From Oscillospiraceae bacterium (lineage in GTDB: Bacteria; Bacillota; Clostridia; Oscillospirales; Acutalibacteraceae), in the NCBI GenBank assembly GCA_015065645.1, contig SVPW01000017.1, positions 1-46,387 of the forward strand: a stretch of DNA of 46,387 nucleotides, given 5' to 3'. This document shows, piece after piece, positions 1 to 46,387 of the stretch. The notes beneath the pieces were generated by a model. That model saw only the letters and a program-made list of their open reading frames with translations, did not search any database and was not told the DNA's origin. A program made the position numbers and the translations under genes. Numbering within the stretch: position 1 is the stretch's first letter; each line of letters starts with the position of its first letter.

Positions 1-1
1 C

Positions 2-625
2 TTTTGTTTAAGATGGTCTAATATAAATTGGTTGAATAATAGTATAACAATCGATGGACAACTACTTTATGATGAAGGTGTATGGACTATTTCTTCTGTA
101 AAAACCCTTCAGGCAGTTAGAACTATCCACATGCCTAAAAACCTTGTTATTAGATTAAAACAAGAATTGTGGCGACAAGAAGCAGAAAAAAATAAACCCA
201 GTTGGAGAGCGACAGAGAGAGTTATTGACGTAAGAGAAAGAAATAATCATAAAGAAATTATTGGCGGAGATTTTATTTGTAGAAAAGAAAATGGTGAATT
301 AATGACTACTAATTCACGAAGTTATTGGGTTAAAAAAATTAAATCTGAATTAGGACTTGATTTTCATTTTCATTCACTTCGTAAAACTCACCTTACTAAT
401 TTAGCAAACCTAAATACACCTATATTAGAATTTCAATTAAGAAGCGGTCATAAGAAAATTGAAACCGCACAGAAATTTTATATTAATCAAAATGCATTAG
501 CACAGAAAATATTAAAAGATAATGTAGAAAGTATTTCTTCATTATCGGGGTTGCATACCAGCCTTGCAGATGGTATAATATCAACAGAAATAAGCCCTAA
601 TGACTTCAAAAAATTAAAAAGGTAA
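2..625 (+). CDS. Tyrosine recombinase (phage-type integrase), C-terminal part
   Basis: The frame is open to the left window edge, so about 207 residues of the catalytic domain are seen and the N-terminal DNA-binding part and first catalytic Arg lie outside. The visible part starts in the LRWSNIN stretch that normally follows that Arg. A beta-hairpin region carries the conserved Lys (SSVKTLQAVRTI), then come the H-x-x-R box (HSLRKTH), the second His (SGHKK) and the nucleophile Tyr (KFYIN). All visible catalytic positions are intact, so the enzyme is probably active. It would catalyse site-specific integration and excision of the element it sits on. It ends 68 bp before the first rubrerythrin-end repeat, as expected for an integrase next to its own attachment site. 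A shorter reading from the TTG at 32 is an artefact of the window edge. Confidence 0.88.
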   Translation, partial: FCLRWSNINWLNNSITIDGQLLYDEGVWTISSVKTLQAVRTIHMPKNLVIRLKQELWRQEAEKNKPSWRATERVIDVRERNNHKEIIGGDFICRKENGELMTTNSRSYWVKKIKSELGLDFHFHSLRKTHLTNLANLNTPILEFQLRSGHKKIETAQKFYINQNALAQKILKDNVESISSLSGLHTSLADGIISTEISPNDFKKLKR

Positions 626-693
626 TTCCGTGTAAAAGTCCGTGTATTGCTTAAAAATAAGCAAAAAACCCTTTATTTATGCGGTGGTCTTGT

Positions 694-750
694 GATGAGG
701 CTCGTCACGGCAAGGCATTTGAGGGTCTCCTCGCTCGTTACTTTAAGTAA
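694..750 (+). repeat. Attachment-type repeat 1: duplicated rubrerythrin 3' end
   Basis: These 57 bases encode DEARHGKAFEGLLARYFK and a TAA stop, the typical end of a rubrerythrin or reverse rubrerythrin including an E-x-x-H diiron ligand motif. No rubrerythrin body precedes it: the frame closes at 658-660. Similarity to repeat 2 continues to about base 816, with 6 differences in 123 bases. It is best read as an att site of the recombinase just upstream. Confidence 0.8.
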
Positions 751-816
751 TATTTGATTGAAAAATCACCTGGGATGTGCTATCATAATGGTAGCACATC
801 TTTTGTTTTGAGGTGA
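751..816 (+). promoter_or_regulatory. Cassette promoter, hairpin and RBS, copy 1
   Basis: The -35 TTGAAA (758-763) lies 17 bases from -10 TATCAT (781-786), with an extended TG at 778-779. A 9-bp inverted repeat GATGTGCTA/TAGCACATC (774-782 and 792-800) overlaps the -10 and is followed by TTTTGTTTT, so it could be an operator or a terminator for upstream transcription. GAGGTG (810-815) is the ribosome binding site of the next gene. The segment is nearly identical to 1622-1687. Confidence 0.65.
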
Positions 817-821
817 TAGAA

Positions 822-1484
822 TTGAAAAAATATATTTGTTTAGTATTATGCCTTTGTATGTTTTTATCCTTTACGGGTTGCAAAGGTAAAACCGACAAAC
901 CTATCAATGAAGAGTCTAACTTGACGGGTCAAATTTCTAATAATGTTGAGTTTCGTGTCAGCGATGATAACTCAAAAATTTGGCTTAACAATTCGCATAT
1001 TGAGAAAATATCGGTAGAAACTGACAACGAAGGCAAAAAAATGTTGGTATTTACAACTACCGAAGAGGGTAAAGCTATTCTTTTTAACGCAACAAATGAA
1101 AATATAGGCAAACCTCTTTCGGTGTCTGCCGACAAATACCTGTTATTTTCACCAACGGTAGTAGCACCCATTGAAGATGGACTTTTTACATTCGATTCTA
1201 CTCTTATTGATTTCGTCTATCTTTATAATTATCTAACTGATGCCAAGGACAAAATGAAAGGTGTTACACCACCTGAAGATTTGATTTCAGAGGATATAGC
1301 AAAAAATAGAGTTTTTGAACGTGCAGGAATTACCGCCGATAATGTGTCAGAACTTAAAATTGAACTTAAAATTGACCAAGATTTTTTCGGTTGGAAATAT
1401 TGTATTGACTTCACAGCAAACGACAAAACATATACAAGTGAGGTAAATGCACATACAGGTGGTATAACTAAATTTACTTTTTAG
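822..1484 (+). CDS. PepSY-like lipoprotein, cassette unit 1
   Basis: The 220-residue product has a lipoprotein signal peptide with lipobox FTGC near residue 20, so it should be lipid-anchored outside the membrane. The TTG at 822 is preferred because GAGGTG sits 6 bases upstream; the in-frame GTG at 813 overlaps that RBS. The last 55 residues (ERAGITADNV to GGITKFTF) have the PepSY-type pattern: an alpha helix, a D-x-F-G-W-x-Y strand, and an E/S-V-x-A-x-T-G-x-I ending. They resemble the end of the lipoprotein at 3620-4009. PepSY domains are commonly linked to inhibition of peptidases or to sensing at the cell surface, but no partner is visible here. The gene is the only cargo between repeats 1 and 2 and has its promoter inside the repeat. 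The middle region was not recognised. Confidence 0.75.
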   Translation: MKKYICLVLCLCMFLSFTGCKGKTDKPINEESNLTGQISNNVEFRVSDDNSKIWLNNSHIEKISVETDNEGKKMLVFTTTEEGKAILFNATNENIGKPLSVSADKYLLFSPTVVAPIEDGLFTFDSTLIDFVYLYNYLTDAKDKMKGVTPPEDLISEDIAKNRVFERAGITADNVSELKIELKIDQDFFGWKYCIDFTANDKTYTSEVNAHTGGITKFTF

Positions 1485-1564
1485 TTTTGGTGTGACAAAA
1501 GTGGGATTTTTGAAAATTCAATAGCAAAGTCCTTTATTCAAGCGGTTTTTAAGTACAGTCTCAA

Positions 1565-1621
1565 GATGAGGCTCGTCACGGCAAGGCATTTGAGGGACTC
1601 CTCGCTCGTTACTTCAAGTAA
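1565..1621 (+). repeat. Attachment-type repeat 2: duplicated rubrerythrin 3' end
   Basis: It encodes the same 18 residues and TAA as repeat 1, with two synonymous base changes inside the coding part. It separates the lipoprotein unit from the membrane-protein unit. Bases upstream (TCCTTTATT then GCGGT at 1542-1546) partly resemble the flank of repeat 1 (CCCTTTATT then GCGGT at 681-685). Confidence 0.8.
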
Positions 1622-1687
1622 TATCTGATTGAAAAATCACCTGAGATGTGCTATCATAACGGTAGCACATCTTTTGTTTTGGGGTGA
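1622..1687 (+). promoter_or_regulatory. Cassette promoter, hairpin and RBS, copy 2
   Basis: This second copy of the promoter segment has -35 TTGAAA at 1629-1634, a 17-base spacer and -10 TATCAT at 1652-1657. The GATGTGCTA/TAGCACATC inverted repeat is at 1645-1671, and GGGGTG is the RBS. The promoter hexamers and both hairpin arms are identical to copy 1. Changes fall in the spacer, the loop and the RBS. Confidence 0.65.
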
Positions 1688-1691
1688 TTTT

Positions 1692-2030
1692 GTGAAGAAA
1701 AAAAGAACAGCGTTATTATGTGTAGGAATTCCATTACTTGTTGGAGTTGGTCTCGTAATCGCTTTTGGTATTGCTTCTATATTAGAATTCCCAACCAATA
1801 GAGGTATTATATACTCAACATTTGCATTTATATCAATAATCGGTTCGATATTAGTTCCTATCCCCAGCATCGCATCTTCAATTATAGGAATCATAAGTGC
1901 TGCAAAATTAAGAAAACAAAGCGAAAAAACAGGATACCTAATTTGGATTGGCATATTAAATATTGTTGTTTCGTTCGTTGTTGAAATATTTTGGTTATAT
2001 GTTGTTTTTGTCGGCAGTGCCGGTGTTTAA
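1692..2030 (+). CDS. Small membrane protein, cassette unit 2
   Basis: The 112-residue protein has a KKKR N-terminus and about three hydrophobic segments (roughly residues 6-28, 38-68 and 82-108), with a charged KLRKQSEK loop before the last. It starts at GTG 1692, preceded by GGGGTG at 1681-1686. A longer reading from 1629 would run through the shared promoter and is rejected. The family was not recognised and no catalytic motif is visible. It is the only gene between repeats 2 and 3 and is expressed from the repeat-borne promoter. It may be an inner-membrane accessory or immunity-type protein, but that is speculation. Confidence 0.65.
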   Translation: MKKKRTALLCVGIPLLVGVGLVIAFGIASILEFPTNRGIIYSTFAFISIIGSILVPIPSIASSIIGIISAAKLRKQSEKTGYLIWIGILNIVVSFVVEIFWLYVVFVGSAGV

Positions 2031-2097
2031 CACAGTGTGTATCAAGGTGTAATTTTTGCAAAGTGGCTTAAATGGTGGGCATTTGAGCATTTTTCGT

Positions 2098-2154
2098 GAT
2101 GAGGCTCGTCACGGTAAGGCATTCGAGGGACTTCTGGGTCGTTATTTCAAATAA
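2098..2154 (+). repeat. Attachment-type repeat 3: probable displaced native rubrerythrin end
   Basis: It encodes DEARHGKAFEGLLGRYFK and TAA. Unlike repeats 1 and 2 it differs at many third-codon positions and has a Gly in place of Ala. Similarity stops at the stop codon: the promoter segment is absent and a strong terminator follows instead. That is what the original chromosomal gene end is expected to look like after being pushed away by insertions. Confidence 0.72.
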
Positions 2155-2183
2155 GCGAAAAACCGCATAAAATAAGGGTTTTT

Positions 2184-2220
2184 AGGACATCCACCGTTTT
2201 GGTGGATGTCCTTTGCTTTT
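2184..2220 (+). terminator. Rho-independent terminator after repeat 3
   Basis: A perfect 11-bp stem GGACATCCACC/GGTGGATGTCC with a GTTTT loop is followed by TTTGCTTTT. It is probably the native terminator of the rubrerythrin gene whose end is repeat 3. Confidence 0.85.
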
Positions 2221-2317
2221 GTGTGTAAATTTGTGATAGTGTGTATTTTACACACTCCAAAACATACTAAAAAATTTGATTTTTGTGGTGTGTGTATTTA
2301 GGTGTGTAAATAAAAAA

Positions 2318-2348
2318 GATATGAGGAAATTTCCCATATCGTTTTTTG
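2318..2348 (+). terminator. Hairpin with T-run
   Basis: GATATG/CATATC arms enclose further pairing GG/CC and are followed by GTTTTTTG. It is a probable terminator isolating the array from the acyltransferase promoter. Confidence 0.55.
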
Positions 2349-2375
2349 ACTTTTTGGCAAACTATTCTGCGTGTA

Positions 2376-2404
2376 TTGAAAAAGCCACATATTTATGGTA
2401 TAAT
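2376..2404 (+). promoter_or_regulatory. Promoter of acyltransferase gene
   Basis: TTGAAA (2376-2381), a 17-base spacer and TATAAT (2399-2404) form a near-consensus vegetative promoter 67 bases before the ATG at 2471. Confidence 0.75.
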
Positions 2405-2470
2405 TTATTCGATAAATAAGAGTTTGATGTTCTTATATAGCATTGTATTAATATAAAGCGGGGCATTGAA

Positions 2471-3430
2471 ATGAAAAAATATTATGGAATTGATTGGCTA
2501 AGAACCATAGCGTGTATTGGGATAATGATGATGCATGTGTGTGTAAACAATAGCTATTTAATTGACGGTTTTATCTATGAACGATTAATTCCTTCATTTA
2601 CAGATTTTGTCTTTCTATTTATGGCTATTTCTGCTTTTGGTATGTGTTGTGGTTATTTCGATAAAGTAATAACAGGACAAGTAAACTGGACTGTTTTTTA
2701 CAAAAAACGATATAGTAAGGTTTTACCATTCTTTCTCTTGTTAATCATTATTGAATTGGTAGCGAGCTTCAGCATCCCGTCCTTGTTTGAAGGCCTTACA
2801 GAAATCACCTTGCTACACGGGTTTATTCCAAAAACGTTTTCCGTAATCGGTGTTGGTTGGTTTTTAGGTACGGTATTTATTTTCTATCTGATTTTTCCGT
2901 TTTATTGTGTATTAATCGAGAATAAGCGTCGTGCATGGTGTAGTTTTGCAGTTTCTGTTATGCTAAATTATATTTGTTCATCATGCTTTAATTTAGGGCG
3001 AGAGAATTTCATTAATTCACTTTGTTATTTCTTGGCAGGTGGACTTATTTATCTTTATAAAGAAGATTTAGAGAAAGTGAAGTGGTATTTTTACATACCT
3101 GTTGTTTTTCTGGCATTATCTTCGTACTACATGATAGGAAGAAACACCTTAACCAGACTCTTTGTTACAATTGCATTACTCATTTTTGCTATTTCAACAG
3201 ATGTAAGAAAGGTTAGAGTTATCTCATTTATTAGCGACATCAGCATGGAATTTTATTTATCACATATGGCTATCTTTAGAATAATTGAGAAATTTCATCT
3301 AAATACGCTATTTGGGAGTGGCTGGGAACAGTTTTTTATTACTAATGCTCTGGTATTTGTCGGAACGGTATTATTTTCCTTTGTATTTCAAAAATTAATA
3401 ACTATATGTCGAACAGCGTTAAAACGATAA
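2471..3430 (+). CDS. Membrane-bound acyltransferase (acyltransferase 3 family)
   Basis: The 319-residue protein has about nine or ten hydrophobic segments. It opens with the family signature GIDWLRTIACIGIMMMHV, in which the WLR-x3-C/I and the His near residue 22 correspond to the conserved R and H of acyltransferase-3 proteins. Such enzymes transfer acyl groups to extracytoplasmic sugars, peptidoglycan or exopolysaccharide. Its substrate cannot be told from sequence. It stands alone behind its own promoter, with a modest RBS (AGCGGGG) before the ATG. The next gene starts 189 bases later after an AT-rich gap with no clear terminator. Confidence 0.85.
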   Translation: MKKYYGIDWLRTIACIGIMMMHVCVNNSYLIDGFIYERLIPSFTDFVFLFMAISAFGMCCGYFDKVITGQVNWTVFYKKRYSKVLPFFLLLIIIELVASFSIPSLFEGLTEITLLHGFIPKTFSVIGVGWFLGTVFIFYLIFPFYCVLIENKRRAWCSFAVSVMLNYICSSCFNLGRENFINSLCYFLAGGLIYLYKEDLEKVKWYFYIPVVFLALSSYYMIGRNTLTRLFVTIALLIFAISTDVRKVRVISFISDISMEFYLSHMAIFRIIEKFHLNTLFGSGWEQFFITNALVFVGTVLFSFVFQKLITICRTALKR

Positions 3431-3619
3431 AATATTGATACTTTATTATACTGAATAAATTAGAGTTTACGCAAACTGTCATTTTGGTAGCATACCCCCT
3501 TTTGTTTTATAGTAATTTATTGACCAAGAAAATAATAAATTAAAAAAATTTATCATGGAAAAAATTACCGGCATTTTTTTCTTTTAAAAGAGCAAAATAA
3601 ATGCAGGAGGTTTATAAAA

Positions 3620-4009
3620 ATGAAAAAAATTTTTGTGATTTTATCTGTTTTAACCCTTATGTTTTCACTTTCCGCCTGTGGAAATAGCTCTTCTATGAAG
3701 GATGATATTAGCAACGGCATATCCTCTTTGGAATCCGCTGCTGATTCTACAATGGATAAAATTAGCGGAGACAACAATGACAAGACTTCACAAAATACTG
3801 CTACTATCAGTAAAGAGGAAGCAAAAAATAAGGCTTTATCCCATGCAGGATTAAAGGAAACTGATATTATGGGGCTTGATATAGATCTTGAGCATGATGA
3901 CGGAATTTACCAATACGATATAAGTTTTTATTCCGGTGATAAAGAATATGATTACGAAATTAATGCACAAACCGGTGAAATAATTTCAGCAGATAGTGAG
4001 CGTAATTAA
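3620..4009 (+). CDS. PepSY-domain lipoprotein
   Basis: The 129-residue protein has a lipoprotein signal (MKKIFVILSV, lipobox LSAC at about residues 17-20). A Ser/Asp-rich linker is followed by one PepSY domain from about residue 60: ISKEEAKNKALSHAG, then D-G-x-Y-x-Y-D-I and EINAQTGEI. It should be anchored on the outer face of the membrane. The AGGAGG at 3604-3609 is a strong RBS. The domain resembles the C-terminus of the cassette lipoprotein at 822-1484, so the two may be distant paralogues. A terminator follows, making it a single-gene unit. Confidence 0.88.
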   Translation: MKKIFVILSVLTLMFSLSACGNSSSMKDDISNGISSLESAADSTMDKISGDNNDKTSQNTATISKEEAKNKALSHAGLKETDIMGLDIDLEHDDGIYQYDISFYSGDKEYDYEINAQTGEIISADSERN

Positions 4010-4026
4010 AAATTGTCATAAACCAA

Positions 4027-4069
4027 ACAGAAGCATACTATTATATTTATGGTATGCTTCTGTTTTTTA
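4027..4069 (+). terminator. Rho-independent terminator
   Basis: ACAGAAGCATAC pairs with GTATGCTTCTGT (12 bp) and is followed by TTTTT. It ends the PepSY lipoprotein transcript. Confidence 0.9.
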
Positions 4070-4090
4070 TTTATAAACAGAAAAAAAGTA

Positions 4091-4119
4091 TTGCATTATT
4101 CGACATTTTGTTGTAAAAT
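4091..4119 (+). promoter_or_regulatory. Promoter of the DUF4190/DUF2752 pair
   Basis: TTGCAT (4091-4096), 17 bases, then TAAAAT (4114-4119). An AAGGAGG RBS lies at 4159-4165, with an unusually long 12-base gap to the ATG at 4178. Confidence 0.55.
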
Positions 4120-4177
4120 ATAAGTAATTATATTCTTAGTCTATAATTATATAATTTTAAGGAGGTTTTCTAAGATT

Positions 4178-4756
4178 ATGATTTGTAACAAATGTGGCAC
4201 TCAAAATGATGACAGCTCAAAGTTTTGTATTGGTTGCGGTAATGATTTAACCGCTCAGCAGGCTGCTCAGGCACCTCAAAACCCTTATGAAACAGCTCCC
4301 CAGGCTCCCCAGGCTCCTCAGAATCCTTATGAGACAGCTCAAACTCCGCCTACATATCAGGCTCCTACCGAAACTTCTCAGCAGCCGCCTTTCCAGGCTC
4401 CCTATCAGCAGCCTGTTCAAACAACACCTTACGGTGCACCAGTTGTTCCCGGTAAAGGATTGGCTATCACAGCTATGATTTTGGGTATTGTTTCATTGGC
4501 TCTTTTCTGCATCTGGTATCTTGCTATTCCCTGCGGTATCGTAGGTTTGGTATTGGGTGCTATTGCTCACAACAAAGCAAAAGCAGTTGGTATGAAGAGT
4601 GGTATGGCAACTGCAGGTATTGTTTGTTCTGCTATTGCTCTCGGCATTGCATTAATATTCATTATTTGTGCTGTTGCCTGTGCAGGTTGCGTTGCAAGCG
4701 AATCCTACTATGCAGAGGATATTTTGGACGAATTCATGTTTAAGAATTTCTTTTAA
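4178..4756 (+). CDS. Zinc-ribbon plus DUF4190 membrane protein
   Basis: The 192-residue protein has three parts. The first is an N-terminal zinc ribbon with two C-x-x-C pairs (residues 3-6 and 17-20). The second is a Pro/Gln-rich linker (about 25-85) containing a duplicated APQNPYETA unit. The third is a DUF4190 membrane region with two long hydrophobic segments (about 95-132 and 145-172). Zinc-ribbon/DUF4190 proteins are frequent in Clostridia and of unknown function. The stop overlaps the start of the next gene (TAATG), so the two are translationally coupled and probably act together in the membrane. Confidence 0.82.
   Translation: MICNKCGTQNDDSSKFCIGCGNDLTAQQAAQAPQNPYETAPQAPQAPQNPYETAQTPPTYQAPTETSQQPPFQAPYQQPVQTTPYGAPVVPGKGLAITAMILGIVSLALFCIWYLAIPCGIVGLVLGAIAHNKAKAVGMKSGMATAGIVCSAIALGIALIFIICAVACAGCVASESYYAEDILDEFMFKNFF
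4268..4340 (+). repeat. In-frame duplication in the linker
   Basis: Two 27-base copies (4271-4297 and 4313-4339) encode APQNPYETA in the Pro/Gln-rich linker. Differences are mostly at third positions, so this is an old duplication. Confidence 0.6.
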
Positions 4757-5145
4757 TGCATTTTAAAAAATCGCTTATACTGATTACAATATTTGATATA
4801 ATTGCTTTAATTTCCTTTTTCTCAGTTAAATATATTACCCAACTTATGCTTGATAAAATGCCTGGTTGTATTTTTTATAAATACGGCTTCATTTGCCCAA
4901 GCTGCGGAGGAACAAGAACCGTTCATAACTTTGTTACGGGAAATTTTATAGCTTCATTCAGCTATAATCCGTATATTTTTGGGATAATAATTTATTTAAT
5001 TGCGGCAGTTATTATACTTAATCTTGAATTTCTTTTAAAACTAAGCTTTGCAAAAAAAATTCGTAAGATTATTTTTAACTACAAGGTGATTATAGGTATA
5101 GCTATAGGATATGCTGTATTTGGTATATTAAGAAACTTTTTATAA
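4756..5145 (+). CDS. DUF2752 membrane protein
   Basis: The 129-residue protein has the DUF2752 signature CPSCGGTR near residue 47 followed by the hydrophobic segments usual for this family. The function of DUF2752 is unknown. The ATG shares its A with the stop of the DUF4190 gene (TAATG), so translation is coupled. DUF4190 and DUF2752 genes often occur together, which suggests a joint membrane role. A terminator follows at once. Confidence 0.85.
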   Translation: MHFKKSLILITIFDIIALISFFSVKYITQLMLDKMPGCIFYKYGFICPSCGGTRTVHNFVTGNFIASFSYNPYIFGIIIYLIAAVIILNLEFLLKLSFAKKIRKIIFNYKVIIGIAIGYAVFGILRNFL

Positions 5146-5152
5146 CAACTTT

Positions 5153-5191
5153 AAAAGGATATGCTGCATTTTTTGCGGCATATCCTTTTTC
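5153..5191. terminator. Bidirectional terminator
   Basis: GGATATGC and GCATATCC arms, with AAAA before and TTTTT after, allow termination in both directions between the DUF2752 gene (+) and the phosphatase gene (-). Confidence 0.85.
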
Positions 5192-5213
5192 TTGTAAAAG
5201 AAATTATTTTGTT

Positions 5214-5672
5214 TCATTTATTATCCGTTAAATAATTCAAAAGTGCGGTACAACCATTATAAACATCATTTTCGGTATCTGAAAATGCCCGTGTATACCA
5301 TGGGTCTGCAACATCACGGTCAGAACCCGTAAAGGACATCAGCTTATAAAGCTTCCCCTCCCTATCACCACCGAAAATACGCTGCATATTACGCATATTA
5401 CTGCTATCCATACCAATGATATAATCATATTTATCATAATCTGCAGCACAAATTTTCACCGCAAATTTTCCATCACACGAAATTCCTCTTTTTCTAAGAA
5501 GTGCTTGCACAGGCGGATAAACCGCATTACCAAGCTCCTCAGAGGATGTGGCGGCTGAAGAAATTTCAAATTCATCCTCAAGACCACGCTTTTTAACCAA
5601 TTCTTTCATAATAAATTCCGCCATAGGACTGCGGCAAATATTTCCTAAGCAAACAAAAAGAATTTTTATCAC
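5214..5672 (-). CDS. Low-molecular-weight protein tyrosine/arginine phosphatase
   Basis: The 152-residue protein has the P-loop CLGNICRS at residues 8-15 (nucleophile Cys8, Arg14) and the general-acid loop DPWY near residue 123, both diagnostic of LMW-PTP enzymes. In Gram-positive bacteria this family removes phosphate from Tyr or Arg residues (YwlE, Wzb); the substrate here is not determined. Translation starts at GTG 5672, with AAGGGTG upstream. It has its own promoter at 5707-5735 downstream of sigE. Confidence 0.9.
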   Translation of the reverse strand: MIKILFVCLGNICRSPMAEFIMKELVKKRGLEDEFEISSAATSSEELGNAVYPPVQALLRKRGISCDGKFAVKICAADYDKYDYIIGMDSSNMRNMQRIFGGDREGKLYKLMSFTGSDRDVADPWYTRAFSDTENDVYNGCTALLNYLTDNK

Positions 5673-5706
5673 ACATAATCACCCTTAATTATTTTTTACA
5701 TAAATC

Positions 5707-5735
5707 ATTTTACCATTAAAATTTATTTATGTCCA
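5707..5735 (-). promoter_or_regulatory. Promoter of the phosphatase gene
   Basis: On the minus strand TGGACA (5730-5735), 17 bases, then TAAAAT (5707-5712). Confidence 0.55.
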
Positions 5736-5765
5736 CAGCTAAATAATTTAAGGGCAAAGGCAATT

Positions 5766-6458
5766 TTAACTCACCTTTTCAATCTGTTTTTTCAGTTTAA
5801 CTATTATCCTTTTTTCAAGGCGAGATATGTATGATTGAGAAATGCCAAGTGTATCGGCAACCTCTTTTTGAGTATATTCCTGATAACCTCCCATACCAAA
5901 ACGCATTTCCATTATCTGTTTTTCACGCACAGGCAGTTCCTTTACCAAACGCTTTAACAAATTGCGCTCATCCTCCTGCTCCACTCCTCTTCCAACTTCA
6001 TCACCATCACTTCCCAAAACATCAGAAAGCAAAAGCTCATTTCCATCCCAATCAATATTTAATGGTTCATCTATTGAAACTTCATTCTTTAATGTTGAGG
6101 TTTTACGCAAAAACATTAAAATTTCATTTTCAATACATCGTGAAGCATAGGTTGCAAGCTTGATATTGCGTTCGGGACAAAAGGTATTTACCGCCTTTAT
6201 AAGTCCGATAGTTCCGATTGATATCAGGTCCTCAACGCTTCCGCTTGCTGTTTCAAATTTTTTCGCAATATAAACAACCAAGCGCAAATTATGAATAATA
6301 AGCTTTTCTTTTGAAGCGGAGCTTCCGTTATTTAAAAGCTCAAGCTCCTCTTCGGTAGAAAGCGGTGCAGGTAATGTTTCGGGTCCGTTTATGTAATAAA
6401 TAGGCTTTGCTATGTTAAGCTTTAAAAGTATTTTTGCCAAAAGTTTTTTTATAAACAT
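5766..6458 (-). CDS. sigE: RNA polymerase sporulation sigma factor SigE
   Basis: The 230-residue protein has an N-terminal pro-sequence ([15 protein letters not shown]) followed by [14 protein letters not shown], which matches the region around the processing site of pro-sigma-E. Region 2 ([40 protein letters not shown]) and region 4 ([34 protein letters not shown]) are complete. It directs mother-cell gene expression early in sporulation. It is co-transcribed with its processing protease SpoIIGA, 13 bases upstream; GGAG lies before the ATG. Confidence 0.97.
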
Positions 6459-6471
6459 AATATTATCTCCG

Positions 6472-7293
6472 TTACTCCAAAATTTTAGGATTAATTATAA
6501 GCGAATGTTCGCCCTTGATTGGTTGCTTTGAAACAGCAAGTATTGGGCAACTTATTTCTGTTGTTCTACCCTCATAGGTAATATAAGCTTTATCGCAACG
6601 ATACCCCTCTAAAAGCTCACTTCCGATTACGGTATTACAGGGCAAAACACGGTATCTTGAGCTTAACTCTTCGGTGGTATATCCTCCAAGCAAAAGCTCT
6701 ACAGCGGATTTATCAGCTATAATCACCTCACCTGTGCCAAAGCTATCCTCTAAAGAATTTCCCGTATCGGAAAGAGCTGTAAAGCTTGCGGTATTACTCC
6801 CAATAAAAAGCTTTATATCACACTGCTTTGCAAAAGAAGCATTCTTTTTTAAAACAGCATTCAACAGTAAAATCAAAAAATAGCCAATCACGGAAAAAAC
6901 AATAAGGAATAACGGTGAAATATTAAAGTATACAACCGAATTATGAATTATTATTCCGTTTAAATTAAATAATTGCCAAACCGCAAGCATCCCCCCGGCA
7001 TAACCAACAGAAACCGCAAAGAAAACAGCTGTTGCCCGAAAAAAACGCTTATATGTACCAAACCCGAATGCAGTAAAAGACAGTAATAAACAAATAAAAA
7101 TGCGTATTATAAGCTCCCAAAAAACATTAAGCGGCGGTAAAAAAATTGTAATAGAAGAAAGTCCACCAAGAAAAGCTGCCAAAATATGCCTTATTATTCG
7201 AGTGCCCGATTTTATTAATCTTGCAGTTATTGCAAGTAAAAAATAATCAACAGTCATATTCAGCAGCACCAAAATATCGGCATACACAATCAT
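6472..7293 (-). CDS. spoIIGA: Sigma-E processing peptidase SpoIIGA
   Basis: The 273-residue protein has five or so N-terminal membrane segments (about 1-150) and a C-terminal aspartic-protease-like domain. The active-site motif SDTGNS, with Asp176, is intact. It cleaves the pro-sequence of SigE at the sporulation septum. It is the first gene of the spoIIG operon. The ATG at 7293 is preceded by GGGAGATGG. Its promoter region shows two Spo0A-type boxes. Confidence 0.96.
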
Positions 7294-7311
7294 AAAACCA
7301 TCTCCCTATTA

Positions 7312-7369
7312 AGTATACTCTAAGGAGTGCGTGGAATATGTCGAAAGGTATAGTAATGTTTTGTCGAAA
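7312..7369 (-). promoter_or_regulatory. spoIIG promoter with two Spo0A boxes
   Basis: The -10 TATACT is at 7312-7317 (minus strand). TGTCGAA boxes on the plus strand at 7339-7345 and 7362-7368 are direct repeats 23 bases apart and match the 0A box core. The nearer box supplies TCGACA in the -35 role, 21 bases from the -10. This long spacing is reminiscent of the Bacillus subtilis spoIIG promoter, where Spo0A activates sigma-A polymerase at an overlong spacer. Confidence 0.8.
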
Positions 7370-7531
7370 GCTGAAAAACCGCACAGCCAAGCCAATTCTA
7401 CTGTGAGTAGAATTTAAAAAATCAATTCTATTTTCCATTTTGCAAATAATAGAATGAAATTTGCGTTATTTATGATGAAATTTTCCAATAATGAATGTAT
7501 AATGGTAACATCACTTTTAAGGAGATTTTTT

Positions 7532-8404
7532 ATGAGTTATCAAATCATTACTGATTCCTGTGCAAATCTTACCGATGCACAAATTGCCGATTACGGCGTA
7601 AAAATCATTTCGCTTAAATACTGTGTTGCAGGCACAGATTATGACAGTTATATCCCCGGTGTTAAAACTGATAATAAAGAAATATTCCGCAAGCTTCGTG
7701 AAAAAGAAAAAATCACCACATCCTTAGTTTCAAGAGGACAATGTGATGATGTTATATTACCGTTAATCGAAAGCGGTAGCGATGTACTTATTCTTTCATT
7801 TTCTTCCGGACTTTCCGGTTCATATCAAAATGTTTCTACAGCTTGTGAGGATTACCGTGAACAGTTCCCTGAGCGCAAGATAATTGTAATAGATACACTC
7901 TGTGCTTCTTTAGGACAGGGACTTTTAACATACTTTGCAGTTAAAATGCAGCGTGAAGGAAAAGACATTGAAGAAGTTGCAAAGGCTATTGATGAATTAA
8001 AAGCAAATCTTTGCCATATTTTCACCATTGATGACCTTTTCTTCCTTAAAAGAGGAGGAAGGCTCTCAGGCTCAAGTGCTGTTTTTGGAACACTGCTTAA
8101 CATAAAACCTATGCTCCATACCGCTGATGACGGTAGGCTTTATGTTACGGGCAAGGTTCGTGGAAGAGCAGCTGCATTAAAGGGAATTGTTGACAGTCTT
8201 GAAGAACACGGCTTTGACAAGAGCAAAAATCCCGAAGTATTTATAAGCCATGGTGACTGTGAGGATGAAGCACTAAAGGTTGCCGCAGATGTTAAGGAAA
8301 AATACGGTGTGGAGGTGCAGGTAACTAACTGCCTTGACCCTGTTATCGGCTCACATGCAGGCCCGGGAACAATAGCAATTTTCTTTATAGGAAATAACAG
8401 ATAA
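7532..8404 (+). CDS. DegV family protein (fatty-acid binding)
   Basis: The 290-residue protein starts [14 protein letters not shown], the DegV signature. It contains the TSLVSRGQ and [14 protein letters not shown] motifs that line the lipid pocket, and a C-terminal [22 protein letters not shown] part. DegV/FakB proteins bind a fatty acid and present it to the kinase FakA for phosphorylation. No fakA is in the window, so the link is from family knowledge. The ATG at 7532 follows AAGGAG at 7519-7524; a longer reading from 7454 overlaps the -10 (TATAAT at 7498-7503) and is rejected. Confidence 0.92.
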
Positions 8405-8427
8405 TAAAAATTTAATATCAATAAAAG

Positions 8428-8476
8428 AAAACTACCTGAAAAAAGAGATTGTACTTCTCTTTTTCGGGTAGTTTTG
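8428..8476. terminator. Convergent terminator
   Basis: A long stem, AAAACTACCTGAAAAAAGAG with CTCTTTTTCGGGTAGTTTT, lies between degV-like (+) and thiT (-). A- and T-rich flanks on both sides let it work in both directions. Confidence 0.85.
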
Positions 8477-8504
8477 TGTTATTTTGTGCTAAAACGCAGG
8501 GTGA

Positions 8505-9074
8505 TTATTCCACGCCTGCAAAGCGTTTAATTTGTTTTGAACGGAATAAAAGTACCGCTCCAATTACTGTAAGTATAAGTTCAGGCAGCATATATGCACC
8601 GTTATAACAAAGCGAATATACCCACACATTTGCCCACGGGCACCAAATATCAAATATAATAACACCCGAAATATAATGGCAGATAAAACGCAAAATTATT
8701 GCAAAAGCAGTGCCGATACATACACCCATATACCCATTTTTACGCCATATTCCCGCAAAGCCAACAACAGTGTAAGCAATTATGTAATCAAGCAACAATG
8801 TGCCAATAAGGCTTGCAGGTGTAAGACCCCAGCTCAATACCTCGCCAAGGCTTAAAAAAAGCTGTAAAGCGGATGAAACAAATGCCGCAACCAAGCCCCA
8901 CGGAAGCCCGTACATAACCGAAATAAAGGCATTAGGCAGCATACTCAGCGGTGTTATTGATCCGCCAAGAGGCATTTCCCACACTTTAATTAGGCTTAAA
9001 ACCGTACCCAAAGCAATCATAACAGCGCATACGGTAATTTTATATATAGATTTTTGTTTTGAATTAACATTCAT
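8505..9074 (-). CDS. thiT: Thiamine transporter ThiT (ECF S component)
   Basis: The 189-residue, six-helix membrane protein begins with a short polar leader and then ITVCAVMIALGTVLSLIKVWEMPLGGSITPLSMLPN, typical of ThiT (YuaJ). The aromatic-rich region YSLCYNGAYMLPE near the end belongs to the thiamine pocket. It is the substrate-binding S component that works with a shared ECF energising module, whose genes are not in the window. A TPP riboswitch upstream independently supports thiamine as the substrate. The RBS is AAGGAG before the ATG at 9074. Confidence 0.95.
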   Translation of the reverse strand: MNVNSKQKSIYKITVCAVMIALGTVLSLIKVWEMPLGGSITPLSMLPNAFISVMYGLPWGLVAAFVSSALQLFLSLGEVLSWGLTPASLIGTLLLDYIIAYTVVGFAGIWRKNGYMGVCIGTAFAIILRFICHYISGVIIFDIWCPWANVWVYSLCYNGAYMLPELILTVIGAVLLFRSKQIKRFAGVE

Positions 9075-9223
9075 TTTTTTAAAATTCTCCTTTCATTGCA
9101 AAACGAAGAATTTTGTTATCCAAACAGCGAAAGCCGGCTTTTTCGTAGACTTGAAATACAAAAAATTCCACATTTTGCATGTGCCTTACACGGCACATTT
9201 TTTGCAATTCCCCTGTTTTGGAT
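9075..9223 (-). other. Long thiT leader downstream of the riboswitch terminator
   Basis: About 150 bases lie between the riboswitch terminator and the ATG. They contain an ATGTGCC/GGCACAT hairpin and a GAAAGCCGGCTTTC palindrome, and no convincing ORF. No function was recognised. Confidence 0.5.
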
Positions 9224-9255
9224 AAAAAAAGCCGCAGGCAAGAAAGCCTGCGGCA
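9224..9255 (-). terminator. Riboswitch-controlled terminator
   Basis: Minus-strand GCCGCAGGC and GCCTGCGGC arms are followed by seven T. They lie directly downstream of the TPP aptamer, so thiamine pyrophosphate should attenuate thiT transcription. Confidence 0.88.
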
Positions 9256-9271
9256 ATACATCTGCTGTATT

Positions 9272-9368
9272 TTCCTACGGCGGCATTATCCGCATCAGGT
9301 CACAGGTCGAAATCATAGCCGTTTTATGCGGCGGATTCCCTCTCAGCCCAAGTTTCATTGAGCTCCCT
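9272..9368 (-). promoter_or_regulatory. TPP riboswitch (THI element)
   Basis: The minus strand reads GGGAGC, then GGGCTGAGAGGGA, then ACCTGATGCGGATAATGCCG and GTAGGAA: the conserved P2/J and P4/P5 parts of the TPP aptamer in the right order. It lies between a consensus promoter and the terminator upstream of thiT. Confidence 0.96.
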
Positions 9369-9381
9369 ACTTGCAAGGTGT

Positions 9382-9410
9382 ATTATAACACCATTTTTTT
9401 AATTTGTCAA
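9382..9410 (-). promoter_or_regulatory. thiT promoter
   Basis: Perfect TTGACA (9405-9410), 17 bases, then TATAAT (9382-9387) on the minus strand, just upstream of the riboswitch. Confidence 0.85.
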
Positions 9411-9417
9411 CAAATTT

Positions 9418-9912
9418 TCAAATTACAATAAAGCCTAAGACACCAAAAATCACAGCCGAAAGAGCACCGCTTACAACATCTTTTATAAAATGCACCCCAC
9501 AAAGCACGCGGCTTACAGCAAGCAAGGTACCAAAAACAAATACCGCAATTCCTAACGGCACACAAACATAAAGAGCCGCAAAACCTATTATAAATGCAGA
9601 AAAAGTATGCCTTGAAGGAAAAGAATTGCCCTTTGTTTTTTTATTATAAAGCGGAGTTATATCATACTTTTCATAAGGGCGAGGCATATTAAGAAGATGC
9701 CTTACCACACTCACAGCAACAAACGAAACTGCCGGAACCAAAACCACATACCAAAGTGCCGAACGATTAAAAAATGCAAGGTATAAAATGAGCAACGGAT
9801 AAAATGCGTAAACAAAATAGGTTATTATTTTACCTGTTAAAACAATAAGCTGTGCAATATTGTTATTTGCAGATACAGCCAATAACATTCTTTTATAAGA
9901 TTTTTCTTTCAT
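9418..9912 (-). CDS. PAP2 family membrane phosphatase
   Basis: The 164-residue protein has about five membrane segments. Its three phosphatase motifs are RHLLNMPRP, PSRH and SRVLCGVHFIKD. These fit the R/K-x6-RP, PSGH-like and SR-x5-H-x3-D motifs of lipid phosphate phosphatases, with Ser-Arg-His in the middle motif. It probably dephosphorylates a membrane lipid such as undecaprenyl diphosphate or phosphatidylglycerol phosphate; which one is unknown. It lies 21 bases after the SGNH lipoprotein gene and is probably co-transcribed with it. Confidence 0.88.
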   Translation of the reverse strand: MKEKSYKRMLLAVSANNNIAQLIVLTGKIITYFVYAFYPLLILYLAFFNRSALWYVVLVPAVSFVAVSVVRHLLNMPRPYEKYDITPLYNKKTKGNSFPSRHTFSAFIIGFAALYVCVPLGIAVFVFGTLLAVSRVLCGVHFIKDVVSGALSAVIFGVLGFIVI

Positions 9913-9933
9913 CTTTTCTCCCGATAAGCTTTT

Positions 9934-10788
9934 TTATTTGGTTACCGTTTTATATTCTTCAGTGATTGACGGTGTTTCAAACACAACTCTTTTAGCTGCC
10001 TCACACAGTATATCTGCCTTTTCTTGAGACAATCTGCCTGTATAAGAAACGGTTGTGGGGTTTAGGTTAAAAATCTTTGCAAACAGTGTAGTTGCAGCAA
10101 GATAACTTCCCTCATAGGAAGGATGAGACTTATCTAAATTATAAAGCTCAATATCACTATGATTAGTAAAAACATCATAAAAAGCAAGACCCGCATGCGC
10201 TACATCAATTTCAAGCTCATCACCTATTGTTTGATAAGATGCAGCAAGTTTCCATGTCATGGTTTCATTTGTAAAAGAGTATTTATTAAGCTCTGTACTA
10301 CCGGTCTTTCGTCCCCAAGTGGAGTATAATATAGGCTTTGCACCCGTTTTCCGTATTCTTTCCGCAAGATTGCGTACAGCATCATAAAATTTATTCACAT
10401 CACCCTCAAGGGTCGGACGCAAACTTTGCTCTTGTAAAATTATATAATCATACCTCTTATCACTTTTAAGCACACTTTCCACCCGTGCACCAAATTCATC
10501 CGAAGGCTCAGCAAACTCAGAAAGCTTATGACCGCCATTTGTGATAGCATTAACCTCTACCTTATATCCTGCCGAAATGGCAAACTGCTTAAAAATTGCG
10601 GTAGGCATATCGTTATAATATGTATAACTATTTCCTATAAATAATATTGAATATGTTTTTTCCACCGCTGTATCCTCCTTATTTTGTGTTGAGGTATCTT
10701 TACCGGATGCTATTTTTGCATCGCCGCACCCTATCGTAAAAAGCATTACAAAAACCAATAAAAGGTTAATTAATACACGCCTAATCAT
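9934..10788 (-). CDS. SGNH-hydrolase-like lipoprotein (DUF4886 type)
   Basis: The 284-residue lipoprotein has a signal MIRRVLINLLLVFVMLFTIGC (lipobox TIGC, Cys21). The SGNH blocks follow: IGNSYTYYND with the nucleophile Ser near residue 54, a Gly block (TNGGHK), LQEQS, and DKSHPS carrying the catalytic Asp and His (about 219 and 222). All key residues are present, so it should be an esterase or deacetylase acting outside the cell on an unknown carbohydrate or lipid. ATG 10788 is preferred over ATG 10806. The promoter TTGATA-N17-TAGAAT (10844-10849, 10821-10826) would put the start of transcription near 10814, leaving almost no leader for the earlier ATG. Confidence 0.82.
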   Translation of the reverse strand: MIRRVLINLLLVFVMLFTIGCGDAKIASGKDTSTQNKEDTAVEKTYSILFIGNSYTYYNDMPTAIFKQFAISAGYKVEVNAITNGGHKLSEFAEPSDEFGARVESVLKSDKRYDYIILQEQSLRPTLEGDVNKFYDAVRNLAERIRKTGAKPILYSTWGRKTGSTELNKYSFTNETMTWKLAASYQTIGDELEIDVAHAGLAFYDVFTNHSDIELYNLDKSHPSYEGSYLAATTLFAKIFNLNPTTVSYTGRLSQEKADILCEAAKRVVFETPSITEEYKTVTK

Positions 10789-10820
10789 CAAAATTCCACT
10801 CTGCATAATTCTTTTTATTA

Positions 10821-10849
10821 ATTCTAACAGATAATATACACATTATCAA
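10821..10849 (-). promoter_or_regulatory. Promoter of the SGNH/PAP2 operon
   Basis: Minus-strand TTGATA (10844-10849), 17 bases, then TAGAAT (10821-10826). Confidence 0.6.
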
Positions 10850-10898
10850 ATATTAATATATTTATAATCATATAACATTTATTTTATAAAATAAAATG

Positions 10899-10927
10899 CT
10901 GACAAAGTAAAAAAAGTATGATATAAT
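10899..10927 (+). promoter_or_regulatory. xpt promoter
   Basis: CTGACA (10899-10904), 17 bases, then TATAAT (10922-10927). No purine riboswitch is visible in the 37-base leader. Confidence 0.75.
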
Positions 10928-10964
10928 GTGTAAAATGTATATTATTAGCAAAGGCGGGGTTTTT

Positions 10965-11549
10965 ATGAATTTTTTGGAAGAACGTATTATAAAGGACGGC
11001 ACTGTAAAACCGGGCAATGTTTTAAAGGTTGATAATTTCTTAAATCATCAGATGGATGTTGCGCTTTTGGACGAAATCGGTCGTGAGTTCAAACGCAGAT
11101 TTAATGACTGCAAGATTACCAAAGTGCTCACCATTGAGGCTTCCGGAATAGCTATTGCATACCCTGTGGCAAGGGAATTTGGAGTGCCTATGGTTTTTGC
11201 TAAAAAATCAAAATCCGTAAATATTGACGGCGATGTTTATGTAGCAGAGGTTGAGTCATTTACACATAAAAATAAGAATAATGTTATTGTTTCAAAAAGG
11301 TTTTTAAATTCTGACGACCATGTGCTTATTATAGATGACTTTTTGGCAAACGGCTGTGCTTTGCAGGGACTTATTTCTATTTGCGAATCCGCAGGAGCTA
11401 CCGTTGAAGGACTTGGAATAGCTATTGAAAAAGGCTTTCAGATTGGTGGCAGGGTCATCCGCAACTTAGGCTACCGTTTAGAATCGCTTGCAATAGTTGA
11501 CGGAATGAATGCTGAAACGGGTGAAATTAATTTTAGAGAGCAAAAATAA
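10965..11549 (+). CDS. xpt: Xanthine phosphoribosyltransferase
   Basis: The 194-residue protein aligns over its whole length with Xpt. It starts [14 protein letters not shown], contains FLNHQMD and AKKSKS, has the PRPP-binding loop [14 protein letters not shown] near residues 125-138, and ends with the [15 protein letters not shown] region. It salvages xanthine to XMP with PRPP in the cytoplasm. The ATG at 10965 with AAGGCGGGG upstream is chosen; a reading from 10926 would start inside the -10 element. It converges with the DUF89 gene, with one base between the stops. Confidence 0.95.
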
Positions 11550-11550
11550 T

Positions 11551-12432
11551 TTATTTCATCCTTAAATCATTAATCAGCATACCGGTGTATTGAGGAACAC
11601 CAAATCTATTGGCAAAAAATTTGCACTTACACATAAAAATATAGTATATATTTTTGCCGCAAAAACACAGCGTTTCAAAATTCCCCTGTCCTTTTGCAAT
11701 TATTACATCTGCATTATTTATTTTTTCAAGTGCGACCGCCGATATTTTTCCAAGGCTGTTTCCCGCAACACCCGAACCATTACCAATTACAGGTGCTATC
11801 TCAGGCATTCCCACCTGCAAAGCATCCTCCATAGTTGCATCATTTAAAACATTTTTACCCCTTACAATTACCTGAAGCTCTATTTTAGGAAATTGCAATT
11901 TTATCTGTTTTAAAAACTGCTTATCAAGTGCTATTTCGCCGCAATTATCAGTGAGATAAACAAGCTTTTTAGCGGTTTTAAGGTCATTTTTTAAATTATT
12001 ATATTCTAAATTATTAATTTCTATTTCCTGTGCATTTTCAAGCATATCCGAAAGCTTATTTTCGTCAACACTGTTCATGGCACCAAAATCTATGTAATTC
12101 CCAAGCATTGCATACTTTAAAGCGGCACAAAGTTTATCCTTAGAATCTTGTATTTTTGTGTTTATCTGCGTTTCTTTTGAGAGCATCAATTCATTAAAAT
12201 AACGCTTGATTTCGGTAAAATCCTCAGAACAACCAAAAATCTCAGCATACAATTCGGTTATCTGCTCAGTAATTTCAGGTGCACTGACCTGCGGTTCTGC
12301 TTCATATATCATTTTAAGAAGCTCTTTAGCATATTTAAGTTTTAAGCTTTCATCCGCATTTTGAGGTATCTTTTTAAGGTGTTTATCCAAAAGACAGCTT
12401 ATACACTCAAAATTAAGCCTTGTATTTTCCAT
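11551..12432 (-). CDS. DUF89/ARMT1-like metal-dependent phosphatase
   Basis: The 293-residue protein has the N-terminal C-x-x-C of prokaryotic DUF89 proteins (Cys10, Cys13). Conserved boxes of the catalytic domain follow: YLTDNCGEIALD near residues 163-174, ND-x-T-M-ED, and IIAKGQGNFETL. The family hydrolyses phosphate from damaged phosphometabolites (damage-pre-emption). The ATG at 12432 has AGGAG 8 bases upstream; the GTG two codons earlier would be too close to it. No operon partner is visible. Confidence 0.87.
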   Translation of the reverse strand: MENTRLNFECISCLLDKHLKKIPQNADESLKLKYAKELLKMIYEAEPQVSAPEITEQITELYAEIFGCSEDFTEIKRYFNELMLSKETQINTKIQDSKDKLCAALKYAMLGNYIDFGAMNSVDENKLSDMLENAQEIEINNLEYNNLKNDLKTAKKLVYLTDNCGEIALDKQFLKQIKLQFPKIELQVIVRGKNVLNDATMEDALQVGMPEIAPVIGNGSGVAGNSLGKISAVALEKINNADVIIAKGQGNFETLCFCGKNIYYIFMCKCKFFANRFGVPQYTGMLINDLRMK

Positions 12433-12500
12433 TTTCACTTCTCCTAATTGAATTACAAAGATTATACCACATTTATAATATTAAAACAACAGTATAAAGC

Positions 12501-12535
12501 AAAAAATCTCCGAACCATAGTTCGGAGATTTTTTA
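12501..12535. terminator. Terminator of the oxygen-defence operon
   Basis: ATCTCCGAAC and GTTCGGAGAT arms with A6 and T6 flanks lie 13 bases after the rubredoxin stop. The element is symmetric enough for both directions. Confidence 0.9.
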
Positions 12536-12547
12536 GTTTTTTGATAA

Positions 12548-12703
12548 TTATTCTTCGCTGAAACTATCCTTACCTACTCCGCAAAGGGGGCAAGCAAAAT
12601 CTTCTGGAAGATCCTCAAACTTTGTACCTGCGGCAATACCGTTATCGGGATCACCTACGGTTTCATCATAAACCCAACCGCATACATCACATACATATTT
12701 CAT
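12548..12703 (-). CDS. Rubredoxin
   Basis: This is a complete 51-residue rubredoxin. [14 protein letters not shown] carries Cys5 and Cys8, [20 protein letters not shown] follows, then CPLCG carries Cys38 and Cys41. The four Cys hold one iron, making it a small one-electron carrier. It is the last gene of an operon with flavodiiron protein, superoxide reductase and ferritin, and is their likely electron donor. GGAGGTG lies 7 bases before the ATG. It lies 23 bases downstream of ferritin. Confidence 0.97.
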
Positions 12704-12726
12704 TTCTTTCACCTCCGAAAATTTCT

Positions 12727-13236
12727 TTAAAGCACCAATGACGGTGCGCTGTAAACACGAGTTCCAAGCTCTTGATTGAGCATATAAAGACTCTTTGGAT
12801 CACTGCCGAAAAGCTCCATTTTAGAGATGAGGTCATTTGCATTTGTTTCCTCTTCTCCCTGCTCCTTTACAAACCAATCAAGGAATTGCATTGTACGGAA
12901 ATCCCTTACATCATAAGCGGCACCGTAAATATCATTAATAAGGCTTGTTACATATTTTTCATGCTCAAGACCTGCCTGCAATACATCCATATGGCTTTCA
13001 AAAACCTTATCGGGCTTAGCAATGGCATCAAGTGTTACGGTTTGATTTTCATTCTGCAAATATGCATAGAAAAGCATTGCGTGATCTCTTTCCTCCTGAG
13101 CCTGAATCATATACCAATTTGCAAAGCCATCAAGACCCTTTGCTTTAAAATAATTGGAAAAATCCAGGTAAAGATATGCCGAATAAAACTCTTTATTAAT
13201 CTGCTGATTTAACAATTCATGTACTTTAACATCCAT
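12727..13236 (-). CDS. Bacterial non-heme ferritin
   Basis: The 169-residue protein matches FtnA in length. Ferroxidase ligands are visible in [17 protein letters not shown] (Glu near 17), QEERDHAM (Glu and His near 50-53), EHEKYVT (Glu near 94) and VKEQGEEE (near 127-130). It oxidises Fe(II) and stores it in a 24-mer shell, lowering Fenton chemistry. It sits 14 bases after the superoxide reductase gene, with GGAG before the ATG. Confidence 0.96.
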
Positions 13237-13250
13237 TTTAATTTACTCCT

Positions 13251-13631
13251 TTAAATATCTGTTTTCCAAAGACCGTGAAGATTGCAATAGGCGTATACCG
13301 CAACAGGTGTTTCATCAGCCAAAGCAAAATTTACAACCGGTTCGCTTCCTGCGGTAAGATTTTTACGCTGACCGCCACGGTCGGTTTGAAGATACACCCA
13401 AACGATACTGTGCTCTTCGGTCATGGGATGAGAAACCTCACCTACTGTAACCTTAACGCAGTTATCCTCCACCGAAACAACGGGAATGTGTTTTTCGTGG
13501 CTTGCTTCAACCGTTCCCGGCTCCATCTTGGTCATCTTTTGACCACAGCACATCATTGGAACACCGGCATCGTTTATCATTCCGATAATATTGCCGCAAT
13601 GCTCACAAATATAAAATCTGTTTTCAATCAT
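13251..13631 (-). CDS. Desulfoferrodoxin (superoxide reductase, two-iron type)
   Basis: The 126-residue protein has an N-terminal desulforedoxin domain (Cys9, Cys12, Cys28, Cys29) and a C-terminal superoxide reductase domain. The catalytic His4Cys iron ligands (about His48, His68, His74, His119 and Cys116) and the Glu-Lys-His-Ile-Pro loop are intact. It reduces superoxide to peroxide using electrons from rubredoxin, without making oxygen. AGGAGG precedes the ATG. It is the second gene of the oxygen-defence operon. Confidence 0.96.
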   Translation of the reverse strand: MIENRFYICEHCGNIIGMINDAGVPMMCCGQKMTKMEPGTVEASHEKHIPVVSVEDNCVKVTVGEVSHPMTEEHSIVWVYLQTDRGGQRKNLTAGSEPVVNFALADETPVAVYAYCNLHGLWKTDI

Positions 13632-13651
13632 AAAATACCTCCTGAAAAATA

Positions 13652-15442
13652 TTATTTTATTTCTTCAAAATCGGCAGCGCCGTGTTTGCAAAGTGGACAG
13701 ATAAAATCTTCCGGTAAGGTTTCACCCTCATAAATATAACCGCATATCTTGCATACATAACCCTTTTTGCCCTGTGTTTGAGGCTTTGGTTTTACATTGT
13801 TTTGATAATAGGTATATGTCATAGTTTCCCTATCAGAAATAACCCTTGCCTCAGCAACAGAGCAAATAAACATACCATGAGTATCAAGGTCTACATACCT
13901 TTCCACCTTTAAAGACATAAATGAATTTATGTGACGAGGCAGGAATACAAGGCCGTTATCAGAGCGAAGCGGTTCACAATCTGCAAATTTATCAACATTT
14001 CTTCCGCTTACAAAACCAAATTTTTCAAACACGGAAAATGGTGCATCCACAGTAAGGCAATTAATATTCATTTTACCTGTTTGCTTAATAACATGGTGTG
14101 AATAATTTTCCTTATTAATGGTAACGGCAATTTGGTTTGGTGTATTTGTAACCTGTGTTACGGTATTAACGATAAGTCCGTTATCCTTTTTGCCGTCATT
14201 TGATGTTACAACATACAGACCGTAACCAATATTGAAAAGTGCGGTTAAATCGTTTTTGTTTGCAGTGGAATCCTGCTTAGCGAGGTAATCCTTGCAAAGC
14301 TCGTCCGCAAGAGAATTAAGCTGAGCCATACTCTCCTCATTAAGAGCTGAAAGTATTTTTACGGTGGTTTCCGTATAGGTTAAGTTTTTGCTTTTTTCAA
14401 ACATTCCCTTCATAACCTTAGCCGCAAGTGGTGCCCAGCTTCCGTTTTCTATGAAAGCTACGGTGCGATTTTGGAAATTGCGCTCTGTTAAATGATTTAT
14501 AAACTCACGCATAAACGGGAAAATTTCGGCATTATAGGTGGTTGTGGCAAGCACCAATTTGCCATAACGGAAAGCATCTTCAACAGCCTCAGCCATATCA
14601 CAACGGGCAAGGTCATTTACCACAACCTTAGGGCAACCGTTTTCTTTAAGCTTTTCTGCAAGAAGCATTACTGCCTTTTTAGTATTACCATAAACCGAAG
14701 TATAAGCAATAACTATACCGTCATCCTCAACATCATAGCTTGACCATGTATTATATAAGCCAAGATAATAACCTAAGTTTTCTTTGAGTATGGGTCCGTG
14801 AAGGGGGCATATTGCGCTGATATCAAGACCTGCCGCTTTTTTAAGCAAGCTCTGAACCTGAGCACCGTATTTTCCAACAATGCCTATATAATAACGCCTT
14901 GCTTCACATGCCCAATCCTCCTCAACATCCAAAGCACCGAACTTACCGAAGCCATCTGCCGAGAAAAGAACCTTATCGGTACTATCATAGGTTACAATAA
15001 CCTCAGGCCAATGAACCATTGGAGCTGTTACAAAGGTGAGATTATGCTTTCCCAAAGAAAGTGTATCACCCTCACCTACTACTATTTGCTTATCTGCAAA
15101 ATCTGTACCAAAAAAGTTTTTCATCATTGCAAACGCCTTTGAAGATGCCACAATTTTAGTATCGGTATAAATTTTTGCAAAATTCATAATATTTGCCGAA
15201 TGGTCAGGCTCCATATGCTGAATTATAAGATAATCGGGCTTTTTGCCACCTATGGTATTCTGTATATTATCAAGCCATTCGTGAGTAAATACCGCATCTA
15301 CAGTATCCATAATTGCGATTTTTTCATCCATTATCACATAGGAATTATAAGACATACCGTTAGGCACAACATACTGCCCTTCAAAAAGGTCTATCTTATG
15401 GTCATTTACTCCGATATACTTGATATCGTTTGTAATATTCAT
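13652..15442 (-). CDS. Four-domain flavodiiron protein with flavin reductase and rubredoxin domains
   Basis: The 596-residue protein has, in order, a metallo-beta-lactamase diiron domain, a flavodoxin domain (IVIAYTSVYGNTKKAV, about 243-390), a flavin-reductase-like domain (about 405-555) and a C-terminal rubredoxin (C564, C567, C582, C585). The diiron ligands H76-x-E78-x-D80-H81, H144, D163 and H215 are all present. It should reduce oxygen (or NO) to water (or N2O), with built-in electron-transfer domains. The ATG at 15442 follows GGAGGG; the upstream extension to 15493 overlaps the promoter. It is the first gene of the operon with superoxide reductase, ferritin and rubredoxin. Confidence 0.94.
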   Translation of the reverse strand: MNITNDIKYIGVNDHKIDLFEGQYVVPNGMSYNSYVIMDEKIAIMDTVDAVFTHEWLDNIQNTIGGKKPDYLIIQHMEPDHSANIMNFAKIYTDTKIVASSKAFAMMKNFFGTDFADKQIVVGEGDTLSLGKHNLTFVTAPMVHWPEVIVTYDSTDKVLFSADGFGKFGALDVEEDWACEARRYYIGIVGKYGAQVQSLLKKAAGLDISAICPLHGPILKENLGYYLGLYNTWSSYDVEDDGIVIAYTSVYGNTKKAVMLLAEKLKENGCPKVVVNDLARCDMAEAVEDAFRYGKLVLATTTYNAEIFPFMREFINHLTERNFQNRTVAFIENGSWAPLAAKVMKGMFEKSKNLTYTETTVKILSALNEESMAQLNSLADELCKDYLAKQDSTANKNDLTALFNIGYGLYVVTSNDGKKDNGLIVNTVTQVTNTPNQIAVTINKENYSHHVIKQTGKMNINCLTVDAPFSVFEKFGFVSGRNVDKFADCEPLRSDNGLVFLPRHINSFMSLKVERYVDLDTHGMFICSVAEARVISDRETMTYTYYQNNVKPKPQTQGKKGYVCKICGYIYEGETLPEDFICPLCKHGAADFEEIK

Positions 15443-15473
15443 TTTTAATCCCTCCGAAAAAAATATTTCGTTT

Positions 15474-15515
15474 ATATCATAATTATAATACATAGATTGT
15501 GAAAATTATGTCGAA
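15474..15515 (-). promoter_or_regulatory. Promoter of the oxygen-defence operon with PerR-like and Spo0A-like boxes
   Basis: The minus-strand -10 TATAAT is at 15482-15487. TTATAATTATGATAT (15474-15488) matches 12 of 14 fixed positions of the PerR box and overlaps the -10. TGTCGAA on the plus strand at 15509-15515 is a perfect 0A-box core, with its TCGACA exactly 21 bases from the -10. No other good -35 was seen. Confidence 0.55.
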
Positions 15516-15558
15516 TTTTCAACAAAATATATTTTTTATAGCTTTTTTACATAATATT

Positions 15559-16302
15559 TTACAATAATTCATCCTCCAATGCAAGTACATTTATGTTTGC
15601 AGATGTAAAAGTTCCGGCATCAACCACATAAATACCTTTGCCGTAAAAAACATCTGAATTATACTTATCCCTTGATTTATCAAATTTTGAAGCATAAAAA
15701 GACGGAACATGACCGCAAACAATAGTTTTATCGGCAAGGCGGTCACAATTTTCGTACATATCGGTCCATTTTGTCCAGCGTGCCTTTAACCACTTTTCTC
15801 TTGAAGCATTGCGCCAATTTTTATCAATACAAGGTTTACCTTCATTTATAACAGTGGGAAGCCAACCGTGGGTGAAAACATAATTTTTTGTTTCAAAAAA
15901 ATCAGCAGTTTCATAAATAAAATCAGAAACACGGTCTAAAATACGGCTTTTACCCGAAAAATCAATTTCATTCAATGTGGTATCTATGGCATATTTTCCA
16001 AAAAACTCTACCAAGGTTTCCACCGTTCCGTTAATGTAATTATGGTCTTTTATGCGGCCTGTATCAAAAATTTCAAGCAGCATATCCTCATGATTACCAC
16101 GAAGTATAACCTTATTTTTAACAAGCTCAATAAATTTAAGTACCTGTAAATTTTCAGGTCCCCTATCAAAATAATCACCGCAACAAATGAGCAAATGGTC
16201 TTCATTATTGCGATCAAAGCCTACTTTATCAAGCTCATTTTTTAAAAGAGTACAGTAACCGTGAATATCAGACACAACAAAAAGTTTTTTCTTTTTACCC
16301 AT
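15559..16302 (-). CDS. Calcineurin-like metallophosphoesterase (PPP-type)
   Basis: The 247-residue protein has the metallophosphatase signature in order: SDIHG (D12, H14), GDYFDRG (42-48), GNHE (69-72), a THGW box and CGHVP near the end. This is the bacterial PrpA/serine-threonine phosphatase type. The substrate (phosphoprotein or nucleotide) is unknown. It is 16 bases downstream of the 466-residue unknown gene and is probably co-transcribed with it. Confidence 0.9.
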   Translation of the reverse strand: MGKKKKLFVVSDIHGYCTLLKNELDKVGFDRNNEDHLLICCGDYFDRGPENLQVLKFIELVKNKVILRGNHEDMLLEIFDTGRIKDHNYINGTVETLVEFFGKYAIDTTLNEIDFSGKSRILDRVSDFIYETADFFETKNYVFTHGWLPTVINEGKPCIDKNWRNASREKWLKARWTKWTDMYENCDRLADKTIVCGHVPSFYASKFDKSRDKYNSDVFYGKGIYVVDAGTFTSANINVLALEDELL

Positions 16303-16318
16303 ATTCTTTCTCCTGTAA

Positions 16319-17719
16319 TTATTGGGGCAGCTCTATCATTCTGCCAAATTCAGATAAAAGCACCGCCAAATTCATAAATTTAAAGAAAGCACACACAAAA
16401 TCATCAAAACATCCGTAATTTGCAGTAAGGCTTATATTTTCACCGTTAAAATCGGCTTCAAATCTTTTACAAAAGCCTTTAATATAATCACTGTAATTTG
16501 AAAGCTCATTGTTTCCCCAATAGAAGCTTTCAAAAATTTCACCCTCTAACTCACCTTTTTTTGCGTCACTTATTTTTAATTTGTCATTTTCCAAAGTCTC
16601 AATCAAAAATTCCACAGGTGACGGATTAAGTGCGTATGAAGTATAAATTCGCAAACACAATCCCCTGTTTTCATCATAAAAGCATTGGAATTTTCCGCTT
16701 AATTTATCTATAAATCTATCCGTATCAAAATGTTGTGTTTGCTTTGGGAAGCTTATACCTAAATCACTTTCCAGTCCTTTTGGATGAAGTTCCTTATAAA
16801 AAAGATCAGCATGGGAAACAAAAATAAGTATTTGCAGATAATGAAGAAATGTATGCGTTTGCGAAAAGCAGCCAACAACATTTCCGTTTTCCAAGGAAAG
16901 ATTTTCAGATATTGCATTTAAGATATTTTCAAAGTTTTGGGGTGTTTTTGCGTGTTTTTTCAGTTGATTTAAAGCCCCGCCGTTATCGTGAACATAATAT
17001 ATACCTTCATTCTTGCATACAGTAAGATTCAAGGTGTTGTCATCACCGAAATAATGCGGAATTTTAATTTCCAGGCAGCCATTTAAAGCCTTGGTTGTAA
17101 AGTAAGACAAAAATGAACATAACAGGTCATCCGGCTCCATAAATTTTGCGGCAGGACGCCAATCCCGTTTAGCCTTTGCATCACATATCTTTGATTTAAG
17201 CCTCTCTATTATCTTATTGTTTTCGGTTATGACATAATCATATATATTTTCATCAATTTGCAAAAGTGCTTTTTCAACCGAAAACTGACCGCAAAATTCT
17301 GCATTTGCTGAGGGGCGATGTGAGGAATTTAATGAATTTACCGCCACCAAAAACACCATATCAGCAGAAAGTGCAAGCTTTTTTCGTTCTTTTGCCAATT
17401 TTTCAAAAACCGATTTATATTCTTTCAAAAAATCAAAATCATATCTTGAAAAGCCTTTTCTCTGTTTACTTTTATAAAATAAACTTAATAAGGAGGCACT
17501 TGATTTAAACACTTTTTTAAAAATATAACGAAGCCTTTCTTCTTCAAAATGTTCGGGATAAATATTTTGATCATAGTTTGTAATGCCTTTATATTCACAC
17601 GCACAAAACTCCGCCACAGCGGCAATTATACACGGTGCGCTGATGAATGCCGTTTGTTTTGTTTTTTGTATTTCCTCAGCACGGATAATAATATCCGTAA
17701 GTAGTTTACTATGTTCCAT
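16319..17719 (-). CDS. Unrecognised 466-residue protein with a Clp-N-like start
   Basis: The family was not recognised. The first 45 residues (LLTDIIIRAEEIQK... ISAPCIIAAVAEF) resemble the helical repeat of the Clp ATPase N-domain that reads substrates or adaptors, but there is no ATPase module. The stretch IYYVHDNGGALNQLKKHA near residue 235 resembles the D-x-G-x-x-L turn of DUF1828-type proteins. No signal peptide or membrane segment is seen, so it is cytoplasmic. GGAGGG lies before the ATG at 17719. Its likely partner is the phosphoesterase gene 16 bases downstream. Confidence 0.6.
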   Translation of the reverse strand: MEHSKLLTDIIIRAEEIQKTKQTAFISAPCIIAAVAEFCACEYKGITNYDQNIYPEHFEEERLRYIFKKVFKSSASLLSLFYKSKQRKGFSRYDFDFLKEYKSVFEKLAKERKKLALSADMVFLVAVNSLNSSHRPSANAEFCGQFSVEKALLQIDENIYDYVITENNKIIERLKSKICDAKAKRDWRPAAKFMEPDDLLCSFLSYFTTKALNGCLEIKIPHYFGDDNTLNLTVCKNEGIYYVHDNGGALNQLKKHAKTPQNFENILNAISENLSLENGNVVGCFSQTHTFLHYLQILIFVSHADLFYKELHPKGLESDLGISFPKQTQHFDTDRFIDKLSGKFQCFYDENRGLCLRIYTSYALNPSPVEFLIETLENDKLKISDAKKGELEGEIFESFYWGNNELSNYSDYIKGFCKRFEADFNGENISLTANYGCFDDFVCAFFKFMNLAVLLSEFGRMIELPQ

Positions 17720-17781
17720 TTTATCCCTCCGTTCAAAATTTATTTGATTTAGTATAACACTTTTTTCTTCATTTTACAATA

Positions 17782-17807
17782 AAAGCCCCTGAGAAAGCTC
17801 AGGAGCC
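17782..17807 (-). terminator. Terminator after the 46-residue gene
   Basis: On the minus strand, GCTCCTGAG pairs with CTCAGGGGC (one G-U) around a CTTT loop, followed by a T-rich stretch. Confidence 0.75.
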
Positions 17808-17824
17808 AATATAAAAAAGTGTAA

Positions 17825-17965
17825 TTAATCTTCAAAAATTTCGCACTCAACATAATTGCCTTTAATACGGTTTTTATAAGAAACCTTATCAAAAACAATA
17901 AGTGCCGCAACCACTGCAGTAAAGATAGCTGTTACTATTCCGAAAATTTTCCAAAAACCATTCAT
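17825..17965 (-). CDS. 46-residue single-pass membrane peptide
   Basis: The product begins MNGFWKIFGIVTAIFTAVVA and continues with a short basic then acidic tail ending CEIFED. It has one hydrophobic segment (about residues 4-25) and a cytoplasmic-type tail. An AAAGGGG RBS precedes the ATG, a perfect consensus promoter lies upstream and a terminator follows, so this is a real stand-alone gene. The function is unknown. Confidence 0.72.
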   Translation of the reverse strand: MNGFWKIFGIVTAIFTAVVAALIVFDKVSYKNRIKGNYVECEIFED

Positions 17966-17995
17966 TTAAAACGACCCCTTTCATTTCTATATAAT

Positions 17996-18024
17996 ATTAT
18001 ATATTTTTTGGGACATATTGTCAA
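17996..18024 (-). promoter_or_regulatory. Consensus promoter of the 46-residue gene
   Basis: Exact TTGACA (18019-18024), 17 bases, exact TATAAT (17996-18001) on the minus strand, about 24 bases after the cardiolipin synthase stop. Confidence 0.85.
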
Positions 18025-18048
18025 TAGAAATGCATACAATAATTATTT

Positions 18049-19590
18049 TTACAAAAAGGGTGCAAACAAATGAAGGATGGCTCTTTTAAGCCGCCTATAC
18101 CAAGGCTCCTTTTGCCATTCTTTAAGCTTAATTTCATGGGATACTTTGAGAATTTCTTTAAAATGCTCCTTAATATCGGTAACAGTTTCATTGCCGTACA
18201 TCCATACACCGCACTCAAAGTGCATTATAAAACTGCGATAATCCATATTAACAGTGCCTATGGTTGCAATCTTATCATCAGAAACAAAAAGCTTTGAATG
18301 AATAAAACCGGGGGTATATTCATATATCCTCACTCCCGCCTCTAAAAGCTCAAGATAATTATACTGAGTTACGGGATGAACATACCATTTATCGGGTATA
18401 TTAGGGGTTATTATACGGACATCAACACCCGATTTTGCCGCCATACGCAGCGTTGTTATCATGGTGCTGTCAATTATAAGATATGGCGATGTAATATAAA
18501 CATAATCCTTTGCAGTATTGAGTATTTGCATATAAATACCCTCTGCAGGCTTTCTGTCATTAAGAGGATCATCACAATAAGGCAGTACATAACCGCTTGC
18601 CTCAACACCCTCATTCCCCTCCAAATGCTCAGACAAATCAAGTGTTTCACGGGTTGTAAACCGCCACATAGCACAAAACATTGCAACAAAGCTTCTTACG
18701 GCTTCACCTTTAAGTATTACGGCGCAATCCATCCAATAACCGAAACGCTCAACCTCATTTATATACTCATCTGCAAGGTTAAGACCACCTGTTGCGGCAA
18801 CCTTACCGTCAATTACAACGGTTTTACGGTGGTTACGATTATTCATAAAAATATTCATGGATGGGCCGATTTTATTAAACACCGCAACCGAAATTTTATC
18901 ATTTTGAAGTTTGGTTATAAAATCCTTATGCTGGCGCTTGATAGAACCGAAATCATCAAAGAGTATTTTAACTTCAACACCCTTTTCAGCCTTCTTTTTG
19001 AGTATTTCATAAACCGATTCCCACATCTTGCCTTCAGCAACAATAAAAAACTCAATAAAAATATATTTTTTGGCTTTTTTTAACTCCTCCAAAAAACGAG
19101 GCAGGAACTTTTCTCCCGGAGAAAGATATTCCAAAGATGTGTTTTGATAAAGTGGATAACCCGATTCAAGTGTGAGATAATCAGCCTGCCTTGCATAATC
19201 AGAACAGCTTTCACTCAAACGCTCATGAATATCCTTATCGGAGCTGAGCCTTGAAAGATAATGGTTTTCACAATCGGTCATACGCTTTCTTATATGGGGT
19301 GGAACACGACCGCCTCCCCACAAAAGGAAAATGCTGATACCGAATATTGGAATAAGGAGGATAAAAAGTATCCACATTATTTTATAGCTGGGATTACCTC
19401 TGCGGTTAATAATGTAAATAACCGTTAAAACACCCAGCGTTTCTGCAATGGCATAAACCACACGAGAATGTGAAGTAAGGTTTTGCAGTGAGGCAAACAG
19501 AAATACAAACTGAAATAACAGCATTAAAGCCGAAACAATATAACGGGTTTGTATTCTTATACCACGCTTATTCTTAACTTTTATACGCAA
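18049..19590 (-). CDS. cls: Cardiolipin synthase
   Basis: The 513-residue protein has two N-terminal membrane segments and two phospholipase-D HKD motifs: HRKTVVIDGKVAATGG in the middle and HSKLFVSDDKIATIGT near the C-terminus. It condenses two phosphatidylglycerols to cardiolipin at the membrane. The start is TTG at 19590, with AAAGGAGGG 6 bases upstream; the longer reading to 19653 runs through that RBS. Confidence 0.94.
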   Translation of the reverse strand: MRIKVKNKRGIRIQTRYIVSALMLLFQFVFLFASLQNLTSHSRVVYAIAETLGVLTVIYIINRRGNPSYKIMWILFILLIPIFGISIFLLWGGGRVPPHIRKRMTDCENHYLSRLSSDKDIHERLSESCSDYARQADYLTLESGYPLYQNTSLEYLSPGEKFLPRFLEELKKAKKYIFIEFFIVAEGKMWESVYEILKKKAEKGVEVKILFDDFGSIKRQHKDFITKLQNDKISVAVFNKIGPSMNIFMNNRNHRKTVVIDGKVAATGGLNLADEYINEVERFGYWMDCAVILKGEAVRSFVAMFCAMWRFTTRETLDLSEHLEGNEGVEASGYVLPYCDDPLNDRKPAEGIYMQILNTAKDYVYITSPYLIIDSTMITTLRMAAKSGVDVRIITPNIPDKWYVHPVTQYNYLELLEAGVRIYEYTPGFIHSKLFVSDDKIATIGTVNMDYRSFIMHFECGVWMYGNETVTDIKEHFKEILKVSHEIKLKEWQKEPWYRRLKRAILHLFAPFL

Positions 19591-19701
19591 GATAATCCCT
19601 CCTTTAACATTTAAAATCTTTATTATTATACCACTTAGATATATTATTTTCAATTATTTTCCTTTAGTTTTACAAATATTTTAATATTTTTTAAGAAATT
19701 G

Positions 19702-19731
19702 TTGTTAATTCAAGGTAAAATGTGGTATAAT
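19702..19731 (+). promoter_or_regulatory. Promoter of the M16-lgt-folD cluster
   Basis: TTGTTA (19702-19707), 18 bases, then TATAAT (19726-19731), about 40 bases before the first ATG. Confidence 0.65.
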
Positions 19732-19771
19732 AAGATAAATATATCTACTGTCAACAGAACGGAGCGATGGT

Positions 19772-21052
19772 ATGTCTTGCAAACTGACACAAATTGAAAA
19801 CGGTGTTGAGGGAATTTTCGTTAAAAACGAGCGTTTCAGCACAACACTTATTTCCTTCCATTTTTACTTACCGTTAAAAAAGGAAACTGCAGCAGGTTAT
19901 TCTTTACTTCCCTTTTTAATGACAACCTGTAGCGAAAAATATCCCGATTTTTCAAAGCTTAACTATAAGCTAAGCAAGCTTTACGGTGCTTCATTGGAAG
20001 CATCGGCAGAAAAGGTTGGGGATTTGCAGTCACTTAAAATTGCCGTTTCGGTAATAGATGACAAATATGCTTTAGATGGGGAAGCTTTATGTGAACAGGC
20101 TTGCGAATTACTGCTCAGGCTTATTTTTGCGCCAAAGGTAGAAAACGGCGAATTTGCCAAAGAAGATGTTGAGCGTGAAAAGCGTAAAGCAATAGAACAT
20201 ATCCGTGGAGAATTTGCCGAAAAGCGTGTTTATGCCAGAAAAAGGCTTATTGAAGAAATGTATGGCGATGATGATTTTGCCACCCCTAAATGCGGCACTG
20301 AAGAACAGGTTGCCGAATTAGACGGAAAAGCATTGTATGAAATGTGGAAAACACTTTTAAGCAAGGCTTTTGTAAGGGTTAATGTTATTTCTTCAAATTT
20401 GCCGAATGGGCTTTTTGAAAAAATAGGCGAACATTTTGCCGCTTTTGACCGCACCGATATAACCGACCGTTTTGCCCACCGTCCAACAGCTCCACGCAGT
20501 GAGGTAAAAGAAGTTACCGAGCGTATGGATTTATCTCAGGGCAAGCTTTCCATAGGATTTTCATGTGATACAAGCGGTGATGATTATGCCACGGGAGCGC
20601 TTGCAGTTATGTGTGATATTTTGGGTGGCGGCCCCTATTCAAAGCTATTTAGTAATGTTCGTGAAAAGATGAGCCTTTGTTACTATTGCTCATCCTCAGC
20701 AATCAGAATAAAGGGATTGCTCACGGTGGATTCGGGTGTTGAATCACAAAATGCCGAAACCGCAAAAAATGCCATTTTAGACCAACTCAACGCCATTAAA
20801 AACGGTGAAATTTCAGATTTTGAATTTTCATCTTCTAAAAAGAGCTTAACAGATGGGCTTTGCACAGTGAATGACAGTCAGGCGGGTATTGATGCTTGGT
20901 ATGCAACAAGAATTTCTAACCGCAATTTAATGTCACCCGAAGATTTTGCCAAAACTATTGAAAATGTAACACGGGAAAATATTATTGCCACAGCAAACGG
21001 CATTAAGCTTCATACCGTTTACAGGCTTTTACCTAAGGAGGTTAAGGCATAG
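19772..21052 (+). CDS. M16 family peptidase-like protein, non-catalytic partner (YmfF type)
   Basis: The 426-residue protein has the M16 two-lobe fold (LKKETAAGYSLLPFLMTTCS, then YGASLEASAEKVGD, and a C-terminal half with CDILGGGPYSKLF and VREKMSLCYYCSS). It lacks the zinc-binding H-x-x-E-H. It is followed 3 bases later by a second M16 gene that has the motif. Such pairs are common in Bacillota, and the inactive member probably helps bind peptide. CGGAGCG precedes the ATG. Confidence 0.9.
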   Translation: MSCKLTQIENGVEGIFVKNERFSTTLISFHFYLPLKKETAAGYSLLPFLMTTCSEKYPDFSKLNYKLSKLYGASLEASAEKVGDLQSLKIAVSVIDDKYALDGEALCEQACELLLRLIFAPKVENGEFAKEDVEREKRKAIEHIRGEFAEKRVYARKRLIEEMYGDDDFATPKCGTEEQVAELDGKALYEMWKTLLSKAFVRVNVISSNLPNGLFEKIGEHFAAFDRTDITDRFAHRPTAPRSEVKEVTERMDLSQGKLSIGFSCDTSGDDYATGALAVMCDILGGGPYSKLFSNVREKMSLCYYCSSSAIRIKGLLTVDSGVESQNAETAKNAILDQLNAIKNGEISDFEFSSSKKSLTDGLCTVNDSQAGIDAWYATRISNRNLMSPEDFAKTIENVTRENIIATANGIKLHTVYRLLPKEVKA

Positions 21053-21055
21053 GAT

Positions 21056-22339
21056 ATGAAAAAAACAGTATTTGAAAGTCCTATAGGACAAAGCTATATT
21101 AAAGCCGTTCATCCATCAGGTTTGGAAATATATATCATGGAAAAGCCTCAGCACACATCTGCCTATGCACTTTTTGGTACACGCTACGGCTCTATTGATA
21201 CTAAGTTTTCCAAAAACGGCGAAGCCGTTACAGAGGTACCTGAGGGTATTGCCCACTTTTTAGAGCATAAGCTTTTTGAAAGTGAGGATGGTGACGCATT
21301 TACAAGGTATGCCGAAACGGGTGCTTATGCAAATGCCTACACATCTTTTGACCGCACCTGTTATCTGTTTTCTTGCAGTAACCGCTTTTACGAAAACTTG
21401 GCTATTCTGCTTGATTTTGTTCAATCCCCATATTTCACGGCAGAAACCGTGCAAAAGGAACAGGGCATTATCGGTCAAGAAATCAAGATGTATGATGACA
21501 GCCCATCATGGTGTGTAATGTTTAATATGCTTCGTGAGATGTATCAATCGCATCCTGTAAGAATTGATATTGCAGGCACGGTAGATTCCATTGCACAGAT
21601 AGATGACAAGCTACTTTACAGGTGTTATGACACATTTTACAACCCTGCAAATATGTTTATTTGTATTGCGGGAAATGTTGATGCCGAACGCATTTTAACC
21701 CAGATAAATGAATCAATCAAGGATAAACCGCCCGTTACTATTGAACGGGGTGAATTCACCGAAGAACACAGCGTTGCAAAAAGCTATGTTGAGCAGGAAT
21801 TGGATGTTGCTTTGCCGATGTTCTGTTTTGGATACAAGCAGAAAATTGAAACTCCGATACGCAGTCTTAAAACCAGAATTTGTGTTTCACTGCTTTTGGA
21901 GCTTATTTGCGGTGAGGCCTCTCCCCTTTTTGCAAAGCTTATAAGAGAAGGTCTTATCAATGATGAATTTGACAGTGAATATTTCTGCGGTCATGGATAT
22001 GCATCCTTCATTTTTGAGGGTGAATCAAGCAATCCTGAGCGTGTTGCCGAAGAGATAAAAGCAGAAATCAAGCGATTAAAGGCTGACGGTATCGATAAAA
22101 AACTGTTTTCTGCCGCTAAATGCAGTCTATACGGTGAAGCAATACGCAGATTTGACAGTGTTGATGCCATTGCAATGCAGTTTGTTGAATGTGCCATGAC
22201 CGATTACAATTTATTTGATGAACTAAAGCTTCTTAAAACTGTTACGATTGAGGATGTTACAAAAAGGCTTGCTCTTTTTGATGATGACTGTACGGTTTTA
22301 TCGGTAATAAAACCACGCCAAACGGGAGGAGAAGCTTAA
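21056..22339 (+). CDS. M16 family zinc peptidase (YmfH type)
   Basis: The 427-residue protein has the inverted zinc motif H67-F-L-E70-H71 and the downstream glutamate region (EQGIIGQEIKMYDD near 140-155), so it is catalytically competent. It is the active half of the M16 pair with the preceding gene. The natural substrate is not known; processing or clearance of small peptides is likely. The stop TAA abuts the ATG of lgt. Confidence 0.92.
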   Translation: MKKTVFESPIGQSYIKAVHPSGLEIYIMEKPQHTSAYALFGTRYGSIDTKFSKNGEAVTEVPEGIAHFLEHKLFESEDGDAFTRYAETGAYANAYTSFDRTCYLFSCSNRFYENLAILLDFVQSPYFTAETVQKEQGIIGQEIKMYDDSPSWCVMFNMLREMYQSHPVRIDIAGTVDSIAQIDDKLLYRCYDTFYNPANMFICIAGNVDAERILTQINESIKDKPPVTIERGEFTEEHSVAKSYVEQELDVALPMFCFGYKQKIETPIRSLKTRICVSLLLELICGEASPLFAKLIREGLINDEFDSEYFCGHGYASFIFEGESSNPERVAEEIKAEIKRLKADGIDKKLFSAAKCSLYGEAIRRFDSVDAIAMQFVECAMTDYNLFDELKLLKTVTIEDVTKRLALFDDDCTVLSVIKPRQTGGEA

Positions 22340-23251
22340 ATGTATAATGTAACGATATTTGGTTTAGAGCTTACCATTAACCCCATTGCTTTTACACTCC
22401 CAATAGGTGACGGTTGGGATATATATTGGTACGGTATTTTAATTGCCTTAGGCTTCATGGGCGCTTTGATATACGCTATGAAAAATGCAAAGCGTTTTTC
22501 ACTCAATACCGACCGTATGCTTGATGTTGCACTTGTTGCCACCCCGCTTGCAATATTGGGTGCCCGTGCATATTACATTTTATTTAAAGAGGGAGAAAGC
22601 TTTAAAGATTTCTTTGATTTTTCCTCCTCAGGATTCCAAGGGCTCGCTATTTACGGTGGAGTTATTGTTGCCTTTTTATCCGGCGGACTGATGTGTTATA
22701 TCAGAAAGGTAAACATACTTGATATGTTTGATATTGCCGCAATAGGCTTTCTTATAGGTCAAGGTGTGGGGCGCTGGGGCAATTTCGTGAATCAAGAAGC
22801 CTTTGGTTCACCAACAGGCAGTGATTTCTGGGGAATGATGAGCGAAAACACAGGCGGTGTGATGGTTCATCCATGTTTCCTATATGAATCATTATGGTGC
22901 TTTGCAGGTGTAATACTTTTACACATAATAAGTAAAAAACGCCGTTTTAAAGGACAAATTGTTCTTAGCTACGGTGTATGGTACGGTTTCGGAAGAGGTT
23001 TTATTGAGCTGCTCAGAAGTGATAGCTTATATTTGGGAGTATTTAAGGTTTCAAGCCTGCTTTCGTTTGTACTCTGTTTTGTGAGCCTTATTGCGCTTGC
23101 AGTATTACTTAAAAAGAACCGTGAAATTGCAAGAGAACCTGAGTATGTTGAGGTTTTTGATGTTAATGATGCAGAAACCAATACCGAAGAAGAAAAAGAA
23201 ACCGCAGAAGAAACAAAAACAACGGAGGAAGAAAATGAGCAAACTGATTGA
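22340..23251 (+). CDS. lgt: Prolipoprotein diacylglyceryl transferase
   Basis: The 303-residue protein has about seven membrane helices and the Lgt signature [13 protein letters not shown] near residue 145. The C-terminal helix part [14 protein letters not shown] is conserved. It transfers diacylglyceryl from phosphatidylglycerol to the lipobox Cys, the first step of lipoprotein maturation, needed for the lipoproteins in this window. GGAGGAG lies before the ATG. A Glu/Thr-rich tail of about 35 residues extends past the usual end and overlaps the start of folD by 17 bases. Confidence 0.96.
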
Positions 23252-24086
23252 CGGAAAGGCAATATCTGCCGCTGTAAAGCAAAAAGTTGCAGAAGGTGTT
23301 GCAGAGCTTAAAAGCAAAGGAATAACCACAGGACTTGCGGTTATAATTGTAGGTGAAGATCCTGCTTCTAAAATTTATGTTGCTAACAAGAAAAAAGCTT
23401 GTGAAGCATTGGGTATTATTTCTCAGGAATATGCACTTCCCGCTGAAACCACACAAGAGGAATTGCTTGCCCTTATTGACACACTTAATAATGAAAAAAG
23501 CATTAACGGCATACTTTGCCAGTTACCGCTTCCCCGTCACCTTGATGAAAAGGCAATTATAAACGCAATTTCTCCTGAAAAGGATGTTGATGCTTTTCAT
23601 CCGCACAATGTGGGCAGAATAATGATTGGTGACTATGATTTTGTTCCCTGCACCCCTGCCGGAATTATGGAAATGCTTGAATATGAAGGCATTGACCCCG
23701 CAGGTAAAACCTGCGTTGTTATCGGACGCAGTAATATTGTTGGAAAACCGATGGGAATGTTGCTTTTACACAAAAACGGAACGGTTACTATATGCCATTC
23801 CAGAACACAAAATCTTGCTGAAGTATGCCGCAGGGCTGATATTTTGGTTGCTGCTGTTGGAAAAGCAAACTTTGTTACTGCCGATATGGTAAAAGATGGT
23901 GCAGTTGTTATTGATGTTGGAATGAACCGTGACAACGGCAAGCTTTGCGGTGATGTTGCTTTTGATGAGGTTGCAAAAAAAGCAAGTGCAATCACCCCCG
24001 TTCCGGGTGGTGTTGGTCCTATGACCATTGCAATGCTTATGAAAAACACACTTACCGCCGCTCGCAGACAAAACGGATTAAATTAA
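23235..24086 (+). CDS. folD: Methylenetetrahydrofolate dehydrogenase/cyclohydrolase
   Basis: The 283-residue protein has the catalytic Lys region ([16 protein letters not shown]), the [10 protein letters not shown] and [12 protein letters not shown] signatures, [10 protein letters not shown], and the NADP-binding [17 protein letters not shown] and [14 protein letters not shown] motifs. It interconverts 5,10-methylene-THF, methenyl-THF and 10-formyl-THF in the cytoplasm. The ATG at 23235, with GGAGGAAG upstream, lies inside the end of lgt, so translation is probably coupled. Confidence 0.97.
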
Positions 24087-24119
24087 TCAAAATACTACAA
24101 CACGAAAGACGGTGTTTCT

Positions 24120-24851
24120 TTGAAAAAGCTTTTTTGCCTTATTATAACGCTTTCAATACTTTTTTGTACCTTTACGGCACAGGCAAAAAACCGTGAATTT
24201 AATATAACTACGCCAAAGGGTTTCACAAGCGCCGAAGCAGACGGTGATAAAACAAAGCTTGCAAATGTTTTTTCCACCACCGAAGCTGAGCTTGAGCGTT
24301 ATTTTAAAGAGAACTCAATTCTTTACATTGCCGCAAATGAAGGTTATTCTCAGCAAATATTTTTAACCAAAGAAACAACCGAATTCAGCAAAAAAACAAT
24401 TTCCTTCACACGAATAAGTGAAAAAGATCTTTCGGATATAGCAGTAAGTCTTGCAGGAAACAGCTTTGAAAACGGCGGTGTTATAATAGGAAAAGAAAAC
24501 ACTCCCTTTATAAAGCTAACGCTTAAAGATTCCGGCGAATTTAAAGTATATGAATATATAACCGTATGTTCATCAAATCTTTATACATTAAGGATTTCAA
24601 CCAATCAAAATAATGAGCAGGAATTAATAGAAAGTTTTTTCAAAACACTTTCTATTACCGATTGTGCCACGGTGGAAAACTCCACAACGCAATCTGCTTA
24701 TACGGTAATTGCAGCGGCAGGGATTGCTGTTTTTGCGGCAGTTGCAGTGATTGTAACTTATACGGTTATAAGAGATATAAAGCGTAGAAATTCAAGTGAT
24801 TTTGAAGAATACGCAGAAGATTTAAAAGAAACCGAAGAAAAAGAAGAATAA
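24120..24851 (+). CDS. Exported single-anchor protein of unknown function
   Basis: The 243-residue protein has an N-terminal signal peptide (MKKLFCLIITLSILFCTFTAQA), an extracytoplasmic domain of about 170 residues, one C-terminal membrane segment (about 197-220) and an acidic cytoplasmic tail. No family was recognised. It starts at TTG 24120, 33 bases after folD, with only a weak RBS (ACGGTG). The end lies 13 bases before the hairpin that carries the RBS of the germination gene, so the two may be functionally linked. Confidence 0.7.
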   Translation: MKKLFCLIITLSILFCTFTAQAKNREFNITTPKGFTSAEADGDKTKLANVFSTTEAELERYFKENSILYIAANEGYSQQIFLTKETTEFSKKTISFTRISEKDLSDIAVSLAGNSFENGGVIIGKENTPFIKLTLKDSGEFKVYEYITVCSSNLYTLRISTNQNNEQELIESFFKTLSITDCATVENSTTQSAYTVIAAAGIAVFAAVAVIVTYTVIRDIKRRNSSDFEEYAEDLKETEEKEE

Positions 24852-24864
24852 TTCCAAATATTAA

Positions 24865-24904
24865 ACCTCCTTACGGGAATACTACCGCTAAGGAGGTCTT
24901 TTTT
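24865..24904 (+). terminator. Terminator-like hairpin that contains the next gene's RBS
   Basis: ACCTCCTTA (24865-24873) pairs perfectly with TAAGGAGGT (24889-24897), with extra CGG/CCG pairing inside, then CTTTTTT follows. The 3' arm is the AAGGAGG RBS of the GerA-family gene, 8 bases before its ATG. Confidence 0.7.
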
Positions 24905-26308
24905 ATGCAAAATTTTGACTGTCAAATAGCGGCTCTTGATTTAGCATTAAAGCCTGAGCAGAGCTTTGACCTTATAAAAAGAGAATTAATAGTTGCCGAA
25001 CGCCGAGCATATCTTTATTTTATTGACGGATTCATAAAGGATGAAGTCTTTGAAAAAATGATAGAATTTCTTTTCAAGCAAACCCCCGAAGATATTCGTT
25101 CAATACTTGATATGCAGCATTTCAGCAAAATTAAAATGCCTTATGTTGAGGTTGATTACACCTATGAAACCGAAGTTATGATAACTTCGGTGCTTTCGGG
25201 TCCTGCTTTATTGCTTATAGACGGAATCAACGGCGGACTTATAATTGATACACGTACTTACCCTGTACGAGGTATTGAGGAACCATTAAAGGATAAATCG
25301 CTCAGGGGTTCACGTGACGGTTTTGTTGAAACACTTATCTTTAATACTGCAATGATAAGGAGAAGAATACGCACCGAAAACCTTAGAATGGAATATTTAC
25401 AAATAGGAAAACGTTCAAAGGTTGATATTGCAATAAGCTATATTGATGGTTTAGCAGATGAAAAAACACTTAAAATTCTGCGTAAAAAGCTTAGTGAAAT
25501 ACAAATTAACGGCATTTCTATGACGCAACAAGCGCTTATTGAAGCCCTTGTTCCAACCAACTTTTTAAACCCCTATCCCCGTTTTAAATTTACAGAAAGA
25601 CCCGATTATGCAAGCGCATGCATACTTGACGGAAAAATAGTTCTTGTTATGGATAACTGCCCCGCAGTTATGATTCTGCCAACCACCTTTGCCGACTTTT
25701 TCCGTGATGTTGACGATTATTATTTTATGCCCATAGTTGGCAGTTACACCCGAATAATCAGAACGCTTGTTACCATACTGACTGTGGTTATAACACCGGT
25801 TTATCTGCTTTTGGTTAAGAACCCACAATTTATGCCTGATTGGCTTGAGTTCATTGCCCCGGATAAAAATGTTGCACTAACCTTATTTTGGCAATTTTTA
25901 ATACTTGAATTTATTGTAGACGGCTTGCAGTTGGCATCCTTAAATACACCCGATACGCTATCAAATTCACTTGGTATCATAGGCGGATTACTGCTTTCGG
26001 AATTTGCAATTAACACAGGCTGGCTTATTGCAGAAGCAATACTTTTTATGGCTTTTGTTACCATTGCAGCTTTTACTCAGCCAAGTATTGAAATGAGCTA
26101 CGCAATGAAATTTCAGCGTATATTTTTGCTTATTTTAACCGAAATATTTAATATTTGGGGATTTATCGCAGGGCTTTTATTGATAATAATAACACTCGGT
26201 TTTTCAAAAACACTTTCAGGCAGAGGTTACCTCTTCCCTATTTTCCCTTTTAATTTTAAAGCGTTTAAAAAGCTTTTTGTCCGCCCGGGAATAGACGATA
26301 AGCATTAA
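24905..26308 (+). CDS. GerA-family spore germination protein (SpoVAF-like)
   Basis: The 467-residue protein has an N-terminal cytoplasmic half containing PVRGIEEPLKDKSLRGSRDGF and TLIFNTAMIRRRIR, the hallmark of GerA/SpoVAF A-subunits. A membrane half with about five helices follows. These proteins sit in the spore inner membrane and take part in germinant response or ion and dipicolinate release. No GerB, GerC or other spoVA gene is adjacent, so the exact subtype is uncertain; SpoVAF is the best guess. Initiation uses an RBS embedded in a hairpin. A terminator follows at 26328. Confidence 0.88.
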   Translation: MQNFDCQIAALDLALKPEQSFDLIKRELIVAERRAYLYFIDGFIKDEVFEKMIEFLFKQTPEDIRSILDMQHFSKIKMPYVEVDYTYETEVMITSVLSGPALLLIDGINGGLIIDTRTYPVRGIEEPLKDKSLRGSRDGFVETLIFNTAMIRRRIRTENLRMEYLQIGKRSKVDIAISYIDGLADEKTLKILRKKLSEIQINGISMTQQALIEALVPTNFLNPYPRFKFTERPDYASACILDGKIVLVMDNCPAVMILPTTFADFFRDVDDYYFMPIVGSYTRIIRTLVTILTVVITPVYLLLVKNPQFMPDWLEFIAPDKNVALTLFWQFLILEFIVDGLQLASLNTPDTLSNSLGIIGGLLLSEFAINTGWLIAEAILFMAFVTIAAFTQPSIEMSYAMKFQRIFLLILTEIFNIWGFIAGLLLIIITLGFSKTLSGRGYLFPIFPFNFKAFKKLFVRPGIDDKH

Positions 26309-26327
26309 ACCTCTCATTATATACAAA

Positions 26328-26373
26328 AAAGCTGTCTTACAATCATTTGTAAAGACAGCTTTATATTTTTATT
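26328..26373. terminator. Convergent terminator between gerA-like and dnaJ
   Basis: AAAGCTGTCTTAC pairs with GTAAAGACAGCTTT (one bulge). T-rich on the plus side and A-rich before the stem, it serves both converging transcripts. Confidence 0.85.
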
Positions 26374-27535
26374 CACTAAAAAATTGTTTTATTTTATCCA
26401 TAAAGGATTTGCGTTTTTTATAGTTCTTATCATCGGTGGCGTTATCAAATTCCTTGAGCTTTTCTTTTTGGGCTTTGGAAAGGTCTTTTGGAACTTCAAC
26501 AATAATCTTTACATACTGATCGCCCTTGCCCGAATAATTAAGACGCTGTACACCCTTACCACGAAGCTTAAATTCATCACCCGGTTGTGTACCCTCATGT
26601 ATTTGGAATTTAACCTTACCGTCAAGAGTGGGAACAACTATTTCCGCACCCAAAGCGGCCTGTGTAAAGGTAATAGGTATTTCACAATAAATATCAAAGC
26701 CATCACGCATAAAAATTGGATGTGGACGTACATTAACATTTATACGAAGATCGCCTGCAGGGCCACCATTTGCACCTGCATCTCCGCCACCACGAAGGCT
26801 TATCACCTGACCATCATCAATACCTGCGGGGATATCCACCGTTTGTTCAACGGTATGGCGTATTCTTCCCTTACCTGCACAAACCTTACACGGATGATCT
26901 ATTATTTTACCCCTTCCATTACAGCGGTCACAGGGCTTTTGTGTTTGCACAACACCGATAGGTGTACGCTGTGCAGCTGTTACACTTCCCGTACCATGAC
27001 AAACAGGACAGGTTTGTGCGCTATGTCCGCTTTCACAACCTGAACCGCCACATTCGGAACAGTTATCAATCTTGGTAACCTTTATGGTCTTTTTACATCC
27101 CTTAGCGGCCTCTTCAAAAGAAAGATTTACATTTGCCGCAGTATCATTACCTCTGCGTGGTGCATTTGGATTTTGCCTTCTGCCACCGCCAAATCCACCA
27201 AAGCCGCCACCGAACATACTGCCTAAAATATCGCCCAAATCACCAAAATCACCAAAACCGCCGAAGCCTGAGCCGTAACCGCCGCCACCTGCACCGAAAT
27301 TGGGATCTACCCCTGCGTGACCAAATTGGTCATAACGGGCACGCTTTTCGGAATCGGAAAGAACCTCATAAGCTTCGTTTACCTCTTTAAACTTCACTTC
27401 GGCATCAGCATCATCAGGATGTAAATCGGGATGATATTTTTTAGCCATAGTTCTGTATGCTTTTTTTAGTTCGTCCTCACTTGCCGACTTATCAACACCA
27501 AGGACTTCATAATAATCTCTTTTTTCTTCAGCCAC
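26369..27535 (-). CDS. dnaJ: Chaperone protein DnaJ
   Basis: The 388-residue protein is a type I DnaJ: J-domain with HPD at 35-37, a Gly/Phe-rich region (about 75-115), four CxxCxGxG zinc repeats ([32 protein letters not shown]) and the C-terminal substrate domains. It delivers unfolded proteins to DnaK. GTG 27535 is the start, with AGGAG 7 bases upstream; the longer reading to 27601 runs past this RBS. It is the last gene of the hrcA operon. Confidence 0.97.
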
Positions 27536-27617
27536 AGTTATTCTCCTACGGAATATGTTATATTTAAATACCAATATGGGCCGATGCTGGCACCGACCCA
27601 TAAAGCTTTATCGGTAA

Positions 27618-29459
27618 TTACTTATTGCTGTCATCAACATCGGTGAAATCAGCTTCATAAACATTGGGGTCTGCATTTCCTGCGGCACCGTTAGGATCCT
27701 GAGCACCCTGAGCCCCTTGAGCCTCAGCAGCGGCCTTGTAAACCTTTTCGCTTACCGCATAAATTTCCTTCTGAAGCTCTTCCTGACGAGCCTTAATTGC
27801 CTCAATATCTTCGCCCTTCAAAGCTTCCTTTAAAGCTTCTTTTGCAGCTTCAATTTTAGACTTTTCTTCATCGGAAAGCTTATCACCAAATTCGCTAACA
27901 GTCTTTTCAGTTTGATAAATCATCTGATCGGCATTATTGCGAACATCAACAGCCTCACGGCGCTTCTTATCCTCAGCAGCATAAGCTTCAGCTTCCTTAA
28001 CAGCCTTATCTATATCCTCTTTGGACATATTGGTGTTAGAAGTAATGGTAATATTGTTTTCCTTACCTGTTCCCAAATCCTTTGCAAATACATGAACGAT
28101 ACCGTTTGTATCAATATCAAAAGTTACCTCAATCTGGGGGATTCCACGAGGTGCAGGAGCAATACCATCAAGGTGGAATACACCAAGAGTCTTATTATCC
28201 TTTGCAAACTCACGCTCACCCTGAAGAACATGAACCTCAACAGAGGTTTGACCATCAGCAGCGGTAGAGAATACCTGACTCTTCTTGGTGGGAATCTTGG
28301 TATTTCTTTCAATTACCTTTGTGGAAACGCCACCCATGGTCTCAATACCAAGTGAAAGAGGTGTTACGTCTACAAGCAACAAGCCTTCTACATCGCCACC
28401 TAAAACACCTGCCTGTAATGCGGCACCGATAGCAACACATTCATCGGGATTAATGCCCTTGAAGGGTTCGCTTCCAATAAAGTTCTTAACAGCTTCCTGA
28501 ACTGCAGGAATACGGGAAGAACCACCAACCATAAGAACCTTGTTTATAGCGCTCTTATCAAGGCCTGAGTCAGAAAGAGCCTGACGAACAGGTGCCATTG
28601 TGGCATCAACCAAATCAGCAGTAAGCTCATTAAACTTAGCTCTGGTAAGGGTTGTTTCAAAGTGCTTAGGACCTGTGGAATCGGCAGTAATAAAGGGAAG
28701 ATTAATATCTGTTGTAGTCATACCGGAAAGGTCAATCTTAGCCTTTTCTGCTGCTTCCTTAACACGCTGCATAGCCATTTTATCGCCTGATAAATCAATA
28801 CCCTGCTCTGCCTTAAAGGTTGCAACGATATAATCCATAATACGCTTATCAAAGTCATCGCCGCCAAGACGGTTATTACCTGCTGTTGCCAAAACTTCCT
28901 GAACACCATCGCCCATTCCGATAATGGAAACATCAAATGTACCACCACCAAGGTCATAAACCATAACCTTTTGATCCTCTTCCTTATCAATACTGTAAGC
29001 AAGAGCTGCTGCGGTGGGCTCATTAATAATACGCTTTACTTCAAGACCTGCAATTTTACCTGCATCCTTTGTTGCCTGACGCTGAGCATCGGTAAAATAT
29101 GCGGGAACGGTAATTACAGCCTCTGTAACGCTTTGGCCAAGATATGCCTCAGCATCGTTTTTAAGCTTTTGAAGAATGATTGCGGAAATTTCCTGTGGAG
29201 TATACTTCTTATCATCTATTGCAACAGAATAGTTAGAACCCATTTCACGCTTAATAGAGCTGATTGTACGATCGGGGTTGGTGATAGCCTGACGCTTTGC
29301 AACCTGACCTACCATACGCTCACCTGTTTTTGAAAATGCAACAACAGACGGAGTTGTTCTTGCACCCTCCGCATTAGCAATAACTACCGGCTCGCCGCCT
29401 TCCATAACTGCAACGCAGGAATTTGTTGTACCTAAGTCAATACCAATAATTTTTCCCAT
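27618..29459 (-). CDS. dnaK: Chaperone protein DnaK (Hsp70)
   Basis: The 613-residue protein begins with [18 protein letters not shown]. The ATPase domain ([33 protein letters not shown]), linker ([20 protein letters not shown]) and substrate domain are complete. An alpha-helical lid and a Gly/Ala/Pro-rich tail follow. It is an ATP-driven protein-folding chaperone, between grpE and dnaJ. AGGAGG precedes the ATG. Confidence 0.99.
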
Positions 29460-29510
29460 AATAATTTTTCCTCCTGAAAACTTTGTTTTTTATATTAATT
29501 TTATTATGTG

Positions 29511-30032
29511 TTAATTAGCTACCTGTACCATAGCGGCACGGATTACCGTGTCACCAAAGGAATATCCCTTTTGAAGAACCTGAGCGATAACATTTTCACC
29601 CAAATTTTCATCCTCAATATGCATTACCGCTTCGTGGAAATTGGGATCAAAAGTATCTCCCACAGCGGCATTTTCTTTTATACCAAGACTTGAAACAATA
29701 CCCTCAAACTGCTTAACTATCATTTCAATTCCCTTAATATACTCTGCACTTTCCTTATCTGTAGCAGCTGCACGGTCAATATTATCTATTATAGGAAGCA
29801 GTTGCTTTATAACAGATGCCTTTGCATATTCGGAAATACCTGCTTTTTCACGTTCAGTACGGTCTTTAAAATTTGCAAACTCTGCTACAGTGCGTTTAAA
29901 CAGATCATCCTTAGCCTCAAGCTCCTTTTGAAGCCTTTCAATTTCTTCATCCTTTTTATTCTTCTTTTTTTCTTTCTTTTCAGGCTTTGCCACAGTTTCC
30001 TCGGCATTTACCTGCTTTGTTTCTTCTGCCAC
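29511..30032 (-). CDS. grpE: Nucleotide exchange factor GrpE
   Basis: The 173-residue protein has a Lys/Glu-rich N-terminus, a long coiled coil (EEIERLQKELEAKDDLFKRT) and the GrpE signature (FANFKDRTEREK, later HEAVMHIEDE and VLQKGYSFGDTVIRAAMVQVAN). It releases ADP from DnaK. Translation starts at GTG 30032, 2 bases after the hrcA stop, with the RBS GGAGG inside the end of hrcA, so it is coupled to hrcA. Confidence 0.97.
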   Translation of the reverse strand: MAEETKQVNAEETVAKPEKKEKKKNKKDEEIERLQKELEAKDDLFKRTVAEFANFKDRTEREKAGISEYAKASVIKQLLPIIDNIDRAAATDKESAEYIKGIEMIVKQFEGIVSSLGIKENAAVGDTFDPNFHEAVMHIEDENLGENVIAQVLQKGYSFGDTVIRAAMVQVAN

Positions 30033-30034
30033 GA

Positions 30035-31066
30035 CTAATCCTCCATATCTTTCATTGCTTCACTCATAAGTCTGCCAAGCAAAGCGGATGTATATTCAAT
30101 ACTTGGAACTATTTGGTCATAAGACATTCTTCCCTCTCCTATAACACCGATTTTTCCACAGTATTTATCTGCTGTTTTATACCTTGATGCCACCATTGTA
30201 ACACCGGATAGTTCATTATAAGGACTTTCATTTATAAAAATTACATTTCCCTCACACGGCGCTTTGGAAAGCAGTTCGGTAAAAAGCTCACCCCGCCTTG
30301 CAAGGTATGTAAGCTTTCTTGCAGTTTTTTCACCGAATATATTATAAAGCCGTGATGTGCCGCTTATATTAATCTGAGATACCGCCATTTCATCAGCCAT
30401 TTCAAAAACAGCCGTTAAAAGAGGCATTAGCTCAAATGAATCAAGCCCCGAAAGAGAAGCAACATTTTGCAAATAAGCCTTTGTCATATTTTCAAGACGC
30501 TGCCGATTTATACGCTGATTAACAAGTGTATCAAACCTCATTAAAAGAGAATTTGTAACATTATTCGGCAAACGGCAAATACGGCTTCGCACCCTGCCGT
30601 CAGAAGTGAAGAGAAAAAGCATTACAGCCCTTTTTGCCGCAGGAATTACCTGAACCTTTCTAACAGAAACATCATCGCCCACATCATAACAAGAAAACGC
30701 AGGTAAACCTGTAAGTTCAGATAAGGCATCTGCCGCAATGGAAGGCAGCTTTTCAGGATCACAAAGGTTTCCTATTAAAGCAGAGCCTATATACCGTTTT
30801 GCACTTTCGGCAATATCCGTTTGAGGCATAAGCGAATGAACATAAAGCCTATAAGCCGGAGCTGTTGGTACACGACCTGCAGATGTGTGCGGTTGTGCAA
30901 GCAGACCAAGGGAAGCAAGCTCACTCATTTCATTCCTTAGCGTTGCAGAGGATGGCGCATTATCAAGCAGACTCATAAGATTTTTTGATCCTATTGGCTC
31001 ACCCGTTTCAATATAAGAACGAACTATTGCCGCAAGCACCGCCTTTTTTCTGGGAGAAAGTTCCAC
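30035..31066 (-). CDS. hrcA: Heat-inducible transcription repressor HrcA
   Basis: The 343-residue protein starts ELSPRKKAVLAAIVRSYIETGEPIGSKNL, the winged-helix region typical of HrcA, and has the SSATLRNEMSELASLGLL recognition helix part and a GAF-like core. It binds CIRCE to repress heat-shock genes and needs GroEL for activity. It is the first gene of hrcA-grpE-dnaK-dnaJ and starts at GTG with GAGGTG upstream. CIRCE in its own leader shows autoregulation. Confidence 0.97.
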   Translation of the reverse strand: MELSPRKKAVLAAIVRSYIETGEPIGSKNLMSLLDNAPSSATLRNEMSELASLGLLAQPHTSAGRVPTAPAYRLYVHSLMPQTDIAESAKRYIGSALIGNLCDPEKLPSIAADALSELTGLPAFSCYDVGDDVSVRKVQVIPAAKRAVMLFLFTSDGRVRSRICRLPNNVTNSLLMRFDTLVNQRINRQRLENMTKAYLQNVASLSGLDSFELMPLLTAVFEMADEMAVSQINISGTSRLYNIFGEKTARKLTYLARRGELFTELLSKAPCEGNVIFINESPYNELSGVTMVASRYKTADKYCGKIGVIGEGRMSYDQIVPSIEYTSALLGRLMSEAMKDMED

Positions 31067-31100
31067 CCGGCCGTCACCTCCAACAAGGATTTATTTGTAA

Positions 31101-31127
31101 TTAGCACTCTTAAGCTTTGAGTGCTAA
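31101..31127. promoter_or_regulatory. CIRCE operator (HrcA binding site)
   Basis: Perfect TTAGCACTC, nine bases, GAGTGCTAA. It lies between the hrcA promoter and the hrcA start. Confidence 0.98.
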
Positions 31128-31134
31128 CAACTAT

Positions 31135-31162
31135 ATTATAACCCGTCTTTCACAAATGTCAA
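31135..31162 (-). promoter_or_regulatory. hrcA operon promoter
   Basis: Minus-strand TTGACA (31157-31162), 16 bases, TATAAT (31135-31140). Transcription should start at the edge of CIRCE. Confidence 0.88.
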
Positions 31163-31276
31163 TACCTTTTTAAAAATATTTTTTGACTTTAACTGACCTT
31201 TAATATTTAGGTAACATTTTGTTAATAAATTCCAAGTGGTTATTACTCAAACAAGCAATTTATGCAAATAAAAAAC

Positions 31277-31305
31277 TTGACATATTGACTTTAAGATGTC
31301 ATAAT
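31277..31305 (+). promoter_or_regulatory. Promoter of rsmD-coaD
   Basis: TTGACA (31277-31282), 17 bases, CATAAT (31300-31305). The surrounding intergenic region (31163-31357) is AT-rich with nothing else recognised. Confidence 0.6.
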
Positions 31306-31357
31306 AATAATGTATATAATTATGTTTATATATTTTATTTTAATTTTGGTGATGTAA

Positions 31358-31897
31358 ATGCGAATAATAACCGGAACAGCAAGGGGCAAACGCCTTATCA
31401 CGGTTCCCGGAAGTGATGTTGTTCGCCCTACCCCGGAAAGAGTTAAGGAAGGTCTTTTCAGCGCAATACAGTTTGATATTGAAGGCAGGCGCATACTTGA
31501 TCTTTTTGCAGGCTCGGGACAGTTAGGGCTTGAAGCTTTAAGCCGTGGTGCAGACAGTGCAACCTTTGTTGACAGCAGTGACGCTTCAATTAATGTTTTA
31601 AAACAAAATGTTAAAAATACGGGATTTGATAATAATTCCCGCATAGTAAAATCTGATTTCGCTTCATTTTGTGCCACAAGTAACGATACATTTGATATAG
31701 CCTTTGTTGATCCGCCTTATGGTGCAGGTCTTTTTGAGCAGGCTATTGAAAAATGCATTCCGCTTATGAGTGATTACGGAATGATTTTTTGTGAGCATCC
31801 AACAGATATTAAGCTTCCCGAAATTATCGGAAGTTACAAGCTTTCACGAAGCTACCGTTACGGCAAGGTTGCGGTTGAGCTTTACAGAAAGGGGTAA
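31358..31897 (+). CDS. rsmD: 16S rRNA (guanine-966 N2) methyltransferase RsmD
   Basis: The 179-residue protein has MRIITGTARGKRL and PTPERVKEGLFSAI at the N-terminus, the SAM loop DLFAGSGQLGLEAL, and the catalytic DPPY motif near residue 127. It methylates G966 of 16S rRNA. It is followed 6 bases later by coaD, the usual neighbour in Bacillota. Confidence 0.95.
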   Translation: MRIITGTARGKRLITVPGSDVVRPTPERVKEGLFSAIQFDIEGRRILDLFAGSGQLGLEALSRGADSATFVDSSDASINVLKQNVKNTGFDNNSRIVKSDFASFCATSNDTFDIAFVDPPYGAGLFEQAIEKCIPLMSDYGMIFCEHPTDIKLPEIIGSYKLSRSYRYGKVAVELYRKG

Positions 31898-31903
31898 TCC
31901 TTC

Positions 31904-32395
31904 TTGAAAAACAGTACGGTTATATATCCCGGAAGTTTTGACCCCATAACCTATGGTCATCTTGATATTATAAAACGTGCCGCCGCTATGTTTGATAAGC
32001 TTATAGTTGTGGTAATGACAAATTCAAAAAAAAGCTGTTCATTCACACCCGAAGAACGGCGGGAGATGATACTTAAATCCGTAAAAGATTTACCCAATGT
32101 TGAGGTTGATTTTTATGACGGACTGCTTGCAGAATACGCAAAAATAAAAAACGCAAGCGCAATCATTAAGGGTTTACGCGCCATGTCTGATTTTGAATAT
32201 GAATTTCAGATGGCGCTAACCAATAAAAAACTTAATCCCGAAGTAGAAACATTGTTTCTTACAACAAGTACACAGTATATGTATTTGAGCTCAAGTATGG
32301 TAAAACAGATCGTAAGTATGAACGGTGATATTTCGGATTTTGTGCCAAAGGAAATTCACGAAGATATTGTGGAAAGACTTGGCGGACAGGGCTAA
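31904..32395 (+). CDS. coaD: Phosphopantetheine adenylyltransferase
   Basis: The 163-residue protein has the nucleotidyltransferase motif YPGSFDPITYGHLDII at the start, GLRAMSDFEYEFQMA, and the YLSSSMVKQI region that carries the second nucleotide-binding element. It makes dephospho-CoA from phosphopantetheine and ATP. Translation starts at TTG 31904, with GGGG upstream inside the end of rsmD. Confidence 0.96.
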   Translation: MKNSTVIYPGSFDPITYGHLDIIKRAAAMFDKLIVVVMTNSKKSCSFTPEERREMILKSVKDLPNVEVDFYDGLLAEYAKIKNASAIIKGLRAMSDFEYEFQMALTNKKLNPEVETLFLTTSTQYMYLSSSMVKQIVSMNGDISDFVPKEIHEDIVERLGGQG

Positions 32396-32427
32396 AAAAG
32401 AGAATAGTATATATGGAGGAATAAAAA

Positions 32428-32901
32428 ATGACATTAGATGAATTACTTGAACAATTTGACGAGGTGCTTGATAACGGTATCAAAATCCCCGGCAAGAAAA
32501 CTTTGGTTGATATTGAAAAGCTGCGTGCAGTTGTAGACGATATTCGTCTCAATATTCCGGGTGAAATCAAGCAGGCAAAGGCTATCGTTTCAGATCGTGC
32601 TGAAATTATAACCACTGCTAAGCGTGAGGCTGACGGCATTATTAAGAGTGCTGAAGAGCGTGCAAAGGCAATGGTTGCTCAGGAGCAGATAGTAAAGCTT
32701 GCTCAGGAAAAGGCCGCTGAAATCATTTCCCATGCACAGGCTAAAAGCCGTGAGATGCGTAAAGCCGCACAGGATTTTGTTGATGATCTTATGCGCCGTG
32801 CAGATGAAAGCGTTACCGCAAACTTGGGCGAAATACGCAAAACACGTGCCGCTTTAAAGCAGCAGATTCCGGCATCCACTCCCCGTAACGATCAGCAGTA
32901 A
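32428..32901 (+). CDS. Coiled-coil protein linked to coaD
   Basis: The 157-residue soluble protein is mostly a long Ala/Glu/Lys/Arg-rich helix (about residues 45-145) resembling ATP synthase b or H subunit stalks, without a membrane segment. It starts with TLDELLEQFDEVLDNG, a conserved opening of coaD-linked proteins in Clostridia. A division- or scaffold-type role is possible but not shown. GGAGG precedes the ATG, and a terminator ends the rsmD-coaD operon after it. Confidence 0.78.
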   Translation: MTLDELLEQFDEVLDNGIKIPGKKTLVDIEKLRAVVDDIRLNIPGEIKQAKAIVSDRAEIITTAKREADGIIKSAEERAKAMVAQEQIVKLAQEKAAEIISHAQAKSREMRKAAQDFVDDLMRRADESVTANLGEIRKTRAALKQQIPASTPRNDQQ

Positions 32902-32916
32902 TTAATACAAATATTT

Positions 32917-32953
32917 AAGCCTCGATACTAAACTGTATCGAGGCTTGTTTTTT
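32917..32953. terminator. Convergent terminator
   Basis: AAGCCTCGATAC pairs with GTATCGAGGCTT (12 bp), then GTTTTTT. It lies between the coiled-coil gene and luxS. Confidence 0.92.
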
Positions 32954-32954
32954 A

Positions 32955-33410
32955 TCAATAATCCATTTTTTCAGGTGTGTAATCCGCTAAAACATCAAGC
33001 ATATCACGGGCATTTTGTTTTGCGCCCAAAAGATCATGTTCAAGATAATTCCCGCACTCAATGCGTGTGGTACCGGGAATTTCACCCTCAAAAGATGCAA
33101 TAAACTCAAAGCTTTCTTTTACAAGCGATAAAGCCTGCTCACGGGAAACACTATCACGAAGCAAAAGGTAAAATCCCGTTCTGCAACCCATAGGTCCCAC
33201 ATATATAACCTTATCAGAAATTGCGCTATTACGTGCAAAAGTGGCAAAAAGATGCTCAAAGGTGTGCATTGCACCGTTATTCAGATAATCCCCACCGTTA
33301 GGCTTTTTCATCCGAATATCATAGGTTATAACATCGCCATCTATACGGGAAACATACATTCCCCTTTCCAATTTATCATGGTCAACAGAAAAACTTGCTA
33401 TTCTTTTCAT
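32955..33410 (-). CDS. luxS: S-ribosylhomocysteine lyase LuxS
   Basis: The 151-residue protein has the metal site HTFEH (His49, His53) and the third ligand Cys in ECGNYLEHDL, plus the catalytic Cys in MGCRTGFY. It cleaves S-ribosylhomocysteine to homocysteine and the autoinducer-2 precursor. ATG 33410 has AAGGAG upstream; a longer reading would overlap the IclR gene. It lies 10 bases after that gene and may be co-transcribed with it. Confidence 0.97.
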   Translation of the reverse strand: MKRIASFSVDHDKLERGMYVSRIDGDVITYDIRMKKPNGGDYLNNGAMHTFEHLFATFARNSAISDKVIYVGPMGCRTGFYLLLRDSVSREQALSLVKESFEFIASFEGEIPGTTRIECGNYLEHDLLGAKQNARDMLDVLADYTPEKMDY

Positions 33411-33420
33411 AATTTTCTCC

Positions 33421-34158
33421 TTATTGTTTAATCTGCAATAAATAACCGGCAATTTTTTTAACAGTTTCCTCATCCATACGGTTTATGGGAGCCGAAACAC
33501 TTACAGCATATTTATATTCACCGTAACAATCAGGCAAAGCAACCGCCACACAACGAACACCAAGCTCATTTTCCTCATTATCAACAGCATAGCCCAAAAG
33601 CCTTACACGGTCAATTTCACCTTTAAAGAGGTCAAAATCAGTAATTGTATATTCGGTTTTAGCGGTATGCTCACTTGAATTCCAAACCGATAAAACCTCA
33701 TCATCATCACACTTTGAAAGCAACGCTTTACCAACGGCGGTGGTGGTCATACCAAGCTCCATACCTATTCTTGAAACCATACGGACAGAATTTTTATTTG
33801 ATTCAAACTTATCTATATACACGACATTGTTGCCGTTTCTCTCAACCAAATGCACCGTTTCTCCACATTTATGGGAAAGCTCTTTTAAAAGTGGCTTCAT
33901 CTCATTTCTTATATCATGGTGAGAAAGCCCAAATGAGGAAATTTTTAAAAATTTATAGGTCAGCCCATACTGTTCGCTCTTTTCATTCTGATAAACATAA
34001 CCCAAGCTCATAAGAGTGTTTAGTAATCTGAAAACGGTTGTTTTATGAAGCTGAGAAAGCCTTGAAAGCTCACTTATGCTCATTTCCTTATTTTTACTCA
34101 AAAGCTCTATAATAGCAAAGGTTCTTTCCACAGATTGTACGGTTGATTTTTCCTGCAT
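33421..34158 (-). CDS. IclR-family regulator of ketodeoxygluconate genes (KdgR-like)
   Basis: The 245-residue protein has an N-terminal winged helix (MSISELSRLSQLHKTTVFRLLNTLMSLGYV) and a C-terminal IclR effector domain. It is divergent from eda-kdgK. The palindrome TGAAACAGCGTTTCA in the shared region resembles KdgR operators, so it is probably a repressor responding to 2-keto-3-deoxygluconate or its phosphate. GGAGGTGG precedes the ATG. Confidence 0.9.
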   Translation of the reverse strand: MQEKSTVQSVERTFAIIELLSKNKEMSISELSRLSQLHKTTVFRLLNTLMSLGYVYQNEKSEQYGLTYKFLKISSFGLSHHDIRNEMKPLLKELSHKCGETVHLVERNGNNVVYIDKFESNKNSVRMVSRIGMELGMTTTAVGKALLSKCDDDEVLSVWNSSEHTAKTEYTITDFDLFKGEIDRVRLLGYAVDNEENELGVRCVAVALPDCYGEYKYAVSVSAPINRMDEETVKKIAGYLLQIKQ

Positions 34159-34239
34159 TTAACTTTCCACCTCCCACAATGCTATTTAATATTATCACAT
34201 TTACAGCTTAACATCAACTCATTTTTACAATAATTTGCA

Positions 34240-34306
34240 TTGACTTTTTAAAAATATGTGGTAAAATATATTTGCAAAAATGAAACAGCGTTTCACATTA
34301 TGAAAC
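34240..34306 (+). promoter_or_regulatory. eda-kdgK promoter and KdgR-like operator
   Basis: TTGACT (34240-34245), 16 bases, TAAAAT (34262-34267). Downstream, a perfect TGAAAC-N3-GTTTCA palindrome (34281-34295) and a third half-site TGAAAC (34301-34306) lie between the transcription start and the RBS. This is a position suited to blocking elongation. Confidence 0.75.
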
Positions 34307-34320
34307 AAGGAGAGAATATT

Positions 34321-34959
34321 ATGACCGATTTAATTAAAAAAGTAAGCGATACCGGCATTATCCCGGTTGTTAAAATTGACCGTGCCGCAGATGCTTTGCC
34401 GCTTGCAAACGCACTGAAAAACGGTGGACTTTGCTGTGCTGAAATCACCTTCAGAACAGATGCTGCCGAGGAAGCTATTCGCATTATACATGAAAACTTC
34501 CCTGATTTTCTTTTAGGTGCAGGTACCGTGCTTACCACTGTACAGGCTGACCGTGCAATGGCAGCAGGTGCTTCCTTCATTGTAAGTCCCGGCTTTAATC
34601 CTGTGGTAGTTAAGCATTGTTTAGATAACAATTACCCCATAATTCCCGGTGTTTGCACCCCAACAGAGGTTGAGGCGGCTATGTCACTTGGTCTTAACAC
34701 ATTAAAATTCTTCCCTGCAGAAGCCGCAGGCGGTGTTAAGATGATAAAAGCAATGTCTGCCCCATATACTCAAATACGATTTATGCCCACAGGCGGTATT
34801 GGTGTTAATAATCTTGCAGATTATCTTAATTGCAAGGCTGTATTCGCCTGCGGAGGCAGTTGGATGGTTCCTGGCGACAAAATAAACGACGGCAAATTTG
34901 ACGAGATTGAAGCCCTTACTAAAGAGGCAGTAGAGCTTTTAAAGGAGATAAGAAAATGA
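34321..34959 (+). CDS. eda: KDPG/KHG aldolase
   Basis: The 212-residue protein has class I KDPG aldolase motifs: GIIPVVKID, AEITFRT with the catalytic Glu, GAGTVLT, SPGFNP, the Schiff-base Lys in LKFFPAE, and MPTGGI. It cleaves 2-keto-3-deoxy-6-phosphogluconate to pyruvate and glyceraldehyde-3-phosphate. ATG 34321 follows AAGGAG. Its end overlaps kdgK (ATGA), making it the first gene of a two-gene catabolic operon. Confidence 0.96.
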   Translation: MTDLIKKVSDTGIIPVVKIDRAADALPLANALKNGGLCCAEITFRTDAAEEAIRIIHENFPDFLLGAGTVLTTVQADRAMAAGASFIVSPGFNPVVVKHCLDNNYPIIPGVCTPTEVEAAMSLGLNTLKFFPAEAAGGVKMIKAMSAPYTQIRFMPTGGIGVNNLADYLNCKAVFACGGSWMVPGDKINDGKFDEIEALTKEAVELLKEIRK

Positions 34960-35975
34960 AAGTTGTAACCTTTGGTGAAATAATGTTAAGACTTGCCCCA
35001 AACGGCTATTATCGTTTTTTCCAGAACGATCAGATGCAGGCAACCTTTGGCGGTGGAGAGGCAAATGTTGCCGTTTCGCTTGCAAACTACGGGGTTGACT
35101 GTGCCTATGTTACAAAGCTTCCTAAGCACGCAATAGGTCAAGCAGCGGTTGATTCGCTCAGATATTTTGGCGTTGATACCTCTAAAATAGTGCGCGGAGG
35201 AGACCGTGTGGGTATTTATTACCTTGAAAAGGGTGCGTCACAGCGTGGCAGTGTTTGTATTTATGACCGTGCATACTCTGCAATTCAAACGGCTTCTCCC
35301 GAAGATTTTGATTGGGACAGCATTTTTGAAGGTGTTGATTGGTTCCACTTTACAGGTATCACCCCCGCTTTGGGTGCTAACCTGGTTGAAATATGCAAGC
35401 AGGCATGTATTGCCGCAAAAGCAAAGGGTGTTAAGATAAGCTGTGACCTTAATTACCGTGGAAAGCTTTGGACAAGAGATGAAGCAAGAGCCGCTATGAC
35501 AGATCTTTGTAAGTATGTTGATGTTTGCATTTCAAATGAAGAGGATGCAAAGGATGTATTTGGAATTGAAGCCGAAAACACCGATATTTACGGTGGCAAG
35601 CTTGATAAAAACGGTTATAAGAGCGTTGCAAAACAGCTTGCTGATAAATTCAATTTTGAAAAGGTTGCAATTACGCTTCGTTCCTCTATTTCCGCCAACG
35701 ATAACGATTGGGCAGCAATGCTTTATGACGGTGAAAACTACTGTTTTTCAAAAGAATACCATCTGCATATAGTTGACCGTGTTGGTGGAGGAGATTCCTT
35801 TGGAGGAGGACTCATTTATTCACTTCTCAACGGTAAAGATACACAATCTGCAATAGAATTTGCAGTTGCGGCTTCTGCACTTAAACACTCTATTGAGGGT
35901 GACTTTAACCGTGTTTCGGTAAGTGAAGTTGAAAAGCTTGCCGGTGGAGACGGTTCAGGAAGAGTACAAAGGTAA
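34956..35975 (+). CDS. kdgK: 2-Keto-3-deoxygluconate kinase (PfkB family)
   Basis: The 339-residue protein is a PfkB sugar kinase: GGGEANVAVSLANYG for sugar binding, and the ATP/anion-hole motif DRVGGGDSFGGGLIY with the catalytic Asp. The neighbouring KDPG aldolase identifies KDG as the substrate: this enzyme makes the KDPG that eda cleaves. It starts inside the end of eda (ATGA overlap), so translation is coupled. Confidence 0.93.
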   Translation: MKVVTFGEIMLRLAPNGYYRFFQNDQMQATFGGGEANVAVSLANYGVDCAYVTKLPKHAIGQAAVDSLRYFGVDTSKIVRGGDRVGIYYLEKGASQRGSVCIYDRAYSAIQTASPEDFDWDSIFEGVDWFHFTGITPALGANLVEICKQACIAAKAKGVKISCDLNYRGKLWTRDEARAAMTDLCKYVDVCISNEEDAKDVFGIEAENTDIYGGKLDKNGYKSVAKQLADKFNFEKVAITLRSSISANDNDWAAMLYDGENYCFSKEYHLHIVDRVGGGDSFGGGLIYSLLNGKDTQSAIEFAVAASALKHSIEGDFNRVSVSEVEKLAGGDGSGRVQR

Positions 35976-35987
35976 ACAAACATAAAA

Positions 35988-36034
35988 AGAGAAAAGGATG
36001 TGCAAATTTTTATTTCGCACATCCTTTTCTTTAT
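35988..36034. terminator. Convergent terminator
   Basis: AGAAAAGGATGTGC pairs with GCACATCCTTTTCT. It ends kdgK (+) and the six-gene minus-strand run. Confidence 0.9.
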
Positions 36035-36042
36035 TTCAATAA

Positions 36043-37644
36043 TTATTTAAGATTTAAAGCATTGGAAATTTTAAGGTAATCATTTGTGAGTATAGTATCC
36101 ATACCCATTTCAATAAGTTCCTTAGCTTCCGTTTCATCATCAGACCAAAATACATTGCAAACAATACCGTTTGCATGAGCCTTTTCTATCATTTCTTTAT
36201 TATAATAAGGCTTAAAGAACTGCACCTTTTGCGCACCAAGCTCTATTGCCCTATCCACAATAGACCAGCACTCTTTTTCTGAAAAAAGCTGACCGACGCA
36301 AACAGCAATATCGGGAGCATACTTTTTAAACTTCTTTATAACACCGTTATGGCTTATCATAAAATAAACCTGCTTTGCACAATCATAACGGCGTATTAAA
36401 GAAACTATTTTTTCAATAGCGGCATCGTTATAATCATCATTTAAGGTTTTTATATGAATATTCATAACCGTTTGACCGGCGAATTTTTGCAAAATTTCCT
36501 CAAACCGCACAATGCTGAGACCTTTGAATTTTTCGCCGAACTTTATACCAAAATCAAGAGTTTTTAATTCTTCGTATGTATGCTCATAAATTTTCCCTGT
36601 TCCGTTACTAACCCTTTCAAGTGTATCATCATGACAAGAAACTATTTCACCATCTGCCGTTTCCCAAAGGTCAAACTCTATTTCCTTTGCGCCTAAAGAT
36701 ATAGCCGCACCAAATGCAGGCAAACTATTTTCGGGAGCTACTGTGCTGAAACCTCTATGGGCACAAATGCGAGGATACCTCATAAACCTATCATCAGCAA
36801 TCATTGCAGAACCGCCGTTACGATATTGCCAAGGCTTTCTGCCATATTCGATATACTGATAATGAGAAGCAGGCGGATTACCATAACCTGCCGGCTTATA
36901 GTATTTATCCTCAGGGTCAAACTCAACCGTTTCCATACCAAATTTGCCCTTCATATTGCAAAGCACTTCACCTGTGGGCTTTACAACCATTGAAGCACCG
37001 CAAATATCAGAATCCTCACCAAAACTTACCGAAGAACGAATCACATAAGCATTGGTATTATAAGCCAAGAAGCGGCACATTATCTCTATTGCACTATGGG
37101 TATCGCTTCGCTGTAAAGAACAGCCGATAATTATATCAACATTTTCTCTTGCTATTGCGGCAAATGCCTCATAAAAATAAAAATCATAGCAGGTAAGAAA
37201 ACCAAAACGCAGTCCCTCAAGCTCCAAAACATACGGCTTTGAAGGGATAAATGTGTAATCGCTGTCAAGCTTTAAGGTTTCAAGCTCAAGCGGTGGCAGG
37301 TGCTTTTTAAAATATTTACCCACAAGCTCACCCTTGCGATTATAGCAGTATGTGGTATTGCGGTAGCCTGTTTCTTCAAGGCTTAATGCATTTACAAAAA
37401 CAAGAGCATTACAGCGTTTTGCGGTAAAAATACATTTTTCCAAAAGAATGTTTATATATTTTTTGTGATAAAATAAGGTTTCCTCCAAATCAGCGGTAGC
37501 ACATGGTACATCACTGTATTCAGGCAAAACTATAATATCAACATCCTCACCACATTCATCAAGCTTTTTAAGCTTATAATCAAAATATTCATCCGAAAAT
37601 GATACATCACGAGAATACGGCGGTTGAATAATACAAGCCTTCAT
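36043..37644 (-). CDS. Nitrilase-superfamily / glycerophosphodiesterase fusion
   Basis: The 533-residue fused protein has an N-terminal carbon-nitrogen hydrolase domain (about 1-265) with the Glu42-Lys113/114-Cys152 triad in LPEY, YFKKH and LTCYDF. A GDPD domain (about 290-530) follows, with H296-R297, E323-x-D325 and H338. Both catalytic sets look complete. The GDPD half should split glycerophosphodiesters to glycerol-3-phosphate and an alcohol. The nitrilase half could hydrolyse an amide in the released headgroup. It is the last gene of the run, 5 bases after the GH2 gene, whose stop overlaps the RBS. Confidence 0.88.
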   Translation of the reverse strand: MKACIIQPPYSRDVSFSDEYFDYKLKKLDECGEDVDIIVLPEYSDVPCATADLEETLFYHKKYINILLEKCIFTAKRCNALVFVNALSLEETGYRNTTYCYNRKGELVGKYFKKHLPPLELETLKLDSDYTFIPSKPYVLELEGLRFGFLTCYDFYFYEAFAAIARENVDIIIGCSLQRSDTHSAIEIMCRFLAYNTNAYVIRSSVSFGEDSDICGASMVVKPTGEVLCNMKGKFGMETVEFDPEDKYYKPAGYGNPPASHYQYIEYGRKPWQYRNGGSAMIADDRFMRYPRICAHRGFSTVAPENSLPAFGAAISLGAKEIEFDLWETADGEIVSCHDDTLERVSNGTGKIYEHTYEELKTLDFGIKFGEKFKGLSIVRFEEILQKFAGQTVMNIHIKTLNDDYNDAAIEKIVSLIRRYDCAKQVYFMISHNGVIKKFKKYAPDIAVCVGQLFSEKECWSIVDRAIELGAQKVQFFKPYYNKEMIEKAHANGIVCNVFWSDDETEAKELIEMGMDTILTNDYLKISNALNLK

Positions 37645-37649
37645 TTCCT

Positions 37650-39362
37650 TTACTCCTTTATATTAAAACTAAAAAAATCATCATAAAGCTTATCACAAAG
37701 CCTTTTTATTCGTTTTTCATCCACCTTTAAAACCTTGCGGTCATAGGTTAAAAGACCGTTTGTTTCATCCTCCACATCACTAAGCTGTGTAAGTACTGCA
37801 CCGCAAAGACCGTTTTTTATTGCAGGGATTATTTCATCCTCATAAAGTGAAACAAGAGCTGATTCAAATTCACTTCTGCTTTCAAAAAAGCGATACCCAT
37901 AGGTTTTATCAAGATTAAACGAATGATTTTCTATCTTACAGGAATACCCACCAAATTCCGAAAGAATAAGCGGTCTATTGTAAGATTTTTTAAACTTTAT
38001 CCTTTTAAAATAAATATGCTCACTTTGAACATCGCTTAAATTCTTTTGGAACCAACCCGAAGTTGTATCATAAATGCGGGTGCTATCAAATTCCTTAAAC
38101 TTTTTATAACATTCATCTGCCGAAAATTGACCCCAGCCCTCATTAAAGATTGTATAATAAACAACGCTTGGATGGTTATATAAATTTTCTAAAATCCCAA
38201 ACGCACTACTCTCAAACTCACTTTTACACCTTTTGCTAAAACGGCGTGGAAGCTGTTTTTTAATGCCGATTGTGGGAAGTGCGGTATCAATCAAAAATGA
38301 ATATTTACCACAGTTTATCATATCCTGAAAAATGAGCATACCATACTTATCACAATAATAATAAAATAACTGCGGTTCCATTTTAATATGCTTTCTCAAC
38401 ATATTAAAGCCACACTTTTTGGCACTTAAAATATCAAATTTAAAGCCACTTTCCGATGCGGGTAAAAAAATCCCATCACTAAAATAGCCCTGATCCAAAA
38501 GGCCGTTAAAAAACAGCGGTTTGCCATTTAAAAATATAAGCGGCCTGCCGTTTATTTGCTCAATAGATACGGTACGCAAGCCAAAATATGACTTAACTGT
38601 ATCCTTTCCTGAAGTTATCATAAATTCATAAAGATGAGGATTATCAGGTGACCAAAGTATCGGATTTTCAACATTTAGCCTGAACTTTTCTCCACTAAAA
38701 TTGTAATCAACACCCTCAAAGCTAATGGTTTTTTGCTGTTCACCACCAAAAACTTCAATATCAACACCACAAAGATTTGGGGTTATTTTAATTTTTTCAA
38801 TAAAATTATCGGGAACACTTTCAAGCCAAACCGTTTGCCAAATGCCGCTTATTTTGGTATACCACATACCACCACGCTTTTCGGTCTGCTTACCATAAGG
38901 CAAATCTTTGCAAAGCGGGTCCTTAGCTTCAACCGTTATAACATTTTCGTTTTCTGTTACATAATCGGTAATATCAAAGCAAAAAGGTAAATAACCGCCT
39001 ATATTTTCCCCTACTGCCCTTCCGTTTACAAAAACAGTTGTATACTGGTCACAAGCGCCTATATGCAACATAAGCCTATCTCTTAAAAATGATTTTTCCA
39101 GAGTAAAGGTGCGTTCGTATACAAGAATATCTCTTTTTTTAATACTGCGTTCAATACCCGAGATACGGCTTTCAGGCACAAACGGCACCAAAATATCCCC
39201 CGAAAAGGTCACTTTACCATTATTTTTTATTTTAAAATTCCATTTTCCGTTAAGGCATAAAAAGGAATCCCTTTTAAGCTGTGGACGAGGATATTCACAA
39301 AACGGAATCTCGCTTTTTTCAAGTTCCTTTTCAAAATCTGTTTCAAGGGAAACTGTTTTCAT
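37650..39362 (-). CDS. Glycoside hydrolase family 2 enzyme
   Basis: The 570-residue protein has the GH2 layout: a jelly-roll sugar-binding domain (PRPQLKRDSFLCLNGKW near 25-41), an immunoglobulin-like domain (about 185-270) and a TIM barrel. The acid/base Glu is in IFNEGWGQ (Glu408) and the nucleophile in LSEFGG (Glu469). There is no signal peptide, so it acts on imported sugars as a beta-galactosidase- or glucuronidase-like enzyme. The exact specificity cannot be told. GGAG precedes the ATG. Confidence 0.92.
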   Translation of the reverse strand: MKTVSLETDFEKELEKSEIPFCEYPRPQLKRDSFLCLNGKWNFKIKNNGKVTFSGDILVPFVPESRISGIERSIKKRDILVYERTFTLEKSFLRDRLMLHIGACDQYTTVFVNGRAVGENIGGYLPFCFDITDYVTENENVITVEAKDPLCKDLPYGKQTEKRGGMWYTKISGIWQTVWLESVPDNFIEKIKITPNLCGVDIEVFGGEQQKTISFEGVDYNFSGEKFRLNVENPILWSPDNPHLYEFMITSGKDTVKSYFGLRTVSIEQINGRPLIFLNGKPLFFNGLLDQGYFSDGIFLPASESGFKFDILSAKKCGFNMLRKHIKMEPQLFYYYCDKYGMLIFQDMINCGKYSFLIDTALPTIGIKKQLPRRFSKRCKSEFESSAFGILENLYNHPSVVYYTIFNEGWGQFSADECYKKFKEFDSTRIYDTTSGWFQKNLSDVQSEHIYFKRIKFKKSYNRPLILSEFGGYSCKIENHSFNLDKTYGYRFFESRSEFESALVSLYEDEIIPAIKNGLCGAVLTQLSDVEDETNGLLTYDRKVLKVDEKRIKRLCDKLYDDFFSFNIKE

Positions 39363-39379
39363 ATTATTCTCCGCAGATA

Positions 39380-39673
39380 TTACTCAACAAAATCAATGCA
39401 GGAGCGAGTTTCGGTAAAGGGGCGCACAAAGGTATCTGCAACATAAACATGGTCAGGATGAGTGGCATATCCCTTTAAAGCTTCTTCACTTTCAAGTACC
39501 GAATAGAGCATTACATCCACATTTGAGCTTGGAAGTTTTTCGGTTTGGATTTTTATTTCCAAAAGCCCCGGCACCTTACCCAAAAGTGCTTCAAGATTTT
39601 GCTTCATATCCTGCTTTACAGCATCTTTATTATGCTCTGCTTTAAGCTTCCAAAGAATAATGTGTTTTACCAT
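39380..39673 (-). CDS. Dabb-family alpha-beta barrel protein
   Basis: The 97-residue protein opens with VKHIILWKLK and ends THPDHVYVADTFVRPFTETRSCIDF, the complete stress-responsive alpha/beta-barrel (Dabb) pattern. Dabb proteins form dimers and in some cases bind or convert small metabolites; the role here is unknown. It lies between the radical SAM and GH2 genes. Confidence 0.88.
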   Translation of the reverse strand: MVKHIILWKLKAEHNKDAVKQDMKQNLEALLGKVPGLLEIKIQTEKLPSSNVDVMLYSVLESEEALKGYATHPDHVYVADTFVRPFTETRSCIDFVE

Positions 39674-39687
39674 TTTAAAATCATCCT

Positions 39688-40569
39688 TTACAAATTTTTA
39701 CTTAAATAATTATTTAAAAAATTAAGTACATATTTTTTATCAGCACTCCAAAGCGGTGCTATAAGCTGTGACTTTGCCCCATCACCTGTTATACGGTGAA
39801 CAACCGTTTCAGGCTTTAACTGTTTTATACATTCACACAGTATTTCGGCATATTCTGCCAAACTCAAGCAATTAAACTTTCCGTTTGCGTAATCTATTGC
39901 AAGGTCGGTATTTTTAAGTACATGAAGCAGGTGGAATTTAACACCGTCTGTTCCAATTTTTACCGCTTGTCGTGTAGTTTCCACAGCAGTTTGCATATCC
40001 TCCATGGGAAGCCCTATTATTATATGCGTCACAACTTCAAGTCCTGCCGATTTAAGCCTTTTTACAGCATCAAAATAAACGGATGTTTCATAACCACGGC
40101 GAATATATCTTGCTGTTTTTTCATTGGTGGTTTGAAGTCCCAACTCAACACTTACAGGCTTGATTCCATTTATTCTTTTAAGCAGACTCACCGTTTCATC
40201 AGCAAGACAATCAGGTCTTGTTGCAACAGAAAGACCTACAATATAATCGGGCTTTATAGCCTCCATATACAGCCTTTCAAGTGTTTTTACATCGGCATAG
40301 GTATTTGTGAACGACTGAAAATAAGCAATAAATTTTCCGTTTCTTATTTTAGCATTTACCCGTTTCTTTGCGTTTTCAAGTTGTTTTGCTATATCACCGT
40401 CAAATTTTTCAGCAAACTCACCACTGCCTGAGGCAGAACAGAAAATACATCCTCCCATGCCACAAGTACCATCCCTATTAGGACAGGTAAAGCCTGCATT
40501 CAGTGAAAGCTTATAAACCTTACACCCAAACCTTTCACGGTAATGCTCATTAAGCGTTTTATATTTCAT
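39688..40569 (-). CDS. Radical SAM protein, TIGR01212 (YtqA) family
   Basis: The 293-residue protein has the TIGR01212 opening YRERFGCKVYKLSLNAGFTCPNRDG followed by GGCIFCSASGSGEF. The widely spaced Cys that bind the 4Fe-4S cluster are present. Further motifs include VGLSVATRPDCL and VELGLQT. YtqA-type proteins are tRNA-modification-related or of unknown function. The start overlaps the end of the permease-like gene by 11 bases, so it belongs to the same transcript. Confidence 0.92.
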   Translation of the reverse strand: MKYKTLNEHYRERFGCKVYKLSLNAGFTCPNRDGTCGMGGCIFCSASGSGEFAEKFDGDIAKQLENAKKRVNAKIRNGKFIAYFQSFTNTYADVKTLERLYMEAIKPDYIVGLSVATRPDCLADETVSLLKRINGIKPVSVELGLQTTNEKTARYIRRGYETSVYFDAVKRLKSAGLEVVTHIIIGLPMEDMQTAVETTRQAVKIGTDGVKFHLLHVLKNTDLAIDYANGKFNCLSLAEYAEILCECIKQLKPETVVHRITGDGAKSQLIAPLWSADKKYVLNFLNNYLSKNL

Positions 40570-42172
40570 TTGGTGTTTTCTTTCTGTAAAGTAAATAAAG
40601 AATCAACAACAAGCAAAGTGGTATAATCACAAGCATGACTGTTACAAGTAACATCATTAAATCATTTGCGGCAGCAACATTAATTCTTGCTATGCCACCT
40701 GATATAATAACACTACTTCTTGTGTACCAATTTTTTAGCTGTTCAGAATAAATATAGTCATTTTTCTCAAAAATTCCCCTTATGGCACATATTGAAATAA
40801 AAGATGTAAATATGCACAATGAGCCAATTAGTATTCTGAGCCAACGGTTAGGTGATTTATAAACAATCAATTTTACGACCAAATATACTATAAATACACT
40901 AATTAAAAATTCAAAACCTCCGATAAAATTAAATGTACTGCTGAAATAAGAATCTTTTACTATGAACATAGGTATTAAAGAGACAGGTAAAAAGGCTATA
41001 AAAGGCAGTAGTAATAATTCCTGCCTTTTAAGAATTTTAAAGGTTGAAAAGCCAAATCCCGATGGGAGTGCCACCAAAAAACAAACAGGAACCGTAACCA
41101 AGGGGATTGCAACCAATGAGTTATAAATTGCACGGGATAAAGGCACCCAAGCTCCTCCCATTAATTGAAATAATTGAGAGAAATTCTTTAATGTAAGTCT
41201 TTGAGGAAAAAATCTATGCGGTAATATAAAAACCTCATCAAGCGGCTTAAAGGCATTAAGGAAATAAGCGGTGATAAAATACATCAATGTTATAACAAAC
41301 AAAACTGAAAACGCAAAGGTTATAATACCAATTATTTTAAAGCCTATTGCATCCGAAGAAATATTTTTGCAAAGTATATTAATTGCAAAAACGATCAAAC
41401 AAACAGCCGCACACCAAATAAGCAGCATTAATAATCCAATAATTAAAAAAGCGTAACCAAAGCCCACTTCAAACCGAACAGAAGCATAATCTATAAATCC
41501 GGTATAAATCCAATCTGCGGAATAATTCATAGACGGATACCCCACAATACCGGTTACAACATGACCGCAAGCATACATTAAAACAGGTATTGCACAAATT
41601 GAGATAGCTGTACCCAAAAAGGTGTGCTTCATTCTTGCGGCAATATATGTAATAGAAAATACGGGGGCTAAGCATATAAACCACATAATAATTACTGCAA
41701 CTGCCATTGCATGTTCTTGACTGAATAATATAGGTTTATCACTGTTACCTATAAAAAAACCATTTAAAAATCCATAGGAATCAGAGCTAAATATATATTT
41801 ACCTATACCTGGCATTACAAACGAGATACTTATCAGTGAAAAAGCTCCCATAATAGCAAGACCAAACGGCAGGCGAAGCCGTGCTGTGAAAATTGCGGGC
41901 AAAACCGCAGTAATTATTAACAACAATGCAACTATTCCAACCAAAAATACCGTATTACTAAGATATTTCAAGGTTACCTCATTTTGAAAAATCCCAATAT
42001 AATTTTGAATTCCCACAAATGATGGGCTTTCTATCATATTGAAATCGGTGAAGCTATAAAAAACCATTTCCCCTATTTTATATAACCCAAAAATCGCCAC
42101 AAGCCACACAGGTATTTGAAAAAGAAGTCCCAAAGGAGATTTTATCTGCCTTGTTTTAAATACTTTATTCAT
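40559..42172 (-). CDS. Single-chain MalF/MalG-like permease, degenerate EAA loops
   Basis: The 537-residue protein has about 12 membrane segments. The first half (about 1-285) resembles sugar ABC permease A subunits: VWLVAIFGLYKIGEMVFYSFTDFN, FVGIQNYIGIFQN and YGFLNGFF. The second half (about 290-537) resembles the B subunit: LPHRFFPQRLTLKNFSQLF, AIYNSLVAIPLVTVPVCFLVALPSG and the final IIPLCLLLILYLLYRK. No EAA-x3-G ATPase-contact motif is seen in either half, and no ATPase or binding protein is nearby. Whether it still works as a transporter is unclear. Confidence 0.68.
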   Translation of the reverse strand: MNKVFKTRQIKSPLGLLFQIPVWLVAIFGLYKIGEMVFYSFTDFNMIESPSFVGIQNYIGIFQNEVTLKYLSNTVFLVGIVALLLIITAVLPAIFTARLRLPFGLAIMGAFSLISISFVMPGIGKYIFSSDSYGFLNGFFIGNSDKPILFSQEHAMAVAVIIMWFICLAPVFSITYIAARMKHTFLGTAISICAIPVLMYACGHVVTGIVGYPSMNYSADWIYTGFIDYASVRFEVGFGYAFLIIGLLMLLIWCAAVCLIVFAINILCKNISSDAIGFKIIGIITFAFSVLFVITLMYFITAYFLNAFKPLDEVFILPHRFFPQRLTLKNFSQLFQLMGGAWVPLSRAIYNSLVAIPLVTVPVCFLVALPSGFGFSTFKILKRQELLLLPFIAFLPVSLIPMFIVKDSYFSSTFNFIGGFEFLISVFIVYLVVKLIVYKSPNRWLRILIGSLCIFTSFISICAIRGIFEKNDYIYSEQLKNWYTRSSVIISGGIARINVAAANDLMMLLVTVMLVIIPLCLLLILYLLYRKKTPNEI

Positions 42173-42181
42173 AATAAACCC

Positions 42182-43777
42182 CTATATTACATCAGTCTTA
42201 GTTTCATTATAATCCTGTTCGCCAACTATTGCAACAAGCTCTTTTTTTGTACGGTTTTCATCAAGTGTGGAATAACGAATATGCAGTATATCCCCTGCGT
42301 TTATTTCTTTGCCACCGTGTCTATCCATTTGAGCCCCTTTACTACCGTGTTTTACCGAAAGCACAAAAAGATTTGCAGGCCAGAAAATATCACGAATTTG
42401 CTTGCCCACCGCAAAAGAGTTCTCACCCACAGTTACAAATGTATCTATAACGGTTAAATTCTTGTTCTTATTAAGCTCATCGGTACGATTTTCAAGTACG
42501 CTGTCATTTATTGATTTTGCACCAAAGATTTCGGTTATGGCAAAGGATACCGCACAAACAGCTATTACATAAATGATATTTTTATGGCACGAAAGTGCCT
42601 CCACCGAAAAAAGTATTGCCGTAATAGGCATCTTCATCATACCTGAAATACAAGCCGAAATTCCAAGCACAAGTATTACCGAATAATACTCACTGCCTAT
42701 CCCCAGATAATTCACCGCAAGCTTTCCCAAAACAGATGCCAAAACTGCACCTAAAGATAATATAGGGATAAACATACCGCCTGTTATTCCGTTACTTGAA
42801 GCGCCTAATGTAAGGCTTGAACGAACAAAAAGAATTACTAAAAGCATATATATTGCAGTGTTATCCTCAAAAAGCGAAAGTATAAGCTCATGACCGGTAG
42901 ATATAAAAGAATGTGAGCAAAGTCCTAAAATAAGTGTGAGAACAAATATAAAGAAAATTTTATATCCCGCTGAAACCTTTTTCAATATTTTATTAAAAAA
43001 CGCCCTTATAATACGGTAATAATTCAAAAACAGCACCGCAAAAAGACCGATTATAACCCCCATTGCAAGGGGGATCCAAAAATCGTTTACCCGCATTTCC
43101 AAAAGCTCCATTTCAGGGAAAAGCGTTGTGCTGATTCCCAAAAGCGGTGCAAGTAATTTTGTTGTGGCATAAGCCGCCATTACAGATACTGTGGAAACCA
43201 AAACTATCATTGGTGAAATGCGCTGATGCGCTTCCTCTATTGCAAACATAATACCCGAAATTGGAGCACCTGTTGCAACAGAGAAGCCTGCACAAGCACC
43301 ACCCGTCATAGAATACCTATCCCATGCACCGTGCTTTTTTGAAAACGGTGACAAGCAACCTCTTCCAACAGCGGTTCCCATTTGAACGGCAGGTCCCTCA
43401 TTACCCAAAGGCACACCTATAAAAAAAGACGAAAGTGACAAAAGAAAAATACCTATGAGGTTTTTAATCCAACTAAAGGAAATAATTCCTCTTAAAATAC
43501 CTATTGAAGTTGGGATTCCGCCACCACGAATATTAGGCACTTTTTTATAAATATAAGAGAGCAAAAAAGCAAACAATAAAAGAAAGGCCAACACTATAGG
43601 AATATAAAATAAATTATCCTTTAAAAAATGATAACCATTTTCGGAAAAGGTTATCACATATTTTGCACAAAGCTTATAAACAGCAATTACCGCAGCCGAA
43701 AAAGCGCCCGTTACAGAGCCGAAAATAATTGCGGGAAACATAAGATTTAAAATATAATTTTTATATTTTTCATTCAT
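42182..43777 (-). CDS. CLC-type chloride/anion antiporter
   Basis: The 531-residue protein has a CLC membrane domain with GGGIP (85-89), GNEGP (125-129, external gating Glu127 kept), and the second proton Glu in AIEEAHQ. A C-terminal TrkA-C/RCK domain (about 445-520) probably regulates transport. The retained Glu pair suggests H+ coupling. The filter has GGGIP instead of GSGIP and GNEGP instead of GREGP, so anion preference may differ. It is the first gene of the run, with its stop 9 bases before the next start. Confidence 0.9.
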   Translation of the reverse strand: MNEKYKNYILNLMFPAIIFGSVTGAFSAAVIAVYKLCAKYVITFSENGYHFLKDNLFYIPIVLAFLLLFAFLLSYIYKKVPNIRGGGIPTSIGILRGIISFSWIKNLIGIFLLSLSSFFIGVPLGNEGPAVQMGTAVGRGCLSPFSKKHGAWDRYSMTGGACAGFSVATGAPISGIMFAIEEAHQRISPMIVLVSTVSVMAAYATTKLLAPLLGISTTLFPEMELLEMRVNDFWIPLAMGVIIGLFAVLFLNYYRIIRAFFNKILKKVSAGYKIFFIFVLTLILGLCSHSFISTGHELILSLFEDNTAIYMLLVILFVRSSLTLGASSNGITGGMFIPILSLGAVLASVLGKLAVNYLGIGSEYYSVILVLGISACISGMMKMPITAILFSVEALSCHKNIIYVIAVCAVSFAITEIFGAKSINDSVLENRTDELNKNKNLTVIDTFVTVGENSFAVGKQIRDIFWPANLFVLSVKHGSKGAQMDRHGGKEINAGDILHIRYSTLDENRTKKELVAIVGEQDYNETKTDVI

Positions 43778-43814
43778 CCTTAAACATCCTTAAAAATATA
43801 AATTTTATATTTTT

Positions 43815-43843
43815 ATTTTAACATATTTTCCATAAAAGTACAA
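43815..43843 (-). promoter_or_regulatory. Promoter of the CLC-led gene run
   Basis: Minus-strand TTGTAC (43838-43843), 17 bases, TAAAAT (43815-43820). It is followed by an AAAATATAAA/TTTATATTTT inverted repeat in the leader. Confidence 0.6.
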
Positions 43844-43888
43844 TGCCGATTGGCTTTATTTACATAAATTTGGCTCAAAAAAATTAAA

Positions 43889-43917
43889 TTGACAATAATC
43901 GCAAGTAATGTTATCAT
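43889..43917 (+). promoter_or_regulatory. Promoter of glycosyltransferase gene
   Basis: TTGACA (43889-43894), 17 bases, TATCAT (43912-43917). No clear AGGAGG is seen before the ATG at 43971. Confidence 0.7.
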
Positions 43918-43970
43918 TAATTTGCATATTAAAATTATTAAACTAAAAAAATTTATAGGATTTTAAAAAT

Positions 43971-44957
43971 ATGAATGATTTAATTTCAATTATTATTCCA
44001 ATATACAATCGTCAAAATGTTATAGAGGACTGCATTAATTCCATAAAAGCACAAACCTTTCAAAATTATGAAATTTTGTTAATTGATGACGGTTCAACCG
44101 ATAACACACTTAATATTTGTGAGAAGCTTTCCGAAAACAATAATAAAATAAAGCTTTTTAAAATGGAACATAAAGGTGTTTCTGCAGCCCGTAACAAAGG
44201 TCTTGATGAGGCTATTGGAGAATATGTATTTTTTATTGACAGTGATGATATTATTCATCCTAATCTTTTAGAAGCACTTGTAAACGGGCTAAAATCCACA
44301 GATGCTTCAATTTCCGGAACAAGGGTTATAACCATACCTGAAAAGCGGTGGGAAAAAGCTTGGGAATTAATTGAAAAAGACACCTCCTCCCCCGATACTC
44401 AGTATCTAAACCACGAAGAAACCTTAAAACAGGTTTTTACAAGCAGTTCTCCAACACCGCTAAATCTCATCGGCGGAGTTATGATGAAGCGTGAGCTTAT
44501 TGGAGAAACACGCTTTAAAACCGACCTTTACATCGGTGAAGATTTTTATTTCATATATCAAAATCTCATTAAAGGGGCGGCTTCTGTTTTTTTAAAGCAG
44601 GTATGGTATTACAGCCGTTGGCATAGCAATAACATATCAAAAAACTATGATTTTTCTGCATTCTGGACAAGGTTTTACCGCAGAAAATTAGTGTGGCAAA
44701 GTGAAGAAGCTTTTGGGAGATACGAATATGCCAAGCGTCAAAAAAATCAGGCTTTTTCCTCATATTTATTATGCTCTTCTAAAGCACAAAAGGATAAATC
44801 AGAAGTCAAAAAAATGAGAAAGGTTATAAAAGAACATAAAAAAGACCTTCTTTCGGCTAAAAATTTAAAAGGAAAGCTTATATTTTTGGCATATTTATAT
44901 TTACCTTTCACCCAAAAGATTCATCAACACCTTAAAGGAAAAAAACGCACAAGATAA
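43971..44957 (+). CDS. Family 2 glycosyltransferase
   Basis: The 328-residue protein has a GT-A fold: SIIIPIYNRQNVIEDCINSI at the start, the nucleotide-sugar motif DDGSTD (39-44), AARNKGLDEA, and the metal-binding DSDD (90-93). The C-terminal 60 residues are strongly basic, which suggests membrane attachment. Donor and acceptor are unknown; a role in cell-surface polysaccharide is likely. It is a single-gene unit with its own promoter and terminator. Confidence 0.92.
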   Translation: MNDLISIIIPIYNRQNVIEDCINSIKAQTFQNYEILLIDDGSTDNTLNICEKLSENNNKIKLFKMEHKGVSAARNKGLDEAIGEYVFFIDSDDIIHPNLLEALVNGLKSTDASISGTRVITIPEKRWEKAWELIEKDTSSPDTQYLNHEETLKQVFTSSSPTPLNLIGGVMMKRELIGETRFKTDLYIGEDFYFIYQNLIKGAASVFLKQVWYYSRWHSNNISKNYDFSAFWTRFYRRKLVWQSEEAFGRYEYAKRQKNQAFSSYLLCSSKAQKDKSEVKKMRKVIKEHKKDLLSAKNLKGKLIFLAYLYLPFTQKIHQHLKGKKRTR

Positions 44958-44961
44958 GCAA

Positions 44962-45006
44962 AAGCTTTGTGTAACGCATAAAACCGTTATACAAAGCCTT
45001 TTTTAT
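44962..45006 (+). terminator. Rho-independent terminator
   Basis: GCTTTGTGTAACG pairs with CGTTATACAAAGC (one G-U), then a T-run follows. Confidence 0.88.
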
Positions 45007-45052
45007 TATATTTTTATATTCACCGCATATAATTAATATGAGGTGATGCTTA

Positions 45053-45529
45053 ATGATATTAAAAATTAAGCCGTATATTATATCAATTTTAATTGCTTTA
45101 GGTGTGGGTGGATCATCTGCATTCTTCACAAGAAATAATATGGATATTTATTCCGAAATAAAAATGCCGCCTCTTTCTCCGCCATCCTGGCTTTTTCCTG
45201 TTGTATGGACAATTCTTTTTATTCTCATGGGAATAAGTGCGGCAATGATTTATAATACCGCAAGCTCTTCTGTTCGTGAAAGGAAATCAGCACTTTATAC
45301 CTATGCCGCAAGTCTTTTCTTCAATTTTTTCTGGAGCATTATTTTCTTTAATATGCGTGCATTTTTATTAGCATCCATTTGGATAGTTATTTTATTGTTT
45401 TTAATCATCAGAACAATTATGAAATACTATAAAATAAAGCCGCTTGCCGCATATCTTCAAATACCTTATCTTATATGGGTGAGCTTTGCAACCTATTTAA
45501 CATTCGCAATATGGCTTTTAAACAGATAA
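45053..45529 (+). CDS. tspO: TspO/MBR family membrane protein
   Basis: The 158-residue protein has five predicted helices. Family residues are in MPPLSPPSWLFPVVWTILFILMGISA and FFWSIIFFNMRAF, ending WVSFATYLTFAIWLLN. TspO binds porphyrins and steroid-like ligands and is tied to stress and tetrapyrrole handling. GAGGTG lies 8 bases before the ATG. Its stop is 3 bases from the stop of the convergent hydrolase gene, with no terminator between them. Confidence 0.93.
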   Translation: MILKIKPYIISILIALGVGGSSAFFTRNNMDIYSEIKMPPLSPPSWLFPVVWTILFILMGISAAMIYNTASSSVRERKSALYTYAASLFFNFFWSIIFFNMRAFLLASIWIVILLFLIIRTIMKYYKIKPLAAYLQIPYLIWVSFATYLTFAIWLLNR

Positions 45530-45532
45530 AAC

Positions 45533-46198
45533 TTAATATTCAAAAATAACCTTACCGCCAATTTTTTCAACCAATTTTTCATCATGGAAAATTATTGGTG
45601 TATACTTTTCTTTGCGGTATTCATTTACAAATTCGGTGCTTTTCTCAATATTAAAGCTGCTTGCAGTGGGTTTGGCGTAATGTAAATTTTCCTTTGTATA
45701 ACATTCATCACCGCAAAGCACGTATACCGTATCGGGAGTATTTATAAGCACAATGCTTGAACCCGGACTATGACCGCCAATATATTTAAAGCAAACATTA
45801 TCATTTAAAATTAAGCTTTCCCTAAAGGTATGCAGTTTATTAATATCAGAAACATACCTTTTTGCCTGTGTTTCTTCATTTTCATTAATATATATTTCAG
45901 CTGCTTTGTAATATCTTACACAATCAATATGGTCACCATGAGCATGGGTTATTAAAACATCGGATATATCTTCCGCTTTAATGCCGTAATCCTCTAAAAC
46001 CTCAATAGGCTTTTTAAACTCAAAAAGCGGAAAGCCCGGCATTGTATCACAGCCTGTATCTATTAAAATTTTGCGGTTATCAATTTCAAGCAAAAAGAAG
46101 AGCAAAGAAATTGGTATTTTAACATTTTTATCACCGCCTGTAAATGCCATTCCCTCATTAATTTCGGTTGTTCCGTATCTAAAAGCAGTTAATTTCAT
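45533..46198 (-). CDS. Metallo-beta-lactamase fold hydrolase (AHL-lactonase-like)
   Basis: The 221-residue protein has the zinc motif HAHGDHID (85-92), a downstream GGHSPGSS His, CGDECYT and the final FHDE, as in the lactonase/AttM branch of the superfamily. It could hydrolyse a lactone or ester; quorum-quenching activity is not implied by sequence alone. AAGGTG precedes the ATG. Confidence 0.85.
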   Translation of the reverse strand: MKLTAFRYGTTEINEGMAFTGGDKNVKIPISLLFFLLEIDNRKILIDTGCDTMPGFPLFEFKKPIEVLEDYGIKAEDISDVLITHAHGDHIDCVRYYKAAEIYINENEETQAKRYVSDINKLHTFRESLILNDNVCFKYIGGHSPGSSIVLINTPDTVYVLCGDECYTKENLHYAKPTASSFNIEKSTEFVNEYRKEKYTPIIFHDEKLVEKIGGKVIFEY

Positions 46199-46237
46199 AT
46201 TTATTCTTCACCTTCTAATATTATTCTGATACAAAAA

Positions 46238-46260
46238 ACAGCATAGTTATCCTATGCTGT
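46238..46260 (-). terminator. Terminator-like hairpin for minus-strand transcription
   Basis: ACAGCATAG pairs with CTATGCTGT; on the minus strand it is followed by TTTTTTG. It would end a transcript coming from the right edge. Confidence 0.75.
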
Positions 46261-46261
46261 T

Positions 46262-46348
46262 GAGAGTGTCGACAAAGTCTCCACTCTCTTGGACGGGGAT
46301 GCCGTTCGCAAAAAATTAAAAATTTTTTGACTGCACTCTATCCCCGCC
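46262..46348. other. Nested inverted repeats, unknown structured element
   Basis: GAGAGTG/CACTCTC (46262-46268, 46282-46288) encloses GAC-AAA-GTC. GACGGGGAT/ATCCCCGCC (46292-46300, 46340-46348, one mismatch) encloses a perfect CAAAAAATT/AATTTTTTG (46309-46317, 46321-46329). No ORF of note was recognised. It could be a small RNA with the terminator at 46238, or a dispersed palindromic repeat; the window ends too soon to decide. Confidence 0.5.
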
Positions 46349-46387
46349 AATACCACCCCTGTGCCCTTGAAAATCCGCATTATAAGC

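Follow-up and report, generated by a model that had tools for sequence, protein, structure and literature searches.

Rubrerythrin 3' ends as probable attachment sites for stacked gene cassettes in gut Clostridia

Rubrerythrin ends in the window and the anchor gene

The window analyzed here is the whole 46,387-nt stretch of DNA that constitutes one entire contig (SVPW01000017.1; C12 in our numbering) of an Oscillospiraceae genome (GCA_015065645.1; 1.86 Mb in 51 contigs). Near its left end, the remaining part of a tyrosine recombinase gene is followed by three copies of a rubrerythrin (rbr) coding end, which bound two small units. The features are listed below from left to right; loci and genomes used for comparison carry L and G numbers.

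2..625, + strand: C-terminal part of a tyrosine recombinase (integrase); open 207-aa ORF with its 5' end off the contig; PF00589 Phage_integrase, E 1.5e-11
665..686, - strand: arm-like site near the right end of the integrase element, one mismatch to a 22-nt motif (motif scan)
694..750, + strand: rbr 3'-end copy 1, comprising core, coding end and stop; found as a repeat and with model R1 (E 2.6e-17, copy 1 itself being in the model's building set)
751..815, + strand: left end of unit 1, type A, common to 12 other type-A units; a hairpin with a T tract (772-802) overlaps a promoter-like site (758-786, TTGAAA-17-TATCAT) and is followed by a ribosome-binding-site-like stretch
813..1484, + strand: cargo of unit 1, a 223-aa lipoprotein-like protein starting at 813 or 822; Pfam SecDF_P1_head slightly below cut-off
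1526..1547, - strand: arm-like site in the right end of unit 1, four mismatches (motif scan; right-end sequences)
1565..1621, + strand: rbr 3'-end copy 2 (repeat)
1622..1688, + strand: left end of unit 2, also type A; its hairpin (1643-1673) overlaps a promoter-like site (1629-1657)
1692..2030, + strand: cargo of unit 2, a 112-aa protein, membrane-like from its sequence; no Pfam match
2040..2097, + strand: right end of unit 2, of a second sequence class (AGTGTGTATCAAGGTGT ... GTGGCTTAAAT ... CATTTTTCGT), like L041, L052, L056, L074, L081, L118 and L123 as judged by eye
2098..2154, + strand: rbr 3'-end copy 3 (repeat)
2155..2212, + strand: left end of a probable third unit; arm-like site 2161-2182, terminator hairpin 2184-2212
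2471..3430, + strand: cargo of the probable third unit, a 319-aa acyltransferase (PF01757)
3476..3518, + strand: weak candidate for what remains of a type-A left end; none of 300 shuffles reached its local alignment score of 33
3620..4009, + strand: PepSY lipoprotein gene (PF03413), with homologues (single-linkage cluster c0) behind rbr at the empty sites of relatives

The array of rbr 3'-end repeats is a confirmed observation. All three 57-nt coding ends claimed in a sequence-only reading of this DNA are present (694-750, 1565-1621 and 2098-2154), and re-measurement returned the same spacings of 871 and 533 bp, as did a recount the same 6 differences in 123 bases between copies 1 and 2, 2 of which fall among the 57 bases of the repeat. 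The three ends had been called the same; this holds for copies 1 and 2, which both encode the peptide DEARHGKAFEGLLARYFK, but not for copy 3, which reads DEARHGKAFEGLLGRYFK and differs from copies 1 and 2 at nine and seven bases, all from position 18 rightwards, with an A to G exchange in the peptide. The recombinase ORF does lie just upstream, ending 68 bp before copy 1 at position 625. Each unit contains a single clear gene, of 223 aa in unit 1 and 112 aa in unit 2, and tblastn found no recombinase in either, again as the sequence-only reading had it. A search for RNA genes gave no Rfam match at gathering score in window positions 1-4200.

Chance repetition was rejected on two grounds, a profile scan and a set of control genes. 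A 57-nt rbr-end profile, run over both strands of 78 loci, gave no match above a low cut-off of 12 away from rbr and the arrays behind it, except on contigs without a whole rbr (L044, L082, L084 and L093), where the matches sit near contig ends. In the fetched loci, which had been chosen for rbr, 32 of 1901 genes were followed within 10 kb by a copy of their own last 57 nt. Of these, 27 are rbr, 3 are the same arrays read on the opposite strand, and 2 are unrelated genes.

To the right, copy 3 does not look like a clean chromosomal end; what follows it resembles the left end of another, apparently decayed unit running from 2155 to about 3600. Similar left ends occur at the start of the integrase element of G067 (L081) and in units of L056, L090 and L098. 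No rbr-end copy closing this third unit was found: window positions 3426-3625, aligned locally with two right ends from the window and one each from L056 and L081, gave no score that stood out from shuffles. With this unit behind copy 3, the array probably once held at least three units in addition to the integrase element. The PepSY lipoprotein gene is probably the right chromosomal flank.

An intact rubrerythrin gene joined to the same 3' end had been predicted for this genome, and one was found on another contig (C4, 8134-8673); it is the only rubrerythrin of the genome at E 1e-40. Pfam assigns it as Rubrerythrin with a rubredoxin-like domain, and the preceding gene is FUR. C4 ends 54 nt past the last matched codon of rbr, and its last 99 nt are identical to window positions 703-801; that is, rbr is fused to the same left end as unit 1. 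To the left of this overlap, C4 differs from copies 1-3 at repeat positions 3 and 9. An exact overlap at a contig end is the trace that an assembler leaves of one sequence with two predecessors. Two arrangements would account for the overlap: the gap may contain a further unit whose left end is identical, or part of the population may have rbr and unit 1 side by side. Similarly, the contigs of L108 and L115 (G045 and G065) break inside the rbr core (positions 1-60), probably owing to repeated sequence beyond, and further arrays may be hidden by such breaks.

Units and integrases behind rubrerythrin in related genomes

When 198 genomes, counting that of the window, were searched at the DNA level, 83 had a match, several of them at two or three neighbouring places. 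For the genus, we took one rbr locus from each of the 57 genomes, out of 70, with an rbr match at E 1e-40. An extra rbr-end copy lay on the same contig in 16 of these 57 (C4 and C12 being counted together for this genome), and on another contig in a 17th, G060; three more genus genomes had one on a contig that lacks a complete rbr (L044, L084 and L093). The rbr gene was cut by the contig end at L108, L115 and L116. In the family, a profile of the 57-nt end matched 282 of 398 genomes, and a manual count found at least two matches, not all of them arrays, in 28; the model alignment, A1, drew on 62 of 82 catalogued copies. Fifteen of the 28 were fetched as regions and four were available from the earlier survey; G398 was viewed as a 4.2-kb locus. 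The fetched regions included arrays of five copies in G331 and three in G497. Second copies also occurred in other families of the order (G129, G140 and G171), with an integrase between the copies in G171. No cassette array was seen in the fetched regions of G254, G280, G352 and G095, and in G461 and G501 an integrase adjoins an rbr end with no bounded unit seen.

In related genomes, the 57-nt repeat is followed by different small genes, in differing order and number, as had been anticipated. Together with the intact rbr on C4, these varied arrays support the sequence-only reading of an rbr-anchored cassette array; neither the lack of a rubrerythrin nor the fixed unit order and content among relatives that it had named as contrary findings was encountered. 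Some loci depart from this pattern. L086 and L130 (G095 and G352) carry tandem rubrerythrin-like genes, not cassettes, with a fusion to other redox domains, by sequence, in L086. In L124 (G218), copies at 3369 and 7272 (oriented locus) enclose 3.7 kb with sugar-metabolism-like genes, and a further, degenerate copy follows rbr at a distance of 199 bp. The rbr ends of L041, L052 and L091 contain, or are followed by, a palindromic stretch (CCTCCCTCTGACGAGGGAGG and relatives) that looks like a separate small repeat element.

Setting aside L086, L130 and L124 (the last with no integrase match), we counted 36 units bounded by copies, two of which close on a weak copy (L127, score 23.5; L120, score 33.0); L087, with a 44/57 copy 224 bp behind rbr, is outside the 36. 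Five units contain an integrase (L049, L081, L088, L121 and L132) and span 4.1-8.8 kb. The other 31 contain none and span 0.15-1.93 kb, with 28 at 0.43-1.45 kb; judging from this small size and from ORF content, they would also lack transfer genes. Four have no ORF of at least 45 aa: L052, L111, L118 (147 bp) and L119 (169 bp). A tRNA was considered at L119 107-218 (G497), where this geneless unit has a tRNA-like stem, and rejected, with none called by ARAGORN and no Rfam match.

DNA comparison showed that units are alike at their ends and mostly unmatched inside: type-A left ends agree over about 60-80 bp, and right ends over about 65-113 bp within classes. Type A, with a hairpin as left end, accounts for 13 of 37 units (the 36 plus the open unit of L044). 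The two type-A hairpins of the window have a T tract, overlap the promoter-like TTGAAA-17 nt-TATCAT and fold 4.4 and 4.9 SD below shuffles. The type-A left end is accordingly predicted to stop rbr transcription and to start that of the cargo. The 13 type-A cargos fall into about eight families by manual grouping. Of 13 cargo proteins compared with Pfam, two reach a cut-off (DMP19-like in L128; a zinc ribbon in L122, by 0.1 bit), three match below it and eight do not match. The idea of defence islands was rejected, as none of ten cargo proteins matched a PADLOC model.

The type-A left end was also searched as an exact pattern in a collection of 84,980 species. It occurred at 13 sites on 11 contigs, all 11 already in our survey, so this result is not independent of it. 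Twelve sites have an rbr-end copy 23 or 135 bp upstream, and the 13th starts 135 bases from its contig start; none was found away from rbr in the collection, and no exact match was found in viral contigs. The 11 records are metagenome-assembled genomes (MAGs) of Clostridia or Oscillospiraceae, seven of them with a stated host: goat, sheep or water deer gut.

Integrases of one family accompany these ends. The window integrase, which adjoins copy 1 and whose left boundary is off the contig, found matches in 5 of 70 genus genomes at E 1e-10, its own included, and a related integrase found 5 of 398 family genomes at E 1e-40. An rbr end was present in the fetched flanks of all ten integrase loci. 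Eight of these ends stand apart from an rbr body. The other two are not clearly second copies: G461 showed only the end of rbr itself, and the one in G028 falls at a contig end. The L081 (G067) element has a Pfam Mob_Pre match above cut-off and an NCBIfam MobV match below it; the L049 element has a Pfam replication-protein match above cut-off and another large protein that is unmatched. The integron integrase model TIGR02249 (cut-off 265) scored 35.5 bits for L049, 26.9 for L081 and 33.9 for L121, and did not match the window fragment. No type-A left end was seen on the five integrase elements bounded on both sides. In L121 (G221), a type-A left end stands behind the integrase element, at the copy at 14130 of the oriented locus, and next comes a unit related to the third one of G331 (929 bp, 69% DNA identity); the window has the same order, integrase element and then cassette.

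A 22-nt motif (AACCGCATAAATAAAGGGTTTT) recurs beside the copies. It was derived from unit ends and counted on the same sequences, so its counts are descriptive and constitute no test. With up to four mismatches allowed, all 22 matches in the 98 loci fall in the 28 kb that lie no more than 80 bp from a copy, and the remaining 1.37 Mb has none; the numbers near copies and elsewhere become 25 and 5 at up to five mismatches, and 33 and 59 at up to six. The offsets from the copy start are +62 to +70 and -26 to -39, and several matches are at the ends of integrase-free units. We read the motif as a putative arm-type site of the recombinase.

Several units are more alike between genomes than the genomes themselves, for which rpoB and rbr identities were taken as the best alignments of loci. 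A unit encoding 289 aa in G041 and the first unit of G331, from a different genus, agree at 97.5% over 1053 bp, against 75.8% for rpoB and 79.2% for rbr; the left end of the G041 unit is about 110 bp longer, and the unit stands alone behind rbr in G041 and first in a row of four in G331. Similarly, unit 1 of the window agrees with an 871-bp unit of G462, from another genus, at 86.5% over 801 bp (rpoB 74.9%). Within the genus, units of G026 and G056 agree at 92.7% (rpoB 79.7%, rbr 83.8%). The left-end 974 bp of the integrase elements of G019 and G221 agree at 95.5% (rpoB 79.0%, rbr 79.4%). Filled and empty sites can also be aligned: sequence beyond the final copy of G026, G056 and G068 can be aligned to that behind rbr in G004, G015 and G011, where a single copy was found, and the flank of the filled site in G019 likewise to that of G032. 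In L063, the direct repeat extends far beyond the rbr end (about 450 bp from each copy) and matches the sequence downstream of rbr in G017 (L106); host flank seems to have travelled with this unit.

Proposed mechanism and rival explanations

We put at roughly 0.78 the probability that the rbr 3' end is a site for cassettes moved by rbr-specific integrases of small, probably mobilizable elements. The comparisons show directly how the units are built, that they have ends in common and differing contents, that sites are filled in some genomes and empty in others, that recombinase and target go together, and that single units are nearly identical between genera. According to this model, the rbr 3' end would be the attachment site of a tyrosine recombinase family carried on elements of about 4-9 kb, and would also accept very small units, mostly of one gene, that have no recombinase. 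Each unit begins with the last part of rbr, which runs from the core (at or close to CGTCACGG) through the stop codon. A predicted terminator for rbr, often with a predicted promoter for the cargo, comes next, then the cargo itself, and then a right end, often with an arm-like site, that leads into the next core. Recombination of a unit core with the core at rbr, or at any copy of an array, would insert the unit and rebuild a complete rbr frame, so that units would stack one way behind rbr. Strand exchange would take place within or near CGTCACGG, with the left part of the rbr end coming from the host and the rest from the element, which would keep rbr whole. The integrase may act on integrase-free units in trans, or may move them jointly with its own element; joint excision and transfer in cis with the integrase element would likewise spread units. 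Each cargo would be expressed from its own putative promoter.

The sequence-only reading had proposed that each insertion restores a working rubrerythrin end. The core appears to lie at the A-R-H-G codons, so that the host would supply the E of the E-x-x-H ligand motif in the repeat; the H and the rest of the end would come from the element. The putative exchange positions were compared with the agreement between first and last copies of 27 arrays (L086, L130, L124, L127, L128 and copies scoring 33 or less were left out). Agreement exceeded that of shuffles at column 9 (0.74 versus 0.39) and column 12 (0.70 versus 0.33). It was also raised at column 45 (0.70 versus 0.38), and less so at other columns. 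Because column 45 is as clear as columns 9 and 12, this comparison places the exchange only loosely and supports it weakly. Counting against the mechanism, most genomes with integrase-free units show no integrase of the rbr-end family (at E 1e-10, one was found in 5 of 70 genus genomes), so that a working system is not visible in most hosts. Neither circles nor excision were seen in the assembled genomes analyzed. The missing closing copy of the third window unit, the lack of a type-A left end on the five bounded integrase elements, and the two integrase loci (G461 and G028) whose rbr end is not clearly a second copy also count against it.

A possible reading, though on balance a rather unlikely one, takes the small units for CIMEs, the products of decay of mobilizable elements that targeted rbr. 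Each would have lost its integrase and kept no more than its ends and one gene, and would now be immobile or move only when a neighbouring element excises with it. Decay is the usual origin of tandem structures in the available portion of PMC5704250; units of L056, L090, L098 and L123 have one or both ends in common with the integrase-relaxase element of G067, several copies are degenerate, and four units have no ORF of at least 45 aa (L052, L111, L118 and L119). Against this reading, a unit of the same length (871 bp) reappears in another genus beside different neighbours, and the G041 unit reappears in G331 inside a longer array. The left end common to 13 type-A units is on none of the five bounded integrase elements, and in most type-A units an ORF begins directly behind it.

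It is extremely improbable that the repeats arose without a site-specific recombinase, by simple tandem duplication or by gene conversion at the rbr 3' end, and for most arrays the data already contradict this: the units have mostly unrelated contents while their ends are alike, the arm-like sites keep near-fixed offsets, integrases of one family lie beside rbr ends in 10 of 10 matches, and empty and filled sites align. This reading draws some support from the longer direct duplication of about 450 bp in L063 and from the tandem rbr-like genes of L086 and L130. That collapsed or chimeric MAG contigs merely feign stacking at a conserved gene is also very improbable. All 11 named records are MAGs, and several contigs break at the core (C4, L108 and L115), but genuine repeats cause such breaks as well; moreover, arrays lie in the interior of 34-262-kb contigs in several genomes, and the same unit and ends recur in goat, sheep and water deer records and in two isolate series.

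Relation to known systems and meaning

In integrons, a tyrosine recombinase stacks small single-gene units directionally behind an anchor, and the attC site is variable, imperfectly palindromic and recombined as a single-strand hairpin. The rbr arrays resemble them as directional stacks of small, mostly single-gene units behind an anchor. They differ in that the anchor is the coding end of a protein gene, the boundary is a conserved 57-nt coding stretch and the type-A units have a promoter-like site, and the rbr-end recombinases score far below the integron-integrase cut-off (TIGR02249). SCC arrays are composite structures at the 3' end of rlmH, some members of which have no recombinase; they use the serine recombinases ccr, and their elements are much larger. 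An array at the 3' end of a protein gene with recombinase-free members is common to both, whereas the recombinase of the window belongs to the tyrosine family (Phage_integrase) and the target is rbr.

The pdif modules of Acinetobacter, as far as the portion of the literature available to us describes them, are likewise small gene modules bounded by recombinase sites, with the recombinase encoded elsewhere; there XerC/D act on dif-like sites, whereas here rbr coding ends are paired with a dedicated integrase family. The closest frame is the tandem accretion of CIMEs and IMEs, with the integron-like reading kept open. The available portion of PMC5704250 describes tandem structures that arise by accretion and include integrase-less CIMEs; in islands of the ICESt1 type, tandem elements are split by att sites derived from the end of the target gene, and integrase-free members stand beside integrase-bearing ones (PMC5704250), as at rbr. 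The rbr units are distinguished from these by their small size (28 of 31 integrase-free units at 0.43-1.45 kb), by holding mostly one gene, by contents that turn over between genera, and by rubrerythrin as the target. Among the titles listed by a literature search covering few subscription journals, there was no report of integration at rubrerythrin and none of recombinase cassettes moved in trans in such arrays.

Integrons are the textbook case of stackable single-gene cassettes. Tentatively, and with the odds somewhat against it, the rbr arrays may represent a second, independently built capture system of the integron kind. Such a system would have a dedicated recombinase family, single-gene cassettes, the coding end of a housekeeping (oxidative-stress) gene as its site, an anchor renewed at each insertion, a terminator-promoter insulator that gives each cassette separate expression, and passage between genera of gut Clostridia. 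A protein-gene anchor combined with arm-like att sites and a promoter within the unit would suggest that cassette arrays may arise from ordinary integrative elements, which bears on how integrons began. For gut Clostridia, the rbr 3' end would be a hotspot for new small genes, with cassette boundaries that may be read straight from genome sequence.
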